64,000 bases of DNA from Acidobacteriota bacterium. GTDB lineage: Bacteria > Acidobacteriota > Vicinamibacteria > Vicinamibacterales > SCN-69-37. The notes under the pieces are model-generated. The model had not been told where the DNA came from, searched no databases, and worked only from the letters and a program-made list of their open reading frames with translations. The stretch lies in contig JADYYY010000005.1 in NCBI GenBank assembly GCA_020853395.1, forward strand, positions 124,001-188,000, written 5' to 3'. Positions 1 through 64,000 of the stretch are shown in pieces. How positions within the stretch are numbered: position 1 is the stretch's first letter; every line of letters begins with the position of its first letter. A program made the position numbers and the translations under genes.

Positions 1-1072
1 TGCGCTCCATGGTGACGTCCAGGCGGCTGCCCGAGAGCGTGCTCCTGCGCTGCAGCGGGGCGGACGCTGCGGATGGTGCCGTCACGACCGAGACGGCGGC
101 GGCGGCTTCGCGGGCCTTGGCCTCGGCCGCGCGCTGCGCGTCGGCGATGCGGCGCTGCACTTCGGCCGTGCCCATCTGGATGCCCATGCGGATGCCGAGC
201 ATCCGCTGGTTCACTTCGCCGATGATCCGCTGTTGCTCGGCCTCGGGCAGCGCCGCGAACTCCTCCTGCGACGCGAACTGCTGCATGATCTCGCGCCGGA
301 TCGGCATCATGTCGATGGCGATCCGCTCGTCAGGGCTGGGCGGCGCGTCGGGCGCGGCCGCGGGCGACGCCGGCGCCGGCGGTCCTTCGGGTGCCGCCGG
401 CGGCTGGCGGTCCGCGGCGGCTCCGCGGCTGGCCGCCTCGGGCGCGCTCGGCGGAGCGGGCGCGCCCGGACCTGCCGGCGCGAGCGCCGGCGCGGGCGGC
501 TCGCCGCGCCGGCCGCGCGCACGATCCGCGCGGCGAGCGTCGTCTGGCGTGCCGGCGCCGGCGACCGGCAGCTCGGGGCCGGCGGCGACGCCGGCCGCCG
601 ACGTGGCGGCCCGGCCGTTGCCGGCCGGCGGCGCGCCGACCGGCGGCATGCCCCGGCCGTCGGGCGGCAAGAATCCGCGCCCGCGGCCGCCACGCCGGCC
701 GCGGAAGCCGTCTCGCAGCTCGACGTTGTTCAGCAGCATCGCGATGCTGCTGAGCGTCTGGGAGGCGGCCGTGGCACTGGCCAACTCCGTGGCCGGCGCC
801 ACGGCCGCCGCGGTCTCACGCGTCGACTGCTGCGCGGTGTCGACCGCGGCCGTCGCATTCGCGAGGTTCATCAGGTACTCGACGCGCTCGCTGAGCTGCG
901 CCGTCACGACCTGCATCCGCTGTGTCAGCTCGCCGGCGAGCAGCTCGGCCTCGTGACGCGCCGCCTCCCGCGCCGCCCTCGCGTTGCTCGTGTAGGCGTA
1001 GAGCGTCAGCGCGCCGAGCGGCACCACCGACAGCAGGAAGAACGCCAAAATCAGCCGCAGACGTAAGCTCAT
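1..1072 (-). CDS. Membrane-anchored sensor-like protein, N-terminal part (cut by window edge)
   Basis: The frame is open from the ATG at 1072 down to the window edge, so at least 357 residues are present and the C-terminus is missing. Residues 5-27 form one hydrophobic segment (LRLILAFFLLSVVPLGALTL), followed by a predicted coiled helix rich in Ala, Glu and Arg (about 30-65). After that comes a very long Pro/Ala/Gly/Arg low-complexity stretch (about 110-250), then another helical Ala/Glu/Arg region. An N-terminal TM followed by a helical extracytoplasmic segment is how many histidine kinases and chemoreceptors begin, but no HAMP, HisKA or HATPase domain is inside the window, so the function is inferred only. 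It starts 12 bases after the xth stop and is probably the last visible gene of that operon. Confidence 0.6.
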   Translation of the reverse strand, partial: MSLRLRLILAFFLLSVVPLGALTLYAYTSNARAAREAARHEAELLAGELTQRMQVVTAQLSERVEYLMNLANATAAVDTAQQSTRETAAAVAPATELASATAASQTLSSIAMLLNNVELRDGFRGRRGGRGRGFLPPDGRGMPPVGAPPAGNGRAATSAAGVAAGPELPVAGAGTPDDARRADRARGRRGEPPAPALAPAGPGAPAPPSAPEAASRGAAADRQPPAAPEGPPAPASPAAAPDAPPSPDERIAIDMMPIRREIMQQFASQEEFAALPEAEQQRIIGEVNQRMLGIRMGIQMGTAEVQRRIADAQRAAEAKAREAAAAVSVVTAPSAASAPLQRRSTLSGSRLDVTMER

Positions 1073-1084
1073 GGCGGCTCCGCC

Positions 1085-1834
1085 TCATCCCTCGAAGGTC
1101 GCGACGACGGGCGCGTGATCGCTCGAGCCGAATTCGCGCATGGAGATCGCCGAGCGAGCCGTGCCCGCCAGCACCGGCGTGGCCAGCACGTAGTCGATGC
1201 GCCAGCCGATGTTGCGCTGGCGCAGGTTGCGCCACGGGGCCCACCAGGTGAAGAGCGCATCGTTGCCGGGATCGAGCGTGCGCCCGACGTCCACGAGCGG
1301 AGCGGAGAGCAGCCGGCCGAAGAGCGCACGCTCCTCGGGGCGCGTGCCGATCTGGTTGGGCTTGCGTTCCTTCGGGTGCACGTCTCGCTCCTCGCGCGCC
1401 ACGTTCAGATCGCCGCAGATGACGAGCGCTCTGCCGGCCGCCAGCGTCGAACCGGCCCAGTCGCCGAGCGCCTCGAGGAACCGGAGCTTCGCGTCGTAGT
1501 CCTTGCCGCCGTTGGGCACGTAGACGGACGCGAGGGTCAGCGGTCCAAGCTCCGCAATCACGATCCGCTCCTCATGGTCGAAAGACGGATGGGCGAAGGC
1601 GGGGCGTTCCGTGAAAAAACTGTGACGCACGAGGAGCGCCACGCCCGAATAGGCGCTCGCGCCATGCCAGTAGCACCAATATCCTCCGGCGGCGAGCAGC
1701 AGCTCGGGCACCTTGCCCTGCGGCGCCTTGATCTCCTGCAGGCAGATCACGTCGGGCGCCTCGCGGCCGATGAGGTCGGCGACCTCCTGCTGCCGCGCGC
1801 GGATGCCGTTCACGTTCCAGGTCGCGATCTTCAC
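1085..1834 (-). CDS. xth: Exodeoxyribonuclease III
   Basis: 249-residue member of the EEP (ExoIII/APE1) nuclease family, which acts as an AP endonuclease and 3'-to-5' exonuclease in base excision repair. Visible family signatures are KIATWNVNGIRAR at the N-terminus, the metal-binding Glu in CLQEIKA, the GDLNVA catalytic Asp/Asn pair, GWRIDYVLA, and the C-terminal SSDHAPV with the catalytic Asp-His. The length matches the family (about 250-270). The frame stays open upstream to 2434, but homology begins exactly at the GTG at 1834. That codon overlaps the stop of the upstream aminotransferase as GTGA, which fixes the start and suggests translational coupling. Confidence 0.95.
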   Translation of the reverse strand: MKIATWNVNGIRARQQEVADLIGREAPDVICLQEIKAPQGKVPELLLAAGGYWCYWHGASAYSGVALLVRHSFFTERPAFAHPSFDHEERIVIAELGPLTLASVYVPNGGKDYDAKLRFLEALGDWAGSTLAAGRALVICGDLNVAREERDVHPKERKPNQIGTRPEERALFGRLLSAPLVDVGRTLDPGNDALFTWWAPWRNLRQRNIGWRIDYVLATPVLAGTARSAISMREFGSSDHAPVVATFEG

Positions 1835-3009
1835 GGTCGGACCATCGCGAGGAGCCCGTCCGCCAGCCGCCGCGCGCCTTCCTCGGCCGTCGCGGCGTCG
1901 GTCACGCCGTAGGACACGCGGATCGCGCAGGACGACTCGCCGAAGACGCGGCCGGGGACGACCGCGACGCCGTGCTCGCGGATCAACCGTTCGGTCAGGA
2001 CGAGCGAGTCCATCGAGGTGAACACCCGCACGAAGAAGTAGAACGCACCGGCCGCGGGCGGCACCTCGCACACCTGCGACGCGCGCCCCAGCTCCCGCTG
2101 CATGATCGCACGAGCCGCCCGCAACGGTCCGAGCTGGCGCTCGGTGTACGGCCGCCCGCAGGCGACCGCCGCGAGCGCGGCGTGCTGCGAGACGGACGGC
2201 GCGCAGATCACCATCGTGTCCTGGATCTTGTCGATCGCCTCCCAGAGCGATTCGGGGATCACCATGTATCCCACCCGCCAGCTCGCGAGGCCGTAGGCCT
2301 TCGACAGCGAGAACAGCGTGATCGTGTGATCCGCCGCGCCGTCGATCGCGCCGGGCGAGAAGTGGCGCTCGGGGCCGTAGACGAAGTACTCGTACGTCTC
2401 GTCGTGCACGTGGAACAGCCCGTGTTCGCGGCACAGCGCGTTGACGCGGCGCAGATCGGATTCCGGGTACACGGCGCCGGTCGGATTGTTCGGCGAGACC
2501 GTCGCGACGGCGCGCGTGCGCGGCGTGATGGCCGCGGCAATCGCCTCCACGTCGAGCTGGTCGCGGTCGGTCGAGCGCACCGCCACCGGCCGCGCTCCCG
2601 CCATCGTCACGGCCATCTCGTGATTGAAGTAGAACGGCACCGGCAGGATGACCTCGTCGCCCGGATCGGTGACGGCGAGCACGGCGTTCATGAACGCGAG
2701 GTTGGCGCCGGCCGTCACGACGACCCGGCTGGCGGGACGCACCGCGATGCCGTTCTCACGCGCGAGCTTGTCCTCGAGCGCGCCGACGAGCGAGGGGAGA
2801 CCTTCGATCGGCCCGTAGTGATGGTCCTCGAGGCTGGTGCCGAACCGGCGTGCCGCCTCGACGGCCTCCGGCGGCGGCGGGTACGACACGAGCCCCTGGC
2901 CGAGCGCGATCGTGCCCGGCGTCTCGGCGATCCACCGCGCGATGATCGGGATCACCGGCGCCTGGACGGCGGCGAGCCGCTGCGATTGAGACGCGGTCGC
3001 CCGGGTCAC
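1831..3009 (-). CDS. Pyridoxal-phosphate aminotransferase, class I/II
   Basis: 392-residue fold-type I aminotransferase of the aspartate aminotransferase group. The cofactor motifs are readable: PNNPTGAVYP (Asn contacting PLP), HDETYEYF (Asp/Tyr) and SLSKAYGLASWRVGY, whose Lys forms the Schiff base. The substrate cannot be read from sequence; aspartate, aromatic amino acids or a kynurenine-type substrate are all possible. The start is the GTG at 3009, seven bases after the GNAT stop, and the stop overlaps the xth start by four bases. It is one of two unrelated-looking aminotransferases bracketing this operon. Confidence 0.92.
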   Translation of the reverse strand: MTRATASQSQRLAAVQAPVIPIIARWIAETPGTIALGQGLVSYPPPPEAVEAARRFGTSLEDHHYGPIEGLPSLVGALEDKLARENGIAVRPASRVVVTAGANLAFMNAVLAVTDPGDEVILPVPFYFNHEMAVTMAGARPVAVRSTDRDQLDVEAIAAAITPRTRAVATVSPNNPTGAVYPESDLRRVNALCREHGLFHVHDETYEYFVYGPERHFSPGAIDGAADHTITLFSLSKAYGLASWRVGYMVIPESLWEAIDKIQDTMVICAPSVSQHAALAAVACGRPYTERQLGPLRAARAIMQRELGRASQVCEVPPAAGAFYFFVRVFTSMDSLVLTERLIREHGVAVVPGRVFGESSCAIRVSYGVTDAATAEEGARRLADGLLAMVRP

Positions 3010-3016
3010 GTGGAGA

Positions 3017-3625
3017 TCAGACGCGGGTCACCTGACGACGGCTGCGATGGGCGTCGAGCACGAACGGCCCGAGCCGTTTGCTCAGGTACACCTTCGAGTC
3101 GAGCAGGTCGGACGCCGGCTCCAGCTTGATCACGTTGAACTGCAGGCTGTCGAGCGTGCCGCGCATGTCGTAGTAGCGGTTCTTCGTCTTGACGACCACG
3201 ACGTCGTAGCCCTGGGCGACGGCCCACACTTCCTGCTCTTCGGTGAGCGCGCGGAAGTGGCCCTGGCCCCGCCAATCCATGCGCGTTGCGCCGAGCCAGT
3301 TGTAGAGCACGCGCTCCCCGTCGAAGTCGATCACGTCGCGGAGCCGGTCGACGAGGTCCGCGAGCTTCGGATCGGTTTCGTTGGGCCGCAGCTCGTGCGA
3401 CACCTTGTACGAGACCGGCACGATCGCGGAGCCGTCCTCCGGAGACGGCGCCTCGGCCATCAGGATCTGCGCCTCGCGGCCTTCCAGCCGCTGCATGATC
3501 TCGTTGGCGGTCTTCCGGGTGGGGAACTCGTTGAAGAACTCCTCGATGTACGCGATCTCGAGCGCGCCCTGCTGCAGCGGGTATTCGCGAATCGAGTAGT
3601 GGAATCTGGTCACTGCCGAATTCAT
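3017..3625 (-). CDS. GNAT-family N-acetyltransferase
   Basis: 202 residues. The C-terminal half has the GNAT pattern: a beta strand (LYNWLGATRM), then the acetyl-CoA loop WRGQGHFRALTEEQEVWA with its R-x-x-G-x-x/A arrangement, then the strand YDVVVVKTKNRY and an Asn-containing helix. The N-terminal half (about 1-80) is a less typical alpha/beta region. The substrate is unknown. The ATG at 3625 overlaps the malQ stop as ATGA, so it is translationally coupled. Placement between a glucanotransferase and an aminotransferase does not define a pathway. Confidence 0.85.
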   Translation of the reverse strand: MNSAVTRFHYSIREYPLQQGALEIAYIEEFFNEFPTRKTANEIMQRLEGREAQILMAEAPSPEDGSAIVPVSYKVSHELRPNETDPKLADLVDRLRDVIDFDGERVLYNWLGATRMDWRGQGHFRALTEEQEVWAVAQGYDVVVVKTKNRYYDMRGTLDSLQFNVIKLEPASDLLDSKVYLSKRLGPFVLDAHRSRRQVTRV

Positions 3626-5238
3626 CCCTCCGACGTCACGTCCTGCGACTTCGGGGGATTAGTGTAATCCGAGGCCGGCAGCCGGCCAGTCGCCTCGGCG
3701 AGCGCTCGCCCGAATCGCGCCCGCTCCACGGCATCGTCGACGTCGTTCACGCGATCGACGAACCAGGGCAGGCACCAGCGCCAGTTCTCGGGCCCCACCG
3801 TGCCGGGCGTGTTGATGCGGCCGGGCCAGCCGAAGAAATCCTGCACGGGGAGAAAGACCTCGTTCGACCCGGCGCGATACGCGAGCTCGATCAGCCGGTC
3901 GCGCAGCGCCTCGCTCCAGCGACACTCCGGATCGGTGAGGCCGCTCGCGGCGAGCAGCGGCAACGCCAGCATCGCGCGGCGTTCCTCGAGCGGTGCGGTC
4001 GCCCACCACAGCGGCAGCGGCTCGGTGTCGTGGGTGCCGGTCATGGCGGCCGAGACGGGAGGATAGGTGGCCGGGTCGACGAACGGCTGGCCGTCGGCGT
4101 GCCAGTCGCGCTCCCACCGGATCACCTTGCAGCCTGGAATGCCGAGCCGGGCGAGCGACGGACGCAGGAAGTCGGGCACGACGCCGAGGTCCTCGGCGAT
4201 GAGCGCGAGCCCGCTCTGCTGGAGCGCGCGGAGCACCGCTTCGCCCTGCGCCACCTGCGCGGCTTCCCCTTCAGGGCTGAAGAACGGCACGCCCCCGGGC
4301 GGCCGGCCGTAGGTGCGGTAGATGCCGATGACATGGTCGACGCGCAGGCCGTCGTACAACGCCGCCATCCGTCGGCCGCGCTGGAACGTCCACGCGTACC
4401 CGCTCGCGGCAATCGCGTCCCAGCGGTAGGTCGGCAGCCCCCAGTCCTGGCCGGTCTCGCTGAACGCATCGGGCGGCACGCCGGCCGACACGTCGAGCAG
4501 GTACTCGCCGGCGCGCGCCCAGACCTCCGGGCTCTGCAGGTTCGCGACGAACGGGAGATCGCCGTAGACGGCGACGCCCGCCGCGCGCGCCGCTTCGCGG
4601 CCGCGCTGCCACTGCGTTTCGGCGATCCATTGCCAGTACTGATGGCGCAGCAGATCGTCGGCGAGCTCGCGCCGCGCACGATCGAGCGCGGCCGGATCGC
4701 GATCGCGCAGCGCCGCCGGCCACTCGCGCCACGACGCCTGGCCGTGGGCCGACGACAGCGCCTGGAAGAGCGCGTAGTCGTCGAGCCAGGCGTGCTCGCG
4801 CTCCGCATACGCCGCGAGCGCGGCGGCACGTCCTGTCTTGCGCCGCCATTCGCGGCGAAGGAACGCGTCGAACGCGAGCGCGAGCGCCTCGTGCTTGGCC
4901 GTGCGCACCGCGTCGTAGTCCACGGCTGGCGCGTCGCGCGCGGCGGCCAGGGCGGCGCGCGCGCGAGCGGACAGCGCGCGCTCGCCTCCCGCGTGCGTGA
5001 AGTCGCGAACGTCACGCACGCTGATGTAGATGGGATCGATCGAGAGCGTCGAGGTGGCCGAATACGGCGACGTCTCTCCCGCCGGCAGCGTGCCGAGCGG
5101 CAACACCATCACCCGGCTGAATCCTCCGCGAGCCAGCCACGACGTCAGCCGCGGCAGATCCCCGATTTCACCGATCCCCCAGCTCTCGGACGAGCGTATG
5201 GAGAACAGCGGCAGGCTCAACCCGACATGCCGGCTCAT
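3622..5238 (-). CDS. malQ: 4-alpha-glucanotransferase (GH77)
   Basis: 538-residue amylomaltase that transfers alpha-1,4-glucan segments between maltooligosaccharides or glycogen. GH77 features are all present: the N-terminal LSIRSSESWGIGEIGDL-like opening, the nucleophile Asp301 in RVDHVIG, the acid/base Glu349 in LIAEDLGVVP, and the transition-state His/Asp in THDTEP around residue 403-404. The length is the short, single-domain bacterial type. The ATG at 5238 overlaps the stop of the upstream aminotransferase (ATGA). Cytoplasmic; no signal peptide. Confidence 0.96.
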   Translation of the reverse strand: MSRHVGLSLPLFSIRSSESWGIGEIGDLPRLTSWLARGGFSRVMVLPLGTLPAGETSPYSATSTLSIDPIYISVRDVRDFTHAGGERALSARARAALAAARDAPAVDYDAVRTAKHEALALAFDAFLRREWRRKTGRAAALAAYAEREHAWLDDYALFQALSSAHGQASWREWPAALRDRDPAALDRARRELADDLLRHQYWQWIAETQWQRGREAARAAGVAVYGDLPFVANLQSPEVWARAGEYLLDVSAGVPPDAFSETGQDWGLPTYRWDAIAASGYAWTFQRGRRMAALYDGLRVDHVIGIYRTYGRPPGGVPFFSPEGEAAQVAQGEAVLRALQQSGLALIAEDLGVVPDFLRPSLARLGIPGCKVIRWERDWHADGQPFVDPATYPPVSAAMTGTHDTEPLPLWWATAPLEERRAMLALPLLAASGLTDPECRWSEALRDRLIELAYRAGSNEVFLPVQDFFGWPGRINTPGTVGPENWRWCLPWFVDRVNDVDDAVERARFGRALAEATGRLPASDYTNPPKSQDVTSEG

Positions 5239-6413
5239 CTCGCACCGTGGCCCGCGACGACGGGCAGCAGCCGGGCGACGGCCGCCTCGAATCGCGCGGG
5301 CTCGGGCAGGAGGCTCACGACGAGGTACGCCTCGCCGGGGAAGTCGAAGAAATATCCAGGATGCACGAGCACCTGCGCCTCCTCGACCGCACGCAGCACG
5401 AGCGTTTCCTCCGACGACGTGGCCGGCACACGAAGGAGAGCGGACCAGCCGCCCTCAGGCTCGAGAAGCGTGACGGACGGGTGCCGGGCGACGGCCGCCC
5501 TCAGCGTGCCGAGGTTCCGGATCAGCCTCTCGGTGATGCGCCGGCGCATCTCCACGCCCGACTCGACGAGCGCCGCGGCCGCAATCTGCACCGGCGTCGC
5601 CACCGACAGGTAGGTATCGGCGACGAGCTCGAGCCGCTCGCGCGCCGCATCCTTCAGATCGGCTGGCCCGCTCATCGCCATCCACGCCAGCTTGAGCTGG
5701 GGCAGCGCGGCCGATTTCGACAGCCCGCCCAGGGTGAACGTCAGCGCACGCGACGCGTGCCCCGCAAACGACGCGGCCGTGCGGCGCGGGCTCAGCCGGT
5801 AGTCGCCGAACACCTCGTCTGCCACGATCGCCATGTCGCGATCGGCCGCGAGCCTCGTCAGCCAATCGCGCTCGTCGTCCTGGATCATCGAGCCGGTCGG
5901 GTTGTTCGGGCTCACGACGAGGACGGCACGCACGCGCGGCGTCAGGGCGCGCTCGAGATCCGCCCGATCGATCCGCCAGCCGGCGAGCGGGTCCAGCCGG
6001 TATGGCGCCAGCTCGATGCCCTCCAGACCGGCCAGCAGCTCGAACAGCGGATAGCTCGGCCGAGGGACGAGCACGCGGTCGCCCGGATCGCAGAGCAACT
6101 TGAACAGGAACGCGTAGGCCTCGCTCGTGCTGGCCGTGAGGACCAGATCCGCCGGCGATACGTTGGCGCCCTGACGAGCGTAGGAAGCGGCCACCGCTTC
6201 CCGAGCCTCGACGTGCCCCAGCGGATCCGGCCGATAGACCACGCCGCGCGGATCCGCGAGCGCGCCCAGCAGTCCGCGAGGACAGGTCAGCCCGGTCATC
6301 GTCGGGTTCGTCTCCGTCAGATCGTCGAAGAGGCCTCCCGCCGCCCGCGTGCGCGCCACCAACCCGGCGAGAGCGTTCGGCGTCAAATGGGACGGCAGCC
6401 GCGACGAGAACAC
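5235..6413 (-). CDS. Pyridoxal-phosphate aminotransferase, class I/II
   Basis: 392 residues with the fold-type I signatures SPNNPTGSM, DEVFGDYR and GGLSKSAALPQLKLAWM (PLP Lys within LSKS). It resembles the alanine/valine-type class I aminotransferases more than the aspartate ones, but the substrate is not determined. The start is a GTG at 6413. A -10-like TAAGCT lies only six bases upstream and no Shine-Dalgarno is visible, so a leaderless message is likely. It is the first gene of the minus-strand operon that continues through malQ, the acetyltransferase, the second aminotransferase, xth and the partial sensor. Confidence 0.9.
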   Translation of the reverse strand: MFSSRLPSHLTPNALAGLVARTRAAGGLFDDLTETNPTMTGLTCPRGLLGALADPRGVVYRPDPLGHVEAREAVAASYARQGANVSPADLVLTASTSEAYAFLFKLLCDPGDRVLVPRPSYPLFELLAGLEGIELAPYRLDPLAGWRIDRADLERALTPRVRAVLVVSPNNPTGSMIQDDERDWLTRLAADRDMAIVADEVFGDYRLSPRRTAASFAGHASRALTFTLGGLSKSAALPQLKLAWMAMSGPADLKDAARERLELVADTYLSVATPVQIAAAALVESGVEMRRRITERLIRNLGTLRAAVARHPSVTLLEPEGGWSALLRVPATSSEETLVLRAVEEAQVLVHPGYFFDFPGEAYLVVSLLPEPARFEAAVARLLPVVAGHGAR

Positions 6414-6419
6414 GCGATC

Positions 6420-6429
6420 AGCTTAGACT
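6420..6429. promoter_or_regulatory. Overlapping divergent -10 elements between aminotransferase and M16 peptidase
   Basis: Only 35 bases separate the two start codons. TAGACT (6424-6429) reads rightward as a -10 for the M16 gene, which also has AAGGAG about seven bases before its ATG. TAAGCT (6420-6425) reads leftward as a -10 for the aminotransferase, six bases before its GTG and 18 bases from a TTGGTG -35-like hexamer. The two hexamers share bases 6424-6425. Rightward -35 is weak. Seen in sequence; promoter activity is inferred. Confidence 0.5.
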
Positions 6430-6448
6430 GTCCCCAAGGAGCCCACCA

Positions 6449-7810
6449 ATGTCGAGAAGCCTCCCGGTCGCGATGGCCGCGATCGTCGTCGCGACGCTGA
6501 GCTGGCCCACGGCCGCCCGGCAGACGACGCCGGCCTTGTCGGTGCCGTACACGAAGTTCACGCTGCCGAACGGTCTGACCGTCATCCTGCACGAGGACCA
6601 CAGCGTCCCGAAGATCGCGGTGAACGTCTGGTACCACGTCGGGTCGGCCAACGAGAAGCCGGGCCGCACGGGCTTCGCGCATCTCTTCGAGCACCTGATG
6701 TTCGAGGGCTCGAAGCACGTCAAGGAGGGGGAGTTCGACACGCTGCTCGAGGCGGTCGGGGGCACGAACAACGGGTCGACGACGAGCGATCGGACGAACT
6801 ACTACGAGGTCGTGCCGTCGAACGCGCTCGACACCGCGCTCTTCCTCGAGTCCGACCGCATGGGCTACCTGCTCGACGTCGTCACGCCGTCCACCGTCGA
6901 CGGGCAGCGCGACGTCGTGAAGAACGAGCGGCGCCAGCGATACGAGAACGCGCCCTACGGCATGGCGTACCCGCGGATCGGCGAGCTGATGTATCCGCCG
7001 AATCATCCGTATCACTGGCCGACGATCGGCTACATGGACGACCTGACGGCCGCCAGCCACGAGGACGTCGTCGAGTTCTTCAAGAAGTACTACGCGCCGG
7101 GCAACGCGAGCCTCGTCATCGCGGGCGACATCGATCCGGCGGCGGCGCGCAAGCGCGTGGAGTACTGGTTCGGAGACGTCAAGGCCGGTCCGAAAGTCGA
7201 GCCGCTCGCCGTGCCGCCCGCCTCGCTCTCGTCGGTGGTCAAGGAGACGCTGACCGACCAGGTCCAGCTCCCGCGGATCTACCTCGGCTGGCCGACGCCC
7301 GCGCTCTACGCCACGGGCGATGCCGATCTCGATCTGGTGAGCGGCGTGCTGGCGAACGGCAAGAACTCCCGCTTGTACAAACGCCTGGTGTTCGACATGC
7401 AGCTCGCGCAGGACGTATCGGCCGCGCAGTACTCGTCGCGCTACGGCTCGATCTACCTCATCACCGTGACGGCACGTCCCTCTTCCGATCCGCCCGCGGC
7501 CGTGCTCGCCCGCCTGACCGGCATCGTCGACGAGGAGCTGGGGAAACTGCGGCAGGCGGCGCCGGACGCGCGTGAGGTCGACCGCGTGAAGAACCAGTAC
7601 GAGGCGTCGTTCCTGAGCGAGATGGAAACGGTCGAGGGCAAGGCCGATCGGCTGAACGGCTACTACGTGAACACGGGCAATCCCGACTACTTCGCGCAGG
7701 ACTTCGCCCGGTATCAGGCGCTGCGGCCCGCCGACGTGCAGGCGGCGGTGAGGCAGTGGCTGCCGGCCGATCGCCGGCTGGAGCTGTCGGTCGTTCCGGC
7801 CGGAAAGTGA
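6449..7810 (+). CDS. M16 zinc peptidase, catalytic subunit
   Basis: 453 residues with an N-terminal signal peptide (about 1-24, cleavage near TAARQ). The inverted zinc motif HLFEH lies at residues 78-82, and the downstream ligand Glu is in VVKNERRQRYEN near residue 160. It is therefore a probable active periplasmic metallopeptidase of the M16B/processing-peptidase type. The following gene is a partner lacking the zinc site but having the Arg/Tyr-type C-terminal motif; such pairs form heterodimeric M16B proteases. AAGGAG lies seven bases before the ATG. Its natural substrate is unknown. Confidence 0.93.
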   Translation: MSRSLPVAMAAIVVATLSWPTAARQTTPALSVPYTKFTLPNGLTVILHEDHSVPKIAVNVWYHVGSANEKPGRTGFAHLFEHLMFEGSKHVKEGEFDTLLEAVGGTNNGSTTSDRTNYYEVVPSNALDTALFLESDRMGYLLDVVTPSTVDGQRDVVKNERRQRYENAPYGMAYPRIGELMYPPNHPYHWPTIGYMDDLTAASHEDVVEFFKKYYAPGNASLVIAGDIDPAAARKRVEYWFGDVKAGPKVEPLAVPPASLSSVVKETLTDQVQLPRIYLGWPTPALYATGDADLDLVSGVLANGKNSRLYKRLVFDMQLAQDVSAAQYSSRYGSIYLITVTARPSSDPPAAVLARLTGIVDEELGKLRQAAPDAREVDRVKNQYEASFLSEMETVEGKADRLNGYYVNTGNPDYFAQDFARYQALRPADVQAAVRQWLPADRRLELSVVPAGK

Positions 7811-7818
7811 GCGCCGCC

Positions 7819-9291
7819 ATGACACGTCTCTCACCTGCTCTCGTCCGGCGCGTCGTGGCGCGCAGCGCGGCCGTGCTGCTCGCGAGCGTGCTGCTCTCCG
7901 TCCCCGGAATCGACGCCCGCCAGTTGCCCGATCGCGGCACGCCCCCGGCGCCTGGCGCGCCGCCGTCGCTGCGGCTCCCGCCGATCGAGCGGCGCACGCT
8001 GCCGAACGGGCTGCAGGTGTGGATCGTCGAGATGCACGAGGTGCCGGTCGTGCACCTCACGGCCATCGTCAAGTCCGGCGCGGCCGCGGATCCGGCCGGC
8101 CGGTACGGGCTCGCGCACTTCACCGCCGCGATGCTCGACGAAGGGGCCGGGAACTACGACGCCCTGCAGCTCGCCGATGCGATCGACTTCCTCGGCGCGT
8201 CGTTGAGCACGGCCGCCGGCTTCGACTCGTCGCTCGTCAACCTGCACACGCCCGCGTCGAAGCTGTCGCAGGCGCTGCCGCTGCTCGCCGACACGGTGCT
8301 GCGGCCGCGCTTCGCCGACGGGGACCTCGAGCGCGTCCGCAAGGAGCGTCTGACGTCGCTCGTGCAGACGCGCGACAACCCGGCTGCGCTCGCATCGGCC
8401 GCCTTCGCGCGTCTCGTCTTCGGCCCCGAGCACCGCTACGGGACGCTGACGATGGGCACGCAGGCGTCGAACACGGCGATCACCGCGGCCGACCTCCGCA
8501 CGTTCCATGGCGCGCACTACCGGCCTCAGAACACGATCCTGCTGGTGGCCGGCGACGTGCGCCCCGCCGAGCTGATGCCGCAGCTCGACCGCACGTTCGG
8601 CACCTGGTCCGGCGGCGCCGCCGTCGCGCGCCCGACGCTGCCCGCGGTGGCGAAGCCGGCCGCGCGTCAGATCTACCTCGTCGACAAGCCGGGCGCCGCG
8701 CAGTCGCAGATCCGGATCGGCGGCATCGGCGTCGCCCGCTCCACGCCGGACTACTTCCCGCTGCGCGTCATGAACACGATGCTCGGCGGCTCGTTCTCCT
8801 CGAGGCTGAACCAGAACCTGCGCGAGGCGCACGGCTACACCTACGGCGCCTCGTCGATGTTCGACATGCGCGCGACCGCGGGGCCGTTCGTCGCTGGCGC
8901 CGGCGTGCAGACCGACAAGACCGTCGAGTCGCTGCGCGAGTTCTTCAACGAGCTGAACGGCATGCGCGAGCCGACGCCTCCGGCCGAGCTGACGCGGGTG
9001 CGGAATCTCGAGGCGCTGAGCTTCCCGGGCGAGTTCGAGACGACGAGCGACATGACGCAGCGGCTGACGGAGCTGGCCGTCTACGACCTCGCCCCGTCGT
9101 TCTTCACGGAGTTCGTGCCGAAGATCGAAGCCGTCGGGCCGGAGGACATCGGCCGCGTCGTGCGCCAGCACATCACGCCCGACACGTTCGCGGTCGTCAT
9201 CGTCGGCGATCTGTCCAAAATCGAGCAGCCGGTTCGCGACGCGAACCTCGGCCCTGTCCGCATCGTGCCGCTGACGTCGATCCTGGACTGA
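7819..9291 (+). CDS. M16 peptidase, non-catalytic partner subunit
   Basis: 490 residues with a signal peptide (VVARSAAVLLASVLLSVPG) followed by two M16 domains. The zinc motif position reads HFTAAM in place of HxxEH, so it cannot bind catalytic zinc. The C-terminal half has the GGSFSSRLNQNLRE...YTYG segment with the conserved Arg and Tyr that non-catalytic M16B subunits use to bind substrate. The ATG at 7819 is preferred, with GGAAAG 12 bases upstream. A GTG at 7807 overlapping the upstream stop is the alternative. It follows the catalytic subunit directly, so the two are expected to form a heterodimer in the periplasm. Confidence 0.9.
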   Translation: MTRLSPALVRRVVARSAAVLLASVLLSVPGIDARQLPDRGTPPAPGAPPSLRLPPIERRTLPNGLQVWIVEMHEVPVVHLTAIVKSGAAADPAGRYGLAHFTAAMLDEGAGNYDALQLADAIDFLGASLSTAAGFDSSLVNLHTPASKLSQALPLLADTVLRPRFADGDLERVRKERLTSLVQTRDNPAALASAAFARLVFGPEHRYGTLTMGTQASNTAITAADLRTFHGAHYRPQNTILLVAGDVRPAELMPQLDRTFGTWSGGAAVARPTLPAVAKPAARQIYLVDKPGAAQSQIRIGGIGVARSTPDYFPLRVMNTMLGGSFSSRLNQNLREAHGYTYGASSMFDMRATAGPFVAGAGVQTDKTVESLREFFNELNGMREPTPPAELTRVRNLEALSFPGEFETTSDMTQRLTELAVYDLAPSFFTEFVPKIEAVGPEDIGRVVRQHITPDTFAVVIVGDLSKIEQPVRDANLGPVRIVPLTSILD

Positions 9292-9304
9292 CGCGCGCGG
9301 ACGC

Positions 9305-10987
9305 ATGCGCGTGTTCTCGACGGACCACAAGGTCGTCGGGCTGCAGTACGGCCTGACGAGCCTGCTGTTCCTGCTGATCGGGTTCCTGCTGATCCTGGCG
9401 CTGCGCTGGCACCTGGCGTGGCCGACCCTGCCCGTGCCGATCGCCGGCGCGCTGCTCGGCAGCCCTGCGACGTTGCGCGGCGTGCTGCAGCCCGACTTCT
9501 ACGACCAGATCGGCGCCATGCACGGCACGATCATGGTGTTCCTCGCCGTCGTGCCGCTGGCCGTCGGCGCCTTCGGCAACTACCTCGTGCCGCTGATGAT
9601 CGGCGCGCCCGACATGGCGTTCCCCCGCCTGAACGCGGCCAGCTACTGGCTGTACGCGGCGGGCGGCGCCGTCATGCTGTCGGGCTTCTTTCTGCCGGGC
9701 GGCGCGGCCGGCTCGGGGTGGACGTCCTACCCGCCGCTCTCCGTTCTGGCGACGAGCGGGCAGACGGCGTGGCTCGCCGGCATGCTGCTGCTGATCACGT
9801 CCTCGCTCTTCGGCTCGATCAACATCGTCGTCACCATCCTGCAGCTCCGGGCGCCGGGCCTGACGATGATGCGGCTGCCGTTCTTCATCTGGGCGCAGCT
9901 CGTCACGTCGTTCCTCCTCCTGCTGGCGTTTCCGCCGCTCGAAGCCGCTGCCGTGCTGCAGTTGATGGACCGGCTGGCGGGCACGAGCTTCTTCCTCCCG
10001 AGCGGGCTCGTCGTCTCGGGCGAGCCGCTCGCGGTCTCCGGTGGCGGCAGCCCGATCCTCTGGCAACACCTGTTCTGGTTCCTCGCGCATCCGGAGGTTT
10101 ACGTCCTCATCCTGCCGGCGTTCGGCATCGTCTCGGAAGTCATCGCCAACATCACGCGCAAGCCGCTGTGGGGCTATCGCGCGATGGTCGGTGCGGCCGT
10201 GTTCATGGCGTTCATGTCCTTCCTGGTGTGGGCGCACCACATGTTCCTCACTGGCATGGGCCCGGCGATGAGCGCGTTCTTCCAGGTGACGACGATGATC
10301 ATCTCGATCCCGTCGGTCGTGCTGGTGTCGGCGTTGCTGCTGTCGCTCTACGGCGGCTCGATCCGGTTCACGGTACCGGGGCTGTTCGCGCTCGCCTTCC
10401 TGCCCATGTTCGGCATCGGCGGCCTGACCGGCCTGCCGCTCGGGCTCGCCGCGTCCGACATCCCGTTGCACGACACCTACTACGTCATCGGCCATTTCCA
10501 CTACGTGGTCGCGCCCGGCACGCTGTTCGCGCTCTTCGCCGGGATCTACTACTGGTTCCCGAAGGTCACGGGCCGGCGCATGAACGACACGCTCGGGCAC
10601 GTGCACTTCTGGGGATCGCTCGTCGCGATGAACGGCATCTTCCTGCCGATGTTCCTCCAGGGGCTGGCGGGCATGAATCGCCGGCTCTACGATGGCGGGC
10701 GGACGTACACCGCCTTCGCGGGATTCGACGGATCCTTCGCGGCGCAAGCCTGGTTCGCGCTCGCCCTCGGCGTCGTGCAGCTCGTGTTCATCGGCAACCT
10801 CGCGTGGAGCCTCGCGCGTGGCGCCCGCGCGGCCGGCAACCCGTGGGATGCGACGACGCTCGAGTGGACGACGAGCTCGCCGCCGCCGCACGACAACTTC
10901 GGGACGATTCCGGCCGTCGTGCGAGGGCCGTACGACTACAGCCCGCCCGGGACCGACGCCGACTTCCTCCCGCAGACCCAGCCGTGA
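9305..10987 (+). CDS. ctaD: Heme-copper oxidase subunit I, A1-like, without K-channel lysine
   Basis: 560-residue polytopic protein that reduces O2 and pumps protons in the cytoplasmic membrane. Heme and CuB ligands are intact: His73, His262 with Tyr266 in HPEVY, His311-His312, and His397/His399 in GHFHY. The D-channel entrance Asp103 (APDMAFPRLN), Asn110 and the gating Glu264 are present, which is the A1 pattern. The K-channel motif, normally P-T-G-x-K, reads PSVVL at 336-340, so the lysine position is Leu340. It begins 13 bases after the M16 gene and its stop overlaps the subunit III start (GTGA). The second oxidase in this window (29302) has the opposite pattern. Confidence 0.95.
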   Translation: MRVFSTDHKVVGLQYGLTSLLFLLIGFLLILALRWHLAWPTLPVPIAGALLGSPATLRGVLQPDFYDQIGAMHGTIMVFLAVVPLAVGAFGNYLVPLMIGAPDMAFPRLNAASYWLYAAGGAVMLSGFFLPGGAAGSGWTSYPPLSVLATSGQTAWLAGMLLLITSSLFGSINIVVTILQLRAPGLTMMRLPFFIWAQLVTSFLLLLAFPPLEAAAVLQLMDRLAGTSFFLPSGLVVSGEPLAVSGGGSPILWQHLFWFLAHPEVYVLILPAFGIVSEVIANITRKPLWGYRAMVGAAVFMAFMSFLVWAHHMFLTGMGPAMSAFFQVTTMIISIPSVVLVSALLLSLYGGSIRFTVPGLFALAFLPMFGIGGLTGLPLGLAASDIPLHDTYYVIGHFHYVVAPGTLFALFAGIYYWFPKVTGRRMNDTLGHVHFWGSLVAMNGIFLPMFLQGLAGMNRRLYDGGRTYTAFAGFDGSFAAQAWFALALGVVQLVFIGNLAWSLARGARAAGNPWDATTLEWTTSSPPPHDNFGTIPAVVRGPYDYSPPGTDADFLPQTQP

Positions 10988-11538
10988 TCCCGTACACGAT
11001 CGAACGGCGGCCCGACACGGGCGTGAACAACGTCACGCTCGGCGTGTGGCTGTTCCTCGCTTCCGAGGCGATGCTGTTCGGCGCGCTGTTCTCCGCGTAC
11101 GCGCTGCTGCGGACCGGCGCGGCTGCCTGGGTCGATCCGCGTGCCGCGCTCGACGTGAGGTTCGGTCTCGTCCACACGATCGTGCTGCTCGGCGCCACCA
11201 CGTGCGTGTGGCGCGCCCGCGTCGCCGAACCGCCGCCGTGGCTCTGGGCCGGCACCGGGCTCGCGGCGCTGTTCGTCGTGCTGAAAGCCACCGAGTACGC
11301 CGGCGAGCTCGGCCGCGGCCTGCGCCCGGCCCAGAGCACGTTCCTTGCGACGTACTTCACGTTCACCGGACTCCACGCGCTGCACGTGATCGGCGGCCTG
11401 CTCGCCAACGTCTGGGCCGCAGCACGCCGGCGCGGGCCCGACGGTCAGCTTCGCGGCCGCGTTCGGGCGCTGTGGTTGTACTGGACGTTCGTGGACGTCA
11501 TCTGGATCGTCATCTTCGTGCTGTTCTACCTGTCATGA
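10984..11538 (+). CDS. ctaE: Heme-copper oxidase subunit III
   Basis: 184 residues, the short five-helix form of subunit III. Family features include LGVWLFLASEAMLFGALFSAY at the start, a conserved Glu in KATEYAGEL, FTFTGLHALHVIGG in the fourth helix and LYWTFVDVIWIVIF at the end. The GTG at 10984 overlaps the subunit I stop, and its own stop overlaps the next ATG, so the genes are translationally chained. It is much shorter than the partner in the caa3 operon (258 residues) because it lacks the extended N-terminus. Confidence 0.93.
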   Translation: MIPYTIERRPDTGVNNVTLGVWLFLASEAMLFGALFSAYALLRTGAAAWVDPRAALDVRFGLVHTIVLLGATTCVWRARVAEPPPWLWAGTGLAALFVVLKATEYAGELGRGLRPAQSTFLATYFTFTGLHALHVIGGLLANVWAAARRRGPDGQLRGRVRALWLYWTFVDVIWIVIFVLFYLS

Positions 11539-11783
11539 CGACGATGAACGGCCGGGTGCGCGACGCGGCGGCGATCGCCCTCGTCTGGGCCGGCGGCGGC
11601 ACGGTCGTCGACGCGTGTCCCGTCTGTTTCCAGATCGATGACCCCTCGGCATCCGCTGGCGTGTCGGCAGCCGTGCTGGTCCTGGCCGCCGTCACGATCG
11701 CGGTGCTCGTGCCGTGCGCGGCGTTCGCCTTGCGGCTCGCGCGACGCGACGGCGCTTCTTCGTCGCCGGCCGTCGATCCATGA
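11535..11783 (+). CDS. Small membrane protein with CPVC motif, unknown function
   Basis: 82 residues. The first hydrophobic stretch (about 10-25) is followed by DACPVCFQ, and a second clear TM helix (about 44-68) by a basic tail, which fits a signal or TM helix with the CxxC facing the periplasm. No family recognised. The ATG overlaps the subunit III stop and the stop overlaps the subunit II start, both as ATGA, so it is translated as part of the oxidase cluster. A CxxC protein here could help copper or disulfide handling during CuA assembly, or be a small accessory subunit; this is inference from position only. Confidence 0.75.
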   Translation: MTTMNGRVRDAAAIALVWAGGGTVVDACPVCFQIDDPSASAGVSAAVLVLAAVTIAVLVPCAAFALRLARRDGASSSPAVDP

Positions 11784-12514
11784 GCGCGTTCCTGCCGCCT
11801 GCGGCGTCGGCGCACGCCGCGCAGATCGATCTCGTCCTGACGCTGGTGCACGTCCTCATGGCCGTGCTCTTCGCCGGCTGGGGGCTGTACTTCGTGTGGG
11901 CGCTGATTCGCTTCCGGCGCGCCCGACAGCCGCGCGCGAATCCGGCGGGCGCCGCCGCCGGCTGGGTGCTCGGCGTCGAGGCCGGAGTCGTCGCCGCCGA
12001 AGCCGTGCTGCTCGTGGTGTTCGCGCTGCCGGTCTGGTACGCGCGCACGCGCCCGGACCGCGCCGAGGCCGGCAGCCTGGTGATTCGAGTGGTTGCCGAA
12101 CAGTTCGCGTGGAACGTGCACTATGCCGGCGCGGATGGCCGGTTCGGCCGGACGTCCACCGCGCTCGTCACGTCGGACAACCCGCTCGGGCTCGATCGCC
12201 GCTCGGACGGAGGCGCCGACGACATCGTCGTGCAGAACCAGTTGCACGTGCCGGTCGACCGGCCGGTCGTCGTCGAGTTGTCGAGCAAGGACGTCATCCA
12301 CAGCTTCGGCGTGCCGGCCATGCGCGTGAAGCAGGATGCGATTCCCGGCGCGCGGGCGTCGGTGTCGTTCACGCCGACCGCAGCGGGCACCTACGACATC
12401 GCCTGCTCGCAGTTGTGCGGGCTGGCGCACTTCCGCATGCGCGGCCGCGTCACGGTCGAGCCCGACGCGGACTACCGGCGCTTCCTAATTGAGGAGCGTG
12501 CGGCGTCGCCGTAG
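11780..12514 (+). CDS. ctaC: Heme-copper oxidase subunit II (CuA, no fused cytochrome)
   Basis: 244 residues with two N-terminal TM helices (about 20-44 and 62-86) and a periplasmic cupredoxin domain. CuA ligands are present: His174 (DVIHSFG), Cys209 and Cys213 in CSQLCG, His217 and Met220. The residue between the cysteines that usually is Glu (CSEICG) is Gln here; only its backbone carbonyl binds copper, so the site should still form. The electron-entry aromatic is in EQFAWNV. There is no C-terminal cytochrome c, unlike the other subunit II at 28339. Confidence 0.94.
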   Translation: MSAFLPPAASAHAAQIDLVLTLVHVLMAVLFAGWGLYFVWALIRFRRARQPRANPAGAAAGWVLGVEAGVVAAEAVLLVVFALPVWYARTRPDRAEAGSLVIRVVAEQFAWNVHYAGADGRFGRTSTALVTSDNPLGLDRRSDGGADDIVVQNQLHVPVDRPVVVELSSKDVIHSFGVPAMRVKQDAIPGARASVSFTPTAAGTYDIACSQLCGLAHFRMRGRVTVEPDADYRRFLIEERAASP

Positions 12515-12521
12515 GCCCACG

Positions 12522-13370
12522 ATGACGATCGATCCGCGATCGGCGCTCGTCATCGCGTGTTTCGCCGCGAGCTGGCTCACGGTGCCGCCGGGCACGGTCG
12601 CGTTCGCACCGTCGCCGCTCGAGCGCGCGTTCGCCTACGTCGCCGACTACGAATCGTCGCTCCGATACCTGATCGCCGACGAGACGTCGGAGCAACGGGT
12701 GGCTGTCGCGGAGCGGCCGGACGATCCGATCGAGCGCCGGACGACGCGCGGCGAGATGTTCCTGACGTATCTCTCGACGGAACGCCACTGGTCGGTCGTC
12801 CACGACATCGCGTTCGTCGACGATGAGCCGGTGACCGTGCGGCCGGATCTCACGGCGCTGATGCGCGAGTCGGAGATCTCGTCGATCGCGCGCGCCGTGT
12901 TCGCGCTCAACGCGCGGTACAACCTCGGGCCCGTCGTCCGGAACTTCAACGATCCCTTCCTGGCGCTGATGCCGTTCAGCGAGCCTCGGCGCCGGGACTT
13001 CCGTTTCTCGACCAGGATCCGTCCCGAAGCGGCACCGAGCGACCGCCGGGTGGCGACGATCGCGTTCAACGAGCGCGGCCGCCCCACGCTCGTCCGCGAT
13101 ACGCGCGGGCGGCCAGTCTTTTCGCGCGGCGAGGTCGACGTGGACGCCGGCACCGGCCGCGTGCTGCGGACGCGCATCGAGCTGAGCCACGACGGCATCC
13201 ATGCGGTGCTGTCCACGACGTACTCGCACGACGCGCGGCTGGACGTCTGGGTACCGACCCGCTTCGTCGAGCGCTACGCGTCGCATCGCGACGGCCGGGC
13301 GCTCGTCACGACGTGCGTGTCGGAGTACGCGAACTACCGCCGCTTCGAAGCGACCACGCGCCTCCGCTGA
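12522..13370 (+). CDS. Secreted protein of an unnamed family (copy 1 of 3)
   Basis: 282 residues with an N-terminal hydrophobic signal (about 8-28) and a beta-rich body without recognisable catalytic motif. It is a divergent paralog of the products at 50305-51186 and 54901-55824. Shared landmarks are an N-terminal helix with Y-x-x-S/L...E, an ARYN/ARFN box near the middle, RPTL or RPSL before a short loop, a V/WID-x-x-T-G segment followed by R-T, and a terminal F/Y-D-x-R-x-x-x-x-V-P pattern. The ATG at 12522 lies seven bases after the oxidase subunit II stop, so it is probably co-transcribed. Function unknown; a lipid- or lipoprotein-handling beta fold is only a guess. Confidence 0.8.
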   Translation: MTIDPRSALVIACFAASWLTVPPGTVAFAPSPLERAFAYVADYESSLRYLIADETSEQRVAVAERPDDPIERRTTRGEMFLTYLSTERHWSVVHDIAFVDDEPVTVRPDLTALMRESEISSIARAVFALNARYNLGPVVRNFNDPFLALMPFSEPRRRDFRFSTRIRPEAAPSDRRVATIAFNERGRPTLVRDTRGRPVFSRGEVDVDAGTGRVLRTRIELSHDGIHAVLSTTYSHDARLDVWVPTRFVERYASHRDGRALVTTCVSEYANYRRFEATTRLR

Positions 13371-13377
13371 CGGCCGC

Positions 13378-15276
13378 CTACCGGACGCGCGATCCGAGCC
13401 ACGCCTGGCGGAACGCGGATTGGGCGGCCGTCAACGTCGCGCCGGTGCTCTCGAGCGCGACGACCTCGAGCCGCGGCTGCGCCCCGACCTCGACGCGCCG
13501 GTCCTCGCGACGGCCGTCGCGGCGCCGGATGGCCAGCGTCACCACGTCGCCCGGACGCCTGCGCCCGATCGCCTCCCACGCGGCGCGCGTCGCCGGCTGG
13601 CCGTCGATCGCCGTGACGACGTCGCCGCCGTCGATGCCGGCGTCGTACAGCGGCGAACCGACCGCCGTGAGCGCGCGATTGCCGAACCCGGCCACGCCCA
13701 CGAGCAGCCCTCCGGCCGACTCGCTCACCGGCACGTCGCCAATCCATCCCCGCCCGGAAGCGGCAGGACGCAGGACGAAGCCGGCCAGGGCCAGCAGCCG
13801 CTGGAAGTCGGGCACGTCACGGCCGGCGACGAACCGATCGAAGAACTCGTCGGCGAACGGCGGCGTCGTCAGCTCGGCCAGCTCACGGCGGAGATCCTCG
13901 AGCGTGTAGGGACGCGCGACGTAACCGGGACGGACATCCGCAGGCTTGCCGTAGCGTTCCCACAGACGCCGCATGTAGTCGTCGAGCGAGATCGTCCCGC
14001 GCGACCACTCGCGCAGCGAAAGGTCGAGGCCGAGCGCGATCGCCGCGCCGAACGTGTAATACGAGATGAAGCTGCGCGCCTGATCCGTCATGTCGTTCGA
14101 CACGGCGGCGTCCGCGAACGGCGCGTACTCGCTCATCTCGATGACGGAGCGCACGCGACGGCCGGAGCCGTTCACGACCGGATCGACGACGCCGACCGGC
14201 AGGCCGTTGCCGAGCCCGGCGCGGTGCAGCAGCAGCACGCCGTAGTACTGGGTGAAGCCTTCGGCGAGCCAGAGGCAGCAGGTGACGTTCGCGCGCGTGA
14301 AGTCGAACGGTTCGAGCCCCACGGGACGGATCCGCTCGACGTTCCAGACGTGGAAGAACTCGTGCGACATCGACGACAGCGCGCGCAGGCGGCCCGAGGC
14401 CGTGCCCAGCGAGAGCCCCGGCACCGTCACCATCGTGCTGTTGCGATGCTCCATCGCATCGTCGAACGTCCAGGGCATGCCGTCGAGCAGGAAGGTGTAC
14501 GTGCCGCCCTCGAACGCCGGGAACTCGCCGAAGACGGCCACCTGCTCGCGCAGGAGCGTCGCGGTCGACGCCGCGAGCGCCTGGAGGTCGCCGGCCGGCG
14601 CGTCGACGTGCGCCGCGATCCGGAACTTCGCCGGCGGCGCCGCTCCGGCCGGAAGATCGATGGCGGCGATCTCGAGCGCCGCCAGCTCGACGGGGCTGTC
14701 CATGAAGTACTGGAGGTTCGGCGCGGTGAAGGTCCAGGGCGACTCGGCCGGCAGCAACTGCGTGGCGGCGCTCCAGGACGACCCGGCCGGCGGATCGAAC
14801 GTGATGCGGATGGGACGCAGGTCGAGGCCGTCGGCCCACAGGAATGCGGCGGGCATGTTCAGGTGCGCGTGCGTCGTATCGATGCCGAGGTACGTGCCGT
14901 CGGCGTGGTCGCCGAACACGTGGTACACGACGCGGACCGTGCCGTCGTGTCCGGCGACGATCCACTCGTCAGGGTCGCGACGGGCGGGCGTGAGACGGCG
15001 TCCCGCGCCGTCGAACACCTCCACCTGCGACACGTTCTTCGCGAAGTCGTGGGCGGCGTACCGGCCCGGCGACGACCGGCTCATCCGGACGTGGAGCGGA
15101 TCGCCGCCGACGTCGGGAAAGACGACCTCCACGCGCATCGAGTGGTGCTCGGCGGCGGGGAAAGAAACGCGGTAGGTCACCGGCGAGCCCTGTTGAGCCG
15201 GCGGCGCGGCCGCGACCGTGAGACCGGCGATCGCCAGCACGCCCGCGATCACCACACGCCGAGCCTGTCGGGACAT
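13378..15276 (-). CDS. M61 family peptidase with C-terminal PDZ domain
   Basis: 632 residues. A signal peptide (about 1-24, ending AAAPPAQQ) is followed by a beta-sandwich N-domain and the metallopeptidase domain with HEFFH at 305-309. The third zinc ligand Glu is in LWLAEGFTQYYG near 339. A PDZ domain follows at about 510-610 (GIDGGDVVTAIDGQPA). This is the order of glycyl-aminopeptidase-type M61 enzymes. Predicted periplasmic or cell-surface. It converges with the preceding secreted-protein gene, with only seven bases between the two stops. Substrate unknown. Confidence 0.94.
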   Translation of the reverse strand: MSRQARRVVIAGVLAIAGLTVAAAPPAQQGSPVTYRVSFPAAEHHSMRVEVVFPDVGGDPLHVRMSRSSPGRYAAHDFAKNVSQVEVFDGAGRRLTPARRDPDEWIVAGHDGTVRVVYHVFGDHADGTYLGIDTTHAHLNMPAAFLWADGLDLRPIRITFDPPAGSSWSAATQLLPAESPWTFTAPNLQYFMDSPVELAALEIAAIDLPAGAAPPAKFRIAAHVDAPAGDLQALAASTATLLREQVAVFGEFPAFEGGTYTFLLDGMPWTFDDAMEHRNSTMVTVPGLSLGTASGRLRALSSMSHEFFHVWNVERIRPVGLEPFDFTRANVTCCLWLAEGFTQYYGVLLLHRAGLGNGLPVGVVDPVVNGSGRRVRSVIEMSEYAPFADAAVSNDMTDQARSFISYYTFGAAIALGLDLSLREWSRGTISLDDYMRRLWERYGKPADVRPGYVARPYTLEDLRRELAELTTPPFADEFFDRFVAGRDVPDFQRLLALAGFVLRPAASGRGWIGDVPVSESAGGLLVGVAGFGNRALTAVGSPLYDAGIDGGDVVTAIDGQPATRAAWEAIGRRRPGDVVTLAIRRRDGRREDRRVEVGAQPRLEVVALESTGATLTAAQSAFRQAWLGSRVR

Positions 15277-15285
15277 CGGGCCTCC

Positions 15286-16620
15286 TCAGGACGCGCGCGC
15301 CCGGATGCGCTCGCGCGCCATCTGCAACACCGCCATCGGGAGGCGCCAGAAGATGCGGCGCCGCAGAGCCGCGTAGGTCGTCTCCCCGCGCACGAACTGC
15401 AGGACGGCCTCGGTCAGCGTGGTGCCGCCCGCGATCCCGCGGATGACCCGGGCCACGCGCGCGTGGCTGGCGAAGAGGTATCGCTGCACGAGCACGGCTT
15501 CTCGAAGCTCCGCGCCGATCTCCGCGCGCCACGATCGTTCGTAGCGTGGCCCCGCATCGTCCGTGCCGCGGCGCAGGGCGTCGGCCAGCGCGCGGCCGGC
15601 GAGCTCGCCCGAGACCATCGCGTAGTAGATCCCCTCCGCCGTGACGGCGTGCACGAATCCGCCGGCGTCGCCCGCGAACAGCACGCGGCCGGACCACGCG
15701 CGGCGCAGCGGCCCGCCGACCGGGATGAGGAACGGCGTGAAGCACGAGCGGTCCGACTGCCCGCGGAGGACGCCGCGAGCCGCCAGCGACGAGACGAACG
15801 CCTCCTGCAGCTCGTACGGCCGCTGCGGCACCTCGGCGTCGAAGTGGGAGAGCAGACAACCGATGCCGACGTTGACGTGCCGCGTCTTCGGGAAGACGTA
15901 CGCGTAGCCGTCGAGGCCGTCGTAGGCGTAGGCGACCCACAGGACGTCCGGCTCGGCCGCGGCGAGCCGCGTCACGGGCGTCTCCTCCATCATGTCGATC
16001 GCGAGACCGTGCCGCGGCCAGCGCGCGTTCACGCCGAGCCGCTTCGCGATCACGCTGTGCACGCCGTCGGCGGCGATCACGTGCGGTGCCGAGAGCCGGC
16101 GGCCGTCGCGCGCCTGCAGGGTCACGGCCGCCGGGCCGGCGGACACCTGGGTGATCTCGAACGGCGCCTCGAGCCGCGCGCCGGCGTCGATGGCCGCGCG
16201 CACGAGCGCGTGATCGAACTCGACGCGGCGCACGAGCAGCACGCAGTCGCGGTGGCCGTCGACGTCCGCGCGCGCGCCGCCGGGGCCCTCGAGGTGCAGC
16301 TTCGACAAACGATGGACGTCGACGCCGTCCAAGGCCGGCTCCAGCCAGGGCAGCCGACGCAGCGCGCGCGCGCTGATGCCGCCGCCGCACGGCTTGTTGC
16401 GCGGAAAGGCCGCGCGGTCGACGAGCACGGTCGACAGTCCGGCCGCGGCGAGGGTCCGGGCCGCGACGGCTCCCGCCGGGCCGGCGCCGGCGACGATCAC
16501 GTCGTACCTCGCACCTGAGGGCTGCGCCGTGCCGCCGCCGCCTTCTTCAGGCTCGATCACGGGGCCGCCAGCCTCGATCCGCGCGCGTGGCTCACTCGCA
16601 CGGCTCGCTTGCACGTTCAT
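15286..16620 (-). CDS. Geranylgeranyl-reductase-family FAD oxidoreductase
   Basis: 444 residues. The FAD-binding Rossmann motif VAGAGPAGAVAARTLA sits at about 41-56, PCGGGIS at about 75, and the second FAD motif GDAGGFVHAVTAEGIYYAM near 315. This is the ChlP/geranylgeranyl reductase group, whose members reduce isoprenoid chains of lipids, quinones or chlorophyll side chains. The first 38 residues before the Rossmann fold look non-conserved and Gly/Glu-rich, so the true start could be later than the ATG used here. It lies nine bases downstream of nothing related: the next gene is M61. The physiological isoprenoid is unknown. Confidence 0.88.
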   Translation of the reverse strand: MNVQASRASEPRARIEAGGPVIEPEEGGGGTAQPSGARYDVIVAGAGPAGAVAARTLAAAGLSTVLVDRAAFPRNKPCGGGISARALRRLPWLEPALDGVDVHRLSKLHLEGPGGARADVDGHRDCVLLVRRVEFDHALVRAAIDAGARLEAPFEITQVSAGPAAVTLQARDGRRLSAPHVIAADGVHSVIAKRLGVNARWPRHGLAIDMMEETPVTRLAAAEPDVLWVAYAYDGLDGYAYVFPKTRHVNVGIGCLLSHFDAEVPQRPYELQEAFVSSLAARGVLRGQSDRSCFTPFLIPVGGPLRRAWSGRVLFAGDAGGFVHAVTAEGIYYAMVSGELAGRALADALRRGTDDAGPRYERSWRAEIGAELREAVLVQRYLFASHARVARVIRGIAGGTTLTEAVLQFVRGETTYAALRRRIFWRLPMAVLQMARERIRARAS

Positions 16621-16723
16621 TCGTCCATACCCTCACGTCGGGCGAGCGCCGGCACTCCGACCCGCGACTCATCGCGCACCGCTCGTCACTCAGCATTCGG
16701 TCCATCAGCCCGAGGCGGCCCCG

Positions 16724-18016
16724 TCAGTACCGAATCCATCGCAGGAGCTCGGGCAGATTCGGCGGCTTGCCCTGCATCAGCAACCCCACGCGAAAGATCC
16801 GCCCCGCCGACCACACGACCGCGGCAGTGACGCCGGCGAGCAAGACCACGGAAACGACGATCTGCCAGAGCGGCGGCCCGGGCGGCATCGCGATCCGCAG
16901 CAGCATGGCGAACGGCGTGATCGGCGGCACGAACGAGAGGGCCACGGACACCGGCGAGTCGGGCGCACGAATCACGACGAACGACGAGATGTACGCGAGG
17001 ATCAGCAGCATCATCGCCGGCTGGAGCATGCTCTGCGCGTCCTTCAGATCGGAGCAGGCCGAGCTCAGCGCCTGGAACACGGCGCCGTACATCAGCGACG
17101 CGGCGAGCAGGAAGACGAGGAACCACGCGACGAGCCAGGGATCGATCGATGCGAGCCGGCCGAGCGACGCCGCCGCGTACACGCCCACGGCGAGGTACAC
17201 GAGCGCCAGCACGAACGTCACCGCCGCGATCCCGAGCAGCTTGCCCAGGAGCAGCTTGAACGCCGAGATGGAGCCGAGCAGCACCTCGCTGATCTTGCTC
17301 ATCTTCTCCTCGATGATCGTGTGGATGAGGTGCTGGCCGTTCGACATGATCGTCATGAACATGAGCACGAGGAAGAACATCGGCACGCCGAAGCGCTCGA
17401 GCTCGTCGACGCGGCGGGCGGGCGTGATGCCGCCGTCGGCGCGCCGATCGATCAGCGCGAACGTGGCGACCTCGGGCCGGGCGATCAGCAGCGGCACGAG
17501 CGACGGATCGACACCGGCCGCCTCGAACCGGCGGCGCTCGATCTCGCGTCCGAGCTCGGTGCGGAGCCAGGTTCGAAGCGATTCGTACGACGTGTTCTCG
17601 CTGTAGTAGCTGATCGCCTCGCTCGAGCCCGGCCGGAGCACGCCTGCCGGGATCTCCACGAAGGCGAAGACGTCCTTCTCACGCACGCGCCGCGAGAGCT
17701 CCAGGCGCACGTCGTCCGGCGGGCGGCCATCGGCGTCGATCGAGACTGGCAGGAAGTGCGGCCCCTGACGGCTCGCGCCGTCCTCCCCCTCGCGGTTGTG
17801 CCGCGCGGCCGCGGCGGCAATCGCCGGATAGAGCACGCCGGTGCGATCGACGACGGCGAAGCGGCGATCGGCCGTATCGGCGTGGCGGCTCGCGTAGCCC
17901 ATCACGCCGAAGGCGATCGCGCCGACGATCGGCATGAAGAACAGGCTGATGACGAAGAACTTCGTGCGGACGAGCGCCAGCACCTCCGTGTGCGCAACGG
18001 CCGCGACGCGCCTCAT
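16724..18016 (-). CDS. ABC-2 type exporter permease (NatB-like)
   Basis: 430 residues. There is one TM helix at about 18-38, then a large extracytoplasmic domain (about 40-230), then five or six C-terminal TM helices beginning at FFLVLMFMTIMSNG. EEKMSKISEVLLGS after the second helix is a typical coupling element of NatB/YhaP-type permeases. The ATG at 18016 overlaps the stop of the ATPase gene as ATGA, which fixes the start. With the ATPase it forms a two-gene exporter; substrate unknown (sodium or drug export is known for relatives). Confidence 0.92.
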   Translation of the reverse strand: MRRVAAVAHTEVLALVRTKFFVISLFFMPIVGAIAFGVMGYASRHADTADRRFAVVDRTGVLYPAIAAAAARHNREGEDGASRQGPHFLPVSIDADGRPPDDVRLELSRRVREKDVFAFVEIPAGVLRPGSSEAISYYSENTSYESLRTWLRTELGREIERRRFEAAGVDPSLVPLLIARPEVATFALIDRRADGGITPARRVDELERFGVPMFFLVLMFMTIMSNGQHLIHTIIEEKMSKISEVLLGSISAFKLLLGKLLGIAAVTFVLALVYLAVGVYAAASLGRLASIDPWLVAWFLVFLLAASLMYGAVFQALSSACSDLKDAQSMLQPAMMLLILAYISSFVVIRAPDSPVSVALSFVPPITPFAMLLRIAMPPGPPLWQIVVSVVLLAGVTAAVVWSAGRIFRVGLLMQGKPPNLPELLRWIRY

Positions 18017-18939
18017 GACGCCGCTCCGCTGAGCGATCGCACTTCCTGATCGTCGGGGCGGGCCAGCCGGACGAAGATGTCGGCGAGCGACGGCCGCGCG
18101 ATCTCGAAGCGCTCCACGGCGGTGGCGGCGGCGAGCTGCCGGAGGAACGCTTGCGGATCGCCCGCGACGCGCACGTCCTGCGCATTGCCGTGGTCGGTGA
18201 TCGACTCGACCGCCGACAGCCGGCGCAGCACGTCGACGCCGCCGGCGATCCGGAGCCGGATCGTGTCCTGACCGTACGCCGCCTGGATGTCGTCGAGCGA
18301 TCCGTCGAGCACCTTGCGGCCGCGGAAGATCATGACGATCCGGTCGCAGAGCTGCTCGGCCGTGGCCATGTCGTGCGTGGAGAAGACGATCGTCGTGCCG
18401 TCGCGGCGCAGGTCGAGCACCGCATCGCGCAGCAGCGCGGCGTTGAGCGGATCGAGACCGGAGAACGGCTCGTCGAGGATGAGCAGCCGCGGGCGCGAGA
18501 CGATCGCGGCGAGAAACTGCACCTTCTGCGCCATGCCCTTCGACAGCTGGTCCACGCGCTTGTCGAGCCAGGCCGACAGCTCCAACCGCTCGGCCCACCG
18601 ATCGATCACGGGCGACAGCTCGGCGACGGTGCGGCCTTTCAGCAGGCCGTAGTAGCGCAGCAGCCGCAGCACCTGCATCTTCTTGTAGAGGCCGCGCTCT
18701 TCCGGCAGATAGCCGATGTCGTCGCGCGACGACGCGGTGCCGCGCCGGCCGAGCACGGCGATCGTGCCGCGGTCGGGCAGGATGATGTTCAGGATCATCC
18801 GGATCGTCGTCGTCTTGCCGGAGCCGTTCGGGCCGATGAAGCCGCAGAGGCTCCCCTCGGGCACGTCGAGCGTGAGCGACGACACGGCGGCGTGCCCGCC
18901 GAACGATTTCGAGACGTCCTCCAACGCGATCGCGGTCAT
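18013..18939 (-). CDS. ABC transporter ATPase
   Basis: 308 residues: Walker A GPNGSGKTT near residue 38, signature LSKGMAQK, Walker B RLLILDEPFSGLDP and the switch STHDM. A C-terminal extension of about 90 residues after the nucleotide-binding domain is common in NatA/CcmA-like ATPases. The start is the ATG at 18939, where homology begins (TAIALEDVSKSFGG). The longer frame upstream to 19044 has no support and would run into the promoter region of the divergent act operon. Confidence 0.94.
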   Translation of the reverse strand: MTAIALEDVSKSFGGHAAVSSLTLDVPEGSLCGFIGPNGSGKTTTIRMILNIILPDRGTIAVLGRRGTASSRDDIGYLPEERGLYKKMQVLRLLRYYGLLKGRTVAELSPVIDRWAERLELSAWLDKRVDQLSKGMAQKVQFLAAIVSRPRLLILDEPFSGLDPLNAALLRDAVLDLRRDGTTIVFSTHDMATAEQLCDRIVMIFRGRKVLDGSLDDIQAAYGQDTIRLRIAGGVDVLRRLSAVESITDHGNAQDVRVAGDPQAFLRQLAAATAVERFEIARPSLADIFVRLARPDDQEVRSLSGAAS

Positions 18940-19020
18940 GCGCGCCCTATTCTCGCGTGTTTCGCCGCCGGCGCAGCCGCAGGCGCCGCGCGCAACGCGC
19001 GTGACGTGCTGCCGGCCGAT

Positions 19021-19049
19021 TTGACAGCTTGTGAACGGTTTCACATCAT
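19021..19049 (+). promoter_or_regulatory. Predicted sigma-70-type promoter of the act/caa3 operon
   Basis: A perfect -35 TTGACA (19021-19026) is followed after exactly 17 bases by CATCAT (19044-19049), four of six to the -10 consensus. It reads toward actA, leaving a leader of about 150 bases. It is the best -35/-10 pair I found in the window. The CRP-type site lies inside the spacer and touches the -10, an arrangement expected for repression. Confidence 0.5.
19030..19045. promoter_or_regulatory. CRP/FNR-family operator, perfect TGTGA-N6-TCACA
   Basis: TGTGAACGGTTTCACA matches the CRP consensus half-sites exactly, with six bases between. The inner base pairs extend the symmetry to TGTGAA/TTCACA. 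It sits upstream of the alternative complex III operon and between it and a divergent ABC exporter. The sequence match is direct; which regulator binds, and whether it activates or represses, is inference. Confidence 0.6.
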
Positions 19050-19205
19050 ATAGGCGTCTTCCGGGTCTTCGCCCGCCCGGATGCGCTCAGTCCAGCTCGC
19101 TTCGGTACGCTGTGCCGCGTCGCCTCCCCGCGCGCCTGCCCGGGAAGGTTCGCGTGTCCGTCGTGCCGTCGATGTGATCCGTCCGTCGGGCGCGTCGCAG
19201 CCGCT

Positions 19206-19865
19206 ATGAGCCAGATCTTCCCCCGGAGTGCCAACGCTCTCGCCCGTATGAGCCTGGCCGGCCTGCTCGGTCTCGTGCTGATCATCGGGTGGATCGTCTT
19301 CACCCTGATGCGCTCCTCGTGGGCGACGAAGCAGAACGAGTTCGTGTCCCAGCCGATCCAGTTCAGCCACGCGCACCACGTGGGTGGCGTCGGGCTCGAT
19401 TGCCGCTACTGTCACACGTCCGTGGAGAAGTCGTCGTTCGCCGGCATCCCGCCGACGAAGACCTGCATGAACTGCCACTCGCAGCTCTGGACGAACGCTC
19501 CGATCCTCGAGCCGGTGCGCGCGAGCTATCGAGACAACGTCAATCTGAACTGGACTCGGGTGAACGACCTTCCAGACTTCGTTTACTTCAATCACCAGAT
19601 CCACGTCAGGCAGGGCGTCGGCTGCGTGACGTGTCATGGGCCGGTCGACAAGATGCCGCTGATGTACCAGGCCCAGCCGCTGCTGATGGAGTGGTGCATC
19701 GGCTGCCATCGCGCGCCGGAGAAGTACCTGCGCCCGCGCGATCAGGTCTTCAACGTCTCGTACGAGGCTCCCGCGAACCAGGTGGAGCTCGGCCTGCGGT
19801 TGAAGCAGGAGTACAACGTCGCCAGCGTCGAGCACATGACGAGCTGCTCGATTTGTCACCGGTGA
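19206..19865 (+). CDS. actA: Alternative complex III, pentaheme cytochrome c subunit ActA
   Basis: 219 residues: one TM anchor at about 16-35, then a periplasmic domain with five CxxCH heme sites at 66-70, 87-91, 140-144, 164-168 and 214-218. The fifth motif lies at the extreme C-terminus. It is the electron outlet of alternative complex III, a quinol:cytochrome c oxidoreductase that replaces bc1. First gene of the operon; the ATG follows a leader containing the promoter and CRP-type site. Five hemes and gene order match ActA of Rhodothermus and Flavobacterium. Confidence 0.95.
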   Translation: MSQIFPRSANALARMSLAGLLGLVLIIGWIVFTLMRSSWATKQNEFVSQPIQFSHAHHVGGVGLDCRYCHTSVEKSSFAGIPPTKTCMNCHSQLWTNAPILEPVRASYRDNVNLNWTRVNDLPDFVYFNHQIHVRQGVGCVTCHGPVDKMPLMYQAQPLLMEWCIGCHRAPEKYLRPRDQVFNVSYEAPANQVELGLRLKQEYNVASVEHMTSCSICHR

Positions 19866-19967
19866 CCCGTCGCCACGTGAAGGCAGGCTCGAAACGCCAG
19901 GGCGGGACGTGGGGTCCCGCCGCCAGCGGCCGGCAGGGCGGCTGGACAGTTTCCGCGACAACTCACG

Positions 19968-22900
19968 ATGAATCTCGCTGACATCCGCTCGCGACTCCAG
20001 GGCCTCGAAGGCCGGGCCTACTGGCGCAGTCTCGAAGAGCTCGCCGGCACCGACGAGTTCCGCCAGTACGTCACCCGCGAATTCCCGTCGCAGGCCTCCG
20101 AGTTCAACGACCCGGCGGGGCGCCGGACGTTCCTCAAGCTGATGGGCGCATCGCTCGCGCTCGCCGGCGTGAGCGCGTGCACGAGGCAGCCGGCCGAGAA
20201 GCTGGTGCCGTACGTACGCCAGCCCGAGGAGGTCGTTCCCGGGCGGCCGCTGTTCTACGCAACCTCGATGACGATCGGCGGCCTCGGGATGCCGCTGCTC
20301 GCCGAAAACCATCTCGGCCGGCCGACGAAGATCGAGGGCAATCCCGAGCACCCGGCGAGCCTCGGCGCGGCCGATGCGCTCGCGCAGGCGTCCGTCCTTT
20401 CTCTGTACGATCCCGACCGCTCGCACAACGTCGTCCATCGCGGAGACGTGCGGACCTGGTCCGACTTCGTGTCCGCCGTCTCCGCGGCGGCAGCCAACGA
20501 GCGCACCACGGCCGGCGCGGGGTTCCGCCTGCTGACCGAACCGGTCGCCTCGCCGTCGCTGCTCGATCAGATCCAGACGCTGCTCGCCGGCATGCCGCAG
20601 GCGAGGTGGCATCAGTGGGATCCGGTCTACGGCACCGTGCAGGGGGGCGCGCCAGCCTCACACGCGCTCTACCGCTTCGACCGGGCCGAGATCGTGGTGT
20701 CGCTCGACAGCGACTTCCTCGGCTTCGGCCCGGCGGCCGTGCGCTACTCGAAGGATTTCGCGGCGCGCCGCCGGATCTCGACGCCGGAGGACACGCCGAA
20801 CCGGCTCTACGCGGTCGAGCCCGTCCTCACGATCACCGGCTCCAATGCGGATCACCGCCTTCCGCTCAAGGCGCGTGACGTTCACGCGTTCGCGGCCGCG
20901 CTCGCCGCGGCCGTCGGGGTGCCGGGCGTCGCCGGCGGCGCGCTGCCCGACGAGGCACGCACGCGCTGGATCCCGGCGATCGCCGACGACCTCCAGGCCC
21001 ATCGCGGTCGCTCCGTGGTCGTCGCCGGCGAGCATCAGCCGGCCGCGGTCCACGCGCTCGCGCGCACGATCAACGAGGCGCTCGGCAACGTCGGCGCAAC
21101 CGTCACCTACGCGGCGCCGGTCGTCGGCTCGCCGCTCGACGGCGCCGCGTCAATCGGCGAGCTCGTCGCCGACATCGACGCCGGCCGCGTCAGGACGCTC
21201 GTCATCGTCAGCGCCAACCCGGTGTTCACGGCGCCGGCCGATCTCGACTTCAGGACCGCGCTGCAGAAGGTACCGCTTCGCGTGCACCTCGGGCAGTACT
21301 TCGACGAGACGGCCGAGCTGTGCCATTGGCACGCGCCCGAAGCGCACTACCTCGAATCGTGGGGCGATGCGCGCGCGTTCGACGGAACGGTCTCGCTCGT
21401 CCAGCCGCTCATCGCGCCGCTCTACGACGGGCGCACCGCGCTCGAGCTGATCGCGGCGCTCAACGGCGCCGAGGTGCAGAGCAGCCAGGAGCTCGTGAAG
21501 GACTACTGGGCGCGCGCGTTCAACGGCCAGACGAAGCCGTCGTGGACGCTCCGCACCGCCGACGGCCAGTCGTACGCGTCGGTCGACGCGTTCTGGCGCC
21601 ACGCGCTCCACGACGGGTTCGTCGCCAGCACCTCCACGCTGCTCGCGGCCGCGCCGCCGGCCAGCGTCGCCACCGCTCCGTCCTCGGCCGCCGCGTCCAC
21701 GCCGGCGCCGACGATGACCGGCACGGAGATCATCTTCCGGCCGGACCCGTTCATCCTCGACGGCAGGAACGCGAACAACGGCTGGCTGCAGGAGATGCCC
21801 AAGCCGCTCTCCAAGGTGACGTGGGACAACGTCGCCTACATGAGCCCCGCCACGGCCGAGCGCCTCGGCATCTCGGTCGTGCGCCACGGCAACCGCGAGA
21901 TGGACCTGCTCGAGGTCGGCTACGGTGGCCGGCGCGCCCGGATCCCCGTCTGGATCATGCCCGGCACGGCCGACGACGTGGTGGTCGTGCACTTCGGCTA
22001 CGGCCGCCAGCGCGCGGGCCGCGTGGGCAGCAACGTCGGCCACGACGTCTTCGGGCTGCGCACGTCGCGCGCGCCCTGGTTCGACGGCGGCGCCGAGGTG
22101 GCGTCCACGGGCGACGGCTATCTGATCGTCTCGACGCAGAACCACTTCGTGATGGAAGGCCGCAACCCCGTGCGGGTGGTCGACACCGCGGAGTTCCGGC
22201 GGAACCCGAAGGCGGTCGAGGAGCAGGGCCCGCGCCGCCCGCCGCGGACGCTCACGCTCTACCCGCCGCCGGACCAGCACCCGCACGACAATCACGCGCA
22301 GCACCGCTGGGGCATGGCGATCGACGTCAACGTCTGCACCGGCTGCAGCGCCTGCGTGGTGGCCTGCGTCGCGGAGAACAACATCCCGGTCGTCGGCAAG
22401 ATGCAGGTCGATCGCAGCCGTGAGATGCACTGGCTGCGCGTGGACACGTACTTCGGCGGCGCCAATCCGCAGGCGCCCGACGGCGTCTATCACCAGCCGC
22501 TGCCCTGCATGCAGTGCGAGAACGCGCCCTGCGAGGTGGTCTGCCCGGTGGCCGCGACCGTCCACAGCGACGAGGGGCTGAACGACATGGTGTACAACCG
22601 CTGTGTCGGCACGCGGTACTGCTCCAACAACTGCCCCTACAAGGTCCGGCGCTTCAACTTCCTGCTCTACGCCGACTTCTACACCGAGGAGGTCAAGGCG
22701 CAGCGCAATCCGGACGTCACGATCCGCAGCCGCGGCGTCATGGAGAAGTGCACGTACTGCGTGCAGCGGATCAACCACGCCCGCATCGACGCCAAGACGG
22801 CGGGCCGCCCGATCCAGGACGGCGAGATCAAGACGGCCTGCCAGCAGACCTGCCCGGCCGACGCGATCGTCTTCGGCGACCTGAACGATCCGAACAGCCG

Positions 22901-23015
22901 CGTGGTGAAGCTGAAGCAGCAGGAGCGCAACTACGGCCTGCTCGAGGATCTCGGCACGCGTCCGCGCACGACCTATCTCGCGCGCGTGAAGAACTCGAAC
23001 CCCGCGCTGGGCTGA
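19968..23015 (+). CDS. actB: Alternative complex III, molybdopterin-like/iron-sulfur subunit ActB
   Basis: 1015 residues formed by fusion of a molybdopterin-oxidoreductase-like domain (about 50-740) and a ferredoxin-type domain (about 780-970). A Tat-like RRTFLK motif at 52-57 precedes a hydrophobic stretch ending in Cys71 (AGVSAC), consistent with export and possible lipidation. Cys clusters are [11 protein letters not shown] near 790, [14 protein letters not shown], then [12 protein letters not shown] and CTYCVQR...CQQTCP, which provide the iron-sulfur wire to ActA. Family knowledge says the molybdopterin-like part has lost its cofactor. 102 bases separate it from actA. Confidence 0.96.
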
Positions 23016-23033
23016 GGCCGGAGCCGCACATCC

Positions 23034-24442
<1,409 letters not shown>

Positions 24443-24443
<1 letters not shown>

Positions 24444-24994
24444 TGTCGCACGCGACGCCAACGTCTCCGACGCTCTACGGCCTGCTCGCCGAGTTCGACT
24501 CGGCCGACACGCTGCTGCGCGCGGCGCGCCGGGTGCACGAAGCCGGCTTCACGAAGACCGACGCGTTCTCGCCGATGCCGATCCACGGCCTGGCCGAGGC
24601 GCTCGGGTTCCGCGAGCACAAGATCCCGAAGCTCGTGCTCGCCGGCGGCATCGTGGGCGCGCTGGCGGGCTACGGCCTCGAGTACTGGACGCAGGTGATC
24701 GACTACCCGATGAACATCGGCGGCCGGCCCTACTTCGCGTGGGTCTCGTTCATCCCGCCCGCGTTCGAGACGACCATCCTCGTCGCGGCGTTCACCGCGG
24801 CGATCTCGATGATCGTGCTCAACGGGCTGCCGCAGCCGTATCACCCGGTCTTCAACCACGACGGATTCCGCCGCGCGAGCCGGGACGGGTTCTTCCTGGC
24901 GATCGAGGCGGCCGACCCGCGCTTCGACGTCGAGCGGACGCGCGCGTTTCTGCAGGAGCTCGACGCCCGTGAAGTGGTGGCTGTCGATGAGTAA
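24443..24994 (+). CDS. actD: Alternative complex III subunit ActD (DUF3341)
   Basis: 183 residues. The N-terminal soluble part begins LYGLLAEFDSADTLLRAARR, typical of DUF3341. It is followed by two TM helices at about 62-85 and 100-125, then a cytoplasmic tail (NHDGFRRASRDGFFLAIEA). ActD is a membrane subunit of the complex without a cofactor. The frame is open far upstream inside actC, but homology starts at the ATG overlapping the actC stop. Confidence 0.93.
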
Positions 24995-25673
24995 CGAGCA
25001 CCGCGGGCCGGCTGGCCCGGCTGTCGTGTCGCCAAGGCAGGGCCGGATCCGCCGGCATCACCGGCGGACCGTCGGCGCCGGATGTCTTCTCCTGATCCTC
25101 GCCGGCTGCCGGCAGGACATGCACGACGCGCCGCGCTACGACCCGCTCGAGGCGAGCGCCGTGCTGCCGCAGGGCGCCTCGGCCCAGCCGCTCGTGGACG
25201 GCACGGTGGCGCGCGGCGAGCTGCGCGCCGACGACCTGCTCGAGACCGGCCGCGTGAACGGCCAGCTCGCGACGGTGTTTCCGTTCGCCATCGCGGCGTC
25301 CGATCTCGACCGCGGCGAGGAGCGCTTCAACATCTACTGCTCGCCCTGTCACGGGCGGGACGGCGAAGGCAACGGCATGGTCGTGCAGCGGGGCTACCGC
25401 CAGGCGGCGTCGCTGCACACCGACCGCCTGCGCCAGGCGCAGCCCGGCTATCTCTACGAGGTCATCCGGAACGGCTTCGGCGTGATGCCCGACTACCGCG
25501 CGCAGATCACCGTGGACGATCGGTGGCGCATCGTGGCGTACATCCGCGCGCTGCAGCTCAGCCGCAACGCGACGCCGGCCGACGTGCCGGCGAGCGAGCT
25601 GGCGACACTGGATGCACCGGCTGCGCCCGCGCCGGCGGCCGGATCGACGAGCCCGTCTGGGGGACACGACTGA
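24987..25673 (+). CDS. actE: Alternative complex III monoheme cytochrome c lipoprotein ActE
   Basis: 228 residues. A basic N-terminus is followed by a hydrophobic segment ending in the lipobox LAGC (Cys41), then a cytochrome c domain with CSPCH at 118-122 and a Met ligand in GFGVMPDY. The C-terminal 30 residues are Ala/Pro-rich. ActE passes electrons from the complex to the oxidase. The ATG at 24987 lies within the last codons of actD; an in-frame GTG at 24969 is the alternative start. The stop overlaps the actF ATG. Confidence 0.93.
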   Translation: MSNEHRGPAGPAVVSPRQGRIRRHHRRTVGAGCLLLILAGCRQDMHDAPRYDPLEASAVLPQGASAQPLVDGTVARGELRADDLLETGRVNGQLATVFPFAIAASDLDRGEERFNIYCSPCHGRDGEGNGMVVQRGYRQAASLHTDRLRQAQPGYLYEVIRNGFGVMPDYRAQITVDDRWRIVAYIRALQLSRNATPADVPASELATLDAPAAPAPAAGSTSPSGGHD

Positions 25674-26902
25674 TGGCGATGCACGAGACAGGAACGCCGG
25701 AAGAATCCGTGCTGACGGCGCGGCCGACCGACGCGCTCGGCCGGCTGAGCACTCGGTCGCTCATGGCCGGCCTGGTGGGACTGGTGCTGAGCGGGCTCGG
25801 CTTCATCGCGGCGCCCGACGTGTTCTGGCAGTCGTACCTCATCGCCTACATCTTCCTCACCGGCCTGACGGTCGGCTCGCTGGCCGTGCTGATGGTCCAG
25901 CACCTCTCGGGCGGCGCGTGGACGATGATCTCGCGCCGTGTGCTCGAGGCCGCGACCCGCAACCTGCCGCTGATGGTCGCCTTGTTCGTCCCGCTCGCGA
26001 TCAAAGTCCCGGCGCTGTACGGCTGGGCGCGGCCGGTCGACCAGATGGACGAGGCCACGGCGCACGCCGTCCACCTCAAGGCGGCGTACTTGAACGTCCC
26101 GTTCTTCTACGCGCGCGCCCTGCTCTTCTTCCTGATCTGGGGCGCCCTGACGTTCCTGCTGAACAAGTGGTCCCGCGAGCAGGACGAGCAGCCGGCCGTG
26201 CCGACCGGCCCGCAGGACCGGCGCTTCCGCGTCCTCTCCGGCCCCGGCCTCGTCCTCTACGTGCTGACCGTCACGTTCATGAGCATCGACTGGGTCATGT
26301 CGCTCGACCCGCACTGGTACTCGACGATCTTCGGCGTGCTGACGCTCGGCGGCCAGGGATTGTCGACGATGGCGTTCACGATCGTCGTGCTGGCCGCGCT
26401 CGTGCGCTTCGAGCCGATGTCGCGCGTCGCCGACGCCGAGAAGATCCACGATCACAGCAAGCTCATGTTCGCCTTCGTCCTGCTGTGGGCCTACTTCTCG
26501 ATCTCGCAGCTGCTCATCATCTGGTCGGCGAACCTGCCCGAGGAGATCCCGTTCTACCTCGAGCGGCTGCACGGGCCGTGGATGGGCGTGAGCGTCGCGA
26601 TCCTGCTGCTCCAGTTCACGCTGCCGTTCATGCTGCTGCTGTCGCGCAGCCTGAAGCGCAACCCGGCGGCCGTGCGCTGGATCGCGATCATCATCCTCGT
26701 GATGCGCGTCGTGGACATCACCTGGACGATCGGGCCGGTCTTCCGGCACGAAGGATCGACGCTGCACTGGCTCGACTTCGCGATGGTGCTGGGGCTCGGC
26801 GGCATCTGGCTGTCGCTCTTCTGGCGCAACCTGGCCGGCCGATCGCTCCTGCCGACGCGGGACCCGTATTTCAAGGAAGCAGTGGCACATGGCGGACACT
26901 GA
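25673..26902 (+). CDS. actF: Alternative complex III, second NrfD-like subunit ActF
   Basis: 409-residue integral membrane protein with about ten TM helices, homologous in architecture to ActC (quinol:cytochrome c oxidoreductase quinone-binding subunit 2). Features are LMAGLVGLVLSGLGFI as first helix, VYVLTVTFMSIDWVMSLDPHWYS in the middle and a C-terminal DITWTIGPVFR...HWLDFAM. The start at 25673 overlaps the actE stop (TGATG); a second in-frame ATG six bases later is possible. The next gene starts inside its last codons. Confidence 0.94.
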   Translation: MAMHETGTPEESVLTARPTDALGRLSTRSLMAGLVGLVLSGLGFIAAPDVFWQSYLIAYIFLTGLTVGSLAVLMVQHLSGGAWTMISRRVLEAATRNLPLMVALFVPLAIKVPALYGWARPVDQMDEATAHAVHLKAAYLNVPFFYARALLFFLIWGALTFLLNKWSREQDEQPAVPTGPQDRRFRVLSGPGLVLYVLTVTFMSIDWVMSLDPHWYSTIFGVLTLGGQGLSTMAFTIVVLAALVRFEPMSRVADAEKIHDHSKLMFAFVLLWAYFSISQLLIIWSANLPEEIPFYLERLHGPWMGVSVAILLLQFTLPFMLLLSRSLKRNPAAVRWIAIIILVMRVVDITWTIGPVFRHEGSTLHWLDFAMVLGLGGIWLSLFWRNLAGRSLLPTRDPYFKEAVAHGGH

Positions 26903-27434
26903 GCACCTGCACGCCGAGGCCCCGGTCGAGGGCGACGGCGTCAACTATCGCGGCATCATCTGGTTCGTCGTGATCCTGACCGTCACGACGCTGTTCTGCC
27001 AGGTCCTCGTCTGGGGCGTCTTCGAGATCGCGGAGCGCGTGCACGTGACCCACTCGGGCGTGGTCCGCTCGCCGATGGCGACGCCGTCCGTCCGGCCGCA
27101 CGTGGACATCGTCACCAACACGCCCGACAAGGGACGTATCGTCACCGGGCTCGAGCGCACGGAGGGCGTCCCGCACGGCGCGTTCGCGCCGGGGCTGCTC
27201 GTGGACGAGCCGAGCGTGCTGCGGACGTACCGGCATCAGGAGGACGCGTCGCTCTCCACCTACGGGTGGGTGGACAAGGCCGCCGGCGTCGTGCGGCTGC
27301 CGATCGCCCGGGCGAAGACGCTCGTGCTCGAGCGCGGCCTGGCCGCGCGGTCCGATCGGCCCGGCGGCGCGCAGCCGCTCCCGGCGCTGCCGGCGGCGCC
27401 GTCGCGCGACGCCTCGGGCGGCAGTGCACACTGA
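26889..27434 (+). CDS. One-TM protein of the act/caa3 operon, unknown function
   Basis: 181 residues. A short N-terminal cytoplasmic part is followed by a single TM helix (about 22-45, IIWFVVILTVTTLFCQVLVWG) and a periplasmic region ending in a Pro/Ala tail. The periplasmic region contains SVLRTYRHQEDASLSTYGWVDK, a motif resembling the short helix-turn segments that dock onto respiratory complexes. It lacks heme or metal motifs. It overlaps the actF end by 14 bases and the SCO gene start. Position between complex III and the oxidase suggests an accessory or bridging subunit; not demonstrated. Confidence 0.85.
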   Translation: MADTEHLHAEAPVEGDGVNYRGIIWFVVILTVTTLFCQVLVWGVFEIAERVHVTHSGVVRSPMATPSVRPHVDIVTNTPDKGRIVTGLERTEGVPHGAFAPGLLVDEPSVLRTYRHQEDASLSTYGWVDKAAGVVRLPIARAKTLVLERGLAARSDRPGGAQPLPALPAAPSRDASGGSAH

Positions 27435-27441
27435 GCAGCGG

Positions 27442-28338
27442 ATGACGTCGAGACTGGCTCGCGGATGGACGGCGGTGCGGCGCGGGGCGATCGGCCTGCT
27501 CGTCGCCGAGCTGACCCTCGTGTCGGCGGCCGCGCAGCCGTCGGCGCCGCTCTCGGTCCCGCCGCCGGGGCCGGCCGCGCTGCAGCAGATTCCCATCCTC
27601 AAGGATGCCGGGCTCGAGCAGAAGCTCAACGGCGCCGTGCCGCTGGACACACGGTTCGTGGACGAGGCCGGCCGCGACGTGACGCTCGGACAGTACTTCG
27701 GCGCGCGGCCCGTCGTGCTCGCGCTCGTGTACTACGAGTGCCCGATGCTGTGCACGCAGGTGCTGAACGGCCTGGCCGGCTCGCTGGAAGCGCTGCCCTT
27801 CACCCCGGGCCAGGAGTTCGACATCGTCGCCGTGAGCTTCGACGCCGGCGAGACGCCAGCGATGGCGGCCGCGAAGCGCGACGCGTTTCTCCGGCGCTAC
27901 CGCCATGACGGCGCCGGCGGCGTGCACTTCCTGACCGGCCGCGCCGAGTCGATCGAGCGGCTGACGCAGGCCGTCGGGTTCCGGTTCGCGTACGACGCGG
28001 CGATCGACCAGTACGCGCATCCCGCGGTCCTGACGGTGCTGACGCCCGACGGCCGCGTGTCGCGGTATCTCTTCGGCATCGAGTTCGCGCCCCGCGACCT
28101 GCGGCTCGCGCTCGTGGAAGCCGGCGAACGGCGCATCGGCTCGGCGATCGACCAGATGCTCCTCTTCTGCTACCACTACGACCCGCAAAGCGGGAAGTAC
28201 GGCGTCGCCATCACCAACCTCGTCCGCCTCGGCGGCGTCCTCACGGTGGCCGCGCTCGGGACCTTCATCTGGGTGAACCTGCGCCGCGAACGGCGGCAGG
28301 ACAGCGCGGTCGATCGGACCGCAACGGGTGTGCGCTAG
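27442..28338 (+). CDS. SCO1/SenC-family copper chaperone with C-terminal TM anchor
   Basis: 298 residues: signal sequence at about 14-31, a thioredoxin-like SCO domain with the copper ligands Cys100 and Cys104 (YECPMLC) and the distal His in QYAHPAVL near 190, then a TM helix at about 264-285. SCO proteins deliver copper to the CuA site of subunit II, encoded immediately downstream. The ATG at 27442 is preferred over the GTG at 27424, which overlaps the previous gene. Confidence 0.94.
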   Translation: MTSRLARGWTAVRRGAIGLLVAELTLVSAAAQPSAPLSVPPPGPAALQQIPILKDAGLEQKLNGAVPLDTRFVDEAGRDVTLGQYFGARPVVLALVYYECPMLCTQVLNGLAGSLEALPFTPGQEFDIVAVSFDAGETPAMAAAKRDAFLRRYRHDGAGGVHFLTGRAESIERLTQAVGFRFAYDAAIDQYAHPAVLTVLTPDGRVSRYLFGIEFAPRDLRLALVEAGERRIGSAIDQMLLFCYHYDPQSGKYGVAITNLVRLGGVLTVAALGTFIWVNLRRERRQDSAVDRTATGVR

Positions 28339-29289
28339 ATGTCTTCTTCCTTCTCTCTGCTCCCCCCGAGCGCGTCGACGATCGCGACCGAGATGGACAT
28401 GCTCTACCTGTTCATCGCGGCGATCAGCGCCTTCTTCGTCGTGCTCGTGGCGGCGCTGGTCGTGATCTTCGCCGTCAAGTTCCGCCGCCGCCACGCCGAG
28501 GACGTCGGGGCCGACATCCACGGGTCGCTGGTGCTCGAGCTGACCTGGACGTTCATCCCGTTCGCGATCGCCATGGTGATGTTCGTCTGGGGCGCCGATC
28601 TCTTCTTCCGCCTCGGCCGTCCGCCCGCCGACGCCATGGACGTCTTCGTCGTCGGCAAGCAGTGGATGTGGAAGGTGCAGCACCCGTCCGGCGTGCGGGA
28701 GATCAACGAGATGCACGTGCCGGTGGGCCGCCCGATCCGCATCACGCTCGGATCCGAGGACGTGCTCCACGACTACTTCATCCCGGCCATGCGCGTGAAG
28801 ATGGACGCCGTGCCGGGCAAGCTCACCACGCTCTGGTTCACGGCGACGACGCCGGGGACGTATCACCTGTTCTGCGCGGAGTACTGCGGCACGAAGCACT
28901 CCGGGATGATCGGCCAGGTGATCGTCATGCCGCCGCAGGCCTACGAGGCCTGGATCGCGGCCAACCAGCCGTCGATCAACCTCGTGGAAGCCGGGCAGCG
29001 GCTCTTCGAGCACGGGCAGCAGTGCAGCGCCTGCCACAAGGAGGACGGCAGTGGCCGGGGACCGTCGCTGGCGGGCCTGTTCGGCAGCACCGTGCAGCTC
29101 GCCGACGGCCGCACGGCCGTGGCGGACGAGAACTACCTGCGGGAGTCGATCGTGAACCCGTCCGCGAAGATCGCGCGCGGCTTCTCGAGCCCGTCGATCA
29201 TGCCGACCTATCAGGGCTCGATGAGCGAGGAACGGCTCATCGAGCTCGTCGCGTACCTGAAGACCCTGCGCCCGTCGCGCAGTGAATGA
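28339..29289 (+). CDS. ctaC: caa3 oxidase subunit II with fused cytochrome c
   Basis: 316 residues: two TM helices (about 20-46 and 66-90), the cupredoxin domain with CuA ligands His144, Cys179, Cys183, His187 and Met190 (CAEYCGTKHSGM), then a cytochrome c domain with CSACH at 229-233 and axial Met288 (SIMPTYQG). The fused heme c makes this a caa3-type oxidase that takes electrons directly from alternative complex III. The ATG at 28339 follows the SCO stop without a gap. Confidence 0.96.
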   Translation: MSSSFSLLPPSASTIATEMDMLYLFIAAISAFFVVLVAALVVIFAVKFRRRHAEDVGADIHGSLVLELTWTFIPFAIAMVMFVWGADLFFRLGRPPADAMDVFVVGKQWMWKVQHPSGVREINEMHVPVGRPIRITLGSEDVLHDYFIPAMRVKMDAVPGKLTTLWFTATTPGTYHLFCAEYCGTKHSGMIGQVIVMPPQAYEAWIAANQPSINLVEAGQRLFEHGQQCSACHKEDGSGRGPSLAGLFGSTVQLADGRTAVADENYLRESIVNPSAKIARGFSSPSIMPTYQGSMSEERLIELVAYLKTLRPSRSE

Positions 29290-29301
29290 GCGAGCACACG
29301 T

Positions 29302-30913
<1,612 letters not shown>

Positions 30914-30921
<8 letters not shown>

Positions 30922-31690
30922 GCGGTCGACCCCGTTCCCAGGAACGCCGGTCGCCTCGGCGCCGCCCGACGGCGCCGGCGGCGCGGCGCACGCGATCTCC
31001 ACCCAGGCGTTCGGCCGGCACGCCGCGGAGGACGCCCACGCGCGCAACCCGAACCTGCAGCACCACTTCTACAGCATGGAGCAGCAGCTCGAGGCGTCCA
31101 CGCTGGGCATGTGGGTGTTCCTCGTCACCGAGGTGATGTTCTTCGGTGGCATGTTCATGGTCTACATCCTGTACCGCGTCCTCTACCCCGAGGCGTGGGT
31201 GATGGGCAGCAACCACCTCAACGTCACGCTCGGCGCGCTGAACACGGGCGTCCTGATCTGCAGCTCGCTGACGATGGCCCTCGCGGTGCGATCCGCGCAG
31301 ATCGGATCGCGGTCGGGCCAGGTCGTGAACCTGATCCTGACGATCGTGCTGGGGTCGGTGTTCCTGATCGTGAAGTACTTCGAGTACGCCGAGAAGTTCG
31401 AGCACCACCTCGTGCCGGGCCCGCACTTCGACATGTCGCTGCCGGAGGCGCCGCACCAGCAGCTCTTCTTCTCGATCTACTTCATGCTGACCGGCGTGCA
31501 CGCGGCGCACATGGTGGTGGGCATCGGTCTGATGCTCGTCATCCTGACGATGGCGATGCGCGGCCGCTTCTCGTCGAGCTACTACACGCCCGTCGAAGTG
31601 TCGGGCCTGTACTGGCACTTCGTCGACATCGTCTGGATCTTCCTGTTCCCGCTCCTGTACCTGCTGGGCGCGCACCTCGGAGCGCACTAG
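30914..31690 (+). CDS. ctaE: caa3 oxidase subunit III
   Basis: 258 residues. A hydrophilic N-terminus of about 50 residues is followed by five TM helices. [21 protein letters not shown], a Glu in [26 protein letters not shown] and [14 protein letters not shown] are the family signatures. The start is a TTG at 30914 that lies inside the end of subunit I (eight-base overlap). No ATG alternative exists before the first helix except internal ones, so the TTG is chosen. Confidence 0.93.
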
Positions 31691-31732
31691 CGGAGCCGGC
31701 GGGCCTCCTCTCGCGATTGGGATTCACGCGCC

Positions 31733-32044
31733 ATGTCCACTGAACACGCTCACGTCATCACGCCGGTCCGCACGTACGTCGCCATCTTCGCCGCGCTGCT
31801 GGTGCTGACAGGCCTCACGTATCTCGTGGCGCTCCAGGACTTCGGCGTGATGAACACGCCGATCGCCCTCGCCGTGGCGCTCGTCAAGGCCAGCCTCGTC
31901 GTCATCTACTTCATGGGCGTGCGCTACAACACGCCCCTGACCAAGGTCGTCGTCGTCGCCGGCTTCTTCTGGCTGCTGATCCTGTTCGGGCTGACGCTCA
32001 ACGACTACATGACCCGCCACTGGATGGGCGTGCCGGGACGGTAG
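31733..32044 (+). CDS. ctaF: Cytochrome c oxidase subunit IV-family protein
   Basis: 103 residues with three TM helices (YVAIFAALLVLTGLTYLVAL, IALAVALVKASLVVIYFMG and VVVVAGFFWLLILFGLTL). This is the prokaryotic subunit IV/CyoD-like family that stabilises the oxidase. The conserved Lys-Ala in the second helix is present. Last gene of the act-caa3 operon, 42 bases after subunit III. Confidence 0.92.
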   Translation: MSTEHAHVITPVRTYVAIFAALLVLTGLTYLVALQDFGVMNTPIALAVALVKASLVVIYFMGVRYNTPLTKVVVVAGFFWLLILFGLTLNDYMTRHWMGVPGR

Positions 32045-32168
32045 GTGCCGCGCGTGGAGGGCTGAAGCCCCCCGCCTCGAACGGTCCGCCGCCGGACGCG
32101 CGGCGTGCGGAGGGTCGAGAACGTTCCCTCTGCGGCCGCGGACTCGCATTCGCACGCGCCGTCTCCGG

Positions 32169-32174
32169 TATAGT
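32169..32174 (+). promoter_or_regulatory. -10 element TATAGT before the exporter operon
   Basis: TATAGT lies 38 bases upstream of the membrane-fusion-protein ATG in the 168-base gap after the caa3 operon. A -35 near 32146 is weak. The rest of the gap (32045-32168) is GC-rich and holds a short inverted repeat next to the ctaF stop that could end transcription, but no T-tract follows. Confidence 0.4.
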
Positions 32175-32212
32175 GGCCCTCTGGCGGCCGCTGCTCGTCC
32201 GCCCGCGACACC

Positions 32213-33439
32213 ATGTCCGATCTTCGAGAAGACCTGTCGGCGCTGCGGATCGATCGGTCCACCGAGCCTCCGCCTCGACGCCGCTGGATCGGCTGGGCGC
32301 TGGTCCTCCTGCTCCTGGCCATCGCGGGCGCCGGCGCGTGGCGGTGGTTCGCGCGCGAGCGGCCCGTCGAGGTGCAGGTGGCCTCGGTCACGATGCGCGC
32401 TGCCGGCAACCAGGCTGCGGTCCTGAACGCATCCGGGTACGTCACGGCGCGGCGCCGCGCGACGGTCTCCGCGAAAGTCACCGGCAAGGTCGTCGAGATG
32501 AACGTCGAGGAGGGCATGGCCGTGCGCGAGGGCCAGATCCTCGCGCGCCTGGACGATGCGACGCCTCGAGCGGCGCTGGCGCTGGCCGAGGCGCAGGCCG
32601 AGGCGGCGCATCGCGCGATCGCCGAGAACGAGGTCCGGCTCGACGAGGCGATCATCAACCTGAACCGGCTGACGAAGCTCGTCGACATCGGCGCCGCCAC
32701 CGCCGCGGAGGTCGACGCCGCGCGGGCGAACCGCGACTCGACCCAGGCGCGGATCCTCGCGCTGAAGCAGCAGGCTGCCGTCGCCGAACGCCAGGTCGAG
32801 CTCCAGAAGGCGGAGCTCGACAACATGATCGTCCGCGCGCCGTTCAGCGGCGTCGCGATCTCCAAGGACGCCCAGCCCGGCGAGATGGTGTCCCCCATCT
32901 CCGCCGGCGGCGGCTTCACGCGCACCGGCATCTGCACGATCGTCGACATGCGATCGCTCGAGATCGAGGTGGACGTCAACGAGAGCTACATCAACCGCGT
33001 CCGGAGCGGCCAGGACGTCGTCGCCGTGCTCGACGCGTATCCCGATTGGCAGATTCCGGCCGAGGTCATCACCATGGTGCCGACCGCCGATCGCCAGAAA
33101 GCCACCGTGCTCGTCCGGATCGGCTTCAAGGCGCTCGACCCCAGAATCCTGCCCGACATGGGCGTCAAGGTGACGTTCCTGCGATCGGCGGAGCCGGGCG
33201 ACGAGGGTCAGGCGAAGCCCGCGGTGCTCACGCCCAAGGCCTCGATCCGTGAAGAGAACGGCAAGCCGATCGTCTTCGTGATCCGTGGCGATCGCGTCGA
33301 ACGGCGCGCCATCCAGACCGGCGGCGGGGACGGCGATCGTGTCGAGGTCACCGCGGGCCTGCAGAACGGCGACCGCGTCGTGATCGCGCCGCCGCCAGCG
33401 CTGCAGGACGGCACGCTCGTGACCGTTCAGAATCCGTAG
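32213..33439 (+). CDS. Periplasmic adaptor (membrane fusion protein) of a MacAB-like exporter
   Basis: 408 residues: N-terminal TM at about 27-45, a lipoyl/biotinyl-like segment (ASGYVTARRRATVSAKVTGKV), an alpha-helical hairpin at about 130-200 rich in Ala/Glu, the second lipoyl half (NMIVRAPFSGVAI), a beta-barrel domain and a C-terminal membrane-proximal domain. It belongs to the RND/MacA/HlyD adaptor superfamily. Followed by an ATPase and two FtsX-like permeases, so the set is a MacA-MacB-type exporter; no outer-membrane channel gene is nearby. Confidence 0.93.
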   Translation: MSDLREDLSALRIDRSTEPPPRRRWIGWALVLLLLAIAGAGAWRWFARERPVEVQVASVTMRAAGNQAAVLNASGYVTARRRATVSAKVTGKVVEMNVEEGMAVREGQILARLDDATPRAALALAEAQAEAAHRAIAENEVRLDEAIINLNRLTKLVDIGAATAAEVDAARANRDSTQARILALKQQAAVAERQVELQKAELDNMIVRAPFSGVAISKDAQPGEMVSPISAGGGFTRTGICTIVDMRSLEIEVDVNESYINRVRSGQDVVAVLDAYPDWQIPAEVITMVPTADRQKATVLVRIGFKALDPRILPDMGVKVTFLRSAEPGDEGQAKPAVLTPKASIREENGKPIVFVIRGDRVERRAIQTGGGDGDRVEVTAGLQNGDRVVIAPPPALQDGTLVTVQNP

Positions 33440-33449
33440 CCCGCAGCAC

Positions 33450-33571
33450 CACCGATGGCCGTGCACGTCGGATGGCCCGATGATCGATGAACGATGGGCG
33501 ATGGCCTGAACCCGATGGCCCGATGCCCGATGATCCGATGGGATGTCCCGCTGATCCGATGACCCGATGCC
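33450..33571. repeat. Degenerate CCGATG short-unit repeat tract
   Basis: The gap between adaptor and ATPase genes holds eleven CGATG copies, most as CCGATG or CCCGATG, spaced seven to nine bases apart in its second half (for example around 33518-33541), and running up to the ATPase start codon. The units are imperfect and tandem-like, resembling the heptameric short tandem repeats of other phyla. No open frame or promoter is evident in it. Confidence 0.6.
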
Positions 33572-34314
<743 letters not shown>

Positions 34315-34318
<4 letters not shown>

Positions 34319-35469
34319 AGTACGTCCCGCTCGTCTGGAAGAGCCTCTGGCGGCGGAAGGTCCGGACCGTCTTCACGCTCGCCTGCATCTTCATCGCCTT
34401 CCTGCTGTTCGGCCTGCTCATGACGATTCGCGCCGCGTTCAGCCTCGGCATCGAGCTGGCCGGCCTGGACCGGCTGGTGCTGATCCACAAGGTCAGCCTG
34501 ATCCTGCCGCTGCCCGTCTCCTACCAGGCGCGGATCGCGGCGGTCCCGGGCGTCGTGTCGGTCACCCACAACACGTGGTTCGGCGGGATCTACCAGGACC
34601 CGACGCAGTTCTTCGCCAAGATTGCCGTGGAGCCCGAGAGGTTCTTCGCGATCTACCCCGAGTACCGCCTGCCCCCGGACCAGATGAAGGCGTGGCTCGC
34701 GGACCGGCAGGGCGCGGTCGCCGGCCGGTCGCTGGCCGATCGCTTCAACTGGAAGGTGGGCGATCGCATCCCCATCCAGGGCGACATCTGGCGGCCGAAG
34801 GGCGGCGACGGCGCGACGTGGGAGTTCAACCTCGCCGGCATCTACGACGGCGAGCCGAGCGTGGACAAGACGCAGTTCTTCTTCCGCTACGACTACTTCG
34901 ACGAGAACCGGCAGTTCGGCGAGGGTCTCGTCGGGTGGTACATCGTCAAGGTCGCGGATCCCGCACGCTCGCTGGATCTGGCCCGCCAGTTCGACGACAT
35001 GTTCGCGAACTCGCCGGAGGAGACGAAGACGACGACCGAGAAGGGGTTCGTGGACAGCTTCGCGAAGCAGATCGGCGACATCGGCACGATGATGATCGCG
35101 ATCCTGTCGGCCGTGCTGTTCACCATCCTGCTCGTCGTCGGCAACACCATGGCGCAGGCGGTGCGCGAGCGCACGAGCGAGCTGGCGGTGCTCAAGACGC
35201 TCGGCTTCTCGAACGGCGCGGTGCTGGCGCTCGTGCTGGCCGAATCGCTGTTCATCGCCGTGCTCGGCGGCGGCCTGGGCCTCGCGCTCGCGTGGGCGAT
35301 CGTGCAGCAGGGCGATCCGACCAACGGCCTGCTGCCCGCGTTCGTCCTGCCGGACCGGGACGTTCTGCTCGGCATCGTGCTCATGCTGGCGCTCGGGATG
35401 GTCGCCGGCGCCATTCCGGCGGTGCAGGCGATGCGCCTGAAGATCACCGATGCGCTGCGCCGCAATTGA
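34315..35469 (+). CDS. FtsX/MacB-family ABC permease (first)
   Basis: 384 residues: N-terminal TM (about 18-40), a MacB-type periplasmic core domain (about 45-260), then three C-terminal TM helices forming the FtsX domain (MMIAILSAVLFTILLVVGNTM and following). RTSELAVLKTLGFSNGAVL is the coupling motif. The GTG at 34315 overlaps the ATPase stop, and homology begins there. It pairs with the next gene to make a heterodimeric permease. Confidence 0.93.
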
Positions 35470-35595
35470 CGCCGCGGGCGCGCGGCGATCGGCGTGCGCC
35501 GTGCCGATGGTGAGCGGCGAGCGGGCCGTCCATCCTGCGCCGGCCGGGCCGGCGCGAGGCGGCGCAGCCGGCGCGCCGCCGCCGGAGATCTCGCG

Positions 35596-36774
35596 ATGAG
35601 ACAGATCGCCGCCATCACGCTCGTGAACCTGCGCACGATCCCGCGCCGGCTCGGCTCGTCGCTCGTCGCCGTCGTCGGCATCGCGGGCGTCGTCGTCGTG
35701 CTGGTCGCGGTGCTGTCGATCGCCGAGGGCTTTCGCGCCGCGATGACCGAGGCCGGGTCGACGTCCCGCGCGCTGATCATGCGCGCCGGATCGGATACGG
35801 AGATGACGAGCGGCCTCGCCGGGCCGGAGACCGAGATCATCAAGCAGGCGCCGGGAATCCAGCGTGATGGCCAGCGGCCGCTCGCCTCGGCCGAGCTGTT
35901 CGTGATCATCGATCTGCCGAAGCAGTCCACCGGCACGCCGGCCAACGTGCCGTTGCGCGGCATCGAACCGGCGGCGTTCGGCGTGCGGAACGAAGCGACC
36001 ATCGTCCAAGGGCGCATGCTCCAGTTCGGCACGAACGAGGTCGTCGCGGGCCTCGCGGCGTCGCGCCAGTTCAGCAACCTGAACGTCGGCGCCGAGATCC
36101 GATCCGGCGACGTCACCTGGAAGGTCGTCGGCATCTTCGAGGCAGACGGTTCGGTGGCCGAGACCGAGGTCTGGTGCGATGCGCGCACGTTGCAGGGCGC
36201 CTATCGCCGCGGGAACAGCTACCAGAGCGTCCTCGCGAGGCTGGACACGCCCGAAGCCTTCACGACGCTCAAGGACTGGCTGACCGCCAATCCGCAGGTG
36301 AACGTCGTGGTGCGGCGGGAGAGCGAGTACTACACGGCGCAGTCGCAGACGCTCACGACCCTGATCACGACGATCGGCGTCACGATCGCCGGCCTCATGG
36401 CGATCGGCGCCGTCTTCGGCGCGCTCTTGACGATGTACACGGCGGTGGCGTCGCGGGCGCGGGAGATCGCGACGCTGCGCGCACTCGGCTTCCATCCGGT
36501 GGCCGTCCTCGTCTCCGTCTTCGCCGAGTCGATCGCCCTCGCCGTCGTCGGCGGCCTCATCGGCGGCACCGCGGCGTACGTCGGCTTCAACGGCTACCAA
36601 ACGTCGACGATCAACTTCCAGACGTTCAGCCAGGTGGCGTTCGCGTTCCGCGTCACGCCGGGACTGCTCGCCATGGGCTTCGCGTGGGCGCTCGGCATGG
36701 GCCTCGTCGGGGCGTTCCTCCCGGCGATGCGCGCGGCGCGGTTGCCGATCCCGCAGGCGCTCCGCGAGCTCTGA
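35596..36774 (+). CDS. FtsX/MacB-family ABC permease (second)
   Basis: 392 residues with the same layout: TM at about 21-42, periplasmic core, FtsX domain of three helices near the C-terminus with REIATLRALGFHPVAVLVS as coupling element. The ATG at 35596 has GGAGA eight bases upstream, which decides against the earlier in-frame ATG at 35494. The 126-base gap from the first permease is GC-rich with nothing recognisable. Together the four genes from 32213 form one exporter unit. Confidence 0.93.
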   Translation: MRQIAAITLVNLRTIPRRLGSSLVAVVGIAGVVVVLVAVLSIAEGFRAAMTEAGSTSRALIMRAGSDTEMTSGLAGPETEIIKQAPGIQRDGQRPLASAELFVIIDLPKQSTGTPANVPLRGIEPAAFGVRNEATIVQGRMLQFGTNEVVAGLAASRQFSNLNVGAEIRSGDVTWKVVGIFEADGSVAETEVWCDARTLQGAYRRGNSYQSVLARLDTPEAFTTLKDWLTANPQVNVVVRRESEYYTAQSQTLTTLITTIGVTIAGLMAIGAVFGALLTMYTAVASRAREIATLRALGFHPVAVLVSVFAESIALAVVGGLIGGTAAYVGFNGYQTSTINFQTFSQVAFAFRVTPGLLAMGFAWALGMGLVGAFLPAMRAARLPIPQALREL

Positions 36775-36943
36775 CGCGCCGCCCGGCGTGAGGCAGACGT
36801 CTCGTCCAGGAGCGGACGACAGGCCCAGCCCACGGCAGATCGCAAGTCGCCGGCGTCGACAACCGTGTGGAGCACGGTCGAATCTTGAACACTTTTGTCC
36901 TATCGCCGGCACGAGACGGCATCGCAGGTTTCAGGCAAGGGCA

Positions 36944-36973
36944 TTGACCGGATAGCGCGCCGGCTGAAACAAT
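36944..36973 (+). promoter_or_regulatory. Predicted promoter of the sigma-54 activator gene
   Basis: TTGACC (36944-36949), an 18-base spacer and AACAAT (36968-36973). Transcription would begin near 36980, downstream of the GTG at 36975, which supports the later GTG at 37032 as the true start. Bases 36775-36943 before it are non-coding with no clear signal. Confidence 0.45.
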
Positions 36974-37031
36974 CGTGAGCTCGGCCGGTCGACGGTCGAC
37001 ATTTCTGTTCGCATCGAGAGGATCCACGGAC

Positions 37032-38585
<1,554 letters not shown>

Positions 38586-38629
38586 CGGTCCCGGTGCCTC
38601 GAACCCGGCGCCCGCCTCTCTCTCGGCTG

Positions 38630-38635
38630 TAGGAT
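38630..38635 (+). promoter_or_regulatory. -10 element TAGGAT before eboC
   Basis: TGTAGGAT, an extended -10-like sequence, ends nine bases before the eboC GTG. No Shine-Dalgarno lies between, so a leaderless or nearly leaderless transcript is suggested. There is no good -35 at 16-18 bases upstream. Confidence 0.4.
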
Positions 38636-38644
38636 CTCGACGCC

Positions 38645-39508
38645 GTGGCGACCGCCGTCCTCCAGCTCCTTCGTCCGGCGAACGTCGCGACGGCGGCAGC
38701 CGACGTGGTGGCCGGCTACGCGGTGGCCGGCACGCCGGAGGTCGGCCGGCTGCCGTGGCTCGTCGCGGCATCCGCCTGCTTGTACGCCGGCGGCGTCGTG
38801 CTCAACGACCTGTTCGATCGGCACGTGGACGCCCGCGAGCGCCCGGAACGGCCGATTCCGAGCGGACGGATCCGGCCGGCGCGCGCGGGCTGGCTGGGCG
38901 GAACGCTCGTCGCGGCTGGCCCGCTCGCCGCCGCCTCGGCGAATCCGACGGCTGGCCTCGTCGCAGCCGCGCTGGCGGGTGCCGTGCTCCTCTACGACGC
39001 GCTGGCGAAGAGGAGCGCGCTCGCCGGTCCGCTCGTCATGGGCGGCTGCCGAGGCTTGAACTTCGCCCTGGGCCTCGCCGCCGCGCCGGACGTGCTCCGA
39101 GTGCGCTGGCCGGTCGCGCTCTTCGCGGTGCTCTACATCGCGGGCGTCACCCTCCTCAGCCGTGGCGAAGTCTCCGGCGCGCCGCGCGCCGCAGCCGCCG
39201 CGAGCCTGGCGCTCATCTGCGCGACCGCGCTCGCCCTCGCCGTCGTCGCGCTCCGGCACGACGGTGCCATCGCGCTCGCACTCGTGTTGACGGCCGCGTT
39301 CACCTGGCGCGTCGTGCCTCCTTTCTGGCAGGCGTACCGGCAGCCTGCGCCCGCGGCGATCCGGCAGGCAGTCAAGCGCGGGGTCCTCTCCTTGGTATTG
39401 TTGGATGCAGTCCTCGCGGCGGCCTATGCCGGACCGGCCTGCGCGCTGGCCGTCATCGCGACCGGCCTCGTCGCCGGGTACCTGGCGCGGTTCTTCGCGG
39501 TGACGTAG
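38645..39508 (+). CDS. eboC: EboC, UbiA-family prenyltransferase-like membrane protein
   Basis: 287-residue UbiA-superfamily protein with about eight TM helices. The first Asp-rich motif is NDLFDRHVD at 54-62, followed by ERPERPIPSG. The second is YDALAK at 117-122. Both are intact, so it could transfer a prenyl or related group onto an acceptor, or bind such a substrate. Ebo proteins are required in cyanobacteria to move a scytonemin precursor to the periplasm. Begins at a GTG; four bases separate it from eboD. Confidence 0.9.
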   Translation: MATAVLQLLRPANVATAAADVVAGYAVAGTPEVGRLPWLVAASACLYAGGVVLNDLFDRHVDARERPERPIPSGRIRPARAGWLGGTLVAAGPLAAASANPTAGLVAAALAGAVLLYDALAKRSALAGPLVMGGCRGLNFALGLAAAPDVLRVRWPVALFAVLYIAGVTLLSRGEVSGAPRAAAAASLALICATALALAVVALRHDGAIALALVLTAAFTWRVVPPFWQAYRQPAPAAIRQAVKRGVLSLVLLDAVLAAAYAGPACALAVIATGLVAGYLARFFAVT

Positions 39509-39512
39509 CTCG

Positions 39513-40733
39513 ATGGACCTGATTCGGCAGACCGTGACCGTTACGTTCGAGTACCCCGTGTACTTCACGCGCGGGGTCTTCTCGATCGACAACCTCGTCT
39601 TGCGCGAAGTGCTCGGCGCGCGGGCGACCCGGCTCCCCGCCGAGCTGGTCGTCGTGGCCGACGCCGGCGTCGTCGAAGCTCATCCGGGGCTCGCCGGCGC
39701 GATCGCCCGCTACGTTCGGCACCGCCACGACGCGCTCCGGCTCGCCACGCCCGTGCTCGTGATCCCCGGCGGCGAGGACGCGAAGAACGATCCGCGGCAC
39801 CTCGCGGCCGTCCACAAGGCCATCCACGACGGCGGCCTCTGCCGCCACTCCTACGTCGTCGCCGTCGGCGGCGGCGCCGTCCTGGACGTGGCCGGCTACG
39901 CGGCCGCCACCGCCCACCGCGGCATCCGGCTCGTTCGCGTGCCGACGACGGTGCTGGCGCAGGACGATTCGGGGATGGGGGTGAAGAACGGCGTGAACGG
40001 GTTCGGCAAGAAGAACTACTACGGCACGTTCGCGCCGCCGGCCGCCGTCATCAACGACTTCGGCTTCCTCGCGACGCTCGAGGACCGCGATTGGCTCGGC
40101 GGCCTGTCGGAGGCCATCAAGGTCGCCGTGATCAAGGACGAACCGTTCTTCGCCGAGCTGGAACGGCTCGCGCCGCGGCTGGTCGCGCGCGATGACGCCG
40201 CGATGGAAACGGTCGTGCGGCGTTCGGCGGCCCTGCACCTCGCGCACATCGCGGGCGCCGATCCGTTCGAGCTGGGATCCTCGCGCCCGCTCGATTTCGG
40301 GCACTGGGCCGCGCACAAGCTCGAGCCGCTCAGCGGCCACCGGCTCCGGCACGGCGAGGCCGTGTCGATCGGCATGGCGCTCGACGCGACCTACTCGTGG
40401 CTGCGCGGCCTGCTGGGCGAATCGGAGTGGCGCCGGATGATCGACCTGATGCTCGCGCTTCGACTGCCGGTCTACGCCGCCGAATTGGACGAGCAGGCCG
40501 ACCGCCCGGACCATCCGCGATCGGTGTTCCGTGGGCTCGCCGAGTTCCGGGAGCACCTCGGCGGCGAGCTGACCGTGATGCTGCTCGAAGCCATCGGGCG
40601 CGCGGTGGACGTGCACGAAATCGAGACGAGCGTTATGATGCGCGCGATCCGGACGCTTCGAGATTTCGACGTCACGAACGGCGCCGGCGTGTGCGGTGCG
40701 ACCGTCGCCGCGCCGCTGGGACGGAGGCCATGA
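39513..40733 (+). CDS. eboD: EboD, 3-dehydroquinate-synthase-like protein
   Basis: 406 residues of the dehydroquinate synthase/sugar-phosphate cyclase superfamily. NAD-binding [14 protein letters not shown], the [13 protein letters not shown] segment, the metal-binding Glu in [10 protein letters not shown] and the His in [12 protein letters not shown] are all visible. In ebo clusters this is the 3-dehydroquinate-synthase homolog; its product is not known, and it may make a cyclitol-like molecule rather than dehydroquinate. The ATG at 39513 begins [19 protein letters not shown]. Its stop overlaps the next ATG (ATGA). Confidence 0.92.
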
Positions 40734-41038
40734 CCCGACTGCAGTCGCCGCTGAACGGCACGCAACTCGTCGACGAGTACTTCATCGAGAACCGCAACCG
40801 GCTGCTCGAGGTCGCCGCGTTCCTCGATCGGCTCGATCGAGCCGGCGCGGATGGGACGCCGGACTTCCGGATGGCCGCGTTCCACGACGCGCTCGTGGCG
40901 CTCACGACCGCCGGTCCGAATCGGCTGCACCGGATTCAACTGATCTTCAGCGATCCGACGACCGAGCCGCGGCCGGCGCTGGATCGCAAGGGCGCGGTCG
41001 GCGCGTACGAGCCACCGGGACGCGGAGACCGCTCGTGA
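40730..41038 (+). CDS. Small protein inside the ebo cluster, unknown function
   Basis: 102 residues, no signal peptide or TM. Two helices are predicted ([22 protein letters not shown] and [13 protein letters not shown]), followed by [15 protein letters not shown] and a Gly-rich tail. I do not recognise a family. It overlaps eboD and eboB by four bases on each side, so it belongs to the operon. It takes a place within the cluster where no eboA is otherwise found, but I see no evidence that it is eboA: the proteins known by that name are about twice as long. Confidence 0.75.
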
Positions 41039-41874
41039 AGTACATCGACCACCACGCGCACATGGTGTCGCGCACGACGGACGACTACGTCCAGATGGCG
41101 CTCACCGGCTGCCTCGCCGTGACCGAGCCCTCGTTCTGGGCCGGCTGGGATCGCAGCACGGTCGATGGCGTGGAGGACTACTTCCGCCAGCTCACCGGGT
41201 TCGAGCCGCGGCGCGCGGCGCAGTACGGCGTGGCGCACTACACGTGGCTCGGGATGAACCCCAAGGAATCGGACAACCGCGAGCTGTCCCGGCAGGTCCT
41301 GGCCCGGCTGCCGACGTGGCTCGAGGGGCCCACGGTGCTCGGCATCGGCGAAATCGGGCTGAACCGCGTGACGCGCAACGAGATCGCCACCTACGCGGAG
41401 CACGTCGCGCTGGCCGAGGCGCTCCAGCAGCTCGTGCTCATCCACACGCCGCACCTCGAGGACAAGCTGAAGGGCACGCGCGTTACGATCGACGTGCTGC
41501 AGCGGCACTCGGCGTTGAAGCCCGGGCACGTGCTGATCGATCACGCCGAAGAGCACACGATCGAGGCCATCCTCGATCACGGCTACTGGGCGGGTCTCAC
41601 GCTGTACCCGCAGACGAAGGTCTCCGCGCAGCGCGCCGTGGACATGATCGAGCAGTACGGGCCGGATCGGATTCTCGTGGCCGGCGCGTGCGACTGGGGC
41701 CCGAGCGAGCCCATCGCCGTGCCGAAGCTCGTGATGGAGATGCGCCGCCGGCGCCACCCCGAGTCGCTCATCGAGCAGATCGTGCTGTGGAACCCGATCC
41801 GCTTCCTCGGCCAGTCGCCGAAGTTCGTCGTGCCCAGCGGCCTTCCCGACTCCAGCCCGGCCATCGCCCGCTGA
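41035..41874 (+). CDS. eboB: EboB, TatD-like metal-dependent hydrolase
   Basis: 279-residue amidohydrolase-fold protein. Metal ligands are IDHHAHM at the N-terminus, the bridging Glu in LGIGEIGLN, His in LIHTPH, His in LIDHAEEH and Asp in GACDWGP, so an active metallohydrolase is likely. EboB is the TatD-like member of the cluster; its substrate is unknown. The GTG at 41035 overlaps the previous stop. Cytoplasmic. Confidence 0.92.
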
Positions 41875-41883
41875 CGCGACGTC

Positions 41884-43107
41884 TTGCGCATCTCCACGCC
41901 GCAGCCGCTGCACCTCACCTACTGCACGAACATCCACGCGGCCGATGGCTGGACGGCCGTGCGGGCGACGATCGGCAGATACGCGCCCGCGCTCAAGGCC
42001 CGCCTCTCGCCGGCCGCGCCGTTCGGCATCGGCCTCCGCCTCTCCGCCCGCGATGCCAGCGAACTGTCGGCCCCCCGCGCCCTGGACGAGTTTCGGGCGT
42101 TCCTCGATCGCGAGGGCCTCTACGTCGCGCTCATCAACGGGTTTCCGTACGGCGCCTTTCACGGCACGCCCGTCAAGGCCGACGTCTACGCGCCCGACTG
42201 GCGCACTGACGAGCGCGTCGCGTACACGACCCAGCTCGTCGACATCCTGGCCGCGCTCGTGCCGCCCGGCGTCGACGGCGGCGTGTCGACCGTTCCGCTG
42301 TCGTACAAACCGTGGATGGCCGCAGCCGCGGCGGAGGGCTGGGAACGCCTGACGGCCAACGTCCTCTCGATCGCCGAGCGGCTCATCCGGCTGCGCGCGG
42401 ACGGCGGACCCGTCATCCACCTCGACATCGAGCCCGAGCCCGATTGCGTGCTCGAGAACACCGCCGAGACGCTCGACTTCTTCGAGCGCCGCCTGGTCCC
42501 CGCCGCCTGCGCGACGCTCTCGCCCAGGCTGGGCATGCCGGATGCGGACGTCGCGCGTGCGGTGCTCGATCACGTCCGTCTCTGTTTCGACTGCTGCCAC
42601 TTCTCGGTCGCGCACGAGGATCCGATCGAGGCGCTCGACCGGCTGCTCGCCGCCGGCATCAGGATCGGCCGCGTGCAGCTCAGCTCGGCGCTGCGGCTCC
42701 AGATGCCGGCCGACGTGTCCGCCGCGGCGCGCGTCGCCGCGCGCCTTCGGCCGTTCGCCGACTCGACCTACCTCCACCAGGTGATCTGCCGGCACGATCG
42801 CACCGATCACCACTACGCCGATCTCGACGCCGCGCTCGATCGGCCGCCCGCCGGCGAATGGCGGATCCATTTCCACGTGCCGCTCTTCACGGGAGAGTAC
42901 GACGGCCTGCAGTCCACGCAGTCCGACGTGCGGCGCGTGCTCGCCGCCGCGGCCACGCGCGCGCTGACCTCGCACCTCGAGATCGAGACCTACACGTGGG
43001 AGGTGCTGCCGGCGCCGCTCAAGATCGATCTGCTGGAGTCGATCGCCCGCGAATACGACTGGGTGCGCGGCGAACTGGCGGCCGCCTCCGCCCGGCCCTC
43101 CCCGTGA
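41884..43107 (+). CDS. eboE: EboE, TIM-barrel metabolite-traffic protein
   Basis: 407 residues of the xylose-isomerase-like TIM-barrel superfamily. The opening LHLTYCTNIHAADGW, INGFPYGAFHG with VYAPDW, HLDIEPEPDCVLEN, and FDCCHFSVAHEDP are characteristic of EboE and carry candidate metal ligands (Glu, Asp, His). The start is a TTG at 41884, nine bases after eboB; no ATG or GTG gives the full conserved N-terminus. The stop overlaps the eboF GTG. Confidence 0.92.
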   Translation: MRISTPQPLHLTYCTNIHAADGWTAVRATIGRYAPALKARLSPAAPFGIGLRLSARDASELSAPRALDEFRAFLDREGLYVALINGFPYGAFHGTPVKADVYAPDWRTDERVAYTTQLVDILAALVPPGVDGGVSTVPLSYKPWMAAAAAEGWERLTANVLSIAERLIRLRADGGPVIHLDIEPEPDCVLENTAETLDFFERRLVPAACATLSPRLGMPDADVARAVLDHVRLCFDCCHFSVAHEDPIEALDRLLAAGIRIGRVQLSSALRLQMPADVSAAARVAARLRPFADSTYLHQVICRHDRTDHHYADLDAALDRPPAGEWRIHFHVPLFTGEYDGLQSTQSDVRRVLAAAATRALTSHLEIETYTWEVLPAPLKIDLLESIAREYDWVRGELAAASARPSP

Positions 43108-44492
43108 ACCGGATCGCCGTCCTCGACGTCGTCGGGCTCACGCGCGCGCTCATCGAGCGTGGGATGCCGCGCCTGTCGCGCTGGGCGCAGGAAGCGGCAC
43201 ACGCGGACGTCGAGCCGGCGTTCCCGGCGGTCACCTGCACCGCGCAGGCGGACTACCTGACCGGCCTGCCCCCGTCGAGCCACGGGATCGTGGGCAACGG
43301 GTGGTACTCGCGCGAGGACTGCGAGGTGAGGTTCTGGAAGCAGGCGAACCCGCTCGTCGCCGCGCCGAAGATCTGGGATCGCGCGCGCGCCGAGGATCCC
43401 GCGTTCACGGTCGCGAACCTGTTCTGGTGGTTCAACATGTACTCGACCGCGGACTACAGCGTGACGCCGCGGCCGATGTACCCGGCCGACGGCCGCAAGA
43501 TCCCGGATGTCTACACCAGGCCCACCGCGCTGCGCGACGATCTGCAGGCGGCGCTCGGTACGTTTCCGCTCTTCGAGTTCTGGGGCCCCCGCGCGTCGAT
43601 CCGCTCGTCGCGCTGGATCGCCGAGTCGGCCCGGATTGTCGAGCAGCGCTACAGCCCGACGCTGACGCTGGTCTACCTGCCGCACCTCGACTACAACCTC
43701 CAGCGGCTCGGCCCCTCGTCACCCGCGGTGGACGCCGACCTCGCGGCCATCGACGAGGTCGCGTCGGACCTGATCGGCTTCTACGAAGCGCGCGGCGTCG
43801 GCGTCGTCGTGCTGTCGGAGTACGCGATCACGGACGTGTCGACGCCGGTGCATCTCAATCGGGTGCTGAGGCAGCATGGGCTCGTCGCCGTGCGCGAGGA
43901 GCTCGGCCGCGACGCGTTCGACCCGGGCGCGAGCGGCGCATTCGCGGTCGCGGATCACCAGGTGGCGCACGTCTACGTGAACGATGCCTCGCGGCTCGCG
44001 GAGGTGCGCCGGCTGCTCCACGACACGCCGGGCGTCGAGACGGTGCTCGACCGTGACGGCCTGCGCGGCCACCAGATCGACCATCCGAGGGCGGGCGATC
44101 TCGTCGCGATCGCATCGGCGGACGCCTGGTTCACCTACTACTACTGGCTGGACGATCGGCGCGCACCCGATTACGCGCGCACGGTCGAGATCCATCGCAA
44201 GCCGGGCTACGACCCGGCCGAGCTGTTCGTCGATCCGGCGCTCCGCCTGCCCTCGCTCGCCGTCGGCTGGAAACTTGCCAAGCGAAAGATGGGCTTCCGC
44301 AGCCTGCTCGACGTGATCCCGCTCGACGCCACGCTCGTCCGCGGCTCGCACGGTCGGCCCGGCGGCACCGGACCGGACGGCCCCGTCATCATGAGCAGGT
44401 CACGCTCGCTCTTCGACAGCACGCGCCTCCGCTCCACCGATGTCTACGCGCTCCTGCTGCGACATCTGCGAGACACCGAAGCGAAGCCGTGA
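43104..44492 (+). CDS. eboF: EboF, nucleotide pyrophosphatase/alkaline-phosphatase-fold protein
   Basis: 462 residues of the alkaline-phosphatase/phosphodiesterase superfamily. The first metal Asp is in IAVLDVVGLT, the nucleophile Thr is in PAVTCTAQADYLTG, HLDYNLQRLGP supplies another Asp/His pair, and ADHQVAHVY a His. The position that is usually Ser-Asp-His reads SEYAIT, a change typical of this subgroup but notable for metal binding. Last gene of the ebo cluster, starting at a GTG that overlaps eboE. No signal peptide. Confidence 0.92.
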   Translation: MNRIAVLDVVGLTRALIERGMPRLSRWAQEAAHADVEPAFPAVTCTAQADYLTGLPPSSHGIVGNGWYSREDCEVRFWKQANPLVAAPKIWDRARAEDPAFTVANLFWWFNMYSTADYSVTPRPMYPADGRKIPDVYTRPTALRDDLQAALGTFPLFEFWGPRASIRSSRWIAESARIVEQRYSPTLTLVYLPHLDYNLQRLGPSSPAVDADLAAIDEVASDLIGFYEARGVGVVVLSEYAITDVSTPVHLNRVLRQHGLVAVREELGRDAFDPGASGAFAVADHQVAHVYVNDASRLAEVRRLLHDTPGVETVLDRDGLRGHQIDHPRAGDLVAIASADAWFTYYYWLDDRRAPDYARTVEIHRKPGYDPAELFVDPALRLPSLAVGWKLAKRKMGFRSLLDVIPLDATLVRGSHGRPGGTGPDGPVIMSRSRSLFDSTRLRSTDVYALLLRHLRDTEAKP

Positions 44493-44531
44493 GGGTGAGC
44501 TCCCTGACGACTGCACGTTGCAGGCGATAGG

Positions 44532-45152
44532 TCACGCGCGCCGGAACCACCATCTCGAGGCGAGCATGCCGATCGCCGGCACGAGCAGCGAACCGAGGAA
44601 TGCGAGCAGGAAGCTCTCCATGCGCATCGACCAGGCGCCGATCGCCGCGTATCCCATCGCGACCCCGAGGTTCGCCCACGTCGTGAGCTGGACGAACCGG
44701 CCGAACGGGCGTTTGACGATGCCGGAGACGATGACGCTGGCTTCGGCCAGCACCGGGATGGGGCGGCACAACACCAGCGCGAAGTCGCCGTAGCGTGCCG
44801 ACAGGGCGCCGGCGCGCGCCATCCCGCCTTCGCCCACGAACCGCCGCGCCGCGCCCGCCGCGCCCGCGCCGAACGCGTAGCCGACCAGGCACGACGCCGT
44901 CATGCCGGCCCACACGGCGGCCGCGCCACGCCAGAACCCGAGGATCAGCCCGGCGCCGGCCGACACCACGCTCGACGGAATCGGCAACAGCACGTCGGCC
45001 GTGAGGAACCCGACGACGGCGCCGGCCGCGTACGCCGGCGGAACATTCGCGTGGAGGAGCCGGTCGCCAAGCGCGTTGAACCGGTCTTCGAAGAGGACGA
45101 ACGGCACGAGGATCAGCGCGAACAACACGACGAACACCGCCGCCCACCGCAT
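44532..45152 (-). CDS. VTT/DedA-type membrane protein
   Basis: 206 residues with five to six TM helices. The core includes FLTADVLLPIPSSVVSAGAGLILG, the re-entrant Pro-rich segment of the VTT (SNARE-associated) domain, CRPIPVLAEASVIVSG with a second re-entrant element, and ANLGVAMGYAAIGAWS. DedA relatives act in membrane phospholipid or undecaprenyl-phosphate flipping. The ATG at 45152 is chosen because TAGGCT lies seven bases upstream, and the extra in-frame residues to 45212 fall inside the divergent gene. Confidence 0.85.
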   Translation of the reverse strand: MRWAAVFVVLFALILVPFVLFEDRFNALGDRLLHANVPPAYAAGAVVGFLTADVLLPIPSSVVSAGAGLILGFWRGAAAVWAGMTASCLVGYAFGAGAAGAARRFVGEGGMARAGALSARYGDFALVLCRPIPVLAEASVIVSGIVKRPFGRFVQLTTWANLGVAMGYAAIGAWSMRMESFLLAFLGSLLVPAIGMLASRWWFRRA

Positions 45153-45159
45153 GACGCAC

Positions 45160-45180
45160 AGCCTACCAAAACGAAATAAT
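45160..45180. promoter_or_regulatory. Divergent promoter pair in a 34-base gap
   Basis: TAGGCT (45160-45165, leftward) lies seven bases before the VTT-protein ATG. AATAAT (45175-45180, rightward) lies six bases before the HAD ATG. Both genes have no visible Shine-Dalgarno, so both messages would be leaderless or nearly so. This A/T-rich patch stands out in the surrounding GC-rich DNA. Confidence 0.45.
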
Positions 45181-45186
45181 AGTGGG

Positions 45187-45885
45187 ATGCCTGCGGCGCT
45201 CCCGGTCGACACGATCTTCCTCGATGCCGGCGGCGTCCTGATCTACCCGAACTGGCATCGCGTCGCGGACATGCTCCGCGCACACGGCATCGCGGCGGAG
45301 AGCGACGCGCTTCTCGCCATGGAGCCCGGCGCCAAACGGCTGATGGACGAGTCCGCACGGCACGCCGGGTCGGCCGATGCGTCGCGCATGCTCGACTTCT
45401 TCGGCACGGTGCTCGATCGGGCCGGCGTTCCCGCCGGCGAGACGCGTGACGCCGCGATGGCCGACGTGCGCGCGTACCACGCCACGCACAACATCTGGGA
45501 ACGGTCGCCGGCTCATGTCGTGCCCGCGCTGGAGGCGCTGAAGGCCCGCGGCGCGAAGCTCGTCGTTGCGTCGAACGCGAACGGCGTGCTGCACCGATGC
45601 TTCGACCGGCTGGGCCTCACGCCCTACTTCGACGTGATCTGCGACTCGTTCTTCGAAGGCGTCGAGAAGCCGGATCCCCGCTTCTTCCAGCGGCTGCTCG
45701 CCCGGGCCGGCAGCCGCGCCGAGACGACCGTCCACGTCGGCGACCTCTTCCACGTGGACGTCGTCGGCGCGCGGCGCGCCGGCCTTCGCGCGATCCTCCT
45801 CGACGAGCACGACCTCTACGGCGATATGGACGTCGCGCGGATCCGCACGCTCACCGAACTGAGCGACGCCATCGACAACGTGTAG
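45187..45885 (+). CDS. HAD-superfamily hydrolase
   Basis: 232 residues. HAD motif I is FLDAGGVLI (Asp nucleophile, second Asp replaced by Gly as in some members, so phosphatase activity is uncertain). Motif II is VASNANG, motif III the Lys in EKPDPRFF, and motif IV GDLFHVDVVGA. A helical cap lies between motifs I and II. Substrate unknown. The start at 45187 has an AATAAT -10-like element six bases before it. Confidence 0.88.
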   Translation: MPAALPVDTIFLDAGGVLIYPNWHRVADMLRAHGIAAESDALLAMEPGAKRLMDESARHAGSADASRMLDFFGTVLDRAGVPAGETRDAAMADVRAYHATHNIWERSPAHVVPALEALKARGAKLVVASNANGVLHRCFDRLGLTPYFDVICDSFFEGVEKPDPRFFQRLLARAGSRAETTVHVGDLFHVDVVGARRAGLRAILLDEHDLYGDMDVARIRTLTELSDAIDNV

Positions 45886-45908
45886 CTCTCCGGCGCGCCA
45901 GCCTCCGC

Positions 45909-46865
45909 CTATGCCAGCGCATCCTTCATGTATTGGAGGCACTTCGGCATCTCGACCAGCGGATCGCCCTCGTACTCGAACTCGATGTTCGCCGGGATGT
46001 CGTACTTCTGGGTCTTCAGCAGTTGCAGGACGCCCTTGATGTTCGTGTCGCCCTGACCGAAGGGCAGGTTCGCCATCCCGTTCTTCTTGTTCTTCCGATC
46101 CTTGACGTGCAGGTTCGTGATGCGGCCGTGGTGCTTCTGGATGAACGCGATCGGGTCGGCGTCGGTTGCCGTGTAGTGGCCGATGTCGAGGTTCGCCCAG
46201 ATGTTCTTCGACGCCTCGAAGCACTGCAGGAACGTCGCTTCCGTCGAGATCTCGTTCGCGTTCTCCACCGACGCGTGCCCGTGGACGCCGACGAGGACGT
46301 TGTGCTTGTCGGCGAAGGGCGCGATGCGCTTCGCCATGCTCACCTGCGTCGAGGTGGTGATCGCTCTGACGCCCAGCGCCTTCGCCATCTGGAAGCCGTA
46401 CTCGATCATGTCGTCGGCCGTGTTCTGGTTCATGTTGTAGCAGAGGAAGCGGACGTCGATGCCGGCGTCGTTCCACTGCTTCTTCACCGCCGCCCAGGTG
46501 GCGGGCGACGTGGACAGGCGCCACTTGCGCTGCGCGTCCTGCGCCTCCTTGATCTGCGCCTGCTGCTCGGGCGTCATCTGCTGGCCGCGTCCTCCGCGGC
46601 CGACGTTCGGCAGCGCCGGCATCCCGGCCAGGTTCTCCGCGTCGCCAGACATCAGCTCCGCTTCCCACAGGCCGATCGTCTTCATCGCGTCGATGATCCG
46701 GGTCGCCGGGTTGTTGATCGATCGGAAGCTGTACGTCTGGGCGCCGAGCGTCACGCCGTTGAACCGGGCGTCCTTGATCTGGGCCGCGAGCGTCCTGGAC
46801 AGCACGCCCGGCACGGCCAGCGAAGCGAGCGCCATCTTGCCGATTTCACGTCGGGTATAGGACAT
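45909..46865 (-). CDS. Tat-exported sugar-phosphate isomerase/epimerase-like TIM barrel
   Basis: 318 residues. A Tat signal (YTRREIGKMALASLAVPG) is followed by an AP-endonuclease-2/xylose-isomerase-like barrel: LGAQTYSFR, VHGHASVEN, WANLDIGHYTATD, HVKDRKNKKN and IEFEYEGDP. The Glu, His and Asp needed for metal binding are present. Such Tat-exported isomerases are common in Acidobacteriota and Planctomycetota in carbohydrate loci. GGAGG (46874-46878) eight bases before the ATG at 46865 sets the start, against the upstream GTG at 46880. Confidence 0.9.
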   Translation of the reverse strand: MSYTRREIGKMALASLAVPGVLSRTLAAQIKDARFNGVTLGAQTYSFRSINNPATRIIDAMKTIGLWEAELMSGDAENLAGMPALPNVGRGGRGQQMTPEQQAQIKEAQDAQRKWRLSTSPATWAAVKKQWNDAGIDVRFLCYNMNQNTADDMIEYGFQMAKALGVRAITTSTQVSMAKRIAPFADKHNVLVGVHGHASVENANEISTEATFLQCFEASKNIWANLDIGHYTATDADPIAFIQKHHGRITNLHVKDRKNKKNGMANLPFGQGDTNIKGVLQLLKTQKYDIPANIEFEYEGDPLVEMPKCLQYMKDALA

Positions 46866-46963
46866 GGGACGAACCTCCACGCCGGGCGTAGCCGTGCCGT
46901 TGCCGCCGGTAGGCCACCGGGGCCGCGTTCACGCCTGCGTCGACGGATTGTGTCCGGAATTAA

Positions 46964-47647
46964 TCACCGGGACGGATGGGCTGTCAACCTCGCGGGCTCG
47001 CCCGCGGTGTCACGCTCGAGAAGATCCAGGAGCTCGCCGGCGTCGCGCAGCACGCGCGCCGCGCCCTCGAACGTCGTGCCCCTCGTCAGCGCCGTGGGCA
47101 CGACGACGCACGGGACGCCCGCGAGGCGGGCGGCGCGAAGACCGCGCTCGGAGTCCTCGATCGCCAGGCACTCCTCCGGCCGGCAGCCGCTGCGCTCCAC
47201 CGCCTTCAGGTACAGCTCGGGGTCGGGCTTCACGCGCGTGACGTCGCTCGCCGTGAGGATGAAATCGAAGTACGGCAGCAGGCCCGTGGTCTCGTGGATC
47301 GTCTCGAAGTGATCCAGGCGTGAGCTCGTCACGACGCCCATCGTGAATCGGCCATGGAGGGCCTGCAGGACGCGCGCGACGCCGTCGATGAGGAGCGGCG
47401 CGTCACGCAGCCGCTGCGCGTAGCGCGTGTTCCGCACGTCGCGCAGCCGCTCCACCTCGTGGCCGGGCAGGCCGCGCGCTTCCGCGAGGTGCCAGGCGCC
47501 GCGCCCCTGCAGGAGGAAGAGATCGTGGTAGAGCGGCGGCGTCAGCTCGACGTCGACCGTGGCCAGCACGTCCCGCGTGACCTCGTAGTAGATCTGCTCC
47601 GTATCGACGAGCACGCCGTCGTTGTCCCAGAGAATCGCCTTCGTCAT
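46964..47647 (-). CDS. HAD-IA hydrolase, beta-phosphoglucomutase-like
   Basis: 227 residues: motif I AILWDNDGVLVDTE (Asp-x-Asp), cap domain, motif II VVTSSRL, motif III VKPDPELYLKA, motif IV IEDSERGLRAARLAG. Both Asp residues of motif I are present, so phosphatase or phosphoglucomutase-type activity is likely. The ATG at 47647 is preferred; the GTG just before it would add one residue. 98 bases to the downstream isomerase, same strand. Confidence 0.9.
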   Translation of the reverse strand: MTKAILWDNDGVLVDTEQIYYEVTRDVLATVDVELTPPLYHDLFLLQGRGAWHLAEARGLPGHEVERLRDVRNTRYAQRLRDAPLLIDGVARVLQALHGRFTMGVVTSSRLDHFETIHETTGLLPYFDFILTASDVTRVKPDPELYLKAVERSGCRPEECLAIEDSERGLRAARLAGVPCVVVPTALTRGTTFEGAARVLRDAGELLDLLERDTAGEPARLTAHPSR

Positions 47648-47723
47648 CACTTCGGATATTGTCTCTCAGCGCGCGCGCCGCGGCACGCTTCCGCGACGAC
47701 GGCGCCCATTGCGGAGCACACGC

Positions 47724-49463
47724 GTGAGCGAATTCGAATCGCACTGGGACGACACGGGGGCGCTGCTCGACGCCGCGCCCCGCTGGGCACGGTATCGGCG
47801 GGACATGCTCTCGGCGTTCCCCGCGCCGTACCGATCGGAGTCCGACCCGCTGCCGGGCGCCATCGCCGACGCCGTGCGGCGGATCGACGAGCTGCGGCCG
47901 GAGCCGCTCGGCCCCGCCTTCCTCGGCAGCGACCCGTCGCTGTCGATCGACTTCGACGCCGTGAAGCGCGCGGCCATCCCGGCGGCGATGGCGGATCCGG
48001 CCGACGTCGTCCGCGACGTCGTGAACCTGTTCCAGGGCGCCCCGAACTGGGGCCATCCGCTCACGATGTGCAACGTCGTGCCGCAGCCGAACACGGTCGC
48101 GATCATCGCGTCCATGCTCGCGCAGGTGTACTCGCTGAACATCCTCGAAGGCGAGTACGCCTGGAACGTGCACCGCGCCGAGCTCGAGAGCGCCGCGATG
48201 CTCGCCGGCGCGTTCGGGTGGGACCCGGCGCGGGCCGGCGGCATCTACACGTATGGCGGCTCGGGCTGCTGGACGTATGCCGTGAAGTACGGGCTCACGC
48301 GCGTGCTGCGCGGATCGCGGCAGCGGGGCGTGCGGACCGACGCGAAGGTGCTCTGCTCCCAGCAGGCGCACTACACGATGCAGAACAGCACGGACTGGAC
48401 CGGCCTCGGCATGGACAACGTCATCCGAATCCGGACGGACGTCGACACGAACGCGATGGATCTCGCGCACCTGGAGGAGGTGCTGCGCGATCTCACCGCC
48501 CGCGCCGTGCCGATCGCCGCCGTCGTCTGCACGATGGGGACGACCGACGCGAACGCCTTCGATCCGGCCGACAAGGTGCGCGCGCTGCTGGATCGCCATC
48601 CCAACGCCGAGCCTTACGGCCCGGCCTTGCTCTACTGCGATGCGGTCGTCGGCTGGTCGTGGGCGCTGTTCCGGCAGTACGACTTCGACGTGAACCCGCT
48701 CGGCTTCTCGGACGACGCGCTCGCGCTGATCCGCCGGGTGGCCACGGCAGCGTCGACGATCCAGCACGCCGATGCCGTCGGCGTCGACTTCCACAAGGTG
48801 GGCTGGACGCCGTACGGCAGCAGCGTCTTCGTGTACCGCGACGCCGACGAGTTCCAGTCCCTGCTGAGCCGTCCGCTGTCGCCCTACCTGCAGGCCCGAT
48901 CGCCGTACAACCCGCTCGACTACACGCTGGAGGTGTCGCGCCCCGCGACGGGATCGCTCGCCGGCTGGGCTACGCTCCGCTACCTCGGCCTCGAGGGCTT
49001 CCAGTCGATCCTCGGCGGCATCATGGAGACCAAGGCGTACCTCCGGCGTCTGCTGTTCGACGCCGAGACGCTCGTCTGCGCCAACCCGGACGACTACGGG
49101 TTGTGCACGCTGTTCCGCGCCTATCCGCGCGGCGTCGACGGCAACGCGCAGTTCGAGCGCGAGCTGACGGATCCGTCGGCGCGCGACGCGCTCATCCGCC
49201 ACAACCAGCTCACGCGCGCGATCGGCGATCGGCTGTGGGAGTGGTTCCGCGCCGGCAAGCGCATCGACGGCCTGCACACGCCGTACATCAGCTTCAGCAC
49301 CGGCTTCCGCGTGACCGAGTACAACCGCGACGCCGCCGATCCGGATGCCGTCGTGTTCGCGCTCAAGATCTTCCCGATGAACGTGCACATCCACCCGAAG
49401 CTCATGCGCCACGTGCTCGACTGCGTGCTGGCGGCGCGCGACGAGGTGATGGAGGACGCTTGA
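47724..49463 (+). CDS. Group II pyridoxal-phosphate decarboxylase
   Basis: 579 residues of the glutamate/aromatic-amino-acid decarboxylase group. The PLP Lys358 is in VDFHKVGWTPYG, GGSGCWTYAVKYG and QAHYTMQNS contact the cofactor phosphate and ring, and LLYCDAVVGWSWA holds the pyridine-binding Asp. It is longer than most family members (about 470-510). The amino-acid substrate is not readable. The GTG at 47724 with GGAG eight bases upstream gives the conserved N-terminus. It is a single gene with no transporter or antiporter beside it. Confidence 0.9.
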   Translation: MSEFESHWDDTGALLDAAPRWARYRRDMLSAFPAPYRSESDPLPGAIADAVRRIDELRPEPLGPAFLGSDPSLSIDFDAVKRAAIPAAMADPADVVRDVVNLFQGAPNWGHPLTMCNVVPQPNTVAIIASMLAQVYSLNILEGEYAWNVHRAELESAAMLAGAFGWDPARAGGIYTYGGSGCWTYAVKYGLTRVLRGSRQRGVRTDAKVLCSQQAHYTMQNSTDWTGLGMDNVIRIRTDVDTNAMDLAHLEEVLRDLTARAVPIAAVVCTMGTTDANAFDPADKVRALLDRHPNAEPYGPALLYCDAVVGWSWALFRQYDFDVNPLGFSDDALALIRRVATAASTIQHADAVGVDFHKVGWTPYGSSVFVYRDADEFQSLLSRPLSPYLQARSPYNPLDYTLEVSRPATGSLAGWATLRYLGLEGFQSILGGIMETKAYLRRLLFDAETLVCANPDDYGLCTLFRAYPRGVDGNAQFERELTDPSARDALIRHNQLTRAIGDRLWEWFRAGKRIDGLHTPYISFSTGFRVTEYNRDAADPDAVVFALKIFPMNVHIHPKLMRHVLDCVLAARDEVMEDA

Positions 49464-49622
49464 CGTGCCCGGCCACCTCTCGGCCTGGCTCGATTCGGGT
49501 GGAAGGTCGTCCGCGGCGCTTGCGGCTTGGAGGATCGCTCGGCCGACGGCGAGCGGCTTGTTTCTTCTGCACGCTGGGCCGCTCTTGCACCGACACTGAG
49601 TAGAGTAAGAACAGGAGGGCAA

Positions 49623-50308
49623 GTGCGAGGGCGGCTCGTCGTGTTCCTCGGGTTCCTGTGCGTCGCCTTCCTGTCGAATGCGCCGGCGGCGTCGCGACGC
49701 GAACAACAGGCCGCGCCGTTCCGCTCCGCGACGGAGATCGTGCGCGTCGATGTGAGCGTCCTCGACAGAGAGCGGCGCCCGGTGCGCGGGTGGACGGCCG
49801 CCGATTTCACGCTGCTGCTCGACGGGCAGCCGCAGAGGATCGTCGCCTTCGAGGAGGTCGGTGCGGCCGGTCGAGGATCGGAGCGGCGCCCGGGCTCCGA
49901 TCAGATCGCGGCCGCGGATCTCGCGACCAGCGACCGCACGGCGGCCCGCCTGCTCGTCGTCGTGCTCGACGACTACAGCCTCGCCGAGGCCCGCGCGCTT
50001 CCGGGCGACGTCGGCCAGGCGAGGAGTGCCGCGCTGGCCGCACTCGACAGCCTCGACGCAGACGACCTCGGTGCGATCGTCTTCGCCTCGACCGGAGGAG
50101 TGCCGGAAGGGTTCACCACCGATCGTGGGAGGCTGCGGGATGCGATCTCACGCCTCACGGTCGTGCCGGACTCTCCGGTGAAGGTCGAGGGCATGACGTG
50201 ACGCTGCCCCTCAGTTCGCTGGCCGTCGGCCCGCACGTGCTCACGATGGACGTCCGCAGCGGCGCTCGGGCCGAATCGCGCAGCGTGCGATTCGAGGTCG
50301 CAGCGTGA
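49623..50308 (+). pseudogene. VWFA-related acidobacterial secreted protein, internal deletion with frameshift
   Basis: The reading frame starts at a GTG with AGGAGGG three bases upstream and a signal peptide (VVFLGFLCVAFLSNAPAA). It continues with the family's FRSATEIVRVDVSVLDRE and DFTLLLDGQ opening and the start of the VWA domain (LLVVVLDDYS), but stops at 50201 after 192 residues. The family's C-terminal end (LPLSSLAVGPHVLTMDV...VRFEVAA) follows in another frame up to 50308. The whole middle part, several hundred residues in relatives, is absent. So this is a deletion remnant. The next gene overlaps its end by four bases (GTGA). Confidence 0.85.
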
Positions 50309-51186
50309 CGTGGCGCCTGTCGCTCGTCGGGCTCGCGGCTGCCTCGGTAGTGCGTGTGACGACGTACGCCCAGACACCAGCGCCACCCAATCCGGTACTG
50401 GACGACCTCGTCTCCAAGGCGGCGGCCTACGTGGACCGCTACTACGAAGCCATGTCCCGGCTGACGTTCGACGAGCGCTACGTCCAGGACATCGTCGTCG
50501 CTCGCGTCATGTCTCCGATGCCTCCCGGGCGGGCTTCCGCGCCGAGCCGGCCGACGGGCGAGCAGCAGCGCGTGCTCCGTTCGGAGTGCATCGTCCTCCG
50601 CGTCGGTCCGCCGTTCGAGTGGCGGTTCTATCGAAACGTCTTCGAGGTGGACGGGCTCGGGGTCAAGGATCGCAACGCGAGGCTCGTCACGCTGCTCCAG
50701 CAGCCGGCCGAGAGCGCCGTCCGTGCCGCGGAGCGGATTGCCGAGGAGAGCGCGCGCTACAACATCAGCAACGTGGGCCGCGTGCTGAACGAGCCGGCCC
50801 TCCCGTTCGTGTTCCTGAGGGACGCCGTCAGGAGCAGGGTCCAGCTCACCCTGCAACGGCGCGAGGACAACGTCTGGATCGTGGCGTTCACCGAGCACGG
50901 ACGGCCGTCGCTGTTCCGCCACAACCGCACGCTCGACAACCCGAGCTCCGGCCGCTTCTGGATCGACGCCTCGACGGGCGAGGTCCAGCGTGCCGAGCAC
51001 GTGGTCTCGCCGTTTCCGCTCAAGGCGACGTTCACCACGGTCTTCCGGCACGACGCGCGCTTCGGTGTCGCCGTGCCGCACGAGATGCGGGAACTGCTGT
51101 CGACCGGCCCTGAAGCCGCGGCCCGGCGCGTGTCCGGCGTGGCGACGTACGAGAACTACCGCGAGTTCCGGATCACCGCCGGGTGA
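50305..51186 (+). CDS. Secreted protein of an unnamed family (copy 2 of 3)
   Basis: 293 residues with a signal sequence (SLVGLAAASVVRVTTYAQ) and a beta-rich body. It is closely related to the product of 54901-55824: shared segments include RVGPPFEW, VFEVDGLGVKDR, ARYNISNVGRVLN, RPSLFRHN, WIDASTGEV and VPHEMRE. A more distant relative is 12522-13370. The first GTG at 50305 overlaps the stop of the VWFA remnant, so the pair was probably an operon. No enzyme motif; function unknown. Confidence 0.82.
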   Translation: MTWRLSLVGLAAASVVRVTTYAQTPAPPNPVLDDLVSKAAAYVDRYYEAMSRLTFDERYVQDIVVARVMSPMPPGRASAPSRPTGEQQRVLRSECIVLRVGPPFEWRFYRNVFEVDGLGVKDRNARLVTLLQQPAESAVRAAERIAEESARYNISNVGRVLNEPALPFVFLRDAVRSRVQLTLQRREDNVWIVAFTEHGRPSLFRHNRTLDNPSSGRFWIDASTGEVQRAEHVVSPFPLKATFTTVFRHDARFGVAVPHEMRELLSTGPEAAARRVSGVATYENYREFRITAG

Positions 51187-51188
51187 CC

Positions 51189-51899
51189 TCAGAGATTCGC
51201 CTGGATCGCCTGCTTCGTCCGCTCGATCAGCGCGGGCAGCCGCTTCTCGTCGTACTCGCGCGTGTCGATCGGCTCGCCGATGAACACGTCCACGCGTCCC
51301 GGCCGCGGCGCGAGCGTCGTCTTCGGCAAGAGCGCGAACGTGCCCCGGATCGTCACCGGCACGATCGGCACGCCGGCCTTCATGGCGATCTTGAACGTGC
51401 CGGGCTTGAACTCCTGGAGCCGGCCATCCGGTGTGCGCGTGCCTTCCGGAAAGACGGCGAGCGACGTGCCGGCCTTCAGGCCCTCGATCACCCGGCGGAG
51501 GCTCTTCGCCGTCCGCCGCGCGTCGCCGCGATCGACCGGGAAGTTGCCCGACGTCCACAGGTGCCACCCCATGAACGGCACGTAGAACAGCTCCTTCTTC
51601 GCCATGATCTTGAACTGGTGCGGCAGGTAGGCGAAGAGCGCGGGCGTGTCGATGAGGCTCGCGTGGTTGGCCATGTAGACGTAGCTCCGGCCCGCCGCGA
51701 CGCGCTCGGCGCCGTGCACCCGGATCCCTGCGCCGATCGTGAGCGCGACCATCCGGCACCACCATCGCGCGCATCCGTGCTGCAGCTCCCCCGTACGGTC
51801 GAACGGCCACAGCGCGAGCGAGATCGTGCCCATGACGACGGTCTCGACGTACCAGAGGAGGTTGGCGACGGGGGCCCAGAGGTAGACGAAGACCTTCAC
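51189..51899 (-). CDS. plsC: 1-acyl-sn-glycerol-3-phosphate acyltransferase
   Basis: 236 residues: one or two N-terminal hydrophobic segments, then the acyltransferase motifs NHASLIDTP (catalytic His/Asp), VDRGDARR, VFPEGTRTPDG and PIVPVTIRG. It makes phosphatidic acid at the inner membrane. The start is the GTG at 51899. The frame is open far upstream, but that stretch lies antisense to the divergent penicillin-binding protein. It converges on copy 2 of the secreted family with two bases between stops. Confidence 0.92.
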   Translation of the reverse strand: MKVFVYLWAPVANLLWYVETVVMGTISLALWPFDRTGELQHGCARWWCRMVALTIGAGIRVHGAERVAAGRSYVYMANHASLIDTPALFAYLPHQFKIMAKKELFYVPFMGWHLWTSGNFPVDRGDARRTAKSLRRVIEGLKAGTSLAVFPEGTRTPDGRLQEFKPGTFKIAMKAGVPIVPVTIRGTFALLPKTTLAPRPGRVDVFIGEPIDTREYDEKRLPALIERTKQAIQANL

Positions 51900-52031
51900 G
51901 CGCGCCCGCCAAGATAACAGAGAGGCTGGGCGGCCGGCTGCCGAGTTTGCCCTCTCGGACGGACACGGGACGAGGCGGCGCGTCCACGGCCGACGGTGCC
52001 GGATTTGCACAGCAGGCGCTCGGGCCCTGCC

Positions 52032-54110
52032 GTGCGACTCGTCATCTCCTACCGGCCTCGCTGGCCGCGTCTGCTGCGCTGGTCGTCCTGGTCCTCGTCG
52101 CGCTACCGCTGGATGGCGATCGCGGCGGTCGCCGCCGCGATCGCGCTCGCCATCGGCGCCGGTTGGTGGCTGGCGCGCTACTCGGTGGCCGTCAACCGCC
52201 TGGCGCGCGGCGTCGGCGACACGGTGTTCTACGGCGCCGACGGCCGGCCGTGGTTCCGGCTCGACGAGCGCCGGCACGACGTGACGCTCGACGCGATCGC
52301 GCCCGTGCTCCAGCAGGCGGTCGTCGCCATCGAAGACCGGCGGTTCTACCTGCACCCTGGCGTCGACCCGATCGGCCTCACGCGCGCGGCGGTCCGCGAC
52401 CTGCGCTCCGGCACGCGCGCCGAGGGCGGCAGCACGTTGACGATGCAGTTGGCGCGCACGCTGTTCCTGTCGAACACGCGCACGTTCGGTCGCAAGCTGA
52501 GGGAGATTGGCCTCGCGGTGCTGCTCGAGCTGCGGCTGAGCAAGAAGGACATCCTCGAGCTGTACCTCAACCGCGTCTACCTCAGCGGCGGCGTGTACGG
52601 CGTCGAAGCGATGTCCGAGCTGCTCTTCGGCAAGCCGGCGACGCGCGTCACGCTCGCCGAGGCCGCGTTCATCGCGGGGCTGATCCGCGCGCCGTCCGCG
52701 CTCTCGCCATGGAACAACTACGAGTTGGCGCTCGAGCGCAGCCGGCTCGTGCTGGCGCAGATGCGCGCGCTCGGCTACGTCACGCCGCAGGAGGCGGACG
52801 CCGCCAGCCGCGTCCGGCCGAAGATCGCGCCCTACCGCGGGCCGACCGATCCGCGCGCGGCGTGGGCCAAGGACTACCTGCGCCAGCAGTTCCGCAACCA
52901 GTTCGGCGGCGACCACCCGCCGGACTGGCGCGTGAACACCTCGTTCGTGCCGGCACTGCAGGAGGCGGCCGAGCGCGCCGTCGGCGACGGCATCCGGCGG
53001 CTGCGGCGCCCGGCGCTTCAGGCGGCGCTCGTCGCGATGGATCCGGCGACGGGCAACATCCTCGCGATGGTCGGCGGCGCGGACTACACGCGCAGCACGT
53101 TCAACCGCGCCGTCCGCGCGCGCCGCCAACCGGGCTCCGCGTTCAAGCCGTTCGTGTTCGCCGCCGCGCTGTCGCGCGGCTTCTCGCCCGTCTCGCTGCT
53201 CACCGGGCTCGACAACGTGACGAGCCCGGAAGATCCCGACTGGCGGCCGACGTCGGTCGTCCACGTCGACGGCGGAACCGACGAACCGCTGCCCGACGTG
53301 ACGCTGCGACGCGCGCTCGCGCAGTCGAACAACGCGGCGGCCGTCGTGCTCCAGCAGCGGGTGGGCGTCCGCAACGTGCTCCGCATCGCCGAAGGTGCCG
53401 GGCTGAGCGATCTGCCCGCAGTGCCATCCCTCGCGCTCGGCAGCGGCGAGGTGACGCCGCTCGATCTGACGGCCGCCTACACCGTCTTTCCCGGCTACGG
53501 GCAGGCGGCGCGCCCGCGTGGCCTGCTCTCCGTGCTCGACGCCGACGGCACGCCGCTCTATGCGGATCCGATTGAGACCGAGCGCGTGCTCAGCCCCGAG
53601 GTCGCATTCCAGATGATCGCGCTCCTGCGCGGCGTGGTGGACGCGGGCACCGGCGCGCCGGCGCGAGCCTTCGGCGTGGCCGGCCCCGTCGGCGGCAAGA
53701 CCGGCACGACCGATCGGTACGTCGACGCCTGGTTCGTCGGCTTCTCGTCCGCGCTCGTCGTCGGCGTCTGGGTGGGGTACGACCAGCCGGCGCCGATCGG
53801 AGCGAACGCGTACGGCGCGCGCGTCGCGCTGCCGATCTGGGCGGACTTCATGAAACAGGCGGCGCGCGTGATCCCGCCGCGAAGCTTCCCGGTGCCGCCG
53901 GGCCTGCGCGCCGTCGCCCTCTGCCGCGTCACCGGGCTCCGGCCGGTCGAGTCGTGCCCCGTCTACACCGAGTACTTCAAGCCTGGCGACGACATCCCCT
54001 CGGCGGTCTGCCCCGAGCACGACGGCACGTTCGGCGAAACCGCCACCCGCGCGATCGGCGAGTTGCTCCGAGGGCTCGGCACCGGCCTCAAAGGGATCTT
54101 CAAGGACTGA
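52032..54110 (+). CDS. Class A penicillin-binding protein (PBP1A family)
   Basis: 692 residues: short basic cytoplasmic tail, TM at about 28-48, glycosyltransferase GT51 domain (EDRRFY with the catalytic Glu at about 101, GGSTLTMQLAR, RKLREIGLAVLLELRLSKKDILE), then the transpeptidase with SAFK (Ser369-Lys372), SNN (Ser432) and KTGTT (Lys556). A Cys-rich C-terminal tail (CRVTG...CPVY...CPEH) follows. It polymerises and cross-links peptidoglycan in the periplasm. Start uncertain: GTG at 52032 or 51996 upstream, ATG at 52113 just at the TM. Confidence 0.94.
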   Translation: MRLVISYRPRWPRLLRWSSWSSSRYRWMAIAAVAAAIALAIGAGWWLARYSVAVNRLARGVGDTVFYGADGRPWFRLDERRHDVTLDAIAPVLQQAVVAIEDRRFYLHPGVDPIGLTRAAVRDLRSGTRAEGGSTLTMQLARTLFLSNTRTFGRKLREIGLAVLLELRLSKKDILELYLNRVYLSGGVYGVEAMSELLFGKPATRVTLAEAAFIAGLIRAPSALSPWNNYELALERSRLVLAQMRALGYVTPQEADAASRVRPKIAPYRGPTDPRAAWAKDYLRQQFRNQFGGDHPPDWRVNTSFVPALQEAAERAVGDGIRRLRRPALQAALVAMDPATGNILAMVGGADYTRSTFNRAVRARRQPGSAFKPFVFAAALSRGFSPVSLLTGLDNVTSPEDPDWRPTSVVHVDGGTDEPLPDVTLRRALAQSNNAAAVVLQQRVGVRNVLRIAEGAGLSDLPAVPSLALGSGEVTPLDLTAAYTVFPGYGQAARPRGLLSVLDADGTPLYADPIETERVLSPEVAFQMIALLRGVVDAGTGAPARAFGVAGPVGGKTGTTDRYVDAWFVGFSSALVVGVWVGYDQPAPIGANAYGARVALPIWADFMKQAARVIPPRSFPVPPGLRAVALCRVTGLRPVESCPVYTEYFKPGDDIPSAVCPEHDGTFGETATRAIGELLRGLGTGLKGIFKD

Positions 54111-54150
54111 AGCGCACCGCGCGGCGGGTTGACTAGAGAGTGAACTGGCC

Positions 54151-54176
54151 GGCGGCGTGCGGAGGCCGGCGCCGCC
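54151..54176. terminator. GC hairpin between convergent genes
   Basis: GGCGGCG (54151-54157) and CGCCGCC (54170-54176) can form a seven-pair stem with a 12-base loop in the 90-base gap between the convergent penicillin-binding protein and GNAT genes. Neither side has a T-tract, so intrinsic termination is uncertain. Confidence 0.3.
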
Positions 54177-54200
54177 GCAAACGATCGCGAGCGCGACAGC

Positions 54201-54749
54201 CTACGGCGCGGAGTCGCTGGAAAGCTCGTCGCGCAGGATCGCGAACACGAGCTGATCGTAGACGCAGCCGTCCTTGATGACGGCCTGCCGCAGCGTCGCC
54301 TCGTGACGGTATCCCGCCTTGGCCAGCACGCGGGCCGACGCGACGTTCCAGCCGAAAGGCAACCCGTACAACCGGCGAAGCGCCGGATGTCGATCGAACA
54401 CGAACGCGGTGAGCAGCCGGAGGGCCGTCGTCGCCGCACCGCGCCCCCAGAACTCGACGCCGAGCCAGTAGCCGACTTCGGCACCGATGCGCTCGACGTC
54501 TTCGCGCACCTGGTAGCCGATGCCGCCAGCGACGTGGCCGTCGACCTCGATCGCGAAGTCGGTGGCCGGGGAAGCCGCCGACGCCGAGGCGATGAACTGC
54601 CGCGCGTGGTCGACCGTGTAGGGGTGCGGAAATCGATCGCGCAACCCGAGCCAGACGCGCCGATCGGCCGCCTGCCGTGTCATGGGTTCCGCATCGTCGT
54701 CCCGCCAGTCGCGGACGACGACGAGGCCGGCGCTGAGGTGGACGGGCAC
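54201..54749 (-). CDS. GNAT-family N-acetyltransferase (RimJ/RimL type)
   Basis: 182 residues: the acetyl-CoA site is in GAEVGYWLGVEFWGRGAATTALRLL and the terminal helix in NVASARVLAKAGYRHEATLR, both typical of RimJ/RimL-type acetyltransferases. Substrate unknown. The GTG at 54749 is chosen because TATAGT (54756-54761) lies six bases before it and no Shine-Dalgarno exists. Longer in-frame extension to 54827 would cross that element. Confidence 0.85.
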   Translation of the reverse strand: MPVHLSAGLVVVRDWRDDDAEPMTRQAADRRVWLGLRDRFPHPYTVDHARQFIASASAASPATDFAIEVDGHVAGGIGYQVREDVERIGAEVGYWLGVEFWGRGAATTALRLLTAFVFDRHPALRRLYGLPFGWNVASARVLAKAGYRHEATLRQAVIKDGCVYDQLVFAILRDELSSDSAP

Positions 54750-54755
54750 GCGAGC

Positions 54756-54761
54756 ACTATA
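54756..54761 (-). promoter_or_regulatory. -10 element TATAGT, six bases before the GNAT start
   Basis: TATAGT on the minus strand, five of six to the consensus. With the usual six to eight bases to the transcription start, the message would begin at or next to the GTG start codon. Confidence 0.45.
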
Positions 54762-54900
54762 GCTGTCGCGGCGGCATCGGTCGCTGGCGCGTCGACCCAC
54801 TCGTCCTGCCGCCGCTCGGATCGCCACGTGGTCCCGGCGTGAAGGAGCGGCGACTCGAACGCCGCGCGGTGCTGCGCCGGTACGGCGACGCCGACCGGCG

Positions 54901-55824
54901 TCACTTCCCCTGGCCGGCCAGCGCTTCGTCCGTCCGCACCTCGAAGCGCCGGACGTTGCTGTAGCGGGCGACGCCGTCGAGGCTGCGGATGGACGCCGTC
55001 GAGCCCGAGATCTGCTCGTGCATCTCGACCGGGAGCGCGATCCCGGAGCGATCGTCGAAGCGGAACTGCGTCGTGATCGAGACCCTGAGCCTCGGCGGCG
55101 TCAGCACGTGCTCGGTTCGCAGGACGACGCCGGTATCGACGTCGATCCAGATTCGCCCGCCGCTCGGGTTGTCCTGCGTCGAATTGTGCTGGAACAGCGT
55201 GGGCCGCTCGGTCTCCCGGTACCTCAACACCCACACGTTCCGGCCGCCGATCTCGTCGCGACGCGACACCTCGAACGTGAAGCGTGGCCGCAGCGGCGCC
55301 TGGACGAACAGGATCGGGATGCCGGGCACGTTCAGCGTCCTGCCGACGTCGCTGATGTTGAACCGCGCGCTCTCGTGGTCGATGCGGAGCGCCTGCGCGC
55401 GCGCGACGTCGGCCGGCTGCTGGAAGAGCCGCGCCAGCCGATCCTGCCGGTCGCGCACGGGCCGGCCGTCGACCTCGAACACGTCGCGGAACATCTGCCA
55501 TTCCAGCGGCGGCCCGACACGCACGAGGACCGTATCGGATCGCAGATCGCGACGACGGCCCGGCGCCGTGACGACCTGGGGCCGGCTCTGCGGCGTGACG
55601 GTGACGACGCGGCTGATGCCGGCCACTTCCTGCGAGTAGTCCTCCTGAAGGACCAGGCTGGAGAGCTGGTCGAGGTACCGCGCGGCGTACGCCGCCGCAC
55701 GCGCGGTCACGAGCTCGACCGCCGGCGGCGAGTCCTGGACCGCCGAGCGATCCGGGACGCCGACCGCGGCGTACACGGGCCCGACGATCATCGAGACGAT
55801 GACGAGCGAGCAGCGCTTGGCCAT
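54901..55824 (-). CDS. Secreted protein of an unnamed family (copy 3 of 3)
   Basis: 307 residues with a signal peptide (MAKRCSLVIVSMIVGPVYAAVG) and the same beta-rich body as 50305-51186: LVRVGPPLEW, VFEVDGRPVRDR, ARFNISDVGRTLN, RPTLFQHN, WIDVDTGVV, LPVEMHE. A basic RRRDL patch precedes the first box. No catalytic residues recognised. A TACACT -10-like element lies about 40 bases upstream (55864-55869). It is the last gene of a minus-strand group. Function unknown. Confidence 0.82.
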   Translation of the reverse strand: MAKRCSLVIVSMIVGPVYAAVGVPDRSAVQDSPPAVELVTARAAAYAARYLDQLSSLVLQEDYSQEVAGISRVVTVTPQSRPQVVTAPGRRRDLRSDTVLVRVGPPLEWQMFRDVFEVDGRPVRDRQDRLARLFQQPADVARAQALRIDHESARFNISDVGRTLNVPGIPILFVQAPLRPRFTFEVSRRDEIGGRNVWVLRYRETERPTLFQHNSTQDNPSGGRIWIDVDTGVVLRTEHVLTPPRLRVSITTQFRFDDRSGIALPVEMHEQISGSTASIRSLDGVARYSNVRRFEVRTDEALAGQGK

Positions 55825-55906
55825 GATGCACCTCTCGGCGCGTGGCAGGAACCGGTGCCGTCAAGTGTAGTCGACCGCCGGGACGTTCGCTCTCGTACGA
55901 GAAGCC

Positions 55907-56731
55907 TCACGGCCAAAGACCGTCCCCCGTTTTCCTCCCGACCACGGCAAGCATCGGCGGGCCGAAGACGAACGCGCCAGGACGGCGAGCGATCTCCCGC
56001 CACCACTCCCAGAACTCTCGTGCCTCGCGATCGGCGAGCATCCCGCTGTCGACGAGCGACGGCAGGTGCAGGGCGAGAAACGCCTCGATCCAGCGCCACA
56101 CCGGATCGCCGGGGCGGCCGGTGCGCACGATCGGCTCGATCGACGTCACGCGCACGCCGGCCGCCTCGAACGCCGCGGGCAGCACGCCGGCCACGTCGAG
56201 CGATCCGCCGGCCCGCGCGAAGCTCTCGTGCACGGCGCGAAAGACCGTCCGGAACACCGCGGCCGCGGGCACGGACTCGATCGCGAGGTAGTGCCAGTAG
56301 TCCATCACGGCGACGACCGCGCCCGGCGGCAGGCCGCGCGCAAGGCGCGCCACGACTGCATCGGGGTTCGGCAGGAAGCTGAACAGCCAGCGCGCGAAGA
56401 CGCCGTCGGCGCGCCACGCCGACAGATCCAGATCGCAGACGTCGTGCGTCACGACGTCGACGTTCGTCCGGCGCTCGCGGGCGACGGCGTCGCGCACGCA
56501 CGCGGTCGCCACCGACGACGCGTCCACGGCGACGATGCGCCCGGCCGGACCGACGAGCGAGGCCAGATCGAGGCTGGTGAAGCCTGGGCCGCAGCCGAGG
56601 TCCACGACCGTCTGGCCCGGGCCGAATCCCGCGGCCCGCCACACGCGCGTCGTCTCGTCCCGCCAGGCCTCGTGCTGCCGGCGCAGCCGCTCGATCTCGG
56701 CCGGCGCCATCCCGAGCAGGTAGTCGGACAT
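55907..56731 (-). CDS. SAM-dependent class I methyltransferase
   Basis: 274 residues. The SAM-binding motif I is VVDLGCGPGFTSLDLA, motif II IVAVDAS and the acidic loop RTNVDVVTHDVCDL. A C-terminal extension of about 110 residues after the Rossmann core (starting MDYWHYLAI) is unusual and may bind the substrate. Acceptor unknown. It starts 15 bases after the gamma-glutamyltransferase stop, so the two are likely co-transcribed. Confidence 0.88.
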   Translation of the reverse strand: MSDYLLGMAPAEIERLRRQHEAWRDETTRVWRAAGFGPGQTVVDLGCGPGFTSLDLASLVGPAGRIVAVDASSVATACVRDAVARERRTNVDVVTHDVCDLDLSAWRADGVFARWLFSFLPNPDAVVARLARGLPPGAVVAVMDYWHYLAIESVPAAAVFRTVFRAVHESFARAGGSLDVAGVLPAAFEAAGVRVTSIEPIVRTGRPGDPVWRWIEAFLALHLPSLVDSGMLADREAREFWEWWREIARRPGAFVFGPPMLAVVGRKTGDGLWP

Positions 56732-56746
56732 GGAACGCGCGCGGGC

Positions 56747-58606
56747 TCAGTACGCGATCGCGTAGCAGTCGCGGCGCGGATCGGCGCCGGCGATCCGGTT
56801 CTTCGTGGCCGGGTCGACGATCACGGCCGTCGCGCAGCTCGCGATGCTCTGCGGCGCGATCGTCGTGACGTCGTGCCCGAGAGCCTTCAGCTCGTCGATC
56901 ACCGGGCCGGTCATCGCGGCCTCGACGTTCAGCTTGTTGAACCCCGCCGTGTGCGGATAGAACGATCCGAAGAAGTGCAGCGTCTGGAATCGCGGCCACT
57001 CGAACGCCGCGTGCAGGTTCGGGTACCACTCGGGCCAGAACTCCACCACGCCGAGAAACGCCTGCAGCATCGTCTGCACCTGGTTGTCGCCGCCGGGCGT
57101 GCCGAAGGCCATGAACGGCTCGCCGGCGCGCAGCACGATCGCCGGGCTGAGCGTGTAGCGCGGCCGCGCGTGCGGCCGCACCTGCGCGGCGTGCGTCGGA
57201 TCGAGCCAGAACGACTCGCCGCGCACGCTCATGAGGATGCCGGTCCGGCCGAGGACGACGGCCGTCGGAATCCACGCGCCGCTCGGCGTGCTGTCGAACA
57301 CGTTGCCGTCCTTGTCCACGATGGCGATGTGCGTCGTGTCGCGGAGGATGCCGCGCAGCGGCTCGGCATCGGGCGGCAGCGGACCCGGCTGGTACCCGTC
57401 GGCGATGTTCGCCTTGAAGTACGTCCAGCTCTTGATCTTCGAGTCGAAGGGCAACGGGTCGCCGGCGACGAACGCGCGCGACGCCGCCTTCGGATCGATC
57501 CGCGCCGCCCGCTCGCGCGCGTACGCCTTCGAGAGCAGCCCTTCGGCCGGCGTGTTCACGAAGGCCGGATCGCCGTAGTAGGTATCGCGGTCGGCGTACG
57601 CGAGCTTCAGCGCCTCGACGAGCGCGTGGAGGTACGGCGCGCTGTTGCGCTTCATCGACCGCACGTCCATCGTCTCGAGGATGTTCAGCGCCTCGAGCAG
57701 CGACGGGCCCTGGCTGTTGAACCCCTGGGTGTAGACGTCGTAGCCGCGATAGCGCGTCGTGGCGGGCGCTTCCACGCGCGCCGAGTACTCGGCGAAGTCG
57801 CTGAGCTCCCATGGGTAGCCCTGCGCCCTCAGGAACGCCACCATCTCGGCGGCGATGTCTCCCTTGTAGAACCGATCGCGCGCGGCGACGATGCCGGCGG
57901 CGCGCCCGCGCGACGCCGCGCCGCGCTCGGCCTCGACCATCCGGCGGAGCGTCGCCGCGAGGTCGGGCAGCGCGATCGTCTCGCCGGCCTGGTAGCTCGC
58001 TCCGTCGGGCCTGAGCCACATGCGCCGGTTGTCGGGCCACTTGTCGATGAACGCGCGGTTCTTGTCGATCGCCGTGGTCGTGAGCGGCCGGAGCGGGAAG
58101 CCGTTCGCCGCGTAGTCGATCGCGCGCGCGGACACCTGCGCGAAGCTCATCGTGCCCCAGCGCTCGAGGATCGTGAGCGCGGCGTGCAGCACGCCCGGCA
58201 CGACGGCCGGATCCAGGCCGATTCCGACGAAGTTCTTGTGGCGCGACGTGAACCAGTCGATCGTCGCGAACGCGGGCGCCCAGCCCTGCCCGTTGACCGA
58301 ACTGACCTTCTTCTCGCGCTGGGGATACACGAGCGCGTGGCCCTCGCCGCCGAGGCTGTAGAGATCCTGTTCGACGACGCCGCCGACGAGCATGGCGGCG
58401 ACGCCGGCATCGAAGGCATTGCCGCCCTGGACGAGAATCCCGTGCGCCGCCGCCGTGGTGAGCGGATGACCGGTCGAAATCCCGGCGCTCCGACCGATCA
58501 CCGGCGGCCGCTGCACGGGCAACTGCGGCGCCGCCAGCACGCTCGCGACGACGAGCACTCCGGCCAGGCCGGCGACCGCCAACGTGCGCATCACGGAGGA
58601 GCGCAT
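56747..58606 (-). CDS. ggt: Gamma-glutamyltransferase
   Basis: 619 residues: signal peptide (VMRTLAVAGLAGVLVVASVLA), large subunit with GGNAFDAGVAAMLVGGVVE, and the autocatalytic Thr424 in RDTTHIAIVDKDGN, which starts the small subunit. PSGAWIPT and FGTPGGDNQ follow. Periplasmic N-terminal-nucleophile hydrolase that cleaves glutathione or other gamma-glutamyl compounds. Start uncertain: ATG at 58606 lies just after the upstream stop; an ATG at 58624 would overlap it by 14 bases. Confidence 0.93.
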   Translation of the reverse strand: MRSSVMRTLAVAGLAGVLVVASVLAAPQLPVQRPPVIGRSAGISTGHPLTTAAAHGILVQGGNAFDAGVAAMLVGGVVEQDLYSLGGEGHALVYPQREKKVSSVNGQGWAPAFATIDWFTSRHKNFVGIGLDPAVVPGVLHAALTILERWGTMSFAQVSARAIDYAANGFPLRPLTTTAIDKNRAFIDKWPDNRRMWLRPDGASYQAGETIALPDLAATLRRMVEAERGAASRGRAAGIVAARDRFYKGDIAAEMVAFLRAQGYPWELSDFAEYSARVEAPATTRYRGYDVYTQGFNSQGPSLLEALNILETMDVRSMKRNSAPYLHALVEALKLAYADRDTYYGDPAFVNTPAEGLLSKAYARERAARIDPKAASRAFVAGDPLPFDSKIKSWTYFKANIADGYQPGPLPPDAEPLRGILRDTTHIAIVDKDGNVFDSTPSGAWIPTAVVLGRTGILMSVRGESFWLDPTHAAQVRPHARPRYTLSPAIVLRAGEPFMAFGTPGGDNQVQTMLQAFLGVVEFWPEWYPNLHAAFEWPRFQTLHFFGSFYPHTAGFNKLNVEAAMTGPVIDELKALGHDVTTIAPQSIASCATAVIVDPATKNRIAGADPRRDCYAIAY

Positions 58607-58610
58607 CGGG

Positions 58611-59345
58611 CTACCGCCACGCATGGAAGACCACCATCGTCGGCTCGATCCGCCGGAGGCGGTGGAGCCAGCGGCGTGGATTGAGGAGCTGGCGGCCGAT
58701 CAGCGGCCGTGGGGCGACCTGGCGGACGGCCACGCGCTCGACGCGACGGAACCCGACCCAGCGGAGCATCGCCTCCACGGCGGCCGCGTTCGGGCCCCAG
58801 AAGCTCGTCCGATCGCCAGAGAGCTCACCGTTCGGGTAGAAGCGCATCGCCGGATACGGACAGTCGGCGAGATCGGTGTGCGTCTCGAGGATGAGCTGCT
58901 CGCCGGTCACGCTGTAGATGCTCTGCAGCGCGCGGAGCGGATCGACGACGTGGTAGAGCACGCCGAGGAAGAGCACGAGGTCGAACACGCCCACCGTCTC
59001 TCGTGAGAGATCGACGACGTCCATCTCGCGATCCTCCACGCGCGAGCCGAGCGCGCGCCGCGCCAACTCGAACCCGGCTTTCGTCCCCCAGCCGGGGCCG
59101 TTCCAGCAGAACGAGTCCACGGCCATCACCCGGCGGGCGCCGCGGCGCTCGGCTTCGAACGACAGCAGGCCGTCCCAGGCGCCGATGTCGAGCACCGTGC
59201 GGCCGGTGAGATCCGCGGGCAGGCCGATGTAGTCGACCTTGTCGGGCAGGTTCGTGCGTCCGGGCGTGACGATCCCGTTGCCGAGATCGATCGAATGCCA
59301 CCAGCGGATCTTCGCGACCTCCTCGCGCAGCTCGTCCGTCGTCAC
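58611..59345 (-). CDS. CmoB-like SAM-dependent methyltransferase
   Basis: 244 residues with the CmoB/DUF1698 signature WHSIDLGNGIVTPG, the SAM motif VLDIGAWDGLLSFEAERRG, and FLGVLYHVVDPLRAL. Classical CmoB acts on tRNA wobble uridine and is longer (about 320 residues); this shorter type usually modifies unknown small molecules or glycans. The GTG at 59345 overlaps the epimerase stop by four bases. Confidence 0.88.
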   Translation of the reverse strand: MTTDELREEVAKIRWWHSIDLGNGIVTPGRTNLPDKVDYIGLPADLTGRTVLDIGAWDGLLSFEAERRGARRVMAVDSFCWNGPGWGTKAGFELARRALGSRVEDREMDVVDLSRETVGVFDLVLFLGVLYHVVDPLRALQSIYSVTGEQLILETHTDLADCPYPAMRFYPNGELSGDRTSFWGPNAAAVEAMLRWVGFRRVERVAVRQVAPRPLIGRQLLNPRRWLHRLRRIEPTMVVFHAWR

Positions 59346-60691
59346 GCAGACAGCATAGCCGGGGCGAGCCGCCGCGACACCTCGATGAGCGCGCGAACGC
59401 CGTGGTACGGATCACCCCAGTCATGGCTGCCCCACGTGCGCGGATCGAACCGCGGCCCGGCTGGCCGCACCCAGGCGAACTGCCGGAGGAGCGGCACCCG
59501 ATAGCGCGGGTCGCCCGTCCACTCGTCGGCCATCAGCAGGGCGACGAGCATCTCGGCCTGCTCCCACCAGCGCTTCGCGCGAGACGATCGCGGCAGGTAC
59601 CACGCGCGGCGCGCGGCACCGATCGGCGGACCGAACGTCGCGATGCCGCCGCCGACGGGGTCGAAGCCGTAGCGGAGCGCGTGATCGACGAGACCGAGCA
59701 CGATGCCGCGGATGTCTTCTGCCGGATCGCCCAGCACGTCGATCGCCAGCCTCGCGAGCCACGCCAGCTCGGCGGCGTGCCCGTAGCTCACGACGACGGG
59801 ACGGCGCCAACCGGGACGCCACGTCCAATCGCGCGTCAGGAGGTCGTCGATCGTGCAACGCCACCGCGCGTCGACGCCACGTTCGAGCACGAGCGCGACG
59901 AGGGCGCGCAGCCGCGCCGCGTGCGCCGGGCTGCGCGTCAGCGCAACGAGCGGCGTCAGCGCCTCCACGAGGTGCAGGTGCACGTTGACGGTCTTCCCCT
60001 GACCGGCGGGCCCCGCGATCGGCCGCCACTCGCGATCGAACCGCTCGAAGAAGCCGAGCGCGCCGTCCTCGGCGCGCTCGACGAGCACGTCGACCGCGCG
60101 CTCGGCCCACCCGCGCGCCCACGCGTCGCCCGTGGCCAGCGCCAGTTCCGCGAGCGCGTAGATCGCGAACGCCTGGCCGTACGTCCGCTTGTCGGGATGG
60201 AGCGCGGCGCCGTCGCGCGCGACCGCCGTGACGAACCCGCCGTGCCGCGCGTCCCACATCCGATCGACGAGGAAGCGGGCGCCGCGCCGCGCGAGGTCCG
60301 CGTATCGGCCGTCGCGGTCGATGCCGTGCCGGTGCGCAGCGGCAAACGTCCAGACCATACGCGCCTGCGGCACGAGGTGCTTGTCGATCGCGCCTGTCGT
60401 CCGGCCGTCCGCGTCGACGGCCAGCACGAAGCCGCCATGCGCCTCGTCACATCCGTGCGCCGCCCAGAACGGCAGCACGAGATCGCGCAGCGCCGCATCC
60501 GCCTCCCGCCGCATGCGGTCCAACGCGGCATCGCTCGCGCCGGCAGCCGCCGGAACGCCGGCGACATCAGCGGTATGCGGCCACGCACGCGCCAGCCCGA
60601 CGTGCACGTCTTCAGCGAGCCGCCGCAACAGCGCGGCGCCGGCCCGCGGGAGTCGCGCGAGCACGTCCGGGAACGGCGATCGATCCGTCAC
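59342..60691 (-). CDS. AGE-family (N-acylglucosamine 2-epimerase-like) protein
   Basis: 449 residues predicted to fold as an (alpha/alpha)6 barrel. The repeated helical pairs and the segments TYGQAFAIYALAELALA, NVHLHLVEAL, YGHAAELAWL and WWEQAEMLVAL carry the His and Glu residues used by AGE epimerases/cellobiose 2-epimerases. Substrate unknown. The start is the GTG at 60691 with TACAGT eight bases upstream. First gene of a minus-strand group with a methyltransferase and gamma-glutamyltransferase. Confidence 0.88.
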   Translation of the reverse strand: MTDRSPFPDVLARLPRAGAALLRRLAEDVHVGLARAWPHTADVAGVPAAAGASDAALDRMRREADAALRDLVLPFWAAHGCDEAHGGFVLAVDADGRTTGAIDKHLVPQARMVWTFAAAHRHGIDRDGRYADLARRGARFLVDRMWDARHGGFVTAVARDGAALHPDKRTYGQAFAIYALAELALATGDAWARGWAERAVDVLVERAEDGALGFFERFDREWRPIAGPAGQGKTVNVHLHLVEALTPLVALTRSPAHAARLRALVALVLERGVDARWRCTIDDLLTRDWTWRPGWRRPVVVSYGHAAELAWLARLAIDVLGDPAEDIRGIVLGLVDHALRYGFDPVGGGIATFGPPIGAARRAWYLPRSSRAKRWWEQAEMLVALLMADEWTGDPRYRVPLLRQFAWVRPAGPRFDPRTWGSHDWGDPYHGVRALIEVSRRLAPAMLSA

Positions 60692-60699
60692 GCCCGCAC

Positions 60700-60705
60700 A
60701 CTGTA
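60700..60705 (-). promoter_or_regulatory. -10 element TACAGT before the AGE gene
   Basis: TACAGT on the minus strand ends eight bases before the GTG start. No Shine-Dalgarno is present between, so the transcript is predicted to be leaderless or have one or two leader bases. Confidence 0.4.
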
Positions 60706-60791
60706 GTCGAGCACGCGCCCCGCGCGGCGGGCGCGCGGCCGCGTCGCGGCCGCGGCATGATGACCGTCATACAGGCCGGCCGTGGGCCGTG

Positions 60792-60797
60792 TAGGCT
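60792..60797 (+). promoter_or_regulatory. -10 element TAGGCT before the YwiC-like gene, with upstream palindrome
   Basis: TGTAGGCT, with the hexamer ten bases before the ATG. An 11-base palindrome ATGACCGTCAT (60760-60770) lies just upstream of the expected -35 position and could be an operator shared with the divergent AGE gene. The rest of the 116-base gap is GC-rich with no other signal. Confidence 0.4.
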
Positions 60798-60807
60798 TGT
60801 CAGAGTC

Positions 60808-61584
60808 ATGACGTTCCTGCCGAAGGAGCACGGCGCCTACGGCCAGATGGCGTTCCCGCTCGTCACGGCGCTCCTCGTCAGCGGCGCGAGCGTGGCGACG
60901 CTCGCCTGGATGCTGGCGGTGGCGATGGCCTTCGTGGCGCACGAGCCGGCGCTCGTGCTGCTCGGTCATCGCGGCGCGCGCGCGCGGCGCGAGCGGGGCC
61001 CACAGGCGGCGGTCGCCGCGGCGATCACCGGCGCGGTCGCGCTCGCGGCGGCCGCCGCGGCCGTGCTCACCGCGCCGGCGGCCGCGCGCTGGGCATTTGC
61101 CGTCCCGGCGATTCCCGCGCTCGTCGTGGCGCTGCTCGTCGCGGTCAATCGCGAGAAGAGCGCCGCCGGCGAGCTCGCGGTGGCGATCACGTTCTCGCTC
61201 GCCGCCATCCCGGCCGCGCTCGGCGCCGGGGCGGCCGTCTCGACGGCGGTTGCGATCGGCCTGGTCTTCTCGGTGGTCTTCACCGCCGCAGTGCTCGCGG
61301 TCCGCACGGTGATCCTCGGGGTGCGCGGCGGCGGGAACCCGGATGCCGTCCGCGCCACGTGCATCGCCATCTGGTGGGTCTCTGCCGCGGCCGTGGCGGG
61401 GCTCTGGTGGACCAGCAGCACGCACCGGCCCGCGTCGATCATGCTCGGCGCCGTGACGCCTGCGATCGTCTTCGCCCTCGCGATCACGTTCCGCCGGCCG
61501 CCGCCATCCCGGCTGAAGGCGCTCGGGTGGTCGATCGTCGGCGTCAGCACGCTCGCCACGCTCGTTCTCGTCGCCGGCTTCTGA
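60808..61584 (+). CDS. YwiC-like family membrane protein
   Basis: 258 residues with about eight TM helices. The N-terminal PKEHGAYGQM is the hallmark of YwiC-like proteins, and the conserved Asn-Arg in VAVNREKSAAGE follows the fourth helix. Biochemical function unknown; Bacillus YwiC lies beside the nitrate-reductase regulator genes, but no such genes are here. Divergent from the AGE gene. Confidence 0.88.
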   Translation: MTFLPKEHGAYGQMAFPLVTALLVSGASVATLAWMLAVAMAFVAHEPALVLLGHRGARARRERGPQAAVAAAITGAVALAAAAAAVLTAPAAARWAFAVPAIPALVVALLVAVNREKSAAGELAVAITFSLAAIPAALGAGAAVSTAVAIGLVFSVVFTAAVLAVRTVILGVRGGGNPDAVRATCIAIWWVSAAAVAGLWWTSSTHRPASIMLGAVTPAIVFALAITFRRPPPSRLKALGWSIVGVSTLATLVLVAGF

Positions 61585-61930
61585 GGGCGCGTTTCAGAAC
61601 TCCCGCGGCGGGGTGGCGCCGGACCGGGGTCGCGCCGCGTGGCGCGCAGGCGACGCCCGTGATCACGCGCGTCGTGCCGCGCACCACGTGGGGCTGTCCG
61701 GCGACACCCCGCGCGCGCCGAGTTCTGAAACACGCTCTGGATCTTCGTTCGCGGACGCCGCCAGCCTGGCAGCCTCTGGTGCCGGACTTCCGCTCTGCCC
61801 GGGCTGTGCGGGCCTCGCACCGCCCGCTCCATCTCCTGGCCTCGCAACGTTCTCGACGACGTCGATTGGCCCCGTAGAATCAGGCCGTCGGGGCTCTCGA
61901 CACGTCTCGGGCGTGCGCGTCCGACGTGCC
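61585..61930. other. 346-base gap between convergent YwiC-like and topoisomerase genes
   Basis: The first half is the palindromic element listed separately. The second half (61736-61930) has no convincing open frame. A TAGAAT hexamer at 61875-61880 resembles a rightward -10 but has no -35 and would transcribe antisense to the topoisomerase 3' end. Confidence 0.6.
61587..61735. repeat. 149-bp near-perfect palindromic (MITE-like) element
   Basis: The left end GCGCGTTTCAGAACTC matches the reverse complement of the right end GCGTGTTTCAGAACTC in 15 of 16 positions. The symmetry continues inward (GCGGGGTGGCGCCGGAC against GCGGGGTGTCGCCGGAC) to a central GTGATCAC at 61659-61666. No coding capacity and no obvious target-site duplication. 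As RNA it would form one long hairpin. It may be a miniature transposable element or a very large bidirectional terminator. Confidence 0.75.
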
Positions 61931-63856
<1,926 letters not shown>

Positions 63857-63865
63857 GAGACAACG

Positions 63866-63871
63866 ATAGTA
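63866..63871 (-). promoter_or_regulatory. -10 element TACTAT before the topoisomerase gene
   Basis: TACTAT on the minus strand ends nine bases before the GTG start and no Shine-Dalgarno lies between. The remaining 129 bases to the window edge show no gene I can support. Confidence 0.4.
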
Positions 63872-64000
63872 CAGCCTGGTGCTCCGTCCACGCTCGGCCA
63901 GTACCGCTCGCCGACGCGCGGCGCCCGAATCGCAGGCGCGAGACGGAATGCCGGCCGCATGTGAGCGACGCAGAACGCCGAGAGCCGAGATGCGCCGACC

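Follow-up and report, generated by a model that had tools for sequence, protein, structure and literature searches.

A VWFA-family gene probably decaying after an internal deletion, and its intact neighbour, in an Acidobacteriota genome

In multi-copy gene families of bacteria, pseudogenes that arise by internal deletion retain both ends of the gene and lose the reading frame, while other copies stay intact. The VWFA-family copy described here is probably of this kind, and it is unusual only in that two relatives have lost comparable parts in frame. The family model to which it is compared, NCBIfam TIGR03436 (acidobact_VWFA), shares with it positions 2-140 at the front, and the tail of the gene corresponds to the extreme C-terminus of full-length members; however, the copy has nothing that corresponds to the model beyond about position 140, its score does not reach the cut-off, and its tail lies in a different frame.

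The window, i.e., the whole stretch of DNA that was analysed, has a length of 64,000 nucleotides (G000:C5:124001-188000) and belongs to a genome of 4.28 Mb in 21 contigs with a completeness of 99.92%. The VWFA remnant sits between an upstream gene for a PLP-dependent decarboxylase (47622-49463; Pfam Pyridoxal_deC, E 4e-15) and an intact downstream gene of 293 residues. We consider it probable that this VWFA copy suffered a private internal deletion and is now a decaying pseudogene. The neighbour is intact and is probably served by its own ribosome-binding site.

Remaining parts of the gene and the missing middle

The front part is an open reading frame on the forward strand (49623-50201), running from GTG 49623 to TGA 50199-50201 and encoding 192 amino acids plus stop, with a signal-like hydrophobic N-terminus, an N-terminal domain and the first part of a VWA domain. 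The Shine-Dalgarno sequence AGGAGG (49613-49618, forward strand) ends four bases before the GTG; its duplex with the 16S tail has an energy of -10.5 kcal/mol, which was equalled or exceeded by 0.75% of 800 random GTGs. The strong ribosome-binding site described in the initial annotation is found again, and the signal peptide described there corresponds to the signal-like N-terminus. Because both the site and the signal-like sequence are intact, a fragment of 192 residues may be translated and exported; lacking about half of the VWA domain, it probably does not fold into one.

Against TIGR03436 the front ORF reaches 62.6 bits (E 4.3e-17), or 61.6 bits when the genome is scanned, below the curated cut-off of 81.25 bits, and it covers positions 2-140 (2-145 on the genome scan) of the 324 positions of the model. 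Pfam VWA_2 leaves a trace in this ORF (E 0.16). The 192 codons contain no stop or frame change, and their use is mostly coding-like: among the three forward frames, the front frame has the highest codon-usage score over 49623-50198 and the C-terminal frame over 50198-50305, the score of the front frame being only 0.03 over 50007-50150. The end of the front ORF, VVPDSPVKVEG, was also compared to the DVPDF region and to the C-terminus of other VWFA proteins; the possible match is too short to judge.

The tail (50195-50308, forward strand) holds the last about 35 residues of a VWFA protein in a frame offset by 2. Bases 50195-50305 translate to DVTLPLSSLAVGPHVLTMDVRSGARAESRSVRFEVAA, followed by a stop at 50306-50308. 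Compared to the ORFs of selected VWFA loci, it gave 24 rows at E<=0.05, which represent 19 distinct genes, five having been counted twice where loci overlap. In every one of the 24 rows the match ended no more than 25 residues from the end of the ORF, and the best score was 39.7 bits, compared to a maximum of 26.6 in 200 shuffles.

Ten full-length relatives (653-748 amino acids, stop to stop) were used for alignment. The front is 36-43% and the tail 28-53% identical to them, which indicates that both parts descend from such a gene. On the numbering of C10 (680 amino acids, stop to stop), the front can be aligned up to about residue 224, and the alignment of the tail starts at 648; on that of G072 (716 amino acids), these limits are about 241 and 682. 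About 420-425 residues are therefore absent between the two parts, among them those of roughly half the VWA model and of the greater part of the C-terminal half. Two features of pseudogenes are present: a large part of a conserved domain is missing (about 420 residues), and the reading frame is disrupted relative to intact members, since the frames of front and tail differ by 2. Alignment and frame translations place the deletion junction and frame change in an approximate zone, 50180-50197 on the forward strand; a base-level position would need an ortholog. It had been proposed from the initial reading that the front and the last 35 or so residues of a VWFA protein persist in different frames, and this is borne out, coordinates included. 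The accompanying proposal of an internal deletion in a VWFA-family gene is supported by the TIGR03436 match of the front, the match of the tail and the about 420 residues missing between them.

From the fact that both ends match full-length relatives of 653-748 residues while the middle is absent, we infer the following course of events. A VWFA-family copy would have undergone an internal deletion of about 1.27 kb, with a length not a multiple of three, by which roughly the second half of its VWA domain and almost the whole C-terminal half were removed and the last 35 codons were shifted to another frame. The remainder would be a decaying gene (pseudogene), presumably without its former function, that kept an intact ribosome-binding site and signal-like sequence. 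It should be noted that an open front of 192 codons with mostly coding-like codon use fits a recent deletion and also a gene still in use, and that the very strong ribosome-binding site also speaks against a pseudogene.

An error of assembly or consensus would give a similar picture, if the middle had been lost in assembly or if an in-frame mini-gene had been split by a one-base consensus error. The genome is a 21-contig draft, a multi-copy family can confuse assembly, and reduced genes that are in frame do exist in two other genomes, G035 and G002. However, protein identity between the remnant and its paralogs in the genome is only about 33-43%, too low for the copies to collapse; 49400-51300 contains no direct repeats of more than 21 nt; and the C-terminal half of one paralog, used as a query, found five matches in the genome, each of them within a long VWFA ORF (680-764 amino acids), and no stray piece of a C-terminal half. 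An error of this kind is unlikely.

VWFA copies in the genome and in the order

TIGR03436 matches this genome in 29 places, 24 of them above the cut-off, with a few places lying within one ORF; given so many copies, the loss of one should be tolerated. At least two further broken copies are found in the same genome, one on C6 with a frame change and one on C18, which is middle-only and also has a frame change.

The C18 fragment (L123:3344-4119, G000:C18:22843-23618) comprises about 630 bases of frame-disrupted VWFA sequence. The fragment is in antisense orientation and is flanked by two direct, diverged copies of a glycosyltransferase gene end (29 nt with 97% and 46 nt with 83% identity), as if it had been inserted with a duplication of about 75 bases. 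Its left edge is near the end of the front part of the window gene (C10 residue 224), and both of its edges border a variable linker. It is unlikely to be the lost middle of the window gene: it spans C10 residues 229-404, whereas the gap reaches from about 225 to 647; its own frame is disrupted; and it is placed between glycosyltransferase ends.

The search for orthologs covered one genome at the level of the genus and 14 at the level of the family, both with the downstream protein only, and 162 genomes of the order with either protein; in the order, the best first-look candidates (at most 20 per genome for the VWFA front and at most 14 for the downstream protein) were scored. No ortholog of this VWFA copy was found among the 162 genomes with these best candidates. 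The best matches of the front outside the genome are 36-47% identical, the top score being 94.8 bits versus 92.9 for a paralog within the genome, and those of the downstream protein in family and order are no more than 39% identical versus 46% for the paralog in this genome, in both cases among the best candidates scored. From these comparisons, we judge the top matches in the order to be paralog-like for both genes. A contig scan with the front part pointed to one locus, L092 (44% identity over residues 3-78), which we judged not to be an ortholog; the model of its VWFA protein is unusable (mean pLDDT 33.9), and phmmer found no matches for it in the PDB at E<=0.1. In one table of an earlier publication (PMC3174227), the label 'too divergent' is given to a Solibacter paralog of von Willebrand type A.

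Reduced forms were surveyed among 150 matches listed from the 162 genomes, with open frames of at least 450 amino acids taken as not reduced. There are 14 open frames under 450 amino acids among these matches, and three of the 150 keep both ends without the middle, i.e., the window gene, G035:C37 and G002:C22. A frame change is found in G000:C6 and apparently in G023:C583; four rows are VWA-only (G002:C1, two of G001:C73, and G015:C75), and five are cut by a contig end (G020:C234, G001:C393, G025:C94, G023:C282 and G028:C52).

G035:C37 (315 amino acids, stop to stop) is in frame and adjoins a full-length tandem copy, with which it shares blocks of 80.5% and 72.8% DNA identity, about 1,077 bases being missing between them. 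An array of 8-base repeats, CGCCATCA, lies just 3' of this gene (L125:4577-4664). G002:C22 (324 amino acids, stop to stop) is likewise in frame and consists of the front and the C-terminal end; its junction, judged from the protein sequence, is at LPL, which occurs on both sides in relatives and would fit a short-homology event. Both genes resemble the window copy in retaining front and C-terminal end with the middle missing, whereas they differ from it in frame and end points. The left end points differ among all three; on the right, G035 differs, and the window and G002 resume nearly alike. No gene among the 150 matches listed has the same end points as the window copy. Homologs of the downstream gene (P0002) or of the decarboxylase (P0004) are absent from the fetched flanks of the two genes (L125 and L126). 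Because the G035 and G002 genes are in frame, have other end points and lack the neighbours of the window gene, the three forms look like independent internal deletions rather than a shared short form, as judged by sequence comparison. Together with the broken copies on C18 and C6, the deletions in G035:C37 and G002:C22 make internal loss look like a recurrent accident in the VWFA family.

The same survey bears on the idea that the reduced protein is functional, so that the 192-residue fragment, or a product of front and tail joined by frameshift or restart, would be under selection, for example as a VWFA partner or decoy. The tail-frame GTG at 50198 overlaps the TGA of the front ORF as GTGA (50198-50201, forward strand), a possible restart, and it opens the tail frame; its own site has an energy of -6.4 kcal/mol, and one as good is present at 6.5% of 800 random GTGs. 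This arrangement, the intact 192-codon ORF with its strong ribosome-binding site and the in-frame reduced relatives in two other genomes all favour function. Against it, the end points differ among the three reduced genes, roughly half the VWA model has no counterpart, and among the 150 matches listed no more than three combine both ends with a missing middle, no other match sharing the end points of the window copy. A programmed frameshift joining front and tail was considered and rejected, as inspection of the junction by eye revealed no slippery heptamer. We regard a selected reduced protein as quite unlikely. That two of the three reduced genes among the matches listed are in frame nevertheless argues against decay in every case, since the reduced form may sometimes be kept. 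In a broader version, reduced VWFA genes in which the secretion front is joined to the extreme C-terminal end would arise repeatedly in the order, some being kept as functional mini-proteins, and in the window two successive GTGA restarts would lead into the neighbour; we give this little credence.

The downstream gene and its relation to the remnant

The downstream gene (50305-51186, forward strand, GTG 50305) is intact and encodes a secreted-looking protein of 293 amino acids with no assigned function. Homologs at E<=1e-30 are present in 53 of the 162 genomes of the order, this genome included. The protein matches no Pfam or NCBIfam family at its cut-off, and its structure model, with a mean pLDDT of 49.6, found no match in the PDB at E<=0.001; the model gives a weak hint of a LolA/LolB-like fold. 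Two relatives of the protein are encoded inside the window, at 54901-55824 (reverse strand, 45%) and 12489-13370 (forward strand, 31%), and no VWFA match was found within up to 1.5 kb of either.

The start codon GTG at 50305 and the tail-frame stop share bases in a GTGA (50305-50308), as in coupled gene pairs. The partner in this overlap is the C-terminal frame and not the 192-residue ORF, whose stop is 103 bases from GTG 50305. Coupled pairs may also be recognised by a downstream gene without a ribosome-binding site; here, a Shine-Dalgarno-like site of -7.1 kcal/mol is predicted for the downstream gene itself (4% of 800 random GTGs are equal or better), and translation probably begins from it. 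Ribosomes that restart at GTG 50198 could be carried through the tail and perhaps help the neighbour at 50305; therefore, coupling may persist and would be possible without being required. The initial annotation had the neighbour overlapping the VWFA gene and depending on it for translation: the overlap with the tail-frame stop stands, whereas the dependence is weakened by the separate site and by the 103 bases that follow the 192-residue ORF.

A further explanation is that the remnant has been kept because the downstream gene uses it as promoter, leader and translational coupler. Besides the overlap at 50305-50308, a terminator-like hairpin with a T-rich tail (49535-49558, forward strand) between the decarboxylase gene and the remnant is in line with this idea; the hairpin is a consensus match only, the scan of 49400-51300 giving two overlapping sites, compared to a mean of 0.5 in shuffles. 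In G006, moreover, an intact VWFA ORF abuts the homologous gene as TGATG. Conversely, the neighbour has its own predicted site, and a search limited to sigma-70-type promoters found none in 49400-51300, either before or inside the remnant.

The conservation of the pairing also speaks against such a role. Among 57 homolog loci of the downstream gene (L006-L035 and L065-L091, with an overlap between L027 and L034; flanks of up to 1.5 kb, in part truncated), five have VWFA genes nearby: one upstream on the same strand, two convergent (L033 and L035) and two divergent (L072 and L073). The single upstream case is the one in G006 (L010/L118, G006:C12; same family), where the VWFA ORF, 563 amino acids stop to stop, lies directly upstream. 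Since only one of 57 loci has VWFA directly upstream on the same strand, the VWFA gene and the downstream gene are not a conserved unit. Retention of the remnant for the expression of its neighbour is improbable, and the case for clear control of the intact gene by the remnant is weak.

Turnover of the VWFA family

The most likely view is that the remnant is an ordinary copy undergoing decay within a large, high-turnover family. On a small scale, it illustrates clearly how copies are born and lost in the large secreted VWFA family of Acidobacteria. It also carries a warning for annotation: the 192-residue ORF could pass as an intact short VWA protein, and as a functional operon partner of its neighbour. 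If it were true that the recurrent reduced forms are functional, the finding would be of greater importance.

What the first reader, a model, noticed from the sequence alone, without database searches (positions are those of the whole stretch)
61587..61735. 149-bp palindromic element between convergent genes
The entire element is one imperfect inverted repeat with nearly identical ends (GTTTCAGAACTC) and a GTGATCAC centre, and no coding capacity. That fits a miniature inverted-repeat element or a genome-specific palindromic unit. I saw no second copy in this window.
Basis: seen in the sequence. Interest (0 to 1): 0.6.

Follow-up and report, generated by a model that had tools for sequence, protein, structure and literature searches.

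The report
Mobile hairpin repeat shared across phyla
The 149-bp palindrome is one of about 25 copies in this genome of a small non-coding mobile element whose folded core recurs in multi-copy form in genomes labelled as at least six bacterial phyla, a repeat family I found described in no library or paper I could search.

Summary
The palindrome is real (z = -7.5, 0 of 200 shuffles) and not single-copy: about 25 places in the genome carry it, the nearest 2.5 kb beyond the window. It runs 61585-61737: 18-bp terminal inverted repeats (GAGYGYGTTTCRAAACTC type) around a ~105-nt core (61608-61712). The 3-bp flanks are TGA, which is the stop codon of the upstream gene, and TGG. In relatives the same kind of terminal repeats carries exact 3-bp duplications, mostly TNA (14 of 18 complete copies). 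This is a MITE; no transposase with matching ends was found. The core is the surprise. It is a separate module, conserved within different outer arms in many Acidobacteria and in genomes labelled Aminicenantes, Nitrospirae, Rokubacteria, Conexibacter/Solirubrobacterales and Krumholzibacteriota, at 2-29 copies each. Its helices covary strongly (347 compensated cells against 94 +/- 14 shuffled) while asymmetric internal loops stay fixed. In this genome the copies decay in place, so the fold seems selected for propagation rather than for a host role at each site. It has no Rfam match, no RAYT partner and no GTAG/CGTC tag. Best reading: a REPIN-like structured mobile hairpin riding inside an IS5-like MITE. 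What moves the core is unknown.

The parts
61582..61584 (+). left target-site duplication TGA, which is also the stop codon of the upstream YwiC-like gene
   Evidence: sequence; right copy is TGG (61738-61740), 2 of 3 match; relatives show exact 3-bp duplications, mostly TNA
61585..61602 (.). left terminal inverted repeat GGGCGCGTTTCAGAACTC (family GAGYGYGTTTCRARACTC)
   Evidence: shared by most copies in the genome
61608..61712 (+). conserved structured core (covariance model R1, 48.9 bits, E 1.7e-7); a somewhat degraded copy that has lost 3 nt of the conserved GACAGGACCC motif (here GACACCCC)
   Evidence: family alignment and structure
61617..61624 (+). 5' strand of helix P2 (CGCCGGAC)
   Evidence: pairs with 61696-61703; strongest covariation in the family
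61696..61703 (+). 3' strand of helix P2 (GTCCGGCG)
61659..61666 (.). apical GTGATCAC; common in this genome's copies but not conserved in the wider family, whose apical region varies in length and sequence
61720..61737 (.). right terminal inverted repeat GAGTTCTGAAACACGCTC
61738..61740 (+). right target-site duplication, now TGG (one mismatch to TGA)

Best explanation
The element is a composite of two mobile modules. The outer module is a MITE: 18-bp terminal inverted repeats that in relatives are bounded by 3-bp duplications, usually TNA, as an IS5-like DDE transposase supplied in trans would make. The inner module is a ~105-nt structured palindrome that exists independently, without these arms, in other lineages. 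It folds as one strand: P1 (GGGT/ACCC), a fixed asymmetric loop GG/ACAGG, a covarying P2, a one-sided 5' bulge, P3 (GCCCC.../...GGGGC), a GAG/CGAGSA internal loop and a variable apical helix. Inferred mechanism: the core spreads as a selfish element through a folded single-stranded intermediate (ssDNA or RNA) recognised by an unidentified enzyme, and it tends to sit inside palindromes, as some REP dimers do. In this lineage a core sits inside a MITE, and the pair was amplified together to about 25 copies by the MITE route. Insertion at TNA lets it land on stop codons without damage, because the duplication restores TGA or TAA. Shown: multi-copy, terminal repeats, target duplications in relatives, modularity, covariation, patchy distribution. 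Inferred: single-strand intermediate, mobiliser, order of assembly.
For: About 25 copies in this genome, with shared ends found only around this element. Exact 3-bp duplications in 14 of 18 complete MITE copies, 13 of them TNA, against 6.3 expected when left and right flanks are re-paired. Arms and core part company. The core is conserved with different arms in other families of the order and with only 2-3 extra copy-specific pairs elsewhere. The same arms hold other palindromes in L319 and L333. Structure: 96% of cells paired, 347 compensated cells against 93.6 +/- 13.6 shuffled and 18-46 when slid; GT exceeds AC 105 to 27. In the own genome pairing is not maintained: 89 broken single changes, 36 GT, 28 AC, 2 compensated doubles (AC are among the 89), and 91.3% paired against 90.0% shuffled. 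Neighbouring genes are unrelated housekeeping genes. Distribution is patchy: 18 of 396 genomes of the phylum. REP dimers inside palindromes are a published precedent (PMC3733652, section on association with other repeats).
Against: No transposase with matching terminal repeats was found in this genome or in several relatives, and no mobiliser of the core was found. The window copy's own duplication is imperfect (TGA/TGG), and only a few own-genome copies show exact ones. Repair of quasi-palindromes by template switching can create compensated changes without selection on a folded strand, although it should also erase the fixed asymmetric loops. The flank re-pairing control for duplications is harsh but not extreme (its largest value in 2000 draws was 16 of 19). 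No empty site was found. The phylum labels rest on metagenome-assembled genomes.
Confidence: 0.68

Rival explanations
1. A plain MITE: the whole 153 bp is a non-autonomous derivative of a lost IS, its interior has no function, and the palindrome is a DNA-level by-product.
For: Terminal repeats, 3-bp duplications, copy number, decayed copies.
Against: The interior is the most widely conserved part. It recurs with other arms in other families and phyla, with covarying helices and fixed asymmetric loops, and the same arms occur without it (L319, L333).
Confidence: 0.15
2. A functional structured RNA (an RNA-processing, mRNA-stability or regulatory element in 3' regions) that is multi-copy because it serves many genes.
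For: Strong covariation and GT over AC asymmetry; by an ORF heuristic most own-genome copies lie downstream of genes, 9 convergent and 1 divergent of 21 classified; ERIC elements affect mRNA stability (PMC2229807).
Against: Pairing is not maintained among copies within this genome; neighbouring genes are unrelated; presence is patchy within the phylum; no Rfam match. Downstream placement also follows from survival of insertions at stop codons.
Confidence: 0.1
3. A REPIN, i.e. a REP dimer moved by a RAYT (Y1 HUH) transposase.
For: Size, palindromy, copy number and residence inside palindromes resemble REP dimers (PMC3733652).
Against: No conserved GTAG or CGTC tag; no Y1 transposase found in G000, G056 or G061, which hold many copies; of 19 Y1 loci only one had a weak core-like hit nearby.
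Confidence: 0.05

Closest known systems
IS5-type MITEs (TNA target duplication)
   Same: short, non-coding, terminal inverted repeats, multi-copy, 3-bp TNA-type duplication in relatives
   Different: no autonomous partner found; carries a structured core conserved far beyond the reach of the terminal repeats
REP dimers / REPINs (GTAG and CGTC families)
   Same: multi-copy extragenic palindromes, sometimes inside longer palindromes (PMC3733652)
   Different: about 105 nt with a conserved multi-helix architecture, no GTAG/CGTC tag, no RAYT association
ERIC / RU-1 elements of enterobacteria
   Same: 127-bp multi-copy small mobile element, MITE-like, with an RNA-level effect reported (PMC2229807)
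   Different: described from enterobacteria, whereas this core occurs in several other phyla; no sequence relation is known to me (not tested)

Membership tests
MITE (non-autonomous DDE element) | short, non-coding, terminal inverted repeats | tested here: met
MITE (non-autonomous DDE element) | many dispersed copies in the genome | tested here: met
   about 25 places
MITE (non-autonomous DDE element) | target-site duplication | tested here: met
   14 of 18 complete copies, nearly all in relatives, 13 TNA; imperfect TGA/TGG at the window copy
MITE derived from an IS5-family element | terminal repeats shared with an autonomous IS | tested here: not met
   no DDE_Tnp_1 or DUF4096 locus examined had matching ends; the partner may be lost, elsewhere or of another family, so the IS5 origin is a likeness (TNA duplication), not a membership claim
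REP/REPIN (GTAG or CGTC superfamilies) | unpaired GTAG or CGTC tag at one end of the stem | tested here: not met
   no conserved tetranucleotide outside P1 in 90 copies with flanks
REP/REPIN (GTAG or CGTC superfamilies) | RAYT transposase in the genome or flanked by the repeats (GTAG type) | tested here: not met
Known Rfam structured RNA family | match to a covariance model | tested here: not met
   ten loci, E up to 10: only unrelated sub-threshold hits
ERIC | ERIC consensus sequence | not tested
   no ERIC reference sequence was compared

The most novel reading that the evidence does not exclude
The core is a new class of structured mobile hairpin, able to move by itself through a folded single-stranded intermediate with an unknown enzyme, preferring palindromic targets, and spread across several bacterial phyla; MITEs such as the window copy are only one of its vehicles.
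Probability: 0.35. Interest if true: 0.8.

Novelty: new variant of a known kind. Interest (0 to 1): 0.62.

Why it matters
Small mobile palindromes (REP, ERIC and other MITE-like repeats) are mostly described family by family within narrow groups. Here one architecture, with fixed internal loops and covarying helices, recurs in several deep phyla, and its fold is kept between lineages while copies decay within this genome. That points to a shared recognition or replication mechanism for a folded strand that is not yet known, and the covariance model makes it searchable.

Tried and rejected
Local terminator: rejected (about 25 copies; no T-run). RAYT/REPIN: rejected. IS5-type partner via DUF4096 and DDE_Tnp_1: none with matching ends. 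Host gene association: none, neighbours are unrelated housekeeping genes. Phage or plasmid spread: no viral contig match, no phage match, one 30-nt plasmid match. Known RNA family: none. Literature: no paper describing it found.

Full report
Check of the observation. The stretch at 61587-61735 folds into one long imperfect hairpin, far beyond shuffles (z = -7.5), with 19-nt inverted ends that are 89% complementary and GTGATCAC at 61659-61666. It lies between a YwiC-like gene and a gyrB/parE-type gene transcribed towards each other. The window holds one copy.

Copies in the genome. A search of the whole genome gave 28 rows, which are 25 distinct places once three reverse-strand re-hits of the same palindromes are removed. 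The ends follow GAGYGYGTTTCRARACTC, and full-length pairs of these ends are found only around this element. Aligned copies show where the family stops: the window copy runs 61585-61737, flanked by TGA (61582-61584) and TGG (61738-61740). The left TGA is the stop codon of the upstream gene. Several other copies also abut stop codons, for example L004, L008, L018, L019 and L021. In relatives with a related terminal repeat (AGAGYGCGTTGCRRAATTA), together with one own-genome copy, 14 of 18 complete copies have exact 3-bp flanking duplications, 13 of them TNA, against a mean of 6.3 when flanks are re-paired (the script listed 19 pairs, of which L350 is a chance match and is left out). This is a MITE. 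No transposase with such ends was found.

The inner module. A search of relatives with the consensus gave matches in 27 of 60 genomes, most of them confined to the middle ~105 nt. Around that middle the outer arms differ: GAGCCTGTGAAGAAATCGCG, GAGCGTTACAGAACRAAGTGACAA, GCGGTTTCAYAACC, GTGTTGAYAGCGC and others. Conversely, the same MITE arms hold other palindromes in L319 and L333; the interior of L333 begins GTAG and ends CTAC like a GTAG-tagged REP dimer. They lie in records labelled Acidobacteria, Aminicenantes, Nitrospirae, Rokubacteria, Conexibacter/Solirubrobacterales and Krumholzibacteriota. A covariance model then found 2-29 copies per genome in eleven of twelve such genomes, 20 in this one. 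One genome reached by the pattern (L252) had none, so single pattern hits are not proof. Within the phylum only 18 of 396 genomes were positive under strict filters. Lineages have their own versions, for example AT-richer P1 stems in G151 and G344 and longer apical parts in Rokubacteria, which argues against simple contamination.

Structure. On 101 distinct sequences 96.0% of cells form standard pairs, with 347 compensated cells against 93.6 +/- 13.6 in shuffles and 18-46 when partners are slid. P2 carries the strongest signal. GT pairs exceed AC mismatches 105 to 27, though about half of the GT cells come from one P3 position, and the alignment was fitted to the model. The asymmetric parts, GG opposite ACAGG, the one-sided 5' bulge and the CGAG(C/G)A loop, are fixed or nearly so. 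That is hard to reconcile with simple palindrome repair by template switching, which remains a caveat for the helices. The window copy has lost 3 nt of the conserved GACAGGACCC motif, so it is probably a degraded copy.

Where selection acts. Within this genome, single changes in paired core positions mostly break pairs: 89 broken (28 of them AC), 36 become GT wobbles, and only 2 double changes keep a pair. Paired cells are 91.3% against 90.0% in shuffles. In the Aminicenantes genome fen_413, P2 is 100% paired with compensated changes between copies. The simplest reading is that the fold is needed by propagating copies, and that most copies here decay where they landed. This is inference.

Mechanism. 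Shown: MITE ends, duplications in relatives, two modules, covariation, patchy multi-copy spread, no conserved neighbours. Inferred: the core moves as a folded strand with an unknown enzyme. Copies without MITE arms have 2-3 extra base pairs below P1 that differ from copy to copy (mean run 2.1 against 0.6 in the null), which could mean insertion into short palindromes. REP dimers inside palindromes have been reported (PMC3733652). In this lineage the core rides inside a MITE, and the composite spread as a unit. That an IS5-family enzyme makes TNA duplications is from my own knowledge of that family, not tested here.

Comparison. It works like a MITE on the outside and like a REP dimer on the inside. 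It meets the MITE criteria except for a known partner. It fails the REP/REPIN criteria (no tag, no RAYT) and matches no Rfam family. No paper describing it was found, within the limits of the held library.

Noticed in passing
L317, L318, L331, L251, L281, L278, L275, L277, L324, L266: Other small hairpins are inserted inside copies of the core (for example GGGGTCCCCAACGCGGCAGCCGCGTTGGGG and GGAAAAAGGGGACACAGAAC...GTTCTGTGTCCCCTTTTTCC), giving palindromes nested within palindromes.
   Followed up: partly
L319 and L333: MITEs with related terminal repeats carry other palindromes instead of the core; L333 looks like a GTAG-tagged REP dimer.
   Followed up: partly
L314 and L315: About 90-bp MITEs that keep only P1 and P2 of the core, an internal deletion that may still be mobile.
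   Followed up: no
L004, L011, L017, L023, L025 flanks: Heptamer-like repeats (GGCTTACGG and variants) surround several copies in the own genome.
   Followed up: no
L009 (G000:C19:103673-106797): A tandem duplication of about 1.06 kb; each unit holds a gene for a protein with a PEP-CTERM-like C-terminus (read from the sequence), followed directly by a copy of the element with a truncated right end.
   Followed up: no
L250, around 2.6 kb on the minus strand: A core copy flanked by a direct repeat, CGTTTTTCTTATTAGATA / CGTTTTTCTCATTAGACA, possibly a long target duplication.
   Followed up: no
L177, L196, L221 flanks: Nitrospirae copies sit inside arrays of ATTCACCG-like short repeats.
   Followed up: no
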